Positions 1 to 64,000 of a stretch of DNA of 64,000 nucleotides are shown in pieces. Source of the DNA: Ischnura elegans (lineage: Eukaryota; Arthropoda; Insecta; Odonata; Coenagrionidae). Under the pieces are notes generated by a model. It made no database searches. It was not told the DNA's origin and was given only the letters and a program-made list of their open reading frames with translations. The position numbers and the translations under genes were made by a program. Position 1 is the first letter of the stretch, and every line of letters starts with the position of its first letter. The stretch covers positions 54,658,968 to 54,722,967 of the forward strand of contig NC_060257.1 in the NCBI RefSeq assembly GCF_921293095.1. The letters are read 5' to 3'.

Positions 1-1742
1 TTCTTCCGCGAGCGCAGCGCTGCGACCTTCTACTCGCAAGTTGGGTGATTTGTCTTCTCATAACATTTTGCTCCCCTTCTGATCCAAACACCAGGCACTT
101 TTTGTATCAGATCCGATCTAATGGAGAAAAGCCATCCTTTAATAACCTCAAACTACCTTATCCTTCACTTCTTGAACTTGCCTTCGATGATACGTGACGA
201 CTGATGACACGAGTTATCCTCCGAGGGCCGCTACAATAAGGGTTTTCTCGTTATGTTTTCAATTTATCAACTCTACTCCCTACGGGCAGTCGATTATTAG
301 CCCAATATTTTTTCAGTCGGCTTCTTTCTCTTTTCAAAAGAGGAGGCCCAATATCAATTGCGCAGTTCACTAGAAGATTCTTTCTATAATCCATTCCAGG
401 TCAGTTTCCACGGAGGAACAGCGAAAGAACAGAGGAAGTGTTTCCCCTGTCATGACCGTGAGTGAGAGCATTCTTTCCCTACGGAACAACATTATTTTAC
501 ATCCTAATTTAGATATCCCGGAGCCAATTTATCGACATGCGGCTGGTTAATATCGCTGTCGATTCAAAAATATTTATCTGGTGCTAATTAATGTCAAAAG
601 AGAATGACAATCGGAGTTTTGACGAACTATCACGGTGCATGACTCTAAATAAATCGCTCATGCTGGAAAAAAAATCACCGCATACTCACGGTAGAATAGA
701 TTAGCGCGGAAAAATACGAAAATCCGGCAGGTATCCCTTGGTGGTTGACTTCGACATCATAACCCTGACGAAATTGCCAAACTCAAGAGGCACTGACAAT
801 TTTTCGAATGAAATCCAGTTCTGTTGAAGATTAAACCTTTTCACTTAACAGAGTTTTGCTAATCGTTATTCAAGATCCAACCATATTTTATTAAAAGCTG
901 CCGAGAAACAAGGCGAGTCGGAGTCAAGGTGATCAGCGCGCCGCGTAAGCAACTTCTCCCGGCCCCATTCGACCTGCATAAGGCCGCGGATATATGACAA
1001 CGAATCTGGTGTTATCATCGAGTTGAATCACCATCGACTTGTACGCATACTAAAATAAGATTCTACTTTTATGGATGACCTCGAATTCCAAAATGTGCGC
1101 ATAGGAGGCTTTTTAAAGGCTCATAAATCCCTTGTTTCGCCGAGGCAACAGAAAACGTTAAGTTGGCAAAATTCCAGAAAACCTCCCTTTTACTAGATAT
1201 TCGGTAGTTAAGAATTCGGGATTAGCGATCTTCTTCTGTCCCTTTATTTCACTCATTCCTCATGATTTTTCGAGTACCTACTTACACCTTTTCTTATTAT
1301 ATTAGAAATTCTATAGTCACCTACATGTCACTTTTACAGAAAAAATCCTAAATTTCATCGAGACCACTGAAATATGCATAAAAATGGAATCACTAATGTC
1401 CATAATAATAATCTGTGTGGGAATGCTTTTAAGTTGATATTAATTAGAATTTTCTTAAAATATTTCTTTAAAACAATTGTTATTCTCTCATTACTTATTT
1501 TTAATACCCATTTTTTTAGCTGATTCCTGAAAAGTATTATCCAACCTTCATAGGGCAAAGAACATTTCATTAAAGAATTTTTTGCTGCAATCAGCACCTT
1601 TTAGTTACTTAAAATAATACTTTTTATTCATAAAAAGCCATTCCAATCATTATAGACCCTAAAACCTGAAAAAAATGGCAGGTCCTCATTTAGTGTTTTA
1701 AATTTGGTCCCCCCTGAAAAACCTTAAATCAGAATTCTACTG
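1..1742 (-). mobile_element. Tigger/pogo-like DNA transposon, cut by window edge
   Basis: This stretch is an inverted copy of most of the insertion at 56650-58767. Its right end reads, on the minus strand, CAGTAGAATTCTGATTTAA and is followed by TA (1743-1744), the target duplication expected of Tc1/mariner/pogo elements. The flank beyond it continues as the sequence found uninterrupted at 41612, so the element inserted into the spacer downstream of a protease gene that must lie to the left. I see no intact transposase; short open frames inside show no recognised domain. The left end lies outside the window. Confidence 0.7.
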
Positions 1743-1744
1743 TA

Positions 1745-4149
1745 TTTCATGCTATTTGATTTTCAAATGACGATATCTATTTTTCGCGATTAAATGAAGA
1801 GTGAAAATTTTCAAGCACCCGGAAATGCGACGGCTAAGCATGAATGCTGGGGAAACTCCGTGTGACGTCGTTCTGGTTCCCGCTACCGCAAGTGAGGTGA
1901 CCTTTGGGTGAGGCTTTGAGCCCTCATACGACGAAGGATGCTAGCAGGTAGCAGAGTGCCCTGCTAGCTGGTAGCACTTGGCTTAAATAAGGATTATTAA
2001 TACTCTATCAAACAAAGGAAACTTTCCAACCATAGGCAATTTTAATAAGTGATTATGTAGAGATGTTTCTTTGAGTTCTGTGCCTCATGCATGCATTGGT
2101 AATCAAAGATGATGTAAATCTCCTGACTACTCGTATAGCATCTGGGGTCCCTGTGACATCAGGTGGAGAGGCATCGCATGGGCGCCAATCTGGCCTTTTT
2201 CAGATGGGTTTAAAATTGACCATTAACATTCGTCTAAACTGGGATTTCTAAAACCAAATAATTTGTGTATTATGAATACACTAATGGTGGGTCGCAAATC
2301 GCAATCAATGCCTTTCGTTTTTGTTGATAAAGGAAACTATCCTATTGTCTATACTTTATATTAATGGAATGGAAGCAAAGTATGTAGTAATTAAAGCCAT
2401 GAGAGCTGGCTTTACTAGCGACTACCCACCTTATGTTTTCTTACCCAGGGGAAAATTTTTGCTTGCCATTTCTTTTCACAGGATAAAGGACAGGATAGGG
2501 AAAGCAACTTTCTTTTCAATTGGCATCTGATGCTTCCCAGTTGGCTTGCATTGTGGCTACTAGCCACTCAATTGCTTTCTGATCCCTTTCCATTGGACCT
2601 AGAATTATGCATTTTGAGGAGTAAATGTGACTATTTTGCCATCCGATTGCTTTCAGATTTCTTTCCCATAGAATTAGAATTATTTCAAATAATGTTGCCG
2701 TCCAACTGCTTTCTGTTTCTTTTCTGAAGGACTTTTTGTTAGAGGCTTTCTAATGGACTATGGAGAATTAATTACTACTCTGCCCACCCATTCCTCTTTC
2801 AAGAAGAATATATTTTAGATAAAATGTATGCATTCAAAAAAGAGGTGAAATAGATGTACGAGCATGGCAGTATGTATTTTATGTAATTCAAGCTTTATTA
2901 TTTTAGTTTAAAGTATACCGGGACTAGCGGCGGTGATAACTTTTACGGGAGTCACCTGCAATGCACAATCGTGCGAAAGATCCACAGAGAAAAAAATTAT
3001 TTACCTTGACCGGGATCCCAGTCAAGGTGAATGATTTTTTGTCTGTGGATCTTTCACATGCTTTATTATGTTTGAAAGGCTCCTTGCAAAGCTATAGCTA
3101 TATATGAAGCCATGAAAGCACTTTAGAAACCAGATAATAATTAGATTTTCCATCATTATTTACATGAAAATACTGACCAAACATATTTTAGATACATATC
3201 AACTCCAGTATCCACCAAATATAAACCAGTATTATTTTTCATGAGATTTGAAATCCAATAAATAAAAGCCAAAATTAACTATCCTTTTTGCAATAAATTT
3301 GGGACCAACATGAACTGCACCATGAATCAAAATCATGGTATGAAGCAATACATAGGATACCTCTATTGGACTCAATGTTATGAGCTAAAACATTTCTATT
3401 ACCCAACAATCAAAATGGTGATGGCTCAAATGAGAAGGTGTTGGAGTAGGAAGGTGTGAAGGATCTCAAGAACATAGGTATTGGCTGACACAAACAGTTC
3501 CAAGGCAGTATAGGATTAAGTTACGAGGGGGATGAGGATCAATTACATCCGTTCTGGTGGGTTACAGAGGCTTTAGTTTCCCAGAGATTTCTTCATAAAT
3601 ATGATTCTTCTCCACAAAAAATATTGTGTCAGATAAAACTAAACCCTCTGAGCCATTCACAGTAGCCTAATTTAAGCAGGAAATTGCCTGGCTATTTCAC
3701 ACAGAAATGCAGACGTTTATAAAAATGTCAAAACCATTAACATTCCTCATTATAAGCTGACAATTTATCTGAGTGCAGAAAAATTCTCTTCTTTAGTACA
3801 TATTAAATAAACTATTTAAAAAATCATATCAGTGAAATAATTTTATAAACAAAGAAAATTGACATGCCAAGGAAAGGTGAATGTTGGCACTTTTAGGGTT
3901 AATGAACAGTGAACATGAGGTTCAATAACATATTGTTAGGTACTACATCTAGTACCAATAGGCAGAAAATATCAATTTTTTGTGTTTAATAAGTTGTGAG
4001 TTGTTCCAGGAAAATAAAATACATATATGACAAAATTAACCTTAATTAACCAAAATTAACTTTAATTCTCAAGTTTCAGTGAAGTTTTAATCGGTATAAC
4101 AGCATTACTATAAAATCAACACTTCGCACTATGTTGTACACATAGCATA
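1745..4149. repeat. Spacer copy A, proximal part
   Basis: Non-coding spacer, matching 41612-43870 in the same orientation. The first 390 bases also recur inverted at 11880-12300 and 53600-54000, that is, in the 3' flank of every protease copy. At 2568-2730 there are about three degenerate copies of a roughly 75-bp motif containing TTGCTTTCTGAT. No convincing gene is seen. Confidence 0.7.
2902..3059. mobile_element. Short insertion with hairpin, copy A only
   Basis: A 158-bp insertion absent from the duplicate at about 42800. It is flanked by the 10-bp direct repeat GCTTTATTAT (2892-2901 and 3060-3069). Its right half is a strong stem-loop with arms GAAAGATCCACAGA and TCTGTGGATCTTTC. It is probably a MITE or SINE-like element of unknown family. 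Confidence 0.6.
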
Positions 4150-4249
4150 CATTGCACCTACCAGGAATATCTCACACACAGTCCCACAATCCCTCGGAAC
4201 CGCTAAGACACAGGTCATTTGCGCAATATAGACATACGGATTGGCAGAC

Positions 4250-4462
4250 CTTTTTATTTATTTTTTTTATCATTTATCTCAATTACCCCCAAAATAGCAC
4301 AATGTCGCCGTTACATCGGGAGTTTCAACAACCCACAACAGACGATCACACTCACCCATGTCCTGGAAGGGAAACCTATCCAGGCATGACTCGAACCCGT
4401 GACCTTCGGTATGGTAGGCGAGGACTTATCCCCAACGCCACCGAGGCCGACATTGACAATTT
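4250..4462 (-). mobile_element. tRNA-derived SINE, copy A
   Basis: On the minus strand the head near 4460 resembles a tRNA, with an A-box-like region and a B box containing GGTCACGGGTTCGAGTC. The element runs to an A-rich tail seen as the T-rich tract at 4254-4275. The same SINE is at 43975-44187, so it predates the spacer duplication. It is not a functional tRNA gene: the cloverleaf is imperfect and the unit continues into a SINE body. Confidence 0.65.
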
Positions 4463-4469
4463 TTAGACT

Positions 4470-5616
4470 CTTTGAGAGGGTTATAAAATGTGCGGAATAG
4501 GCCTCGAGGTTGTAGGGTAATTGTACGATTTTCAAAGAGATCATGTGTGGTGAGTTAATAAATTTTTTATTGGCTAATGCAATTTTTTGTTCATGGATAC
4601 AGGAGAATATGCATATGATTGCTCCACTTAGAATTCATTCATTCTAGGCGGAGACTGTACGTACTATCATCTAACGATTTGATGGTTGGATCCTTCTCCC
4701 TCATAGAAGGGTCCTCCAAGATCGTTAGATTATTAATTGTTTATGCTTGGTTTCGCTTATAGTAGGGCCCCCTTCGCTTCTATAGCGTTGGGGTGTTTTT
4801 CCCTCCTCCCGTCCCTTCCCTCCCATTCCCTTCCCAGAGGCGTTGACGGGCTCCTATCGCGGCGGCGCCTCTTTCCTTTATACTTCCTCTCCAGCCCCTC
4901 CTAGTGAGATGGGGCGTATAAGCCACTATACCATTTTTCTCAACTGAAGGCGGCTGACCTTGAGCGTGCTCGCAACCCACCCACTCTTCTAGCCAATCAC
5001 AGAAGAGCGACAGGAGAAAGTGTGGAAGAGCCCACAGTCTCTCTCCGAACTCCGAGCAGTGCACATCGCTCTCCAGCTGGCAGTGTTGCCAAGGCGAATT
5101 TTTGGAGATCGCTTTGGCGCTCGTTCTGCCGCCCCCGAAAGTACCGTTACTCCCAAGGCTGGCAACGCTGGTCGGCCAGATGGAGGGGAGCGTAGGGGAA
5201 AAGGGAAGGGGATGGAGGGGAACGGAGAGGTGGAAGGGGCAGCGCTTCCCATTGGCAACTTGCTATTTTCCACCCAGCCGCCTTCAGTTCAGAAAAATGG
5301 TATAGCTTGGTTCCTGGCCCCGGTGTGTTGTATCCTTCGAAGGGTTCGCCCAGAACCCTCATACTCTCTGTATGGACTATCAGTAATGCAAATCTTTGTA
5401 AACCAAACCAATGTCATACAACCTTACCACACTGTATGACCCTACCACAAAAGGGGGGTGATGTAAGATGAGGGTCTTGGTAGAGAGCAAGGAAACGTAT
5501 ATTTTCAGCATTCGTTTGTCTGTGCAGGAAAATCTCATGCACAGACAGCGTGCACGTACATCACCATCTGAAGTCTGCCAAAAAAACTCTCTGCTATAGA
5601 GGTTCCTAGATTCTCA
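4470..5616. repeat. GC-rich, CpG-bearing spacer segment, copy A
   Basis: This segment matches 44195-45423. It is unusually GC-rich for the window and contains an inverted pair of about 33 bases (about 4921-4955 and 5276-5311) around GAAGGCGGCT. Several overlapping open frames exist on both strands, but none shows a domain or conserved splice structure. The two copies differ by indels that break the frames: copy B carries about 80 extra bases at 45208-45290. I read it as old transposon sequence rather than genes. Confidence 0.5.
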
Positions 5617-5624
5617 CTTATAGA

Positions 5625-6115
5625 CAAGGCCGTAGCCAGGGGAGGGATCAAGGGGGATTTATCCCCCCAAAATGATAAAAATTAAATAGATATACTTTTT
5701 GCTCGCTTTGTGCTCACACGACGATATTATATAGCGGCGCAGGAACATCTAGTAGTCCAATGCGACTTAAGTCAATAATTATCTAAGCGAATTTGTAGAT
5801 GCAGTGTGTGTAGTTGTTGTGCAGTGTGTGAAATAATAGTGCAGTGAACTAGTAGAGAGGTGAGTGACTTATGAGCCTCCTGAGGGACCGCAGAATTGAC
5901 ATTGATACCGAGGAGTCAATTCATTTGGTCGTTGCAAAAAAAAGCTAGAAGGCTAAATTCAATTTTTATAATAATATTTTTATATTTTCCTTTAAGGGTT
6001 TATGATAAATATGTATATTTAAACGTATACGCTATTTTATTTATCTTACAAAAATAATTTTGTTTGTCTACTATTCCATAAACCCTTCCGAAAATATTTT
6101 CTGGCTACGACCTTG
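5625..6115. mobile_element. hAT-type non-autonomous element, copy A
   Basis: A 491-bp element with terminal inverted repeats CAAGGCCGTAGCCAGGG and CTGGCTACGACCTTG. It is flanked by a perfect 8-bp target duplication, CTTATAGA (5617-5624 and 6116-6123), the hAT hallmark. It has no transposase. The same insertion with the same duplication is at 45432-45925, so it predates the segmental duplication. Confidence 0.8.
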
Positions 6116-6123
6116 CTTATAGA

Positions 6124-6514
6124 GGCTCTCAAGAGTAAAAATGACTGGACCAGGCAATTTGTCTCATTTGTTGAGGTTTTCACTCATCCAGTTCTCGCTT
6201 ATAAAGGTATATGACTGTAAATGTGTTATCAAGTAGTATATGACCATATATACATAGTATGGATATGATCATATTATGAGATGGAGTATCCCTGCATGCC
6301 ATGGTCAAGCCCTCCTGTACGATTCACAAAACTTATTCAGTGATTGGTACTTTTTTTTTCTTCATTATTTTTCATTCTTATTTAATTTAAATAGGAGTCC
6401 CTGCCCCCTCCCTCATGAATACCTGTGATCTAAAATATGTATATGGGACTTTTAGTTTACACTTGTTGTTCCAGCCGTTACCTAAAAATTATATGTAGGT
6501 ACCAACCTACGTAT
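6124..6514. other. Spacer with a Tigger-like end near 6214
   Basis: Non-coding and shared with copy B (from 45934). At about 6185-6214 the minus strand begins CAGTCATATACCTTTATAA, which resembles the end of a pogo/Tigger element, but I could not locate its partner end. Confidence 0.35.
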
Positions 6515-7781
6515 TGTAACGGTTCAAACCGCGAGAGCCGCTCGCTCGCCTCCCGTTCGATATCTCCCCGTACATGTGATTGTTAACTTTCCACTCCCCA
6601 AAAATAGAAAATTGCCCCGACGGAGACTTACCGTATCCGGGCTTAAAATCAAGTTCCCCAATTGTTCGTGCCTGCACGCACACTCACTTACAACAGGATC
6701 TAAGGAAATCGTGGCAATAGCAAAACAAATAACTTCAATGATATCCCTTTTACAATTGATTTTAATAATTGAACTACCAAAGGTTCCAAAATTTACACTT
6801 ACACTAAAGCATTCCCAACACACACAATAAATCCCCGTTCCAAAATCCATCGGCGTCACCTCCAACATGAAATGTTCACCTTCGGCTTCTCCTTCCAAAA
6901 ATGACAATAGCACTTTCTCAATGATTATCAAAAAAATTGATGTTTCAAACAACAAAATGTACCCACGCTCTTTAGCGAATAAGCAACGTAAAAAATAGTG
7001 ACATCAAACTTACAAAAAGAACTTTCCGTGCAAAGCAATTACAGATTGGGCGTTACTGTTCAAATGGCCACCCGTTTTAACTCGGGCTCAATGATCCGCC
7101 AAGTGACACTAACATTCAGAAAGTATGCTCAAACTTCACCACGTGCCGCACTTAAGTCTTGCAGGGCCGTGACTAAAACCAGCCAACAGTAAATTCACTA
7201 GGGCCTTATTGTGGGGAGCACACTTGGGACTTTCAAAGGGGAGAACCATCTGGACATCAAAGGATCTATTTGGGCTTTGGTAATTTCCAAGCTTACTTCC
7301 TTTATCCGATGTTCTCGCCACCCCTGAAGAGCTGTCCGCGTATCGGCCTCCACCACGTGCCGTAGCTTCTCTGCTGCTGTTTGCCACCGCACGCCACTAT
7401 GACTTATCTTCGTGTCACACCGTGAGAGAGAGAGAGAGCTATCCTTCTCGTCCCTCTCTTTTATAAACTCTGCACTACCCACAATCACCTCGGTGCACCT
7501 CAACGCCCTCTTTTTTCCCCGGCCGTAAGGCGGGTTTTCAAACGTATTCCGGGAGAGAACCACTGCGTCGCCTCTCCCGGAAATCCACTCTTACACCATG
7601 TCACATCCATCAAAAAAAAATATACTACAATGGAAAAACAAAATAAACCCTTTACATAAATTCAGGATAGAACTCCGTGAAAAAAAATGCTAAAAATGCG
7701 AGTGTGCGCGCAGACGTAACCCCCCCCCAGCCGCGATGTTTTATATGATGCGTCGGGCCGGCTCCGGTCCGCACCGCTACA
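6515..7781. mobile_element. 1.27-kb insertion: solo LTR or TIR element
   Basis: Present only in spacer copy A; the empty site is at about 46555. It starts TGTAACGGTTCAAACCG, ends CGGTCCGCACCGCTACA and is flanked by the 4-bp duplication GTAT. TG...CA termini with a 4-bp duplication fit a Ty3/Gypsy-type solo LTR. However, the ends also form an imperfect inverted repeat of about 25 bases, which would fit a cut-and-paste element. Open frames inside have no recognised domain. Confidence 0.6.
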
Positions 7782-7785
7782 GTAT

Positions 7786-8074
7786 ATTATTAATATATTA
7801 AATAATTAATTAAAAAGGATATAAACGATTAATTGAAAAGGATATATAAATACTTGGAAATAACTTTAAAAGGATAAATATACATAATATTGTCCAGATT
7901 AAGAGTTATTACTACACTTCTGGAAGGGCTACAATTACAAGGACGAGTAACCTAAAATAATGGCTACTGGTGCTCAGATATCTCTATCTCTTGCATTTCC
8001 CGTGATCATTTTTAAATATGGATATTTAATGCAGAAATATTTTAATATCTAAAATGATTTTTTTCTCTTTCTCA
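7786..8074. other. Spacer before the dead protease exon
   Basis: AT-rich non-coding sequence matching 46556-46856. By its position it is the remaining intron upstream of the pseudogene exon that follows. No other exon of that gene is seen. Confidence 0.5.
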
Positions 8075-8221
8075 AGGTGATACTGGAGGCCCCCTTGTAC
8101 ATGAGGGAAAGCTAATAGGGATGGTGTCTTGGGGTCAACACTGCTAAAACTCGGATGACACTAGTTTACGCAGCCATTACACCAATCCGTGAATGGATGA
8201 GAAAACATCTGAATATCTAAT
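8075..8221 (+). pseudogene. Dead last exon of a trypsin-like protease, copy A
   Basis: The sequence reads G-D-T-G-G-P-L-V, then VSWGQHC and a TAA stop, then in a shifted frame VYAAITPIREWMRKH and a stop. This is the S1A active-site exon, with Thr in place of the catalytic Ser195. Lesions are the premature stop right after the Cys and a 2-base deletion relative to the copy at 46861. The 3' splice site has also decayed: the expected CAG is CAA, leaving only a shifted AG. No other exons of this gene are recognisable nearby, so it is an orphan exon carried in the duplicated spacer. It is more diverged from genes 1-3 than they are from each other. Confidence 0.85.
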
Positions 8222-9106
8222 GAAAGATGCACACTCCTTAGTAAATTTCTATCCTTTTTTCCTGGATGTGAAGTAGATGAAATATATACGTAAATTTATG
8301 TGGGGCAAAAGCCGATATATATATCGGCCCATGGCACTAAGAGGCTTAAATAAGGATACTCAATACATATTTCTCTCTCTCTGATCAACATGTTGCATAC
8401 AGCATTGTTTAAATCCCTCATGCACCTCCTTTCTGGCAGGTATTTAAACTGGAGCACTTTAATGTGCACTCCTCTCTTTTGTTTCATAATTTTAAAAATG
8501 ATTTTTAATGGAATTTTTTTGTAGTTGCACAGGTATGATGTTAGCAATCCATTTATATGTGATGCAAATTGGTGAAAGTAGCAACTATGAAGACAAATTT
8601 TTAACAAAAAAAAATATGTGTGTAATCCTATATAAGTGTAAAACTTACGCAAAATTACATTATTAATGATTGTTGTCCATTTCATGGGAACAAACATATA
8701 TAATTAAATGAAATTGTCAAAATAAAAGGAGTCAACAGTAAAAACGAGAATTCTTGCCATTTATCCTGGTTCCTGTAAAATGCATTAATGATGGGATTTT
8801 CCTGATCTGTATGCAACACATTACTGTCCATTTTTTTAATCAACAACTCCCCTACTTGTACTAAAATTTGTGAGACTGATTATTTATTTTTTCATAATAT
8901 TTATTTTCACTGTGAACAAATGTTTACGAACTTTCGTGGTTGACAATGCAAATTTTCGTGATACATCTTGTATTTTGTGGTTTTTGCTCAACTTTCCATT
9001 GCTTGTTGGCATACTTGGCATTTTTGCACAATTGAATTCCTTTTTCAGACTTTACTACCACATGAAAACCCTGAACACAGAAACCGAAACTCTTTCAGTG
9101 ACATCC
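8222..9106. other. Spacer copy A, distal part
   Basis: AT-rich non-coding sequence matching 47012-47668 plus 52858-53250 of copy B. The piggyBac element of copy B sits in a TTAA corresponding to about 8702-8705 here. No gene is seen. Confidence 0.6.
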
Positions 9107-10259
9107 CAGACGGCACAGAACCCTCCGTATCTAATTCGTATGTACATAGTACCCATTGACTACGGGGATACTGTGCCGCTCCGTCGCTTTTCGTCAATGG
9201 ATAATTTCCATTCGCGGCCTGTCGACGAGGCGCGTACGAAGCATGTGAATGTCCGCTACGAAGCACGTACGATAGGATACGAAGCGCGCAGGAACACAGC
9301 ACTCAGGCTAATCTCAATCGATTAGGTCGAAAATTAGATATATCGTAACTCGCACGATCTAAAAATGTATCGAACGCAACACAATCGATAGCTACCGACC
9401 GTAGCGAGAACCTTAATACGAATCATTATGAATTGTAAGTTCTCAACAGGTAAATAATACTATATCATGGTAGTTAGAATTCATGATACAGTTTTATTTA
9501 CCTATTGAGAACTTACAAAACTTATTCGGCCACTTAAATAACTGCGAAAAATGAGATTCTCAAGGCTAATTCACGCATCCCCAGCATCCAGCATTCTTAA
9601 GTGGCTCGTACTTACTTGGAAACCTTGAGATGTTAATAAGAGTAAATTCTTATTAATTTTGACACTAAATAAGACATCACATAGCCCACGAGCATTAAAA
9701 AGCTTACCCTAAAGCCTGACGAAATAAAATTTTTAAATAAAAATTGCCGATGAAACAGGATTGCTGACACATCTGCTATTAGTATGATCGAATTCATCAA
9801 AATGCAAGCAAAAATTAACGTATAGTTCAGTCTCAGCTACTAAAACTTACCCATATCAGGCGCTAAAGTATTTGAAAATTTATTTGGGATGAGTAAAAGT
9901 CTCTAGGTCACTGCAGTAAATGTATCAACCTATTCAAAATATGAAAGTCCTGCCAAATCACCAGCATAAGCACTTGTAAAATAAAACATGGTATCTCTTA
10001 GATCACACCTCCGATTTTATACTTACTTTGCATGAAGTCACCACCACAAGAAATTTTAAAGAGGCAGGAAAGAAAAGACCCACAGAAATACAATACATAT
10101 ATTATGTATTTTCTATTGTCAACCACAATAATATTTCCAATTTTCTCTTCTATCCCACATCTAATTTAGCGAAACAATTACTCTTATTCTCTTTCGAATA
10201 GAAAATTATTTAAAAGAGGACTGGTCGATACATAAAAACTATCTTCAATACTTTCTCCG

Positions 10260-10485
10260 ATGAATGTCCACTATCACAGCATCAACTTGCACAAATAAAT
10301 CCACATCCACAAGTATGTCACTTCTGCCACAATGTCTGTCTTCTTGGCGACAGGTAACAGTGAAGCAATGGTACCTTCCTCCAATCTGGGCACCTTCAAT
10401 TCAGCAAGAATTTTCTCCTCGTCTTCTCGTCCAAGGCCACAGATTATTTTCTGATATCACAAGGTGCGATGTAAAGCTCACACAC
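10260..10485 (-). pseudogene. THAP protein exon 2 remnant
   Basis: After a TTTCAG acceptor the minus strand reads VCELYIAPCDIRK and a stop. This aligns with the C-x-x-H end of the THAP finger, with Tyr replacing the zinc-binding His. In another frame, ELKVPRLEEGTIASLLP follows, matching the P-R-L-x-E-G-x-x-x-S-x-x-P segment common just after THAP domains. Stop and frameshift show decay. Confidence 0.65.
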
Positions 10486-10964
10486 CTGAAATTAATAAAT
10501 AATAAAATACCATGTAACTCATTAGGTCAAATCATTTCCAATTTTTGGTATTTCTGCATGAGAAATCAAATTACTAGGCTCGTTAATATAGTAAATATTT
10601 GTATGCCTGATATTTTTATTGTTTTAAACTATAGCATAAGATAATTTGAAGTGATGAAAGCCGACGTGTAATACACCATAGGGCAAGCTAAGAAACTATA
10701 TTCGATCCTATAAACATAGCAGCTTATTCCTAGTTTCTCCTTTAACCACACGTTTACCGAATGAATTAATACAAAAAGGACAACTAAAATGCAAGAATTT
10801 TCAAAAGAATTGCTGTTACAATATTTTGAATCACCATTTTTAGCACTGAATAGTACTATAGTACTTCAGTACTGAATAGTTCGGGATGTTGATGCATCAA
10901 CATCCCGAAGCCACTTCTAACTTCAAATTACATCCAAAGAATTACAGCGAGAAAGAGTACATAC

Positions 10965-11110
10965 CTCACAGTTTTTCGTTGGGGTGAAATGTTTTCTTCT
11001 TATCGCCCAAATGCACTTCTTCTTCAACTCAGGATCTTTTGGAAAGCTAAAAACTTGAACCATGTCCCGGAGTTTCCATTACAGCTCGACAATACACACA
11101 CGAAAGGCAT
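10965..11110 (-). pseudogene. THAP zinc-finger exon 1, frameshifted
   Basis: From an ATG at 11110 the minus strand reads MPFVCVLSSCNGNSG, giving the first two Cys ligands of the C2CH zinc finger. After a one-base frame change it reads VFSFPKDPELKKK and AIRRKHFTPTKNCE, a textbook THAP core (FPKDPEL..KW..AI.R..F.P). The exon ends at a GTATGT donor. Trp of the core is Cys here. The frameshift and the missing final His in the next piece make this a relic. Confidence 0.75.
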
Positions 11111-11548
11111 TTTTAACAAAAATATCTCACAAACACGTTTCTGAAGCCCAGTGAATGAAATTAAAGAATAAGTGAAACTTCACCATTACCAGACACTCTA
11201 TTTTTCACAAACGTAACCACAAAAATCCCTGAAATGTGGTGAGACGTGACGTAAACGATGCGATCTCCAACGGCTTGTGCCAGCTTGTGAAGGCATGTGA
11301 TCTTTCTAGGAGGATATGGCACGATGGCACCACCCGCGAAAGAAAATAGTCCCAGACCGAATACAGTTTTATCGATGAGATACAATTTTATCGATGCATA
11401 TGAATTTGCCAGTCCTCTTGCATCTTTTTTCGTCATTAAAGGAAATAAAGAAACAAAACCTTTTTAGTAACTTCCTAAGCGCGATTTTTGTATCTTGATG
11501 GTCCACCCTCGTATTCAGGTACGAAAACTTCCTGTGCCGTCTGGGATA

Positions 11549-12454
11549 TATGTCCATAAAGCTATTTCTTCATTAAATTTATGAAAACAAACTATAGTTA
11601 TATTGGCACACAGGCTGCCATCACTTTGCGAAAATTGCAAAAGAATTAACATATGCATGACTTAATTTTGAATGTAAAGTAATACATGTACCTAACAATA
11701 TGCTATTGAACCTCATGTTCACTGTTCATTAAACCTAAAAGTGCCAACATTCACCTTTCCTTGGCATGTCAATTTTCTTTGTTTAAAAAATTATTTCACT
11801 GATATGATTTTTTAAATAGTTTATTTAACATGTACTAAAGAAGAGAATTTTTCTGCACTCAGATAAATTGTCAGTTCGTCATATGGGCCCCAGATGCTAT
11901 ACGAGCAGTCAGGAGAATTACATCATCTTTGATTACCAATGCATGCATGAGGCACAGAACTCAGAGAAACATCTCTACATAATCACCTATTAAAATTGCC
12001 TATGGTTGGAAAGTTTCCATTGTTTGATAGAGTATTAATAATCCTTATTTAAGCCAAGTGCTACTATCTAGCATGGTACTCTGCTACCTGCTAGCATCCT
12101 GCGTCGTATCAGCGTTCTAAGCCTCGCCCCAAGGTCACCTCACTTGCGGCAGCGGGAACCAGAATGACATCACACGGAGTTTCCCCAGCATTCATGCTCA
12201 GCCGTCGCGTTTTCGGGTGCTTGAAAAGTTTCACTTTTCATTTAATCGCGAAAAATAGATATGGTCATTTAAAAATCAAATAGTATGAAATACGTACTCC
12301 AGGAGTAATAATCATTCGATTTAGGCAATTAAAAAAATAGGAAACCACCCAATTTGAATGATTTATTAAAAACACAAGTTTTCAGACAATGTAAATTTAC
12401 AAAATATATCCAATGGTCATACATGTATATAGGCTAATCAGCCAATACTCTCCA
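11549..12454. other. 3' flank of trypsin gene 1
   Basis: Non-coding, matching 53260-54168. The part 11690-12300 is also an inverted copy of segments downstream of gene 2 (41612-42030 and about 43530-43690), so the inverted repeat extends past the genes. The 3'UTR of gene 1 ends around the polyadenylation signal at 12362-12367. Confidence 0.65.
12362..12367 (-). promoter_or_regulatory. Polyadenylation signal of trypsin gene 1
   Basis: AATAAA on the minus strand, about 90 bases beyond the stop codon. The same signal is conserved at the matching place in gene 2 (41543-41548) and gene 3 (54076-54081). Confidence 0.75.
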
Positions 12455-12607
12455 TCACTTCTTCAAGCCAGTTTCCTTGGCTATGAATGCCTTCATTGAC
12501 GATACTTTGGCGTAAACTCCTGGGTATCCTCTTCCTCCGCAACCTAACCCCCAGGATACAATGCCGTACAGCTTATCATTGGTGACCACAGGACCACCAC
12601 TATCACG
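12455..12607 (-). CDS. Trypsin gene 1, last coding exon (active-site Ser)
   Basis: Encodes R-DSGGPVV through [18 protein letters not shown] to GLKK and TGA. The acceptor is CACAG. The first codon is CGT (Arg), where gene 2 has GGT. Confidence 0.92.
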   Translation of the reverse strand, partial: RDSGGPVVTNDKLYGIVSWGLGCGGRGYPGVYAKVSSMKAFIAKETGLKK

Positions 12608-15600
12608 CTGTGAGGGAATTGAGAGAATGATTTATCCATTCACCAAAAATCATTTAAAATCTCTATAAAATATCTCCAAGTATGGAATACCCTCAATACT
12701 ATTGCTAGCTAATACATGTGGACCAGACCAATCTAGGTAATTAGATTATTATGGTAAGGATAATAGTGACCATGAAAAATGTTGAATTATAATCTCAAAT
12801 GTAATGATTATGTATTTGAATATACCCCGCCATTATGCTTATATCATTACGTTGTTCTTTTTGTCCTTGTTTTGATGCATGTATTCCCTTCCGGTAAGTG
12901 TGTGCTTTCATGATAATGGTGGAATAAAGCTTTTTGAGAGTACGTGTCCGCTGTGCACAATAATTCTAAATATGTACAGCAAAACGTGCTTATAAGGATC
13001 ACGCATGTAAAGATATCCCGCCTATACTGAGGGTAGTTTCTGGTCTTTTAGACTTTGCTACGATAGCCTATGTTAATTTCACTGCATGTGTTGAGTTCTG
13101 ATGATAAAAAATCCCTGCAATTATGAACTATTCTTATTGGTCCCTCAAGGAATTATTTCCTCTTTTAAAAAGACATTAAGGCCATCTTTGATACTTAACC
13201 GTTCCTTACCTTATCACCGGTTGTTATCACATGTGGCTATCACCTCATAGTTCTACTGTAGATCTTAAAATTCTTCACTTTACTGCTGTTCAATGGAAAG
13301 GGTGGGACGATAGTTAATCATTACGAATCTATTGATACAATAAAGACGATTTATGGAATGTTAGCCAGCAATACCATGATGCGTAAGGCAAAATCCTTCA
13401 TTATGCATTTAAGAAAATCCCGTTTATAACAAAATGCAATGATGGTCCCCTGAAATTCGATATAAGTAAGATTTATTGTATTTAGCAAATATCTTAGTGC
13501 CTACATGTTTATGTGCTACCAAAAGCTTCAATGTTGACATTTAATACAATAGGGAAATTGCATACTTTTTATAAACAGTATGCTGATATACTACTGTAAA
13601 CACTTAGTACCGCAATATACTTTTTTCCGCTTAAAATTCAGTTTATACACTAGAAAATGACTCCCAAAAGTCTCCCGAGTTACGCGGGCTAAAAAATGCC
13701 GCCCCCACTATCTTTGGCCGTGACGTCATAGTTCAGTAGGAGTCAAAGATCCAAGCCCAGTAACTGCAGGTTTGGAAGAGCAACATTTCGTTTAAAGGAG
13801 AACATGGGTGAAACAAGGAAAAAATTACAAGTGGTGCATTGTTCCTTATCATTACGAATCTATTGCTACAATAAAGACGAGTTATGGAATATTAGCCGGC
13901 AATACTGTGATGCGTACGGCAAAATCCTTCATTATGCATTTAACAAAATCCCGTTTATAACAAAATGGAATGATGGTCCCCTGAAATTCGATATACGTAG
14001 TATTTATTGTATTTAGTAAATATCTTAGCGCCTATCTTCACGATGAGCTAGACTTATCATTTCAGCACAGGGTGTTAATGACATCTATTGTTGTACATTG
14101 GATGATGGTGCAATGCATTTTATTTGTAATATCAATTCCTTCACTGCAAAAATGCTGAATGTCCGCCCACTGAAACAAATCGGCTCATCTAGGAGCCCAA
14201 CAATACGAATGCTCTCGGCTGGCAGTAGCCGGAGCATAAACGCTCACCTCCAATTCTCCGCTACGGTATAATTATTGGGCTCCTAGATGAGCGGATTTGA
14301 TTTGGTAGGCGATTGCTGAGCCTTTGTGCAGTGAAGGTATCGATATGTTGTGAAGGCTTTAGCCCATGAAATAAATATATCATTTATTACTATAGAAGAT
14401 ATAAAGTATGTAAATTCAATTTACCTGACAAGCATCCTTGCCTCCTTCTTTCACTCCAGCGCAGAACATTTGATCTGTAATCCCGTTGGACGTTTTGTAA
14501 GCCAGAACACACTCATTCTGGTCATATACAGGGACTGTAACCTTCTGAAGGAATTTAGCGTTAGGGCCTTCTTCCTGAGGAAATGGAATTGTTCATCATT
14601 ATTTTAAGAGAGCATGTATAAACCAACATTGAAGAATTATTAAAAACTGAAGTTATCATCTTCAACATTGTAATGGTACCAAACCTCATCAAAATTTACC
14701 TTCATCTAAAGTTTTAAAATCTTGACTATGTTAAAATATTTGTTTGCTAAAAGTTTGCTAAAAATACATATTGAAATTTGGCATTCATGGGTTCAAATTG
14801 CGAACAACCATTGAAAATACTAATGCTTGAAAAATATATTGTAATTTTTTAATCAAACTTTAAACTAATGATGAAAACTTATTTAATTTCTCTATGGTGG
14901 TGTGCCATGGAACAGAAATAGTTATTATAAGTAGGGGTACCTACAGAGGATAGGAATTCAGAAGTACATATAAGCATGCATAGGCGGATCCAGGGGGGGG
15001 TGGGCATGCAAGATTTTTAATACGGTCCCATTATCATTGCGTTCGTTTTGTATTACGAGGTATTCTCGTGCCCCACCAAGGACAAAATCCTGGATACGGC
15101 CTTCCTTGTGCCCCTCCCACAAAAAAATCCTGGATCCGCCCCTGTAAGCATGGGTTTCTCAGGGCACTGTGCACTGAAACTTAGAAATATTCAGATTCAG
15201 GGGTGGTCTGGGGTGAGTGGGGAGTGGAGAATTTTTGATGCTATCCTGACTCATAAATACTAAATAAAAGTCAATAAAAAATCGCAATTTTGTAAGAAAA
15301 AAATTTGATTAAATTGAGAACTTAACAGCTTATAAGGTTTAACAATGAATTATGTTTCTACTATCTATTTAGTGACTTTGTTCCCTGAAAATGCACTGAA
15401 ATCTAAGAAAAACTCAAAAATAATCTATTGGAATAACTATTTCAAAATAGCATCACGATTACCTTTAATCTTCTCAGAGGCGTAGCCAGGAATTTCGTTC
15501 AGGTAAGGGGGAAAATTTTTGGAAAATAGTGCATTAAGTTATGAGTTTTAAACTAATTTTAACATTTTTCACTATCCAAAAAAACTTTATTTGTTAAAGA

Positions 15601-18600
15601 AATATTTTGTAAATTAATGATTTTTCAATATTTTGTTTTTTTTATGAGAGAAAATAATTGTGTTTCTGTATTTTGGAGGTGGGTCCGGACCCCCCAGAAC
15701 CCGCCTTCGCTGCGCCATTGATTCTTCAGACACCTTTATTTCATTTATTTTTTATATGATATTTTTACACTGAGTATGTTATAAATAAACCAACCGATAA
15801 AAATTTTGAATTTTATTATAGCAAAAAGAAATCCTTCAGTTCAAGTAATCTGAGTGTTTTTTTATTAAACTTTTTTATATATGCTTCATGAAAGATGGGA
15901 GTGTTGAGGGGGCCCTAAGTGATCACCCTCCAACCAACCTGAATAGACTGCACTTGTTCACATACCGATAAGTAACCCCATCCACTTATCACCACCATTG
16001 TCCCAGCATCCAGCTCCTCTCCTTCTGCAGGCAATGCAATAGGAGACACTGTACAACTGAAGACAAAAGGTGTTGAGACCTGTAATATGATATTAAATGA
16101 GATTTATTAATGCCTCTGAGGCTGTACCCCTTGAGAAAAAAAAACAAAAATTTTGTGTTAATATAATGAAAAAATTATTCATAAATTTATAAAATATTCA
16201 AAATTACAACAACATAAATTAACTCATGATGAAAGAACACAAATGGTAATTTCCACACTTTTTAACTCCAAAACTCAACAACGTACCATGGATTCATCAC
16301 ATAGTGTCATTTCAAAGTGAAAATGACACTACAAGTTGAAACCATGGTCGGTTGTTGAGTGTTGAATTTAAAAATGTGGAAAATTATCAATTGTGATCTT
16401 CACCATGGATATATTGAACTTCCACCAAATCAACTCAGAAACGCTTTTGTACGAATATAAACTAATACCCTAATACAATAAAATATACATTAATAAAATA
16501 CAATTAAATATAAATTATTGCAATATCCAAAATATTCACGACAAAATTATTAAAATTTCGAAAATCTTTATACTTAAAGATTAAAGTTTTAAAAAATATT
16601 CAGGAAATTATTTTAAAAAATTCGTCAGCATATGTTTTAAAGTAAAAAATAGCAGTTTGTACTAAGAGGGGCAGATCCAGGATTTTCTTCTGGGGGGGCA
16701 CAAGTATACCTTGTAATACAAAATGAACGCAATGATAATGGGACCGTATTAAAAATCTCGCATATTTTTAAAGGGTCAGGAAGGGGGGTACGAGCCCCCC
16801 CTAGATTCGTCTATGTGTACTAAAACACTATTATTAAATATGGAAATACAACTAACAAAAAGCAAAATAAACAAAAAATTAGTGGTCTTATAGTAACATA
16901 TTTTAATAAATATATTTAACCCATATAGCTATAGAGAAACAAAAAATTACCTTGAGTACAGCCATATCCCAGTCTATGGTGGCTGGATCAAAATTGGGGT
17001 GTACACTGAATTTACTTACATCATAAATGTCCCCCTCGTCAACGTCAAGAGAACCAGCCATGAGCTGCAGGCTATAGTGACCCACACTGAAAGGTAATTA
17101 TTGCCCACAATTGCATGAAGGATTCCATTCAGGCACTATAGTTATCCTGTACCTTTTATGTTCAAAGAAAAAAATGCCAGTTAGGAAGAACGTGGGTGGT
17201 TCACTATTATTTTAATCTATGGTAATGAAGAGTGAAAAATTAAGGGAAAAGTAATAGTCCATTTTATGATCCACCAGATGGAAGGATCCATTGGATTTAA
17301 GAAGCCGAGATACCAACAAAGGAAGCAGAAAGATATAAATCATCAGTAGAATAGTGCAGGCAAAGAGGGCTTTCTACAAAAAGAAGAATCTCCTTACACC
17401 TGACAGTAAAAGCGTAGAAGTAAGGAAATAATTCATCACATCCTGTATATAGCAGGTGCAGAGCTAGGAATTAAGGCTAGGGGGGGATTTAGGAGAAGCA
17501 AATACTGGGGGATATGCAATAAGGGAGGTGCGGGTGCCCTCCCCCAGAAATTATTAAGATAAATAGCTCAAAATTTTGAGTTTAACGGCTTTCTGAGGAA
17601 TATTTTATTCTTACACCATTGTATAAGTTAAATTTATCCAATTCAGTAAAATGTATTAAATTTAAAAATTTCACTGAGTTCTGGGGAGGGGGGTTTATCC
17701 CCAAAAAATACCCATCACTGCGCCACTGATACATAAAGCATGTTTCTCTAAAGGAGCAAGGATTGAATATGCTATTGGCTTCTAGGTCTCTCCTGTCCAG
17801 CCGCCAATAGTCAGGAAAAAGGTAAAGAAGGCAGGCACAGTAGTTCTCAATATACGAACAATAGGCAATCCGAGATCTTGTTCGTACGTTGAAAAAACCT
17901 AGGCAATTGCTCGGAAAGTGTAGTTATCCTGCAACATGCAACACTGCATAACAATTGTGATGGTGACGAACTGATCTTTCTGCGCTTGGCTGGAGCCGAA
18001 AAAATTTCGCTGCGTAAATAACGAAGATTGGGCGAAACGCTCAACAGTTCTCGACTTCACAACGGTTTAGACGGCATTCATTAATTAGGTGAGTCTTTTG
18101 GGGAGGGGGTTCAGCCGATTCTCACTCCATCTCACATTGGGGAGAGGGGGCAAGTGTCACGTAATTTTTTTCCGCAAGAATCAGTGTAAAATGTGATTAT
18201 AGGCTATGATCTTAGTTATCTTAAATACTAGCCTTAACTTATCTTACATAAAAATGGCAAATGGAATTGTTTTTTTATTAAGGGGGGGCAGCTGACCCCT
18301 CCTGACCCCCGCTGGGAACGCCCATAGTCACTGCTGCGAATTCTTCCGTTCCAGCAAAGCAACACAGTATTTTTTTGCGCCTATGACGTGATACCTACGT
18401 CACGGCCATTGGATAGGAGTTTCTGTCTCTCGTTGATACTCACTAGAGAAGGCAGTGTGCGGCAGTCACGGCCCAGTCTTCGCTCAAGATGGATGCACCA
18501 CAGATGTGATATCCGCCTATTCTCAAGGAGAGCTGAAAGATGGAACAGGAGAAATTGGACACGAGGTCAAATACATGGAGAAAATATGGTTTAAACATGC

Positions 18601-20838
18601 AGATTTAAATAAATTAAATAAAAAAAACGGCAGGGCTTCCGCAGTGACGCAGCCAGGAATATTCTTCGGGGCGGGAATCTTAAACCAGGGTTGAACCAGG
18701 GGAGTTCGTGGGAAAACTTTTGAATATCAGGGAACTTAGTAGAGTGTTTTAAACTAATTTAAACACTTTTTACAATCGGAAAAAAACTACATTTTATAAA
18801 ATATTTTGTTAATATATAATAAGTTCTCAAGAAGTTATTGTGTTTTTATATTTCCGGGGGGGGGGGGGGGGGACAGGGTCGGAACCTCCCTCAATGTACC
18901 AATGGCTCTGTGGATGGTTTCCACTTTTGGCCATAAAACCAAAACTAGGTCATATAACCAAAACTCGAACCTTCCGAAATTGCACGACAATGCCGGTCAT
19001 AAAAATATTCTAAACCGATCATAGCTATTAGTAGAATTGAGTGTAGAGCTGCGTAAAACCAATCTTAGGATCGTTGACCAGTGATGATAATGATGATCTT
19101 AGTCGTGGGCGTACCCAGCGAGGGGCAGGAGGGGGCAGCTGCCCTCCCCAGAAACAAAAATTGCATATGTTTTTAAGGAAAATAATGTTTTTTCAACCAA
19201 ATCATTTTAAAAACTAATATGGAGCTGTTACAGTTTTCTTAAAATGTCGATTTCATTCACCTTTTCCATGCTTAAATCTTACCTATAACTTGACCAACCA
19301 TGGTTTGCCACCCCCCCCCCCCCCAAGTTTTGATCCTAGGTGTTCCCTTGATCTCATTCCTTACCTGGTAAGGGAACTCTCCGGGGGCTGCATCCTCCCC
19401 ACCAACGATTCTCCTGTCAAGTGGCGGTCGCCCATTGAGCACTCGGAAGCCTTGGTAAAGAATAAGACGAATGATGTTGATAAAAGAGTGAGATGAATAA
19501 GTGGGGTTACTAGGAATATGCCTTGGGGGGGATGGGATGTCCTGAGTTGGCGACCCCCTCCCCGACGGGCAAAATCTGGCAAACGTTTTGAAAAATGACA
19601 TGCCTGGAAATACAATTAACATCACTTTGGCTTTTAAAGATTGAACTTAAAGCAGATGCAGTTGTTAGGTGTCAAAATTAGACAATAGCTTTAAATATTA
19701 TTTGTTATTTATCTGAGGCTTTTCGGGGGGGATCGACTCCCTCACCCCCCCATAGTTACGCCACTGAGACGAATAATGTTGACAAGCAGGGCCAGCCTGC
19801 CTGTTCCACAGCCAAGTTGACTCTGCTGCGGTACCCGTTGCAGCCTTGTCACCTGTCGTTGTTGCACTGTTGACTGCCATAGTGTTGCACCCAGTGGCGT
19901 AGCCAGGGGGGATACGCGGGGTCCGGACACCCCCCGAAATAATGAAAGCACAATTATTTTCCTTCATAGAAGAAATCAAAATGTAGAAAAATCATGAATT
20001 TACCAAATATTTCTTTAACAAATTATTTTTTCGATTATGAAAAGTGTTAAAATTAGTTTATACTGTGTACACCGTAAGTTGGCGCACGGGTCCGCGAAAT
20101 ACCAGAGACGCGAGCAAAGGAGGGTAGGAAAGGACCGACAAATAAACTGTACAGGAACGACACAGGTAGTTGGCGGGTCCGTTCGCCCGTCCCTTTCCTC
20201 CCCCCGACGAAGGCAACTAGCACCTCTAATAGAATTATTAACATCTTTTACTTTCTCATAAAATCTCAATCTAAATAGCATATTTTTAAAGTACTAAAAA
20301 AGCTGAGACGAATGATATAAAACACGAAGTGCTCGTATCATAAATAACGAAATGGTCGAAAGTTATTTTTTAGCCGTTGTACTGTATGTTTTGTTTATAC
20401 TTTCGACCATTTCGTTATTTATGGTCGGAGCACTTCGTGTTTTATATATAATTCTTCTTCGTGTTTCAAATTTTATAAAAGAAAAATACCAAAAAAGTTT
20501 ATTTGAAGTAGAAAATACAAGATGCATCCGGGTCGTGTATATGAAATATCAGGTAAAAATTATAAATGTATTTCAAAAACGCATTTTAAAATACTTATAA
20601 TTTGAATACTGCCCAGCCCTGCAAAAATCGCAAGCAGACATTTTTCTTGCCGGAAATGGGTTACGAGAGAAATCCGTCGCGCAAATACACAAAAATTACA
20701 CAAAACACGACCGGTAAAGTGTGAGTTATGGGTGCTCTCAATGTCTGCACATCTATCTACAAGTAAATGTTTTTTTAGGTACTCACTCGAAGCGCTGGCT
20801 ATAACAGCCAATACGATGACCGCTGTAGTCGCATTCAT
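12455..20838 (-). CDS. Trypsin gene 1, complete, with Arg193
   Basis: Secreted trypsin-like serine protease zymogen (S1A), 259 residues from seven coding exons whose GT-AG junctions and phases join without a break: join(complement) 20838-20787, 19450-19365, 18532-18444, 17086-16951, 16079-15966, 14574-14425, 12607-12455. Residues 1-17 ([17 protein letters not shown]) are a signal peptide. A 14-residue propeptide ends DRR before IVGG (32-35). The triad is His72 in TAAHC, Asp116 in WDMAVL, and Ser212 in DSGGP. Asp206 is at chymotrypsin position 189, and the glycines of the S1 pocket (SWG and PGVY, Gly239) are kept, so cleavage after Lys/Arg is predicted. Residue 193 is Arg (CQRDSGGP) instead of the oxyanion-hole Gly, as in human mesotrypsin. 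The usual pairs 42-58, 168-182 and 191-220 are present, plus one extra Cys130. The start ATG was chosen because the first ATG of gene 2 is GTG here. A digestive role is likely but not shown. Confidence 0.9.
13316..14033. repeat. Direct repeat pair of about 190 bp
   Basis: Two diverged copies (13316-13505, 13848-14033) sharing TTCATTATGCATTTAA and CCCCTGAAATTCGATATA. Gene 3 has one copy, so this is either a local duplication in gene 1 or a loss in gene 3. Confidence 0.7.
14138..14337. mobile_element. MITE with ~90-bp inverted termini, copy in gene 1
   Basis: A 200-bp foldback element bounded by CCTTCACTGCA and TGCAGTGAAGG. Its long arms contain CTCATCTAGGAGCCCAA and the complement. It is present at the same place in gene 2 (40646-40844) and gene 3 (55785-55983), so it predates the duplications. 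Confidence 0.75.
14425..14574 (-). CDS. Trypsin gene 1, coding exon 6
   Basis: Encodes 50 residues, [19 protein letters not shown] to [11 protein letters not shown], phase 0 at both ends. It includes Cys168/Cys182 and the specificity residue Asp189 (residue 206). Confidence 0.92.
14979..15144. mobile_element. hAT-type MITE, unique to gene 1
   Basis: A 166-bp element with inverted ends CATAGGCGGATCCAGGG and CCTGGATCCGCCCCTG and a perfect 8-bp duplication TAAGCATG (14971-14978, 15145-15152). Gene 3 has an empty site near 56605. It inserted after the genes 1/3 duplication. Confidence 0.88.
15478..15721. mobile_element. G-rich MITE (GGCGTAGCC family), gene 1
   Basis: Bounded by AGAGGCGTAGCCAGG and a degenerate inverted end CGCCATTGA. 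Imperfect duplications (CTTCTCAG / ATTCTTCAG) flank it. Counterparts are at about 39452-39705 in gene 2 and 59058-59291 in gene 3. Confidence 0.6.
15966..16079 (-). CDS. Trypsin gene 1, coding exon 5
   Basis: Encodes [19 protein letters not shown] to [11 protein letters not shown] (38 residues), phase 0 at both ends. It includes the conserved GWG segment and an extra Cys that is Ser in gene 2. Confidence 0.92.
16254..16382. repeat. Foldback element in gene 1 intron
   Basis: Imperfect stem-loop of about 130 bases with arms of about 60 bases. The loop side contains AGTGTCATTTC / GAAAATGACACT. Equivalents are at about 38795-38925 (gene 2) and 59820-59955 (gene 3). Confidence 0.65.
16666..16815. 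mobile_element. hAT-type MITE shared by all three genes
   Basis: A 150-bp element, ends GAGGGGCAGATCCAGG and CCTAGATTCGTCTATG, with 8-bp duplication TGTACTAA (16658-16665, 16816-16823). In gene 2 the same element (35881-38505) is split by the Penelope-like element; in gene 3 it is at about 60239-60390. Confidence 0.8.
16951..17086 (-). CDS. Trypsin gene 1, coding exon 4 (Asp102)
   Basis: Starts with the last base of a split Tyr codon, then encodes [11 protein letters not shown] to [12 protein letters not shown] (45 residues), phase 0 at its 3' end. It contains the catalytic Asp (residue 116). It is two codons shorter than the gene 2 exon. Confidence 0.92.
17087..18443 (-). other. Trypsin gene 1 intron with G-rich insert
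   Basis: Non-coding. A G-rich MITE-like segment lies at about 17453-17735, and a further repeat around 18060-18330 is mirrored in gene 2 (about 33900-34600). In gene 3 a 2.85-kb Harbinger-like element interrupts the segment matching 17300. Confidence 0.6.
18444..18532 (-). CDS. Trypsin gene 1, coding exon 3 (His57)
   Basis: Encodes [19 protein letters not shown] through [10 protein letters not shown] and two bases of the next codon, followed by donor GTGAGTATC. It contains the catalytic His (residue 72) and the Cys42-Cys58 pair. Confidence 0.92.
18533..19364 (-). other. Trypsin gene 1 intron with homopolymer tracts
   Basis: Non-coding. It carries a poly-G run at about 18857-18871 and a poly-C run at about 19310-19324, inside G-rich MITE-like sequence shared with the mirrored intron of gene 2. 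Confidence 0.6.
19365..19450 (-). CDS. Trypsin gene 1, coding exon 2 (activation site)
   Basis: Two bases complete the split Ser codon, then [13 protein letters not shown] and [15 protein letters not shown] follow, phase 0 at the 3' end. Cleavage after the second Arg would activate the zymogen. The donor is GTAAGG. Confidence 0.92.
19499..19766 (-). mobile_element. hAT-type MITE (CAGTGGCGTAA family) in gene 1
   Basis: A 268-bp element starting CAGTGGCGTAACTATGG on the minus strand with a decayed right end. Near-identical 8-bp flanks AGATGAAT (19491-19498) and AGACGAAT (19767-19774) are seen. The mirror copy is in gene 2 (about 32490-32765) and a relative is at 61663-61905. Confidence 0.65.
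19767..20786 (-). other. Trypsin gene 1 intron 2, remainder
   Basis: Contains another CAGTGGCGTAGCC-ended repeat from 19892 to about 20300 and the foldback 20314-20448. Both are mirrored in gene 2 (about 31970-32371 and 31814-31948). No coding signal is seen. Confidence 0.6.
20314..20448. repeat. Foldback element, gene 1
   Basis: Arms with ATATAAAACACGAAGTGCTC and TAACGAAATGGTCGAAAGT meet around a loop of about 30 bases. The mirror copy is at 31814-31948. Confidence 0.75.
20787..20838 (-). CDS. Trypsin gene 1, coding exon 1 (signal peptide)
   Basis: Encodes [17 protein letters not shown] plus the first base of a Ser codon, followed by donor GTGAGT. The transcribed exon begins at 20899 after a TTTTTTCATAG acceptor, so the 5'UTR is split by a long first intron. 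Confidence 0.88.
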
Positions 20839-20919
20839 CCTCACAGTTGCTAAGCGATGGCAGGGTGCGTACCGTAATTCACTGGCAGTACTGCTACCCC
20901 TATGAAAAAATTGTATTAA

Positions 20920-21060
20920 ACCGTATAAAAATTCTATACAACTTATAAAGGTTGTATTCAACTTGTATACAAAGTATACAAATTGTATGAACTGTATTAT
21001 GTCACATGCTGTATACAGCATATACAATTTGTATACAATGTATACGATTAGTGTATGGTC
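20920..21060. repeat. Palindromic TATACAA cluster upstream of signal exon, gene 1
   Basis: Many overlapping short palindromes such as TTGTATACAA and CTGTATACAG directly before the signal-peptide exon. The mirror cluster is at 31108-31290, where a near-perfect 30-bp tandem duplication is also seen. Confidence 0.7.
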
Positions 21061-22444
21061 GCGTCGCTGAAGGACAAATTTCCGATTTTAATTATGCCTA
21101 ATTTCCGAGTTTCACGGGAAAATTAGGCATAATTGGGGTCAAACCGAAATTTATATACGTGATGACGTGATCTATCAAATTCATAACTTTTCAATGCTTA
21201 TCCTCGCAATTGCGAACATTTTACTGCAAAATATCGGAAGAAGTGGATCGCATTGCACCCATCACGGCGCCGCGGACATTTTTGAAAACCATAAGAGTCC
21301 CTCTTTCTTTCGGGCGTTCCTCCGCGTGGAGATGTCCATCGGTGACGACGTTGAAAGAACTTGAAGAAACTGTTGTCACCGATGGTCATCTCAACGCGGA
21401 AGAACCCCCGAAAGCCGAGAATCATATGAAGAAACGCCGCGGAAACCTTAGATCTAATTTTTGAAAACCGATTAAAATGGGACCGAATTGGCAACAGAAA
21501 TCAGCCTTCCGTGGGATGGAATTTGGCCCCCTCTATGCAGTTCCCTTGACGAACACAGTGCCATTATTATTAAGGGTGGAGACAAATCGCGTCATGAAAC
21601 TTTAATCCTGGTTAGCTGATGGAAGAAGGAATCAAAATTAACAATAGTGTTTTGGTCGATAACGCACGCAAGGTGTGAGTCTGATATTTTCCTACAATAT
21701 TCCTATGGATTACTGAAATAGTACCATTATTTTTTGGTGACCCTGTATCACAGATATTTAACAATTACACTGATCTTTAAACTATGTAATGCTAGTCGCT
21801 ATGCATCGCGCACTGGCAGTGGCGGAATATAGAAATATAGGCATGTACTATGGGGGAGAAAAGTATCCCAACGAAGTTTGTGCCGCCACTATCGCTGCAA
21901 TGAATAGTGGGTTTCCTTTCCAGTGGGTTGCTATTCTTTGCTCAGTGAGGGAAATTCAAACAAGAGAAACCATTTCCTATCTCCGTCGTCCAAATACGCG
22001 ACCGGCTACTGAGTCTCCCGCAACCCAGAGCATGATTCGCGATGAACTCCTTAGAATAAAGGCGCATTCGACGGCATCATGTGCGCACAATGGGTACGCT
22101 CCTCTCAATTTTCCTTCGCCTATCTCAACGATACGGCAAAAATAACTACCCACGTATTTGAATGCAGTTGATTTTGATGGAGTTTTAGCTTTTCCGGAAG
22201 GACTGACAAGCACATTGCCAGAACGCGTTTTTCTTGCGATCAAGAAGGATATGTTCCTATCTTGATTTAAGATGCCTTTGTCAGCAGGCGAAAGGGGGAA
22301 AAGTAGTTAGCTTGTTGAAGGCAGGCTTAACAGTAGCGGAAACATAGCGAAGGATGAATAAAAATTGAAGTACCGTGTACTACTCGGGGAATTGCAACAG
22401 GGAGGGTAATGAGGTATTGAACAATCGGAGAAGACCTCCACCTG

Positions 22445-23710
22445 GGGCCGTATTCTGTAACTCCAAACCGATCGGTGCGGCACCGATTCGTCGGGTGCGC
22501 CGTCACAATGACTCCCGGTAAGAAGTCGTGCGTGGTCGTGCGATTCTGTACGAACCCGGTCGGTGCGGCACCGACGAGAGGACGGGAGATCGTCGGCAGC
22601 CGTACCGACAACAAAAAGGTGTCGATACGGCCACCGACTAGAGGGTTTCATGAACTCCCCGGTGCGCATTGTACGTTTTATTTTGTTTTTACCTCATCAC
22701 CGAGTAAATAATGAGGTTTTCGGCAATGTTATCTTTTTCTGCCACTTCGAATACGCCTCTATAATTCACAGTGTCATCATCTATATTAATTACCTTGACA
22801 GAAATATAAGATAATGGTTAATAAACATGAGGTTTGCTATCATATAATGACTTTCTCTCATTTCTGTTACCACTTAGGTGAAATTTCACTCGCTTGTTAT
22901 AGGATTTATTTCTCTCTATCATCATTTATTTGCTCCTTTGACATAAAAAAGATATTTTTGATTAAATATGAGTTTAACCGCAATGTTATCATGTTTATCT
23001 CACTCTGGATACGCGACTGTTATTTCACTCAATCATCAATTTGGCGTTTCTCTCGGTATAGAAATAAGATCTTTTTATTTAAGTATGAAGTTTGCCACAA
23101 CGGTATTAGTTTCTTTCATTTGTAATAGGCAACTATATTTCATGTCATCGTCAGCCATTGATTCCCTTGACGATAAAAGAAGATATTTGTTAATAAGTAT
23201 GAGGTTTACCGCAATATTATCATTTTTTCTCACTTGGAATGCGCAACTTATGCATATGTATTTCATCCAATCACAATTTCTTTACTTCCTCGTCATTACA
23301 TTTCTTTTAATTACTCCCAGCTTCATATTTTTATAACAATTTCCTAACTTGTTCCTGTAATATGACATTTAAATTTGAATCCTACGTTCACGTTCCATGG
23401 TATGTTATTTTCGTCTGCTACGGTGCCAATAGCATAACCTTCCGTTAATAATATTTAGTCGGAACTTACTTAATGACAACTATATTACTAAATCATGAAT
23501 AAATAGCATTATACGGAACCGATATTTTAAAAAAGAAACTACGATCTCAAGGATAGTTTCAATAATTCATTCCAGCAACAACAATCTCCATCACATACAA
23601 ACTTTATTGTGATGTTGTAATATTGTTTCCTTCGATTCTGTAGGTAACCGTACCGACTGGTTTGATACCGACGACCATACTGAATCGCTGAATTTGCCGT
23701 CGTCGGTATG
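22445..23710. mobile_element. Left-arm-specific insertion, about 1.2 kb
   Basis: Absent from the mirrored position in the right arm (about 29690-29745). The ends are rich in CGGTGCGGCACCGA-like inverted motifs. The middle is a degenerate tandem array (22700-23340). Ends and target duplication are not resolved. Confidence 0.45.
22700..23340. repeat. Degenerate tandem array, about five 120-bp units
   Basis: Units begin near 22705, 22828, 22966, 23082 and 23197. Each has a version of TATGAGGTTTACCGCAAT followed by TTATCAT and a CTCACTT-like stretch. Spacing is about 115-138 bases. Confidence 0.6.
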
Positions 23711-25425
23711 GCATCTAAATGCTGCTGAGATTTCGAATTTTATAACAGGAGAGATATTGTCCCAAGTGAAGTGTGAATTCACTGGAGTATATTTTTCGTC
23801 CTTTTTTCCTCCATTATTTTTGTTCACATTAATTTATATATCTATTTGATCCTTACAAGGAAGCGAAATGTCATGCATTGTTTTGACCAAAAGATATTGG
23901 TTTTCAAATAAATTGGAAAGAAAGTGAGGTATCAAACTGCAGAAAATAAAGGTTTTTTTACACTGGCTAGGGAAAAATAAAATGTTAGTTTTGTTTTACG
24001 ATTTATGATGTTTACCTAGAAAAATTGTGTGTCGTCAATTAAATGTGTAGCAATCATGTGCATATGATTGAGAATATTTTCAGTCGCAATTGACGCACGA
24101 AAACCTTTTAAAGTGATAATTGTTTAGGTATCTGTGGTCACCATAGATTTAGTTCTGGGACGTTGTTGAGTGAACTTAAACGTATTTTTCGCCGTGTAGC
24201 ATATTGAGCCCTGAAGGTCTTTTTTTAGAGTAGAGAGTAGGGAAAGGTGTAGATATAATGGTAAGTTGATAAAAAAAGGGTAAATTCAGATGTTCTCACA
24301 GGTAACAGTTCTTCAAGAAATGAGAATAGAGTGAAAGAAAGAAAAATCACCCTGTCATAATCAGCATTACCAATTAACAATAATACAGGTTATAACTTTA
24401 AGCATGAGAAACATCAGTTGAATCATAATATCAAAGGCAGTCAAGGTTAAGGTGTGGTGAGACAATAAAATCTGCAGAACCATGAAGTAGGGATATTGAG
24501 CCTAAAAATAGTCTAATCGACAAGAGCGAATCTAAAACAGTCCCGATTCGAAATAATGCTAGTTTCAAAGTAATAACCCTGGTATTAATTAATGGCCGTA
24601 GTTTAAGGACTTAAATTCCCGAATTCTACCATTTAATTCATAGGACGAAGTAAAATGTTATTATGGAAACAAATAGTTGACTAACAGATGAAGATTCAGA
24701 CGGTAAAATCTTCCCAAAATCGTTCATTGTTCATCGAAAAGACGAAGAAAAGTGTAAAACTTATATTAAATAAAAATAATTAAATAAAATTGTTTTTAAT
24801 ACTTACCGTGCTGACCTTAGTACTGTAGATCTTTCTCTCAGTACTGGGCGCTTCCAATAATTTTGTGTTATTTATTAAGAACTAACCGTTGATACGAGAA
24901 ATAGGTGTTTGGTATTCCTTTAATGAATGAATTTTCCTTTTTTTTCAATTATATATTTAGAGGCAAGTGCCATTTTGTTCAAAAAAAAACTACGATTTGA
25001 AAGGACGGATGAAGTAATATGACACCTGTAGCAAAAATCTTAATGATATCACAGAGAAATTAATTTTTCTATCGTTTTTTTAATTTTTTTATTTAGAGGT
25101 TAGAACCACTAAGTTGAAAAATGGCAGGCTACGATTTTTCAAGAGACGGATGGCGTAAAATCACGTAGGTACCAAAAATCGAAGGATTTTACGTGGCGTA
25201 ATATTACGCCCTCAGCACCCAAAGTGGTAATAAATCCAACGCAATGAAGCATAATGTAACGTATTGATATGAAAATTTCCAGATGCCACCAATGTGAGGC
25301 AAACATTTAGGCCGTTTATTCATTATTTCGTATTTATTTATTTACAGTAACAGTATTATGAGTCTATCAGGTGAAAAATACTTCAAGCATTGGCGTCTTC
25401 ATTGAGTTTAAATACTAAAACTTAC

Positions 25426-25497
25426 CGAATATATCGTATGGGATGATTCTGGATCAAATGCGTGTGGTCTTCTCAATTCCGCTGTCCTGGTGCAAGT
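25426..25497 (-). other. Predicted 5'UTR exon of trypsin gene 1
   Basis: From an initiator-like TCACTT (+1 near 25497) to a donor CG|GTAAGT at 25425. It is nearly identical to the mirror exon 26213-26284. Joining to the signal-peptide exon is inferred from matching strand, position and mirror symmetry. Confidence 0.6.
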
Positions 25498-25522
25498 GAC
25501 TTGGAAATGCTGTGGGCCTCTG

Positions 25523-25530
25523 CTTATATA
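25523..25530 (-). promoter_or_regulatory. TATA box of trypsin gene 1
   Basis: TATATAAG on the minus strand, about 30 bases before the initiator at 25497. The same spacing occurs in the mirrored promoter. Confidence 0.7.
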
Positions 25531-25743
25531 GCATTTTAGCATATATAGCTACCGTGGACCCACCAAAGAGGGGATATCGGAAGACATTATTCCTCACGGA
25601 TGTTAGTATCACCCATGTCTCACCCAGGTATCACCCATGTGTCACGTGTCCCATGATGATTTGCGCCAATAAATATTTATAAAATGACCTCTAGAACGAG
25701 CATAATAATTTCGGATCACTTCGAAAGTGACCGGAAGAATAAA

Positions 25744-25976
25744 AAATAACACCCACGTCAATCTTAGCGATGATACGACGTTTTTTCTTAAAAGACCATA
25801 AATACTGCAATGGGAGATATATAAAAGTGTACAAACAACTAAACTTCCTGTTGAAAATAAGATTGTTTTTTTGAAAAAGATCTATCACGTCAATCAATAA
25901 CTTGTATTGGAGTACAATTTCACCGTTTATAAAATAGAAGAAAATGTTTTCGCAGTATTGAGACTCGTATATCTCT
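25744..25976. other. Spacer at the palindrome centre
   Basis: About 230 bases of unique AT-rich sequence between the two arms (inner edges GGAAGAATAA and TTATTCTTCC). No gene is seen. It separates two divergent promoters whose TATA boxes are 650 bases apart. Confidence 0.75.
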
Positions 25977-26179
25977 TATTCTTCCGGTCACTTTCGGAGT
26001 GATCCGAAATTATTATGCTCGTTCTAGAGGTCATTTTATAAATATTTATTGGCGCAAATCATCATGGGACACGTGACACATGGGTGATGCCTGGGTGAGA
26101 CATGAATGTTACTAACATCCGTGAGGAATGATGTCTTTCGATTTCCCCTCTTTGGTGGGTCCACGTCAGCTCACAATGC

Positions 26180-26187
26180 TATATAAG
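26180..26187 (+). promoter_or_regulatory. TATA box of trypsin gene 2
   Basis: TATATAAG about 32 bases before an initiator-like TCACTT with +1 near 26213, as in the left-arm promoter. Confidence 0.7.
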
Positions 26188-26212
26188 CAGAGGCCCACAG
26201 CATTTCCAAGTC

Positions 26213-26284
26213 ACTTTCACCAGGACAGCGGAATTGAGAAGACCACACGCATCTGATCCAGAATCATCCCATACGATATATTCG
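26213..26284 (+). other. Predicted 5'UTR exon of trypsin gene 2
   Basis: Runs from the initiator to donor CG|GTAAGT. It mirrors 25426-25497 with few differences. It contains no ATG in a good context, in line with translation starting in the next exon. Confidence 0.6.
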
Positions 26285-28087
26285 GTAAGTTTTAGTATTT
26301 AAACTCAATGAATACGCCAATGCTTGAAGTATCTTTCACCTGATAGACTCATAATACTGTTACTGTAAATATTTAAATACGAAATACTGAATAAACGGCC
26401 TAAATGTTTGCTTCACATTGGTGGCATCTGGAAATTTTCATATCAATACGTTACATTATGCATATTTGCGTTGGATTTATTAACACTTTGGGTGCTGAGG
26501 GTGTAATATTACGCCACGTAAAATCCTTCGATTTTGGTACTTACGTAATTTTATGCCATCCGTCTCTTGAAAAATCGTTGCCTGCCATTTTTCAACCTAG
26601 TGGTGCTAACCTCTAAATAAACAAATGAAAAAAACGATAGAAAAATTAATTATTTTTTTAATTAATTTAGATTTTCGCTACAGGCGTCATATTACTTCAT
26701 CCGTCTTTAAAAAAATCGTAGTTAGCTATTTTTTTTAACAAAATGGCACTAGCCTCTAAATAAATAAATGAAAAAAAGGAAAATTCATTCATTAAAGGGA
26801 TACAAAACATCTATTTCTCGCATCAACGGTTAGTTCTTAATAAATAACACAAAATTATTGGAAGCGGCCAGTACTGAGAGAAAGATCTACAGTACTAAGG
26901 TCACCACGTTACAATTTTATTTTATCATTTTTATTTAATATTAGTTAAACACTTTTATTTTCGATTACTTAGATCGCAATTTTGCACTGTTTCTTGCGGA
27001 AAAATATTGTGATATTTCCCAGTACGACCCTGTACCCCACATGAGATGGGGTGAAAATCGCCTTGACCCACGGCCCCCCAAAATGCCACCCGTAATTAAC
27101 AGATAACCTAAAATGCGTGTACAAAGTACCACCTCTCACCTATTTTAGTCCTTTTTAACTAGGGAAAAAACTAATTACTACACCTTTCCGTTAGGCAAAA
27201 CATCTTTCTTCGTTAATGACTTTTATTGGTCATGAAATGGCATAGAGATTCTCTTTTTATGTTCTTTGTGTTACACTGAATGATATTTATTTTTAATTAC
27301 TCAAGCAATATAAGCCAATAGCGTAGCCTTCGAATCTCTAACGGCTTCAATTCTAATTTATTTCTGATAATTTGTGCATCGCTTTCTTAACGGATTTAGC
27401 AGTATTTTTTAACTGCGCGGATTTCTTTGTATTCTATTAATTTAACGTAGACAGTATTTCTGCGCTGAATCTTATATACACGTTACATATAAATGGTATG
27501 GCATTTCGTATGCGTAGTACAACCTCTGTCTCGCTATGTCATCCACAAATATTTCCAAGAAAGCTTGACGAATCCAGGGGCGGTCTGGGTAGATTTGGAG
27601 CCCTTGAGAAGGGCTTATGGTGGGGCAATCCTTACTCCTTACCGGGGAATAAGGTAGTCCTCTTCGGAAAATTTTAGGAAACTGCATGCACGAAAAAGAT
27701 TTTTTCTCGATTCTCTCTTTTAAAAACTAGGTAAAAGTTAATGAAAATTGGAATTTCGCAGTAAAAAATACTGTGAAAAGTGATAATATCAGGTGTAAAG
27801 CTTGTAAATTTTAAAGTGTAGTAAAGTTCTCTCATATATCTAGAAAATGCTTTCCTTGACGCTGCACTGAAATTTAAAAAAAAGGCTCAATAATAACCTT
27901 ACGATTGACCTTTTCACAAAATCATCAGGTTCTCTAATACCTTCATTTATTTTCACATAATATTTTAACGCTTTTCTGTAAAGAAAGCTACTAATGAAAT
28001 CGTAAAATTTTATAATTGCAATAATCTAAGGTTAAAGTAATCAGTTATAACGCGGGGAAAGCATTTTTCAGATGACTCATAAAGTCA

Positions 28088-28288
28088 TCAGAATGAGCTC
28101 TTGAAAAGGAAAACTTTACGTTCTTTCTTGAGCATTTCAGTGGAATTTAGAGAAACCTTTGCAGTTACTACCCTATGGTCACTTATTCCTTCGGCGGTTC
28201 TCAAGTTTATTACCTGATTAGGTATACTTGTCGCTATTAAATCAAGAATACTGTCTCCTCTGTTGGGTGCGGATGCTATTTGAAACAA
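28088..28288 (-). pseudogene. Fragment of non-LTR retrotransposon endonuclease
   Basis: Minus-strand frame of about 60 residues containing ASAPNRGDSILDLIATS and TAEGISDHRVVTAKVSL. This matches the C-terminal part of an apurinic-type (EEP) endonuclease from a LINE, with the LDL and SDH signature motifs. Neither the rest of the endonuclease nor a reverse transcriptase is seen nearby. It is absent from the left arm, so it came in after the inverted duplication. Confidence 0.7.
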
Positions 28289-31107
28289 TGAATTTTATGT
28301 AAAAATGTGTAATGACGCCTCTCCAATTCAATTAATCTCCCCCACCAGGAATGAAGCTATACGTCTCCTAATCCATAGAAGGTGCGTCGAAATATTCACC
28401 AAAAATCAAGTTTCTTTCAGGATACTGGGATGCTATGCTGCTTTTTGGGTTTCAAAATCTAACTTTGATGTTAAATCTGTGTTTGGTGCTCTTTAGTACT
28501 GGCTACTAATATATTTTTAGATTTAAGATATTTAATTGAACACCACACAGATTAAACGCTGCTCTCTGTTATGGTTTCCGCTTGATTGACGATTGAATTA
28601 TTTACAGCTATAAATACTCCGCCTCCAGTTCAATTAATTCTATCATTTCGATGAACAATTTACGATTTTGGGAAGATTTTACCGTCTGAATCTTCATCTG
28701 TTAGTCAACTATTTGTTCCCATAATAACATTTTACTTCGCCCTATGAATTAAATGGTAGAATTCGGGAAATTAAGTCCTTAAACTACGGCCATTACCACC
28801 AGGGTTATTAATACCAGGGTTATTACTTTAAAACTAGTATTATTGCGATTCGGGACTGTTTTCGATTCGCTCTTATCGATTAGACTATTTTTAGGCTCTA
28901 TATCCCTACTCCATGGTTCTGCAGATTTTATTGTCACACCATACTTTAACCTTGACTGCCTTTGATATTATGATTCAACTGATGTTTCGTATGCTTAAAG
29001 TTATAACCTGTATTATTGTAAATTGGTAATGCTGATTATGACAGGGTGATTTTTCTTTCTTTCCCTCTATTCTCATTTCTTGAAGAACTTTTACCTGTGA
29101 GAACATCTGAATTTACCCTTTTATTTATCAACCCACCATTATATCTGCACCCTTCCCTACTCTAAAAAAAAGACTTTCAGGGCTCAATATGCTACACGGC
29201 GAAAAATACGTTTAAGTTCACTCAACAACGTCCCAGAATTAAATCTATGGTGACCACTAATACCTTAACAATTATCACTTTAAAAGGTTTTAGTGCGTCA
29301 ATTGCGACTGAACATTTTCTCAATCACATGCAAATGATTAATACAAATTTAATTGACGACACACAATTTTTCTAGGTAAATTCCATAATTCGTAAAACAA
29401 AACTAACATTTTATTTTTCCCTAGCCAGTGGAAAGAAAACATTTATTTTCTGCAGTTTGATACTTCACTTTCTTTCCAATTTATTTGAACCCCAATATTT
29501 TTAATTGAAAACAGTACATGACAATTCGCTTATTTGTAAGGATCAAATAGATATATAAATTAATGTGAACAAAAATAATGGAGGAAAAAAGGATGAAAAA
29601 TATACTCCAATGAATTCACACTTCACTTGGGACATTATCTCTCCTGTTATAAAATTCAAAATCTCAGCAGCAATTAGATGCATTATATGTCAGTATCAAT
29701 ATCTGCGGTTGTACTCCTCGGTTCTAATCGGTCACTTCTCAGAGGGAAATCAGGTGGAGGTCTTCTCCGATTGTTCAATACCTCATTACCCTTCCTGTCG
29801 CGTTTCTACGAGTAGTACACGGTACTTGAATTTTTATGAATCCTTCGCTTTGTTTCCGCTCGTATGGTTTTCAAAAATGTCCGCGGCGCCGTGATAGGTG
29901 CAATGTGATCCACTTTTTCCGATATTTTGCAGTAAAATGTTCGTAATTGCGCAATTTGCACTATGAGTGCCTCTTTTAGTACGTATAGGCACTTGAAGAA
30001 AACTTTGGAGTAATGCGAATTACAAGTGTTACAGAGATATGGCAATTATATTTTTTTGGTGTTCTTATTTAGTACATCTGCACTCACATTGCTGCTCGCC
30101 CTGAGCCTAGCATGTGCTTTCGCAGGAAAAGTTTTCATTTTTAAGTTGGAAGTTGATCACAATAAGTAATACAAAAAATTAACATTTTAGCGCACACCAA
30201 CCTTGCTAGTGTAGTCGTCATATCTCCGCGTCCGTGATGACCCTGCTTAAACACCATCGGAGTCCGAGATAATGCGAAGTCCTCGCTGGGAGGGCCGAAA
30301 AAGGTTGGAGCTGAAAGCATGTGACTACCCGCGAAAACCTTTTTAACCAATGTCCTCCAAATATGTGCCGTGCCCGGTTTGGGGGATAATACCCCCCCCC
30401 CAAAAATTCTCAAATTTTTTTAATTTTAATCCATTTCACTTAATTGGATTGATATTACTAATAGTATAATGTAAGGATTGATATAAAATCCCTCAGAAAG
30501 CCGTAAAACTCACCATTTTGAACCATTTATCTTAAAATTCCGCAATTTATTAATCTCGCACCTACCGCTTATCTTGGTGGATATTCCATACCCCCTCACA
30601 CCCCGGTATTAGTTGCACCTAAACCCCCCCCCCCCCCCAGCCTTCATTCCTACCTGCGCTCCTGCTCCGTGCCACTAGATAGAAGAGTCTCTTGAGGCTC
30701 AGTACAGCAGTCATGCTAAGACGAAAACACCACCGTCTCGAAAGGGTTAAGTAGTTATTCATATTATTTTGTAATATCATTTAATAACACCTGTGCCTCA
30801 GTTATTACATACACAAAAGCCCGTTGTCCAAAAATATTCTACGAATATCCCAAATGCCCACCCACCCCTATAGCCCATCCCATCTCTCCCCTAGTCTATC
30901 CATCAATGCCGGGAAATCCCTCCAACCGAAATTTGAAAATTTTCAAGTGGCAATGAATGACTAACATTGATGGATCTCCAAGAATCTTGTTTAAAACGCG
31001 ATTCATGATCTTTAGAAGCAATTGAATTCTTGAATGTGGAACATTGTTTTGGTCCCTGACCCAGTTGATTTTCGGACTTACGTTTTTGGCACCTTCTTTG
31101 AATTACT

Positions 31108-31290
31108 GTTATACAAATTGTATACGCTATACGCAACTTGTATACAAATTGTATACGCTATACGCAAATTGTATATGCTGTATACAGCATGTGACTTAAT
31201 ACAGTTTATACAATTTGTATACTTTGTATACAAGTTGCATACAACCTGTATAAGTAGTATAAAATTGTTGCACGGTTTTATACAATTTTT
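31108..31290. repeat. Palindromic TATACAA cluster upstream of signal exon, gene 2
   Basis: Includes two tandem copies of a unit of about 30 bases containing TTGTATACGCTATACGCAA, with further TTGTATACAA palindromes, ending at the acceptor of the signal-peptide exon. Confidence 0.7.
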
Positions 31291-31352
31291 TCATAGGGGT
31301 AGCAGTACTGCCAGTGACATTACGGAACGCGCCCTGCCATCGCTAAGCAACT

Positions 31353-41455
<10,103 letters not shown>

Positions 41456-41542
41456 TGGAGAGTATTGGCTGATTAGCCTATATACATGTATGACCATTAG
41501 CTATATTTTGTAAATTTGTATGTTCTGAAAACTTTTCTTTTC

Positions 41543-41548
41543 AATAAA
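41543..41548 (+). promoter_or_regulatory. Polyadenylation signal of trypsin-like gene 2
   Basis: AATAAA 88 bases after the stop codon, conserved in all three genes. Confidence 0.75.
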
Positions 41549-41611
41549 TCATACAAATAGGGTGGTTTCCTATTTTCCTAATTGCCTAAATCGAAAGATT
41601 ATTACTCCTGG

Positions 41612-43870
41612 AGTACGTATTTCATGCTATTTGATTTTTAAATGATATCTATTTTTCGCAATTAAATGAAAAGTGAAAATTTTCAAACACCCTAAAATGC
41701 CACCGCTAAGCTTGAATGCTGTGGAAACTCCGTGTGACGTCGTTCTGGTTCCCGCTACCGCAAGTGAGGTGACCTTGGGGCGAGGCTTTGAGCGCTGATA
41801 CGACGCAGGATGCTAGCAGGTAGCAGAGTACCCTGCAAGCTGGTAGCACTTGGCTTAAATAAGGATTATTAATACTCTATCAAACATAGGAAACTTTCCA
41901 ACCATAGGATATTTTAATAGGTGATTATGAAGAGATGTTTCTCAGAGTTCCGTGCCTCATGCAAGCATTGGTAATCAAAGATGATGTAAATCTCCTGACT
42001 ACTCGTATAGCATCTGGGGTCCGTGTGACGTCGGGTGGAGTGTCATCGCGTGGGCGCCAATCTGGTCTTTTTCAGATGAGGTTAAAATTGACCATTAACA
42101 TTCGTCTAAACTGGGATTTCTAAAACTAAAATAATTTGTGTATTATGAATACACTAATTGTTGGTTATGAATCCCAATCAATGCATTTTGTTTTTGTTGA
42201 CAAAGGAAACTATCCTATTTTCTATACTTTAGATTAATGGAATGAAGGCAAAGTAGGTATGTAGTAATAAAAGCCATGAGAGCTGGCTTTACTTCATCTT
42301 CCTGAAAATTTTCCCTTGTAGCGACAACCCACCTTATGTTTCCTTAACCAGGTGAAAATTTTTGCTTGCCGTTTCTTTTCACAGGATCAAGGATAGGAAA
42401 GGGAAAGCAACTTTGCTTTTCAATTGGCTTTTGATGCTTTCCAGTTGGCTTGCATTTTGGCTACTAGCTACTCAATTGCTTTCTGATCCCTTTCCATTGG
42501 ACCTAGAATAATGTATTTTGAGGAGTAAATGTGACTATTTTGCCATCTGATTGCTTTCCGATTTCTTTCCCATAGAATTAGAATTATTTCAAATAATGTT
42601 GCCGTCCAACTGCTTTCTGTTTCTTTTACTAAGGACTTTTTGTTAGAGGCTTTCTAAAGGACTACGGAGAATTAATTACTACTCTGCTAACCCATTCCTA
42701 TTTCAAGAAGAATATATTTTAGATAAAATGTATGCATTCAAAAAAGACATTAAATAGATGTACAAGCATGGCAGTATGTATATTATGTAATTCAAGCTTT
42801 ATTATTTTTGAAAGGCTCCTTGCAAAGCTATGAAGCCATGAAAGCACTTTAGAAACCAGATAATAATTAGATTTTCCATCATTATTTACATGAAAATACT
42901 GACCAAACATATTTTAGATACATATCAACTCCAGTATCCACCAAATATAAACCAGTATTATTTTTCATGAGAATTGAAATCCAATAAATAAAAGCCCAAA
43001 TTAACTGTCCTTTTTGCAATAAATTTGGGACCAACATGAACTGCACCATGAATCAAAATTATGGTATGAAGCAACACATAGGATACCTCTATTGGACTCA
43101 ATGTTATGAGTAAAAACATTTGTAGTACCTAACAATGAAAATGGTGATGGCTCAAATGAGAAGGTGTTGGAGTAGGAAGGCGTGAAGGATCTTAAGAACA
43201 TAGGTATTGGCTGACAGTTCCAAGGCAGTTCAGGATTAAGTTACAAGGGGGATGTGGATCACTTACATCCATTCTGGTGGGTTACAGAGGCTTTAGTTTC
43301 CCAGAGATTTCTTCATAAATATGATTCTTCTCCACAAAAAATATTGTGTCAGACAAAACTAAACCCTCTGAGCCATTCATAGTAGCCTAATTTAAGCAGG
43401 AAATTGCCAGGCTATTTCACACAGAAATACGGACGTTTATAAAAATGTCAAAACCATTAACATTCCTCATTATTTACTGACAATTATTTATATATACTGA
43501 ATATTTATTTTATATATTTATTACATATTAAATAAACTATTTAAAAAATCATATCAGTGAAATAATTTTATAAACAAAGAAAATTGACATGCCAAGGAAA
43601 GGTGAATGTTGGCACTTTCAGGGTTAATGAACAGTAAACATGAGGTTCAATAACATATTGTTAGGTGTTACATCTAGTATCAATAGGTAGAAAATATCAA
43701 TTTTTTGTGTTGAATAAGTTGTGAGTTGTTCGAGGAAAATAAAATACATATATGACAAAATTAACCTTAATTAACCAAAATTAACTTTAATTCTCAAGTT
43801 TCAGTGAAGTTTTAATCAGTATAACAGCATTACTATAAAATCAACACTTCGCACTATGTTATACACCTAG
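41612..43870. repeat. Spacer copy B, proximal part
   Basis: Direct-orientation duplicate of 1745-4149, without the 158-bp insertion. Non-coding. Confidence 0.7.
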
Positions 43871-43974
43871 CATACATTGCACCTACCAGGAATATCTCAC
43901 ATACAGTCCTACAATCCCTCGGAACCGCTAAGACACAGGTCATTTGCGCAATACAGACATACGGATTGGCAGAC

Positions 43975-44187
43975 CTTTTTATTTATTTTTTTTATCATTT
44001 ATCTCAATTACCCCCAAAATAGCACAATGTCGCCGTTACATCGGGAGTTTCAACAATCCACAACAGACGATCACACTCACCCATGTCCTGGAAGGGAAAC
44101 CTATCCAGGAATGACTCGAACCCGTGACCTTCGTTATGGTAGGCGAGGACTTATCCCCGACGCCACCGAGGCCGACATTGACAATTT
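43975..44187 (-). mobile_element. tRNA-derived SINE, copy B
   Basis: Duplicate of the SINE at 4250-4462, with the same B box and A-rich tail. Confidence 0.65.
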
Positions 44188-44194
44188 TTAGACT

Positions 44195-45423
44195 CTTTGA
44201 GAGGGTTATAAAATGTGCGGAATAGGCCTCGAGGTTGTAGGGTAATTGTACGATTTTCAAAGAGATCATGTGTGGTGAGTTAATAAATTTTTTATTGGCT
44301 AATGCAATTTTTTGTTCATGGATACAGCAGAATATGCATATGATTGCTCCACTTAGAATTCATTCATTCTAGGCGGAGACTGTACGTACTATCATACAAC
44401 GATTTGATGGTTGGATCCTTCTCCCTCATAGAAGGGTCCTCCAAGATCGTTAGATTATTAATTGTTTATGCTTGGTTTCGCTTATAGTAGGGCCCCCTTC
44501 GCTTCTATAGCGTTGGGGTGTTTTTCCCTCCTCCCGTCCCTTCCCTCCCATTCCCTTCCCAGAGGCGTTGACGGGCTCCTATCGTGGCGGCGCCTCTTTC
44601 CTTTATACTTCCTCTCCAGCCCCTCCTAGTGAGATGGGGCGTATAAGCCACTATACCATTTTTCTCAACTGAAGGCGGCTGACCTTGAGCGTGCTCGCAA
44701 CCCACCCACTCTTCTAGCCAATCACAGAAGAGCGACAGGAGAAAGTGTGCAAGAGCCCACAGTCTCTCTCCGAACTCCGAGCAGTGCACATCGCTCTCCA
44801 GCTGGCAGTGTTGCCAAGCCGAATTTTTGGAGATCGCTTTGGCGCTCGTTCTGCCGCCCCCGAAAGTACCGTTACTCCCAAGGCTGGCAACGCTGGTCGG
44901 CCAGATGGAGGGGAGCGTAGGGGAAAAGGGAAGGGTTGGAGGGGAACGGAGAGGTGGAAGGGGCAGCGCTTCTGATTGGCAACTTGCTATTTTCCACCCA
45001 GCCGCCTTCAGTTCAGAAAAATGGTATAGCTTGGTTCCTGGCCCCGGTGTGTTGTATCCTTCGAAGGGTTCGCCCAGAACCCTCATACCCTCTGTATGGA
45101 CTATCAGTAATGCAAATCTTCGTCAACCAAACCAATGTCATACAACCTTACCACACTGTATGACCCTACCACAAAAGGGGGGTGATGTAAGATGAGGGTC
45201 TTGGTACCTGCTCCCGCATTTCGAGGGTACGGCCTGTGTAGGATCCCAAAACTATTACTTTGCGAACCCGCGACCATCATAAAAAAGGGGAGAGCAAGGA
45301 AACTTATATTTTCAGCATTCGTTTGTCTGTGCAGGAAAATCTCATGCACAGACAGCGTGCACGTACATCACCATCTGAAGTCTGCCAAAAAATCTCTCTG
45401 CTATAGAGGTTCCTAGATTCTCA
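44195..45423. repeat. GC-rich spacer segment, copy B
   Basis: Duplicate of 4470-5616, with about 80 extra bases at 45208-45290. The long minus-strand open frame here (193 codons) is not preserved in copy A, so I do not call a gene. Confidence 0.5.
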
Positions 45424-45431
45424 CTTATAGA

Positions 45432-45925
45432 CAAGGCCGTAGCCAGGGGAGGGATCAAGGGGGATTTATCCCCCCAAAATGAAAAAAATTAAATAGATAT
45501 ACTTTTTGCTCGCTTGGTGCTCACACGACGATATTATATATTGCGGCGCAGGAACATTTAGTAGTCCAATGCGACTTAAGTCAATAATTATCTAAGCGAA
45601 TTTGTAGATGCAGTGTGTGTAGTTGTTGTGCAGTGTGTGAAATAATAGTGCAGTGTACTAGTAGAGAGGTGAGTGACTTATGAGCCTCCTGAGGGACCGC
45701 AGAATTGACATTGATACCGAGGAGTTAATTCATTTGGTCGTTGCAAAAAAAAGCTAGAAGGCTAAATTCAATTTTTATAATAATATTTTTATATTTTCCT
45801 TTAAGGGTTTATGATAAATATGTATATTTAAACATATACGCTATTTTATTTATCTTATAAAAATAATTTTGTTTGCCTACTATTCCATAAACCCCCCGGA
45901 AAAATATTTTCTGGTTACGGCCTTG
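45432..45925. mobile_element. hAT-type non-autonomous element, copy B
   Basis: Duplicate of 5625-6115, with the same CTTATAGA flanks. Confidence 0.78.
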
Positions 45926-45985
45926 CTTATAGAGGCTCTCAAGAGTAAAAATGACTGGACCAGGCAATTTGTCTCATTTGTTGAG

Positions 45986-46206
45986 TATTTTAAAAAATAA
46001 CACGAAGATGGCAATATTCCACAAGTTTATTGTCCGTACAACGCGTTCCGACAGTTAGGGCATTATCAAGTCAGTCACTTGATAATGACCTAACGGTCGA
46101 AACGCGTTGTACGGACAATAAACTTGTGGAATATTGCCGTCTTCGTGTTATTTTTTAAAATACTGAGAATGTCATTCCACTACATATCGCCTGCTTCTGT
46201 TACTTA
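45986..46206. mobile_element. Hairpin insertion resembling a minimal PLE end
   Basis: A 221-bp insertion with a perfect 11-bp duplication CATTTGTTGAG (45975-45985, 46207-46217); the empty site is at about 6170. It consists of about 85-base inverted arms around a 5-base centre, followed by a one-sided tail of about 35 bases. The right arm contains a GACC-TAAC-GGTC stem followed by GAAACGCGTTGTA, similar to hammerhead-bearing PLE ends. Layout and duplication length match the PLE at 35964-38394 without its coding body. Confidence 0.6.
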
Positions 46207-46860
46207 CATTTGTTGAGGTTTTCACTCATCCAGTTCTCGCTTACAAAGGTATATGACTGTAAATGTGTTATCAAGTAGTATATGACCATATATACATTGT
46301 ATGGATATGATCATATTATGAGATGGAGTATCCCTGCATGCTGTGGTCAAGCCCTCCTGTACGATTCACAAAGCTCATTCAGTGATTGGTACTTGATTTT
46401 TTCTTCATTATTTTTCATTCTTATTTAATTTAAATAGGAGTCCCTGCCCCCTCCCTCATGACTACCTGTGATCTAAAATATGTATATGGGACTTTTAGTT
46501 TACACTTGTTGTTCCAGCCGTTACCTAAAAATTATATGTAGGTACCAACCTACGTATATTATTAATATATTAAATAATAAATTAAAAAGGATATAAACGA
46601 TTTCCTAATTGAAAAGGACATATAAATACTTGGAAATAACTTTAAAAGGATAAATATACATAATATTGTCCAGATTAAGAGTTATAACTACACTTCTGGA
46701 AGGGCTACAATTACAAGGACGAGTAACCTAAAATAAAGGCTACGGGTGCTCAGATATCTCTATCTCTTGCATTTTCCATGATGACATGATCATTTTAAAA
46801 TATGGATATTTAATGCAGAAATATTTTAATAACTAAAATGATTTTTTTCTTATTCTCAGG

Positions 46861-47004
46861 ATGATACTGGAGGCCCCCTTGTACATGAGGGAAAGCTAAT
46901 AGGGATGGTGTCTTGGGGTCAACGCTGCCAAAACTCGGACGACACTGTAGTTTACGCAGCCATTGCACCAATCCATAAATAGATAAGAAAACATCTGAAT
47001 ACAT
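46861..47004 (+). pseudogene. Dead last exon of a trypsin-like protease, copy B
   Basis: After a TTCTCAG acceptor it reads DDTGGPLVHEGKLIG, then MVSWGQRCQNSDDTVVYAA and IAPIHK, then a TAG stop, then IRKHLNT and TAA. It is the S1A active-site exon with Thr for Ser195 and Asp for Gly193. The internal stop differs from the lesion in copy A (8075-8221), and the copy A frameshift is absent. Both copies share the Thr, so this substitution predates the duplication. The other exons are not found in the window. Confidence 0.85.
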
Positions 47005-47107
47005 AATGAAAGATGCACACTCCTTAGTAAATTTTTATCCTTTTTTCCTGGATGTGAAGTAGATGAAATATACACGTAAATTTATGTGGGGCAAAAGCCG
47101 ATATATA

Positions 47108-47287
47108 TAGTCTGCCCGGAAAGCAGAAGGTCCGTGGTTCGATTCCCGGTTCAGGTGAACTTTTTTCCATGTGTTTTCGGCCTTCATTCCATCTCCACGC
47201 CACAGTGTGTCATCGTCCTGCATTTATGTTTCTATCTCTTTCTTTCAATTTCTATTATGTGTTATTATGATTATATATATATATATA
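47108..47287 (+). mobile_element. 5'-truncated tRNA-derived SINE, copy B only
   Basis: Inserted in a TATATA run that is uninterrupted at about 8319. It begins with the 3' half of a tRNA-like sequence (stem TCTGC/GCAGA, then B box GGTTCGATTCC), continues about 100 bases and ends in a TA repeat. It is not a tRNA gene, because the 5' half is absent. Confidence 0.65.
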
Positions 47288-48244
47288 TCGGACCACGGCA
47301 CTTATAAGAGGGTTAAATAAGGATACTCAATACATATTTCTCTCTCTCTGATCAACACGTTGCATACAGCATTGTTTTAATCCCTCATGCACCTCCTTTC
47401 TGGAAGGTATTTAAACTGGAACACTTTAACGTGCACTCCTCTCTTTTGTTTCATAATTTTTAAAATGATTTTTAATGGAATTTTTTTGTAGTTGCACAGG
47501 TATGATGTTAGCAATCCATTTATATGTGATGTATATTGGTGAAAGTAGCAACTATGAAGACAAATTTTTAAACAAAAAAAAATGTGTGGCATCCTAAAAG
47601 TGTAAAACTTACGAAAAAATCACATTATTAATGATTTTTGTCCATTTCATGAGAACAAACATAGATAATTAACCCTTATCCGGGCAAGGAGGGTCCAACG
47701 GACCCTACAGCCTTTATTTCAGGTTATAACATGAGAACAAAATATCCCAGTGCTGTGAATTTCTGTGACTTTGTTCATACGGATAAATGGAATAAGAAAA
47801 GTATATTTTTAAATTTAAAAAAATATTTCTTTTTTGTTTATGGTAAATTTAAACTTTTCCTGACGTAACCGGGCAAGCTGGGTCTGATGGACCCTTTACA
47901 TACACGATCAGTTGCACATCATTAGATGGTTAATATAAAAGGTATTATGTTGTCATTTTTCAAGTATTATTTGGGAATGATCACATGTTCATCTAAATAA
48001 CCCCTAACTCAGTGGCGTATGGCAGGAGGTGAATGTTCACCAGTTATGCAACACGCTGCACTTGGATGCTTACGAGCATATATATCCAGTTTGTGTTGGC
48101 TTCAATCACGAAGTTTATTTTTGCTATCAAGGCAGGAAAATGTAATAAGTGTAAATTAAATGACTAGATTATGTACGCAGAATGTTATTCTAGGTAGCAT
48201 GGGTGGTAAGATAGGGGCAGATATAGGGGAAGGTGAAAAGGGAA

Positions 48245-50667
48245 TTAGTCCAGGAAATGAAGCTCCTAAAATTGCTAAACCTTGCAATTTTTTCAAACTG
48301 AATCGATTTGCATAAAAATTTGGGATTAGACTAACCATACCCCCTACTTCAAATTCTATATTATGCCGAAGGGCGCTTTTTATTTTTTAGGGGTGAAAAC
48401 TACCCCTAAATTCTAAAACTTATAAAATTTTATTATCAAGCTAAATAAGGGTCAAATTTAGTTTGAATTAGTTTTATAATTATATTTTTATGGTTGTAAA
48501 ATAATTTTAGAGTGTTTCAACCCTTAATAATCAACCCTAATTGGGGGTTAATTAAAAAAAAATAATTTTCAAACTGAATGGAATTGAATAAAAATTTGGA
48601 ATTAGATTAATCATACCCCCTTTAAAATATTTTTCAAACTGAATCGATTTGCATAAAAATTTGGGATTACACTAATCATAACCCCTTCTTCAAAATCTAT
48701 ATTATGCCAAAGGGCGCTTTTTATTTTTTAGGGGTGAAAACTACCCCTAAATGCTAAAACTTATAAAATTTTATTATCAAGCTAAATAAGGGTCAAATTT
48801 AGTTTGAATTAGTTTTATAATTATATTTTTATGGTTGTAAAATAATTTTAGAGTGTTTCAACCCTTAATAATCAACCCTAATTGGGGGTTAATTAAAAAA
48901 ATTATTCTACCGCAAAAAATTAATTATTTATCACATTGTGTTGATTTAGGAATGCTGTTGATTGAAAAATGTACAATTTCATTTAAAAAATTGTCAACCC
49001 TTAAAAACCACCCCATGTTATGCTTAATTGGCATAAGTAGGAATAAAGTCAAATCACAGAATCAGAAGGCGTTCGAAAGATGTACTGTATCTTCTTATTC
49101 TCTTTCTTACTCCTTTTATTATATATTCACTTTTTTCTCTGATGATTTTAATCACAGCACAGAAAAGATATAACAATAGGATAAACAGAACAAAATTCGT
49201 CATGGTGACGTAAACAAATAAATGTATATTTATGTAGACATTACTGGAAACACTATCAAACGGAGACTGTATGGCTTCCAGTCTTCCCGCCGCATGCATG
49301 CAAACAGGTCACATGCGAGGGAGAGCATACATACTCACATATGTGTATGTATATATAGATCTTATGGGTATGTGTGTTTATATTGTATTAAATTTGAGCG
49401 CATCGTTAGCTTCGAACGTAAAGCAGACAAATTATATACTGGTTATGAGGAATGTTATGCTCTGAAATGTGGTTTTCGAATTTTTCAAAAATAAATTTGA
49501 TTGATATTTTAAACATAGCTCCTTTATTTTTAATGATAGAAAGTTCATGTACATATGTATTTTGTAGATTTTTTTAAGGAATACAAGGCTATGTGAATGA
49601 AATTTCTTTCAAATCCCTAATTGTGAACGGGGAGGGGTTTAATGGGCTGGAATAAGGTGGTGCTCCCTTGTAAATAGAGGTTTTAAACATCAATATCTCA
49701 CCAAATATTTATTGTACAGAAAATTAAAACAAACCAAAGTATTTAAAAATAAAGAAGCTGCAAATCATTACTCTTGAATTTTTTTCATATCTACAGTTTT
49801 TTTGGAGTTATTTTGAAAAAAAGAGATTTTTTAACGAAATTGTAGAAAACGGCTTTTCACTTTTACCTTGATTTTTTTCAAAATTGAGAATTGTAAATTT
49901 ACCAAACTTCTAGTATCAATTAAAAATACTTAAATAAAGAGAAATTATGAAGGGAATTAATCAATTTTGACTAGTGTGGTAATAAGGAGTTGTTTTCACT
50001 GATGTTTTCGTAGAAAAAAGTAGGGACTGATCTTATTTTTAATCATAACTCGCTCAAATTTCATGATAAAAATTTTTTTTTCTCATTATAAGAAAGCTTT
50101 TTTTAAATACTTTTAAACTAATTGAATAAGTTTTCCTCGAAAAATACAGTTTTCTCGCTATTTGATATTGAATCTTTCAAATTTAGCATTTGACAAACAA
50201 AAGGTAACCATGAACAAGTTGTAGCTCAGTCCGAATTGGTCATATAGGAAATATAAAATAAGATATTTATTTAATTTTTTACAAGCTACAGTTTTGTAGT
50301 TGACAATTTCCTGATAAATTTAATACTTTTCAAGTTATTTGCCAATAACCGATTAAAATCGTTGATTTTTTCGTGATAAAACTGTTACTTTCAATCGCAA
50401 ATAACTCGAAAAATATAAATTTGACGAAAAAAATGGTATTAACATTTTATTCTTAGAATTTCATTTTCTATCGATTCCTGTGGTCAAAATACAATTAAAA
50501 TTTTCCACCCCCGAGATGGGGTGGAAACCACCCCCAGGGTAAAAGCGCCCGTCGGCATGATATAGATTTTGATTCTTGGTATATTCCCTACTTATTGTGA
50601 AAATTTCAAGAAAATCCATTCAGTTTGAAAAAATTGCGAGCCAAAATGCTTCATTTCCTGGACTAAA
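48245..50667. mobile_element. Unclassified long-TIR element nested in piggyBac
   Basis: A 2.4-kb block with imperfect inverted ends of about 170 bases starting TTAGTCCAGGAAATGAAGC. The left side has a direct repeat of about 260 bases (about 48295-48550 and 48635-48895). The interior is AT-rich, and short open frames there have no recognised domain. The target duplication is not resolved. Confidence 0.6.
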
Positions 50668-51789
50668 TATAGAGTAGGCTGGAGAGTCACTGGTGCATTA
50701 CGGTTGGAAAATCCTGGTAAAGGAGAGTGAGATGGGAGAGGAATGAACAATACGCAACAAACATCATTATCTCTAACCATAAATGAAGGATGGAGACAGT
50801 TTTGTTTATTCTTTCGCTTATTGCTATTGTACCGTGGCGGTCGCTGAAGGGCATATGCTAAGAGAAATTTTCCTTCAGTTGGATTGAGTCACCGGGAAAC
50901 CCCTAGGGAATGATCACTAAAACGATCCAGTTGTTTAAAAAAAAAACACTGTTCCTCGGAATGTATTTGTAGCGTCCATTCAAGGGATAAAGGAAAGGAT
51001 ATATCCTGTCATACAGAAAGCATGCAGATGATTTCGCTTCGAATTTGAAAGCTCCTGTTCATTATCATTCTCGTAAAAATCCTCCACCCGTATTCCGAAC
51101 CCTAACGCATTGATGACAGTCCATCCTTCCCTGTTTCCTCCTTCTCGTGCACTCCCCGCCCCATCTTTCCACCATCTCTCACCTCTACATCCTCCATCCT
51201 TGTTTCCCATATAAACTACGGCATGTATGAAAAAAGAGTAGAGTGCTAGCAAAGTGCTACTGGGCAACGTAGATGAATGCATATAAGATGTTTCATATCA
51301 CTGATTTCAAAAATATGGGCTTTTATACGGAACTACCGCCTAAATATGAAATTCTTTTTGGGTAAAAGTAACACAGTCATCGGAGTGATGGCAAGTATTT
51401 ACAAGTTTCCTTCACGAAGACATCACATGCCCATGTAAGTTCTAGTAGATTAGTACTGAGGAAGTAATTTGTATTTTTAGAGAAATTCTATGAAAATACA
51501 TATTTTTTTATAATTATTAGATCATGGCCAGAGAAAAGTTTTGTCTCAAGGTGGCACACAAAAACGGCTGAACATTGAATAAACTAGTGACGATGATTTG
51601 GATGACCAGCCCATCGTAGAGGAGAGTTCCAATGAAGAGCAATGCCTGTTTTGGATTGAAGAGTTGTACAGCATCTCACTGAACCATACCAAAATAAGAA
51701 CAGAAATGAAAGGAGTGACAAACATTTCTCTGTTATAAATTTTGCATAGAGCCTTCTGAGTTATGTTGGAACTATGGGAAAGTATTAGC
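50668..51789. other. piggyBac interior, no clear coding left
   Basis: Between the nested element and the transposase remnant. Short open frames only; the N-terminal part of the transposase may have decayed here. Confidence 0.4.
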
Positions 51790-52140
51790 GATTTATTCCA
51801 GAAAATTTTCAAGCCAATAAAAGTGGTAAAGTCGTTTCTTCATGGTTTGGTTTCACCAAAAATGGTATGTTTGTGTCATTGCCCAAGATGAAAAGTTGGC
51901 TGGTAGGTCTTCAATGATTCATGCATCATAATGAAATTATTGAAGACGTCAATGCTAAACCTGAAATTATCAGTCACTACAACTGCACCAGAGGTGAAGT
52001 CGATTTCCTTGACGAGTTGATAAATACGCACATGAGTAAAAGACACACAAATAGTTGGCCTTTTGCATTTTTCATGAGTGACTTGCATGTGAGTAGAGTA
52101 GCAGTGTATGTGGTGTGGATGAATACTGATCTAAATTGAA
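51790..52140 (+). pseudogene. piggyBac transposase remnant (C-terminal part)
   Basis: Shifting frames give SSWFGFTKNGMFVSLPKMKSW, then MHHNEIIEDVNAKPEIISHY continuing NCTRGEVDFLDELINTH and RHTNSWPFAFFMSD. This matches the late catalytic region of PiggyBac transposases (KPEII..YN.TKGGVD..D), including the Asp after GEV. Stops interrupt both sides, so the protein is dead. Confidence 0.8.
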
Positions 52141-52857
52141 ATGTTGGTAAACATTATTCAAGAAGACTATTAATTCAAAGTTCCTCCAATATTCTGGCTA
52201 AGGTCCACATTGAAAGACGATCCAACTTGGGTTTGTCTGGGAACACAGGCAAAGGACTTTTTGATGAAGGAATTTCTGAGCCAAGACATTCATCAAATTA
52301 TAGTATAACAAAAAATAGATAATATGTACGCCCATAACGGAAACAATAAGAAGAAAAACATATTTGCAACAACTGTGAGCAATCGGTATGCAATGAACAT
52401 AGTGAGGTAAAACGTTTAAATCAAAAGTGAAAAAAGCTTTGAGGGGTAGCCTATCCTGGACTCGTAGATAAATTTTTTTTTTCCCTCAAACAATAAGTTT
52501 TGATGTTCTACAGTGTCTAGTTTCATAAGTAAACAAAATTTAATTATCCCTTATGCTAATTAATTCTAAATTTAAATCATTTCCACCAGAGATCAATTTT
52601 ATGAAGGATGAGTCATAATTTTTTTAGATTTCAAATTTTTGTTACTGATTAACATGTAAAATTTTCATTTATGAACATTAAAATATATTTTGAAATCATT
52701 GATTTTGTAATAATTTGCACTATTTGACAAAAAACAATGATAGTTATGCTAGCAGGTTGGCCCACTTGAGCAAAAAGAAAAAAATTAACAAGGAGGGTCC
52801 ATTGGGCCCTGCTTGCCCGGTTACGTTAGAAATTTGAGGTGCCCGGATAAGGGTTAA

Positions 52858-54168
52858 ATAAAATTGTCAAAATAAAAGGAGTCAACAGTAAAAACGAGAA
52901 TTCTTGCCATCCGTCCTGGTTCCGGTAAAATGCATAAGTGATGGGGTTTTCCTGATCTGTATGCAACACATTACAGTCCATTTTTTTATCAACAACTCCC
53001 CTACTAATTGTACTAAAATTTGTAAGACTGATTATTTATTTTTTCATATTATTTATTTTCACTGTGAACAAATTTTTACGAACTTTGATGGTTGACAATG
53101 CTAATTTTTGTGATACATTTTGTATTTTGTGGTTTTTGCTCAACTTTCCAGTGCTTGTAGGCATAATTGGCATTTTTGTACAATTGAATTCCTTTTTCAG
53201 ACTTTACTACCACATGCAAACCCTGAAAACAGGAACCGAAACTCTTTCAGTGGCATATAAGTCCATAAAGCTATTTCTTCTTTAAATTTATGAAAACAAA
53301 CTGTGTATAGTTATATTGGCACATATGCTGCCATCACTTGGCGAATATTGCAAAAGAATTAACATATGCATGACTTTTAATATTGAATGTAAAGTAATAC
53401 ATGTACCTAACAATATGTTATTGAAACTCATGTTCACTGTTCATTAACCCTAAAAGTGCCAACATTCACCTTTCCATGTCAATTTTCTTTGTTTATAAAA
53501 TTATTTCACTGATATGATTTTTTAAATAGTTTATTTAACATGTACTCAAGAAGAGAATTTTTCTGCACTCAGATAAATTGTCAGTACATACGTCATACGG
53601 GCCCCAGATGCTATACGAGCAGTCAGGAGAATTACATCATCTTTGATTACCAATGCAAGCATGAGGCACAGAACTCAGAGAAACATCTCTACATAATCAC
53701 TTATTAAAATTGCCTATGGTTGGAAAGTTTCCTTTGATTGATAGAGTATTAATAATCCTTATTTAAGCCAAGGGCTACCAGCTAGCAGGGTACTCTGCTA
53801 CCTGCTAGCATCCTGCGTCGTATCAGCGTTCTAAGCCTCGCCCCAAGGTCACCTCACTTGCGGCAGCGGGAACCAGAACGACGTCACACGGAGTTTCCCC
53901 AGCATTCATGCTTAACCGTCGCATTTTCGGGTGCTTGAAAATTTTCACTTTTCATTTCATCGTGAAAAATAGATCTCGTCATTTAAAAATCTAAAAGCGT
54001 GAAATACGTACTCCAGGAGTAATAATCTTTCGATTTAGGCATTCAAAAAAATAGGAAACCACCCTATTTGTATGATTTATTAAAAACACAAGTTTTCAGA
54101 CAATGTAATTTTACAAAATATATCTAATGGTCATACATGTATATAGGCTAATCAGCCAATACTCTCCA
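52858..54168. repeat. Spacer copy B, distal part, to gene 3
   Basis: Matches 8706-9106 and 11549-12454 of copy A, without the THAP element. Non-coding; includes the 3'UTR of gene 3. Confidence 0.65.
54076..54081 (-). promoter_or_regulatory. Polyadenylation signal of trypsin gene 3
   Basis: AATAAA on the minus strand, at the position conserved in genes 1 and 2. Confidence 0.75.
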
Positions 54169-54321
54169 TCACTTCTTCAAGCCAGTTTCCTCGGCTATGA
54201 ATGCCTTCATTGACGATACTTTGGCGTAAACTCCTGGGTATCCTCTTCCTCCGCAACCTAACCCCCAGGATACAATGCCGTACAGCTTATCATTGGTGAC
54301 CACAGGACCACCACTATCACG
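54169..54321 (-). CDS. Trypsin gene 3, last coding exon
   Basis: Encodes R-DSGGPVV to IAEETGLKK and TGA. Arg at position 193 is shared with gene 1, so the change predates their duplication. Confidence 0.9.
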   Translation of the reverse strand, partial: RDSGGPVVTNDKLYGIVSWGLGCGGRGYPGVYAKVSSMKAFIAEETGLKK

Positions 54322-57300
54322 CTGTGAGGGAATTGAGAGAATGATTTATCCATTCACCAAAAATCATTTAAAATCTCTATAAAATATCTCCAAGTATGGA
54401 ATACCCTCATGACTATTGCTAGCTAATACATGTGGACCAGACCAATCTAGGTAATTAGATTATTATGGTAAGGATAATAGTGACCATGAAAAATTTTGAA
54501 TTATAATCTCAAATGTAATGATTATGTATCTGAATATCCCCCGCCATTATGCTTATATTATTACGTTGTTTTTTTTGTCCTTGTTTTGATGCATGTATTC
54601 CCTTCTGGTGAGTGTGTGCTTTCATGATAATGGTGGAATAAAGCTTCTTGAGAGTAAGTGTCCGCTGGGTACAATAATTCTAAATACGTACAGCAAAACA
54701 TGCTTATAAGGATCACGCCTATACTGAGGGTAGTTTCTGGTCTTTTGGACTTTGCTACGATAGCCTATGTTAATTTCCCTGCATGTTTTGAGTTCGGATG
54801 CTAAAAAATCCCTGCTATTACGAAATATTCTTTGGTCCCTTGAGGAATTATTTCCTCTTTTAAAAAGACATTAAGGCCACCATTGATACTTAACCGTTCC
54901 TTACCTTATCACCGGTTGTTATCACATGTGGATATCACCTCATAGTTCTACTGTAGATCTTAAAATTCTTCCCTTTACTGCTGTTTAATGGAAAAGGTGG
55001 GACAATAGTTAATCATTACGAATCTATTGCTACAATAAAGACGATTTATGGAATATTAGCCGGCAAAACTGTGATGCGTATGGCAAAATCCTTCATTATG
55101 CATTTAACAAAATCTCGTTAATTACAAAATGGAATAATGATCCCCTGAAATTCGATATAAGTAAGATTTATTGTATTTAGTAAATATCTCAGTGCCTACA
55201 TGTTTATGTGCTTCCAAAAGCTTCAAAGCTGACATTTCATACAATTTTTCAAGTTCAAATCTGAAAGGGTGAATGGTAATTAATTGGACCAGACCAATCT
55301 AATTAGATTATTATGGTAAGGATAGTAATGACCATGAAAAACTTCATTTGTCAAAGAGAAAATTAAGAGAAATATAAATTCTGAATTTAAGACGCATTTA
55401 TGGCCAATACAACAGCACCCATATTGACAAAAGCATTAAAATACTATTGTGCATATACTGATAATAATATGTATGACAAAAAAAATTAAAAGTCTGAAAC
55501 TTCCAAACAATTTTTCATTCAGTAAACCCCCACCAAGAGCCATGCTCAAGGAAAATACAACTTGTTTCTCAGGGTGGGTGCATAAAATCAATATATAAAT
55601 TATGTAATTAATAAATACATTTTTACCTATGTTTGCATTCACCATGAGGCACTAGTATGAAATGCACAATTTGGTATCAGAAGTTCACGATGAGCTGGAC
55701 TTGTCATTTCAGCACAGGGTGTTAATGACATCTATTGTTGTACATTGGATGATGGTGCAATGCATTTTATTTGTAATATCAATTCCTTCACTGCAAAAAT
55801 GCTCAATGACCGCCCACTGAAACAAATCCGCTCATCTAGGAGCCCAACAATACGAATGCTCTCAGCTGGCAGTAGCCGGAGCATAAACGCTCACCTCCAA
55901 TTCTCTGCTACGATATTATAATTGGGCTCCTAGATGAGCGGATTTGATTCGGTAGGCGATTGCTGAGCCTTTGTGCCGTGAAGGTATCGTTATGTTGTAA
56001 AGGCTTTAGCCAGTGAAATAAATATATCATTTATTACTATAGAAGATATAAAGTATCTAAATTCAATTTACCTGACAAGCATCCTTGCCTCCTTCCTTCA
56101 CTCCAGCACAGAACATTTGATCTGTAATCCCGTTGGACGTTTTGTAAGCCAGAGCACACTCATTCTGGTCATATACAGGGACTGTAACCTTCTGAAGGAA
56201 TTTAGCGTTAGGGCCTTCTTCCTGAGGAAATGGAATTGTTCATCATTATTTTAAGAGAGCATCTATAAACCAACATTGAAGAATTGTTAAAAACTTGAGT
56301 TATCATCTTCAACATTGTAATGGTACCAACCCTCATCAAAAGTTACATCATCTAAAGTTTTAAAATCTTGACTATGTTAAAATATTTGTTTGCTAAAAAT
56401 ACATATTGAAATTTGGCATTCATGGGTTCAAATTGCGAACAACCATTGAAAATACTAATGCTTGAAAAATATATTGTAATTTTTTAATCAAACTTTAAAC
56501 TAATGATGAAAACTTATTTAATTTCTCTATGGTGGTTTGCCGTGGAACAGAAATAGTTATTATAAGTAGGGGTACCTACTTAGGATAGGAACTCAGAAGT
56601 ACATATAAGCATGGTTTCTCAGAGCACTGTGCACTGAAACTTAGAAATTCAGTAGAATCCTGATTTAAGGTTTTTCAGCGGGGACACAATTTAAAACACT
56701 AAATGAGGACCTGCCATTTTTTTCAGGTTTTAGGGTCTGTAATGATTGGAATGGCTTTTTATGAATAAAAAATATTATTTGAAGTAACTAAAAGTTGCTG
56801 CATGCAGCAACAAATTCATTGATTAAATGTTATTTGCCGAATTAAGGTTGAATAATACTTTTCAGGAATCAGCTAAAAAAATGGGTAGTAAAAATAAGTA
56901 ATGAGAGGATAACAATGGTTTTAATGAAATATTTTAAGAAAATTCTAATAAACGTCAACTTAAAAGCATTCCCACACAGATTATTATTATGGAAATTAGT
57001 GTTTCCATTTTACGCATATTTCAGTGGCCTCGAAGAAAATTTAAAATTTTTTCTGTAAAAGTGACATGTAGGTGACTATAGCATTTCTAATATAATAAAA
57101 AAGGTGTAAGTAGGTACTCGAAAAATTCGTCATTGCATCAATGAAGATGAGTGAAATAAAGGGACAGCAGAAGATCGCTAATCCCGAATTCTTAACTACC
57201 GAATATCTAGGAAAAGGGAGATTTACTGGAATTTTGCCAATTTAACGTTTTCTGTTGCCTCGGCGAAACGAGCGATTTATGAGCCTCCTGTGCGCACATT

Positions 57301-60300
57301 TTGGATTTCGAGGCCATCCAAAAATGGAGAATCTTTTTTCTAGTATGCGTACAAGTCGATGGTGATTCAACTCGATGACAACACCAGATTCGTTGTCATA
57401 TCCGCGGCCTCATACAGGACGAATGGAGCCGGGAGAAGTTGCTTAGGTACGCGGCGCGCTGATCAACTTGACTCCGACTCACCGTTTCTCGGCAGCTTTT
57501 AATAAAATTTGGTTGGACCTTGAATAACGATTAGCTAAACTCTGTTAAGTGAAAAGTTTTAATCTTCAATAGAACTGGATTTCATCTGAAAAATTGTCAG
57601 TGCCTCCGGAGTTTGTCAATTTCGTCCGAGTTATGATGTCGCAGTCTTGAAAATTTAATGAAAAAGTCTTGAAAGTTTAATAAAAAAATAAACCACCAAG
57701 GGATTTCTGGACCTGCTGGATTTTCGTATTTTTCCGCGCTCATCTATTTTACCGTGGTTATGCGGTTATTTTTTTCAGCATGAGCGATTTATTTAGAGTC
57801 ATGGACCGTGATAGTTCGTCAAAACTCCGATGTTCATTCGCTTTTCACATAAAATAGCACCAGATAAATATCTTTGAACCGGCAGCGATATCAACCAGCC
57901 GCATGTCGGTATATGGGCTCCGGGATATCTAAATTACGATGTAAAATAATGTTGTTCCGGAGGGAAAGAATGCTCTCACTTACGGTCATGACAGGGGAAA
58001 CACTTCCTCTGTTCTTTCGCTGTTCCACCGTGGAAACTGACCTTGGAATGGATTATAAAAAGAATCTTCTAGTGAACTGCGCAAATGATATTGGGCCTCT
58101 TTTGAAAAGAGAAAGTAGCCGACTGGAAAAATATTGGGCTAACAATGGACTACCCGTAGAGAGTAGAGTTGAAAGGGGCATAAGCCGTCAATTGTAAACA
58201 TTACGAGGAAACCATCATTGTAGCGGCCCTCGGAGTATAACTCGGGTCATCAGTCGTCACGTATCATCGAAGTTCACGAAGTGAAGGATAAGGTAGTTAG
58301 AGGTTATTTAGGGATGAATTTGCTCCATTAGATCGGATCTCATATAAAAAGTGTCTGGTGTTTGGATCAGAAGGGGAGCGAAATATTACGAGAAGACAAA
58401 TCACCTAGCTTGCGAGTTGAAGGTCCCAGCGCTGCATTCGCGGAAGAAAGCAGTTGAAGAAGCGTTCCCCGGTAGATTCTATTGACTCTTGGTAAACTTT
58501 CATGAGACTGTTCTTGTTGATGAGCATAAATTCGAAGATTTGGATAATCATTTGCATGAGCCGTCATGAAAAAACGTTAAATCGGGCAAAAAAATCTTGT
58601 GCGGGAAAAATTTTTACGAGCATAAATGCGAAAAAACGCTAAATGCGGAAACACTAAATACGGATAATTTTAAATTGCCCTTATAGGGAATGAATCGGGA
58701 CCCTAAAAAATAAACGCTAAATGTGGAAAAACGTTAAATGCGAAGACGTTAAATCCGGATCCGACTGTATTCAGATTCAGGGGTGGTCTGGGGTGAGTGG
58801 GGAGTGGAGAATTTTTGATGCTATTCTGAATCATAAAAACTAAATAAAAGTCAATAAAAAATCGCAATTTTGTAAGAAAAAATATTTTTAAAATTCAGAA
58901 CTTAACAGCTTATATAGTTTAACAATGAATTATGTTTCTTCTATCTATTAAGTGAATTTGTTCCCTGAAACTGCACTGAAATCTAAGAAAACCTCAAAAA
59001 TAATCTATACGAATAACCATTTCAAAATAGCATCACGATTACCTTTATTCTTCTCAGAGGCGTAGCCAGGGATTTCGTTCAGGTGAGGGGGGAAAAGTTT
59101 TGGAAAATAGTGCACTAATAATGGGTTTTAAACTAATTTTAACATTTTTCACTATCCAAAAAACTTTATTTGTTAAAGAAATATTTTGTAAATTAATGAT
59201 TTTTCAATATTTTCTTTTTATATGAGAGAAAATAATTGTGTTTCTGTATTTTGGAGGTGGGTCCGGACCCCCCCCCTAGCTACGCCATTGATTCTTCAAC
59301 CACCTTCATTTTATTTTTTTTATATGATATTTTTACACTGAGTATTTTATAAATAAACCAACTGATAAAAATGTTGAATTTTATAATAGCAAAAAGAAAA
59401 CCTTCAGTTCAAGTAATCTGAGTGTTTTTTATTAAACTTTTTTATATATGCTTCATGAAAGATGGGAGTGTTGAGGGGGCCCTAAGTTAGGATCACTCTC
59501 CAGCCAACCTGACCACACTGCACTTGTTTACATACCGATAAGTAACCCCATCCACTTATCACCACCATTGTCCCAGCATCCAGCTCCTCTCCTTCTGCAG
59601 GCAATGCAATAGGAGACACTGTACAACTGAAGACAAAAGGTGTTGAGACCTGTAATATGATAGAAATGAGATTTATTAATGGCTCTGAAGCTGTACCCCT
59701 TTGAGAAAAAAACACAAATATTTTGTGTTAATATAATGAAAAAAGTATTGATAAATTTATAAAATATTCTAAATTACAACAACATAAATTAACTCATGAT
59801 GAAAGAACACAAATGGTAATTTCCACTCTTTTTAGCTCCAAAAATCAACAACGTACCATATGGATTCATCACATAGTGTCATATCAAAGTGAAAATGACG
59901 CTACATGTTGAAACCATAGTCGGTTGTTGAGTGTTGAATTAAAAAATGTGGAAAATTATCAATTGTGATCTTCACCATGGATATATTGAACTTCCACCAA
60001 ATCAACTCAGAAACGCTTTTGTACGAATATAAACTAATACCCTAATACAATAAAATATACATTAATAAAATACAATTAAATATAAATTAATGCAATATCC
60101 AAAATAGTCACGACAAAATTATTTAAATTTCGAAAATCTTTGTACTTATAGATTAAAGTTTTTTAAAATATTCAGGAAATTATTTAACAAAAATTCGTCA
60201 GCATAAGTTTTAAAGTAAAAAATAGCAATTTGTACTAACAGGGGCGGATCCAGGTTTTTCTTCTGGGGGGCACAAGTATACCTCGTAATACAAAATGAAC

Positions 60301-60658
60301 GCAATGATAATGGGAACGTATTAAAAATCTTGCATATTTTTTAAGGGTCAGGGAGGGAGGCACCAGCCCCCCCTAGATTCGTCTATGTGTACTAAAACAC
60401 AATTATTAAATATGCAAATACAACTAACAAAAAGCAAAATAAACAAAAAATTAGTGGACTTATAGTAACATATTTTAATAAATATATTATACCCATATAG
60501 CTATAGAAGAACAAAAAATTACCTTGAGTACAGCCATATCCCAGTCTATGGTGGCTGGATCAAAATTGGGGTGTACACTGAAATAACTTACATCATAAAT
60601 GTCCCCCTCGTCCACGTCAAGAGAACCAGCCATGAGCTGCAGGCTATAGTGACCCACA
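54169..60658 (-). CDS. Trypsin gene 3, 3' four exons, with Arg193
   Basis: Partial S1A protease: join(complement) 60658-60523, 59649-59536, 56221-56072, 54321-54169. Same exon lengths, phases and splice sites as gene 1, and nearly the same protein. It includes the catalytic Asp (DWDMAVL), Asp at 189 (GGKDACQ), Arg at 193 (RDSGGP) with catalytic Ser, and PGVY with Gly226. Differences from gene 1 are few, such as SYFSVHP for SKFSVHP, ECALAY for ECVLAY and IAEETG for IAKETG. All visible exons are open. The exons for the signal peptide, activation site and His57 must lie right of 64000. The introns carry a Tigger-like (56650-58767) and a Harbinger-like (60881-63731) element not in gene 1. Intact frames suggest a working gene, if the missing exons are intact. 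Confidence 0.88.
54322..56071 (-). other. Trypsin gene 3 intron before the last exon
   Basis: Matches 12608-14424, but with one copy of the 190-bp repeat and a different block at about 55250-55690 that includes sequence also found in gene 2 (about 40870-41220). MITE at 55785-55983. Non-coding. Confidence 0.65.
55785..55983. mobile_element. MITE with long inverted termini, copy in gene 3
   Basis: Same insertion as 14138-14337 and 40646-40844. Confidence 0.72.
56072..56221 (-). CDS. Trypsin gene 3, coding exon 6
   Basis: Encodes [19 protein letters not shown] to [11 protein letters not shown]. Asp at specificity position 189 is kept. Confidence 0.9.
56650..58767 (+). mobile_element. Tigger/pogo-like DNA transposon, complete, in gene 3 intron
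   Basis: A 2.1-kb insertion with ends CAGTAGAATCCTGATTTAA and, inverted, CAGTCGGATCCGGATTTAA at a TA target (TT on the left by mutation). The site is empty in gene 1 (about 15190). A subterminal array of AAATGYGGAAAA-ACGTTAAAT-like repeats lies at 58624-58760. Open frames (longest 107 codons at 57874) show no recognised transposase, so it is probably non-autonomous. It is homologous to 1-1742. Confidence 0.78.
59058..59291. mobile_element. G-rich MITE (GGCGTAGCC family), gene 3
   Basis: Same insertion as 15478-15721; its ends, AGAGGCGTAGCCAGG and CCTAGCTACGCCATTGA, are better preserved here. Confidence 0.62.
59536..59649 (-). CDS. Trypsin gene 3, coding exon 5
   Basis: Encodes [19 protein letters not shown] to [11 protein letters not shown], as in gene 1, with the extra Cys. 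Confidence 0.9.
60239..60390. mobile_element. Shared hAT MITE, copy in gene 3
   Basis: Starts CAGGGGCGGATCCAGG, the best-preserved end of this family, and ends at TCGTCTATG with TGTACTAA flanks. Same insertion as 16666-16815. Confidence 0.78.
60523..60658 (-). CDS. Trypsin gene 3, coding exon 4 (Asp102)
   Basis: Encodes [11 protein letters not shown] to [12 protein letters not shown], starting with the last base of a codon split by the intron, as in gene 1. Confidence 0.9.
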
Positions 60659-61257
60659 CTGAAAGGTAATTATTGCTTACAATTGCATGAAGGATTCCAT
60701 TCAAGCACTATAGTTATACTGTAGCTGTCATGTTCAAAGAAAAAATTGCTAGTTAGGGAGAACTAGCTAGAATGGGTGGTTCACTATTGTTTTAATCTAT
60801 GGTAATGAAGAGTGAAAAATGAAGGGAAAAGCAATAGTCCATTTTATGATCCACCAGATGGAAGGATCCATTGGATCTAAGGACCCCCGCGCACTGGCAA
60901 CTTTAATCACCGGCAACTAAACAATTTACTCACCCAAGAGTTGCTCGCTACCGCGCACTGGCGATTTAATAGTTGCCTCTCAGCTCAATTTACAGTCTCG
61001 AGGAAGCAAATTGTGTTTTTGTGCTCATTTTGAGACTGCGAAAAAATAAGCAAAGGAACAAAAGGTTTTGGGTACAGTATTTGTCCTTGTGGACTATCCT
61101 CTTTTAAGAGTAATTTAGATAAACTATACTGCATATATCAAATTGGTAGAAGGTCATAGAACTTTCGTTTAATCTAAAATTTTGTTGCCTTTAATTCCAA
61201 TTCATTATCAAGTTACTTAAAAATGATCACAAATTCAATCACCTAAATATAATATAT

Positions 61258-61391
61258 GTCCCAGACGGCACAGAATCCTCCGTATTTAATTCGTATGCAG
61301 ATAGTATCCATTGACTACCGCTCCGTCGCTTTTCGTCAATGGATACTATCTGCATACGAATTAGATACGGAGGATTCTGTGCCGTCTGGGG
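61258..61391. mobile_element. Foldback MITE related to the THAP element
   Basis: Two arms of about 57 bases starting CCCAGACGGCACAGAATCC around a 20-base loop, nearly perfect. The termini equal those of the 2.4-kb THAP element at 9107-11548, so this is probably its short derivative. Confidence 0.75.
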
Positions 61392-61662
61392 TCTTAATCA
61401 AATTAAATATATCTGGTTTATATAGGTACCAGGAATGATCTTCAATAGCTTTAATCGCAAATTGGGCACTAGAGAAGCTGTAAAAATGGTAGAGTGGCTA
61501 TTTAATATGGGACCAGATATCAGGGAACAAATACACTCATCTAGTTATACATGGAAATGAGACTAAACTACTGAAAAGAGACTATGTTGGATCGAGAAAC
61601 ACACGAGGAGGAAACTCAAGAAAATAAAATATGACGCGAGCTAGGAAGGATTGGGTTGCAGT

Positions 61663-61905
61663 CAGTGGCGTAAATATGGGGGGTGAGGGGATAGATCCCT
61701 CCCAAACTATCAGAGGAAAAAAAAGATATTTAAAAAATTACCTAGTATTGAAATATAATAACTTTTTCTGCTTAAATTTAAATTTTTAGCGCCAAAATTA
61801 TGTAAAATGTATATCGAGGCATGGCATTTTTCAAAAATTTTTTCCCACCCCATGCCATCTCATCCCTCCCCCCACCCCCAAAGCATATTCCTAGTTACGT
61901 CACTG
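61663..61905 (+). mobile_element. hAT-type MITE (CAGTGGCGTAA family) nested in Harbinger
   Basis: Ends CAGTGGCGTAAATATGG and CCTAGTTACGTCACTG. Flanking octamers are GTTGCAGT and TCTGCAGT (6 of 8 match). Confidence 0.65.
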
Positions 61906-62035
61906 TCTGCAGTACAGCAATCATTGGATTGCAATCAAAATTGCAATACTGTGGAATCTTTGGGGATACACATTGTTTTCTTGTTTTTGGTAATCCTCTG
62001 TTCGGAATCACTTACTTATCTTTGACATGTAAGTG

Positions 62036-62385
62036 CAGGGGCGCCGACTTATAAAAAACATTGGGGGGCACATATCGGGGGTCTTACCCCGGGAAGAGGT
62101 TAAATTCAAAGTGTGCCTCAGCACTGTAACACTATCATAATTCACACCACTTGTTTTCAGTTAACCTGCTTAGTACCTTAAAATTATTTGTTTTAAGACA
62201 TTATTGAATGTATTTTAAAAGGTATCTATCGTCAAATATGGGAAAATACCAATATATTTTTTGTGATTTCCCAAAGAATAATATAACTTAATTATTTTCT
62301 TGAATTATTGAGGGGGCTCCGCCCTCCTTAACGAATCTTTGAGGGGGCTCGGGCCCCCTCAGGCCCCATGGAGTCGGCGCCACTG
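62036..62385 (+). mobile_element. hAT-type MITE (GGCGCCGACT ends) nested in Harbinger
   Basis: A 350-bp element with ends CAGGGGCGCCGACT and AGTCGGCGCCACTG and flanks TGTAAGTG / TGTAATTG (7 of 8 match). Non-coding. Confidence 0.72.
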
Positions 62386-63734
62386 TGTAATTGCGATTCC
62401 TCTATTAGATCCATGATAAATTTGAATGAATTTTACATGATATCCGCCTTTTATTAATTGTAATTTGCTTCATCCAAACAACTTTCATTTTATAATGCTC
62501 ACTAGTTTTAAAAAATGTGAAATTTATAAGAACCTGAAAAGAGCCTGAACCAGAAAATAAAGAAGAAGGTTAGGATTATATTTCAGCATTAAATTTTAAA
62601 CGAAAAATTACGAAAAAAGTGGTTCTATGGAGTAACCCACATCTGTGCAGATTAGCTCAAAATTCGCTGCAGGAACGATTGGCGCCGCCTCAGTCGAACT
62701 AAAAACTCGAATTTTAACATGGATTGCCGAATCTTTCCGTAAGGGTATATGACCGCTGGTTGTGAATTTATGGCTTCCAAATACAATCCAGGGCTTGTTC
62801 AATAAACTAAAGTGCCGCAAATAAATCCAAAAGGTAATGAGGCCGGAGCAACATTTGCAGTAAATTTGAGAAATAGGAAGAAAGAACGGAAGGAAAAAAT
62901 TAAAGAAATGGTGGCGTCGAGTGAAGGTGTAACGCATATACCGTAGCGGAAGGACAAATCAACCTACCCAATGTGGTGTTTTTAAATAGAAATCCTATTT
63001 CGAACAACAGAAATGATTGAAATAATTGAAGGTGTCGACTTGAACGAAGAAAAAGAAATGAATCAAGATCAGAAACGCATATGGAATGCGAGAAATTCCA
63101 AGGCTCAGCATTATATAGTCTCTACAATAGATCTCCGTGGTCCACCATGTTATGTGCTGTGAAACAGTTGTAGTTGGACAAGTAGAAAGGAGAAGAATAG
63201 GAAAGTGAAGAAAAGAATTTCGAAGAATCTCAAGAGCATAAAGAAAATCAAGATGAAGAAAATTTAATGAAACGTGTTAAATGAAGGGAAGGTGTAACTA
63301 TGTGAGTAATTATTCTGAGGTTGTTGTGTATTTTCATAATGGAAGTAAGTGATGTTGTAAATATAAGGCTTCCAAATACAATCCAGAGCATGTTCAGCAA
63401 TTAAAATTACCGTAAATAATCCCAAAACTTAAAAACTATGAGACCTTTGCAAAACGCGTCCTGCAAAACACTTCCTAAGATGCGCTTCGAACAAGTGCCG
63501 TCAAGCAACTGAAAAGTTGACAGTGCGCGGGGTTAGGTAAACACCCACGCGATCTATTCCTGCCGGCAACAGTTTAATCACCCTCAGAATAGGTCCGGAC
63601 GCAATTATTTTGCTGCGGCATCTAAAAAGTCGCCCTTGCGCGGGGCCACAGTCAATGCCGTGTGTTTCATTTGAACTTCCATAAAGCAACTAAATAGTTG
63701 CTTTGAAAAAGTTGCCAGTGCGCGGGGGCCCTAA

Positions 63735-64000
63735 GAAGCCGAGTTACCAACAAAGGAAGCAGAAAGATATAAATCATCAGTAGAAAAGTGCAGGCAAGGA
63801 GGGCTTCCTACAAAAAGAAGAATCTCCTTACACCTGAGAGTACAAGCGTAGAAGTAAGGAAACAATTCATCAGATCCTATATATAGCAGGTGCGGAGATA
63901 GGAATTAAGGCTAGGGGGGATTTAGGAGAAACTAATACTGGGGGATATGCAATAAGGGAGGTGTGGGTGCCCACCCCCAGAAATTTTTAAGATAAATAGC
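63735..64000 (-). other. Trypsin gene 3 intron, continues out of window
   Basis: Matches 17303-17570 of gene 1, the intron between the His57 and Asp102 exons. The next exon is therefore expected about 0.9 kb beyond the window end, if no further insertion intervenes. Confidence 0.75.

What the first reader, a model, noticed from the sequence alone, without database searches (positions are those of the whole stretch)
12605..12607. Arg at position 193 in genes 1 and 3, as in mesotrypsin
Both genes read CQRDSGGP where almost all S1A proteases have CQGDSGGP. Human mesotrypsin (PRSS3) carries exactly this Gly193Arg change, which makes it resistant to and able to degrade canonical trypsin inhibitors. 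An independent arthropod case with Asp189 retained would suggest selection by dietary or endogenous protease inhibitors. The codon is the first of the last exon, CGT against GGT in gene 2, and both copies share it.
Basis: partly seen in the sequence, partly recalled or inferred. Interest (0 to 1): 0.85.

Follow-up and report, generated by a model that had tools for sequence, protein, structure and literature searches.

The report
Damselfly trypsins with arginine 193
A small group of trypsin genes in a damselfly has swapped a nearly invariant glycine beside the active site for arginine, the same swap that makes one human trypsin resist trypsin inhibitors, so the damselfly enzymes may have reached inhibitor resistance independently, which has not been tested.

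Summary
Window 12605-12607 (- strand) is CGT, first codon of the last exon of an intact seven-exon trypsin gene reading CQ|RDSGGP, with His57, Asp102, Ser195 and Asp189 kept. Gene 3 reads the same; its first three exons lie beyond the window. A third, complete copy lies about 570 kb away. The three form one group (support 96), so this is one substitution followed by duplication. No other Arg193 protease exon was identified in the genome, though five pattern matches stayed unread. The copies' proteins are conserved although their introns differ by up to 6%. Gene 2 is a poor control: it has Asn189, Asn192 and Ile226. A better Gly193 partner has its last exons at C12:54759-54762 kb. The mesotrypsin reading is partly supported: Arg193 is shared, but residues 39, 74 and 97 are not mesotrypsin's (recalled), selection statistics are not significant, and Gly193 is also replaced by Asp, Ser and Ala in other proteases of this genome. 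Best reading: a convergent Arg193 trypsin, probably less sensitive to canonical inhibitors; the selective agent is unknown and expression unshown.

The parts
20787..20838 (-). gene 1 exon 1 (start codon, signal-peptide-like stretch by eye)
   Evidence: spliced model
19365..19450 (-). gene 1 exon 2 (activation site DRR|IVGG)
18444..18532 (-). gene 1 exon 3 (His57, AAHC)
16951..17086 (-). gene 1 exon 4 (Asp102, DWDMAVLK)
15966..16079 (-). gene 1 exon 5
14425..14574 (-). gene 1 exon 6, ends GGKDACQ (Asp189, Ala190, Gln192)
12455..12607 (-). gene 1 exon 7, starts with Arg193 (CGT 12607-12605), Ser195, stop
60523..60658 (-). gene 3 exon 4
   Evidence: exon 3 read at C12:54723840-54723990, exons 2 and 1 matched up to C12:54730710, all beyond the window
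59536..59649 (-). gene 3 exon 5
56072..56221 (-). gene 3 exon 6, ends GGKDACQ
54169..54321 (-). gene 3 exon 7, starts with Arg193 (CGT 54321-54319)
31359..31410 (+). gene 2 exon 1
32808..32893 (+). gene 2 exon 2
33695..33783 (+). gene 2 exon 3
35603..35744 (+). gene 2 exon 4
39094..39207 (+). gene 2 exon 5
40409..40558 (+). gene 2 exon 6, ends GKNSCN (Asn189, Ser190, Asn192)
41303..41455 (+). gene 2 exon 7, GDSGGP (Gly193) but Ile226

Best explanation
Genes 1 and 3 and a third copy encode secreted-type trypsins of an amplified gene cluster in this damselfly. One G-to-C change turned Gly193 (GGT) into Arg (CGT) in their common ancestor. Shown: intact genes, catalytic triad, Asp189 pocket, Arg193, single origin, protein conservation after duplication. 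Inferred: the enzyme still cleaves after Arg/Lys, and the Arg193 side chain fills the prime-side subsite next to the oxyanion hole, so that canonical inhibitors bind weakly or are cut, as in mesotrypsin. That inhibitors (from prey or its own tissues) selected for it is a guess.
For: Seven-exon intact models for gene 1 and the third copy, and exons 3-7 of gene 3 in frame. Pfam Trypsin 216.9 bits over all 220 model positions for gene 1. Catalytic residues and pocket by alignment to bovine trypsin. Arg193 group separated from 9 Gly193 relatives with support 96 in a 12-sequence tree of exons 6-7. Arg193 copies differ pairwise by 2-6 nonsynonymous and 3-4 synonymous changes (dN/dS 0.20, 0.39, 0.44; gene 3 by exons 3-7 only) while introns 4-6 of gene 3 differ from those of the other two by 3.8-5.9% in well-aligned blocks. 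Papers, passages read: Gly193-to-Arg in human trypsin-1 confers trypsin-3-like inhibitor resistance (PMC8609519); Arg193 is a major contributor to resistance (PMC5413004); bound Kunitz inhibitors push Arg193 into a buried conformation (PMC6158287).
Against: No assay or transcript evidence. Residues 39, 74 and 97 are not those recalled for mesotrypsin. Position 193 is changed in other proteases of the same genome, to Asp, Ser and Ala, so change here need not mean inhibitors. The excess of amino acid change between Arg193 genes and gene 2 type (dN/dS 1.5-1.7) is not significant in the two pairs tested (Fisher p 0.28 and 0.25), and against the 54246 gene the ratio is 0.84-1.01. The small counts behind the low dN/dS within the Arg193 group prove little, and gene conversion may contribute.
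Confidence: 0.5

Rival explanations
1. Arg193 is one of many changes around the substrate cleft (189, 190, 192, 193, 216, 217, 221-223, 226) by which this cluster diversifies substrate preference; Arg193 alters prime-side preference, and inhibitors are irrelevant.
For: Across 12 members, residues 189 D/N, 190 A/S, 192 Q/N/H, 193 R/G, 216 G/A, 217 L/I/R/K, 221a G/E/Q/K, 223 G/E and 226 G/I vary. The Arg193 genes also have their own 217 and 221a.
Against: Clustering of variable residues at the cleft is not significant (11 of 23 against 26 of 77, p 0.23; exon 7 alone 8 of 19 against 6 of 31, p 0.11). It does not exclude inhibitor resistance as a by-product.
Confidence: 0.3
2. Arg193 damages the oxyanion hole; the genes make weak or inactive enzymes kept by drift, dosage or a non-catalytic role.
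For: Gly193 is normally highly conserved and implicated in stabilising the oxyanion (PMC2967472 passages; PMC5413004). KLK10 with Ser193 showed no activity on synthetic substrates in a study cited there. Neighbouring exon copies with Thr195 and stops show decay in the cluster.
Against: Triad and pocket intact, no stop or frameshift in two full models, protein better conserved than introns. Mesotrypsin with Arg193 and mouse KLK13 with Asp193 are active (passages).
Confidence: 0.15
3. Artefact: an assembly duplication or sequencing error.
For: Most of the block with genes 1 and 2 is 98-99% identical to one about 570 kb away.
Against: Arg193 is in three copies whose intron 6 differs pairwise by 3.8-5.9%, much for one locus assembled thrice; the assembly is long-read and curated, with 25 haplotypic duplications removed (PMC9975421 section 5). 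Read depth was not available.
Confidence: 0.03

Closest known systems
Human mesotrypsin (PRSS3, trypsin IV; PDB 1h4w, 5tp0)
   Same: S1A trypsin, Asp189, Gln192, Arg193; printed alignments identical over [10 protein letters not shown]
   Different: Positions 39, 74, 97 differ (mesotrypsin residues recalled); Ala190 against Ser190; arises inside an insect gene cluster
Crayfish hepatopancreas trypsin (PDB 2f91; crayfish recalled)
   Same: Best whole-chain match among 556 solved-structure sequences, E 3.4e-55
   Different: Has Gly193 in the printed alignment
Gly193-substituted proteases: viper venom serine proteases (Phe, Val, Thr, Ala), KLK10 (Ser), mouse KLK13 (Asp)
   Same: Replacement of Gly193 in duplicated gene families, suggested to lower inhibitor sensitivity for bulky residues in vipers (PMC3123349, PMC2967472; passages)
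   Different: None of these is Arg193

Membership tests
S1A trypsin | trypsin domain over full length | tested here: met
   Pfam PF00089, 216.9 bits, positions 1-220 of 220, gene 1
S1A trypsin | catalytic triad His57, Asp102, Ser195 | tested here: met
   [17 protein letters not shown] in the alignment to bovine trypsin
S1A trypsin | Asp189, Gly216, Gly226 pocket | tested here: met
   met for genes 1 and 3 and the third copy; not for gene 2 (Asn189, Ile226)
S1A trypsin | Arg/Lys specificity in an assay | not testable with these tools
   needs enzyme
Mesotrypsin-type inhibitor-resistant trypsin | Arg193 | tested here: met
   CGT at 12607-12605 and 54321-54319, third copy likewise
Mesotrypsin-type inhibitor-resistant trypsin | Ser39, Lys74, Asp97 (recalled from Alloy et al. 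2015; only its title seen, in a reference list; text not held) | tested here: not met
   Tyr39, Asp74, Ala97 by alignment to bovine trypsin, numbering recalled
Mesotrypsin-type inhibitor-resistant trypsin | resists and cleaves canonical inhibitors | not testable with these tools
   needs inhibitor assays

The most novel reading that the evidence does not exclude
A predatory insect evolved its own mesotrypsin: one Gly193Arg change in a digestive trypsin, amplified to three genes and held by selection, gives enzymes that destroy protease inhibitors of prey, by convergence with the human enzyme.
Probability: 0.22. Interest if true: 0.7.

Novelty: new member of a known kind. Interest (0 to 1): 0.4.

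Why it matters
If the damselfly enzymes resist inhibitors, position 193 would be a repeatable route to inhibitor resistance in animals as far apart as insects and people, and the cluster offers a natural set of closely related enzymes with Gly193 and Arg193 for testing it. It also matters for reading protease clusters: gene 2 shows that a GDSGGP motif does not make a gene the ordinary trypsin control.

Tried and rejected
Independent origins in genes 1 and 3: rejected, one clade of three. A first tree and residue count held one sequence shifted by a codon; both were corrected and rerun.

Other Arg193 proteases in the genome: a pattern without an intron gave six matches against nine for the reversed control. 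Three were read (C9:112681751, C12:18362469, C4:51613301) and none reads on as a protease. Of the other three, two do not code Ser at 195 and C1:119995950 was not read. Of the five Arg matches with TCN serine one was read (the same C9 site); C2:10656302, C6:116028945, C8:19362349 and C19:25905652 were not, nor was a Ser193 match at C4:131749464. None of the five unread Arg sites lies within 100 kb of a trypsin hit listed, which scored 150 of 514 candidates. The patterns would miss genes with other intron places or an altered DSGGP.

Significant positive selection or cleft clustering: not found. Structure prediction was not run, since spliced proteins may not count as the window's own letters. 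Relatives in other odonates could not be sought: no other insect genome is held. Literature: the listings (no paper), several of them showing only the top of longer lists, showed no arthropod Arg193 trypsin; I opened passages of five protease papers (on one of them again). The library is open-licence only, so this is weak.

Full report
What and where. The window is G000:C12:54658968-54722967 of a 1,722,721,009-base, 110-contig assembly. Its contig 12 is 94,743,817 bases, exactly the N90 chromosome length printed for Ischnura elegans ioIscEleg1.1, which has 110 scaffolds and a 94.74-Mb chromosome 12 (PMC9975421, section 5 read); the printed total, 1,722,763,890, is 42,881 bases larger than here. 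So the host is a blue-tailed damselfly, a predator (habit recalled).

Observation. Gene 1, on the - strand, splices from seven exons with GT-AG borders into 259 residues: a signal-peptide-like start, activation site DRR|IVGG, trypsin domain, stop. Exon 6 ends TGT CAG and exon 7 begins CGT GAT AGT, giving CQ|RDSGGP. Gene 3 has the same junction; its exon 3 reads in frame at C12:54723840-54723990, and the next upstream matches to exons 2 and 1 lie at 54729132-54729217 (98%) and 54730606-54730710 (96%), outside the window and not read. Gene 2 has GGT there.

How many, and how often. A third Arg193 gene, complete, lies at C12:54102332-54110744. A pattern for acceptor, Arg or Ser, D, Ser(AGY), GGP gives just these three in the genome. 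With any residue at 193 the two serine forms give 31 and 67 matches; residue 193 reads Gly in 83 of 98, Arg in 8, Asp 2, Ser 2, Ala 1, Lys 1, Pro 1 (counted), where reversed-pattern controls give 5 and 4 matches. Of the 8 Arg matches three are this family, one was read and is chance, four were not read; a fifth unread Arg match comes from the intron-free pattern. Exons with another residue that look like real proteases: Asp at C2:121648716 and Ser at C3:133273189, both reading on as protease (L067, L068), and Ala at C10:72866138, which coincides with a Trypsin family hit. So loss of Gly193 has happened several times in this genome, but Arg193 was identified in one clade only.

History. In a tree of exons 6 and 7 of 12 cluster members, the three Arg193 genes are separated from nine Gly193 genes with support 96 (two of the exon 6 sequences lack two or three codons). 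All three chromosome 7 relatives have GGT (two were read). Gene 1 and the third copy have identical exons 1-5 and introns 2-5 at 99.2-99.9% identity (intron 1 98.0%), while intron 6 is 95.2% identical; gene 3 is 94-96% identical to both in introns 4-6 (identity over gap-free blocks of at least 40 columns and over 75% identity). The mixture suggests later conversion or exchange between copies. Nonsynonymous to synonymous ratios among Arg193 copies are 0.20, 0.39 and 0.44 on 5, 7 and 10 changes; between Arg193 genes and the gene 2 type they are 1.5 to 1.7, and against the 54246 gene 0.84 to 1.01. Fisher tests on two of the gene 2 pairs do not support an excess (p 0.28, 0.25).

Residues. Gene 2 and its two copies (one found only as exons 5-7) have Asn189, Ser190, Asn192, Gly193, Ile226, so they are unlikely to be trypsins in specificity, and comparing gene 1 with gene 2 would confound several changes. 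The gene with last exons at C12:54759-54762 kb, with Asp189, Ala190, Gln192 and Gly193, is the better partner; only its exons 6 and 7 were read, and it still differs from gene 1 there by 12 nonsynonymous changes.

Mechanism. In print, Arg193 of mesotrypsin is described as a major contributor to resistance and to cutting inhibitors (PMC5413004, passages), Gly193Arg in trypsin-1 confers resistance (PMC8609519, passage), and inhibitor binding forces Arg193 into a buried conformation (PMC6158287, passages). From this I infer lowered sensitivity to canonical inhibitors here. The residues recalled as completing the mesotrypsin phenotype (39, 74, 97) are absent, so full inhibitor destruction is less likely than simple resistance. 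Substrate diversification is the main rival, since other cleft residues vary too. Who makes the inhibitors, and whether the genes are expressed, cannot be seen here.

Verdict. A real, single-origin Arg193 trypsin lineage, convergent with mesotrypsin at one residue; a new member of the known set of Gly193-substituted proteases, worth a simple assay.

Noticed in passing
window 36376-38271 (+): Open 631-aa frame with a reverse transcriptase domain (Pfam RVT_1, 49.8 bits) in intron 4 of gene 2; intron 4 of gene 2 and of its copy have near-equal length and 99.8% identity, so it probably precedes that duplication. Looks like a Penelope-type element (recalled).
   Followed up: partly
window 8073-8144 (+) and 46857-46964 (+); L034 at 9470: Last-exon copies reading QGDTGGP or QDDTGGP, with Thr at 195; both window copies run into stops, the L034 copy is open. 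A possible non-catalytic homologue line in the cluster.
   Followed up: no
C12:54080-54130 kb and window 11.9-46.3 kb: Blocks 94.7-99.1% identical, about 570 to 620 kb apart; the largest carry the Arg193 / Ile226 gene pair.
   Followed up: partly
C12:54747-54749 kb (L021): Relative with an exon 6 almost like gene 3's but ending GKNSCN as in gene 2: a mosaic.
   Followed up: no
C2:121648716 and C49:100470; C3:133273189; C10:72866138: Other protease-like exons with Asp, Ser or Ala at position 193; the C49 match has the same 20 letters as C2 and was not read further.
   Followed up: partly
window 16053-16055 and gene 3 exon 5: Genes 1 and 3, the third copy and the 54246 gene have an extra cysteine (FSCTV) where gene 2 has serine; no partner was sought.
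   Followed up: no
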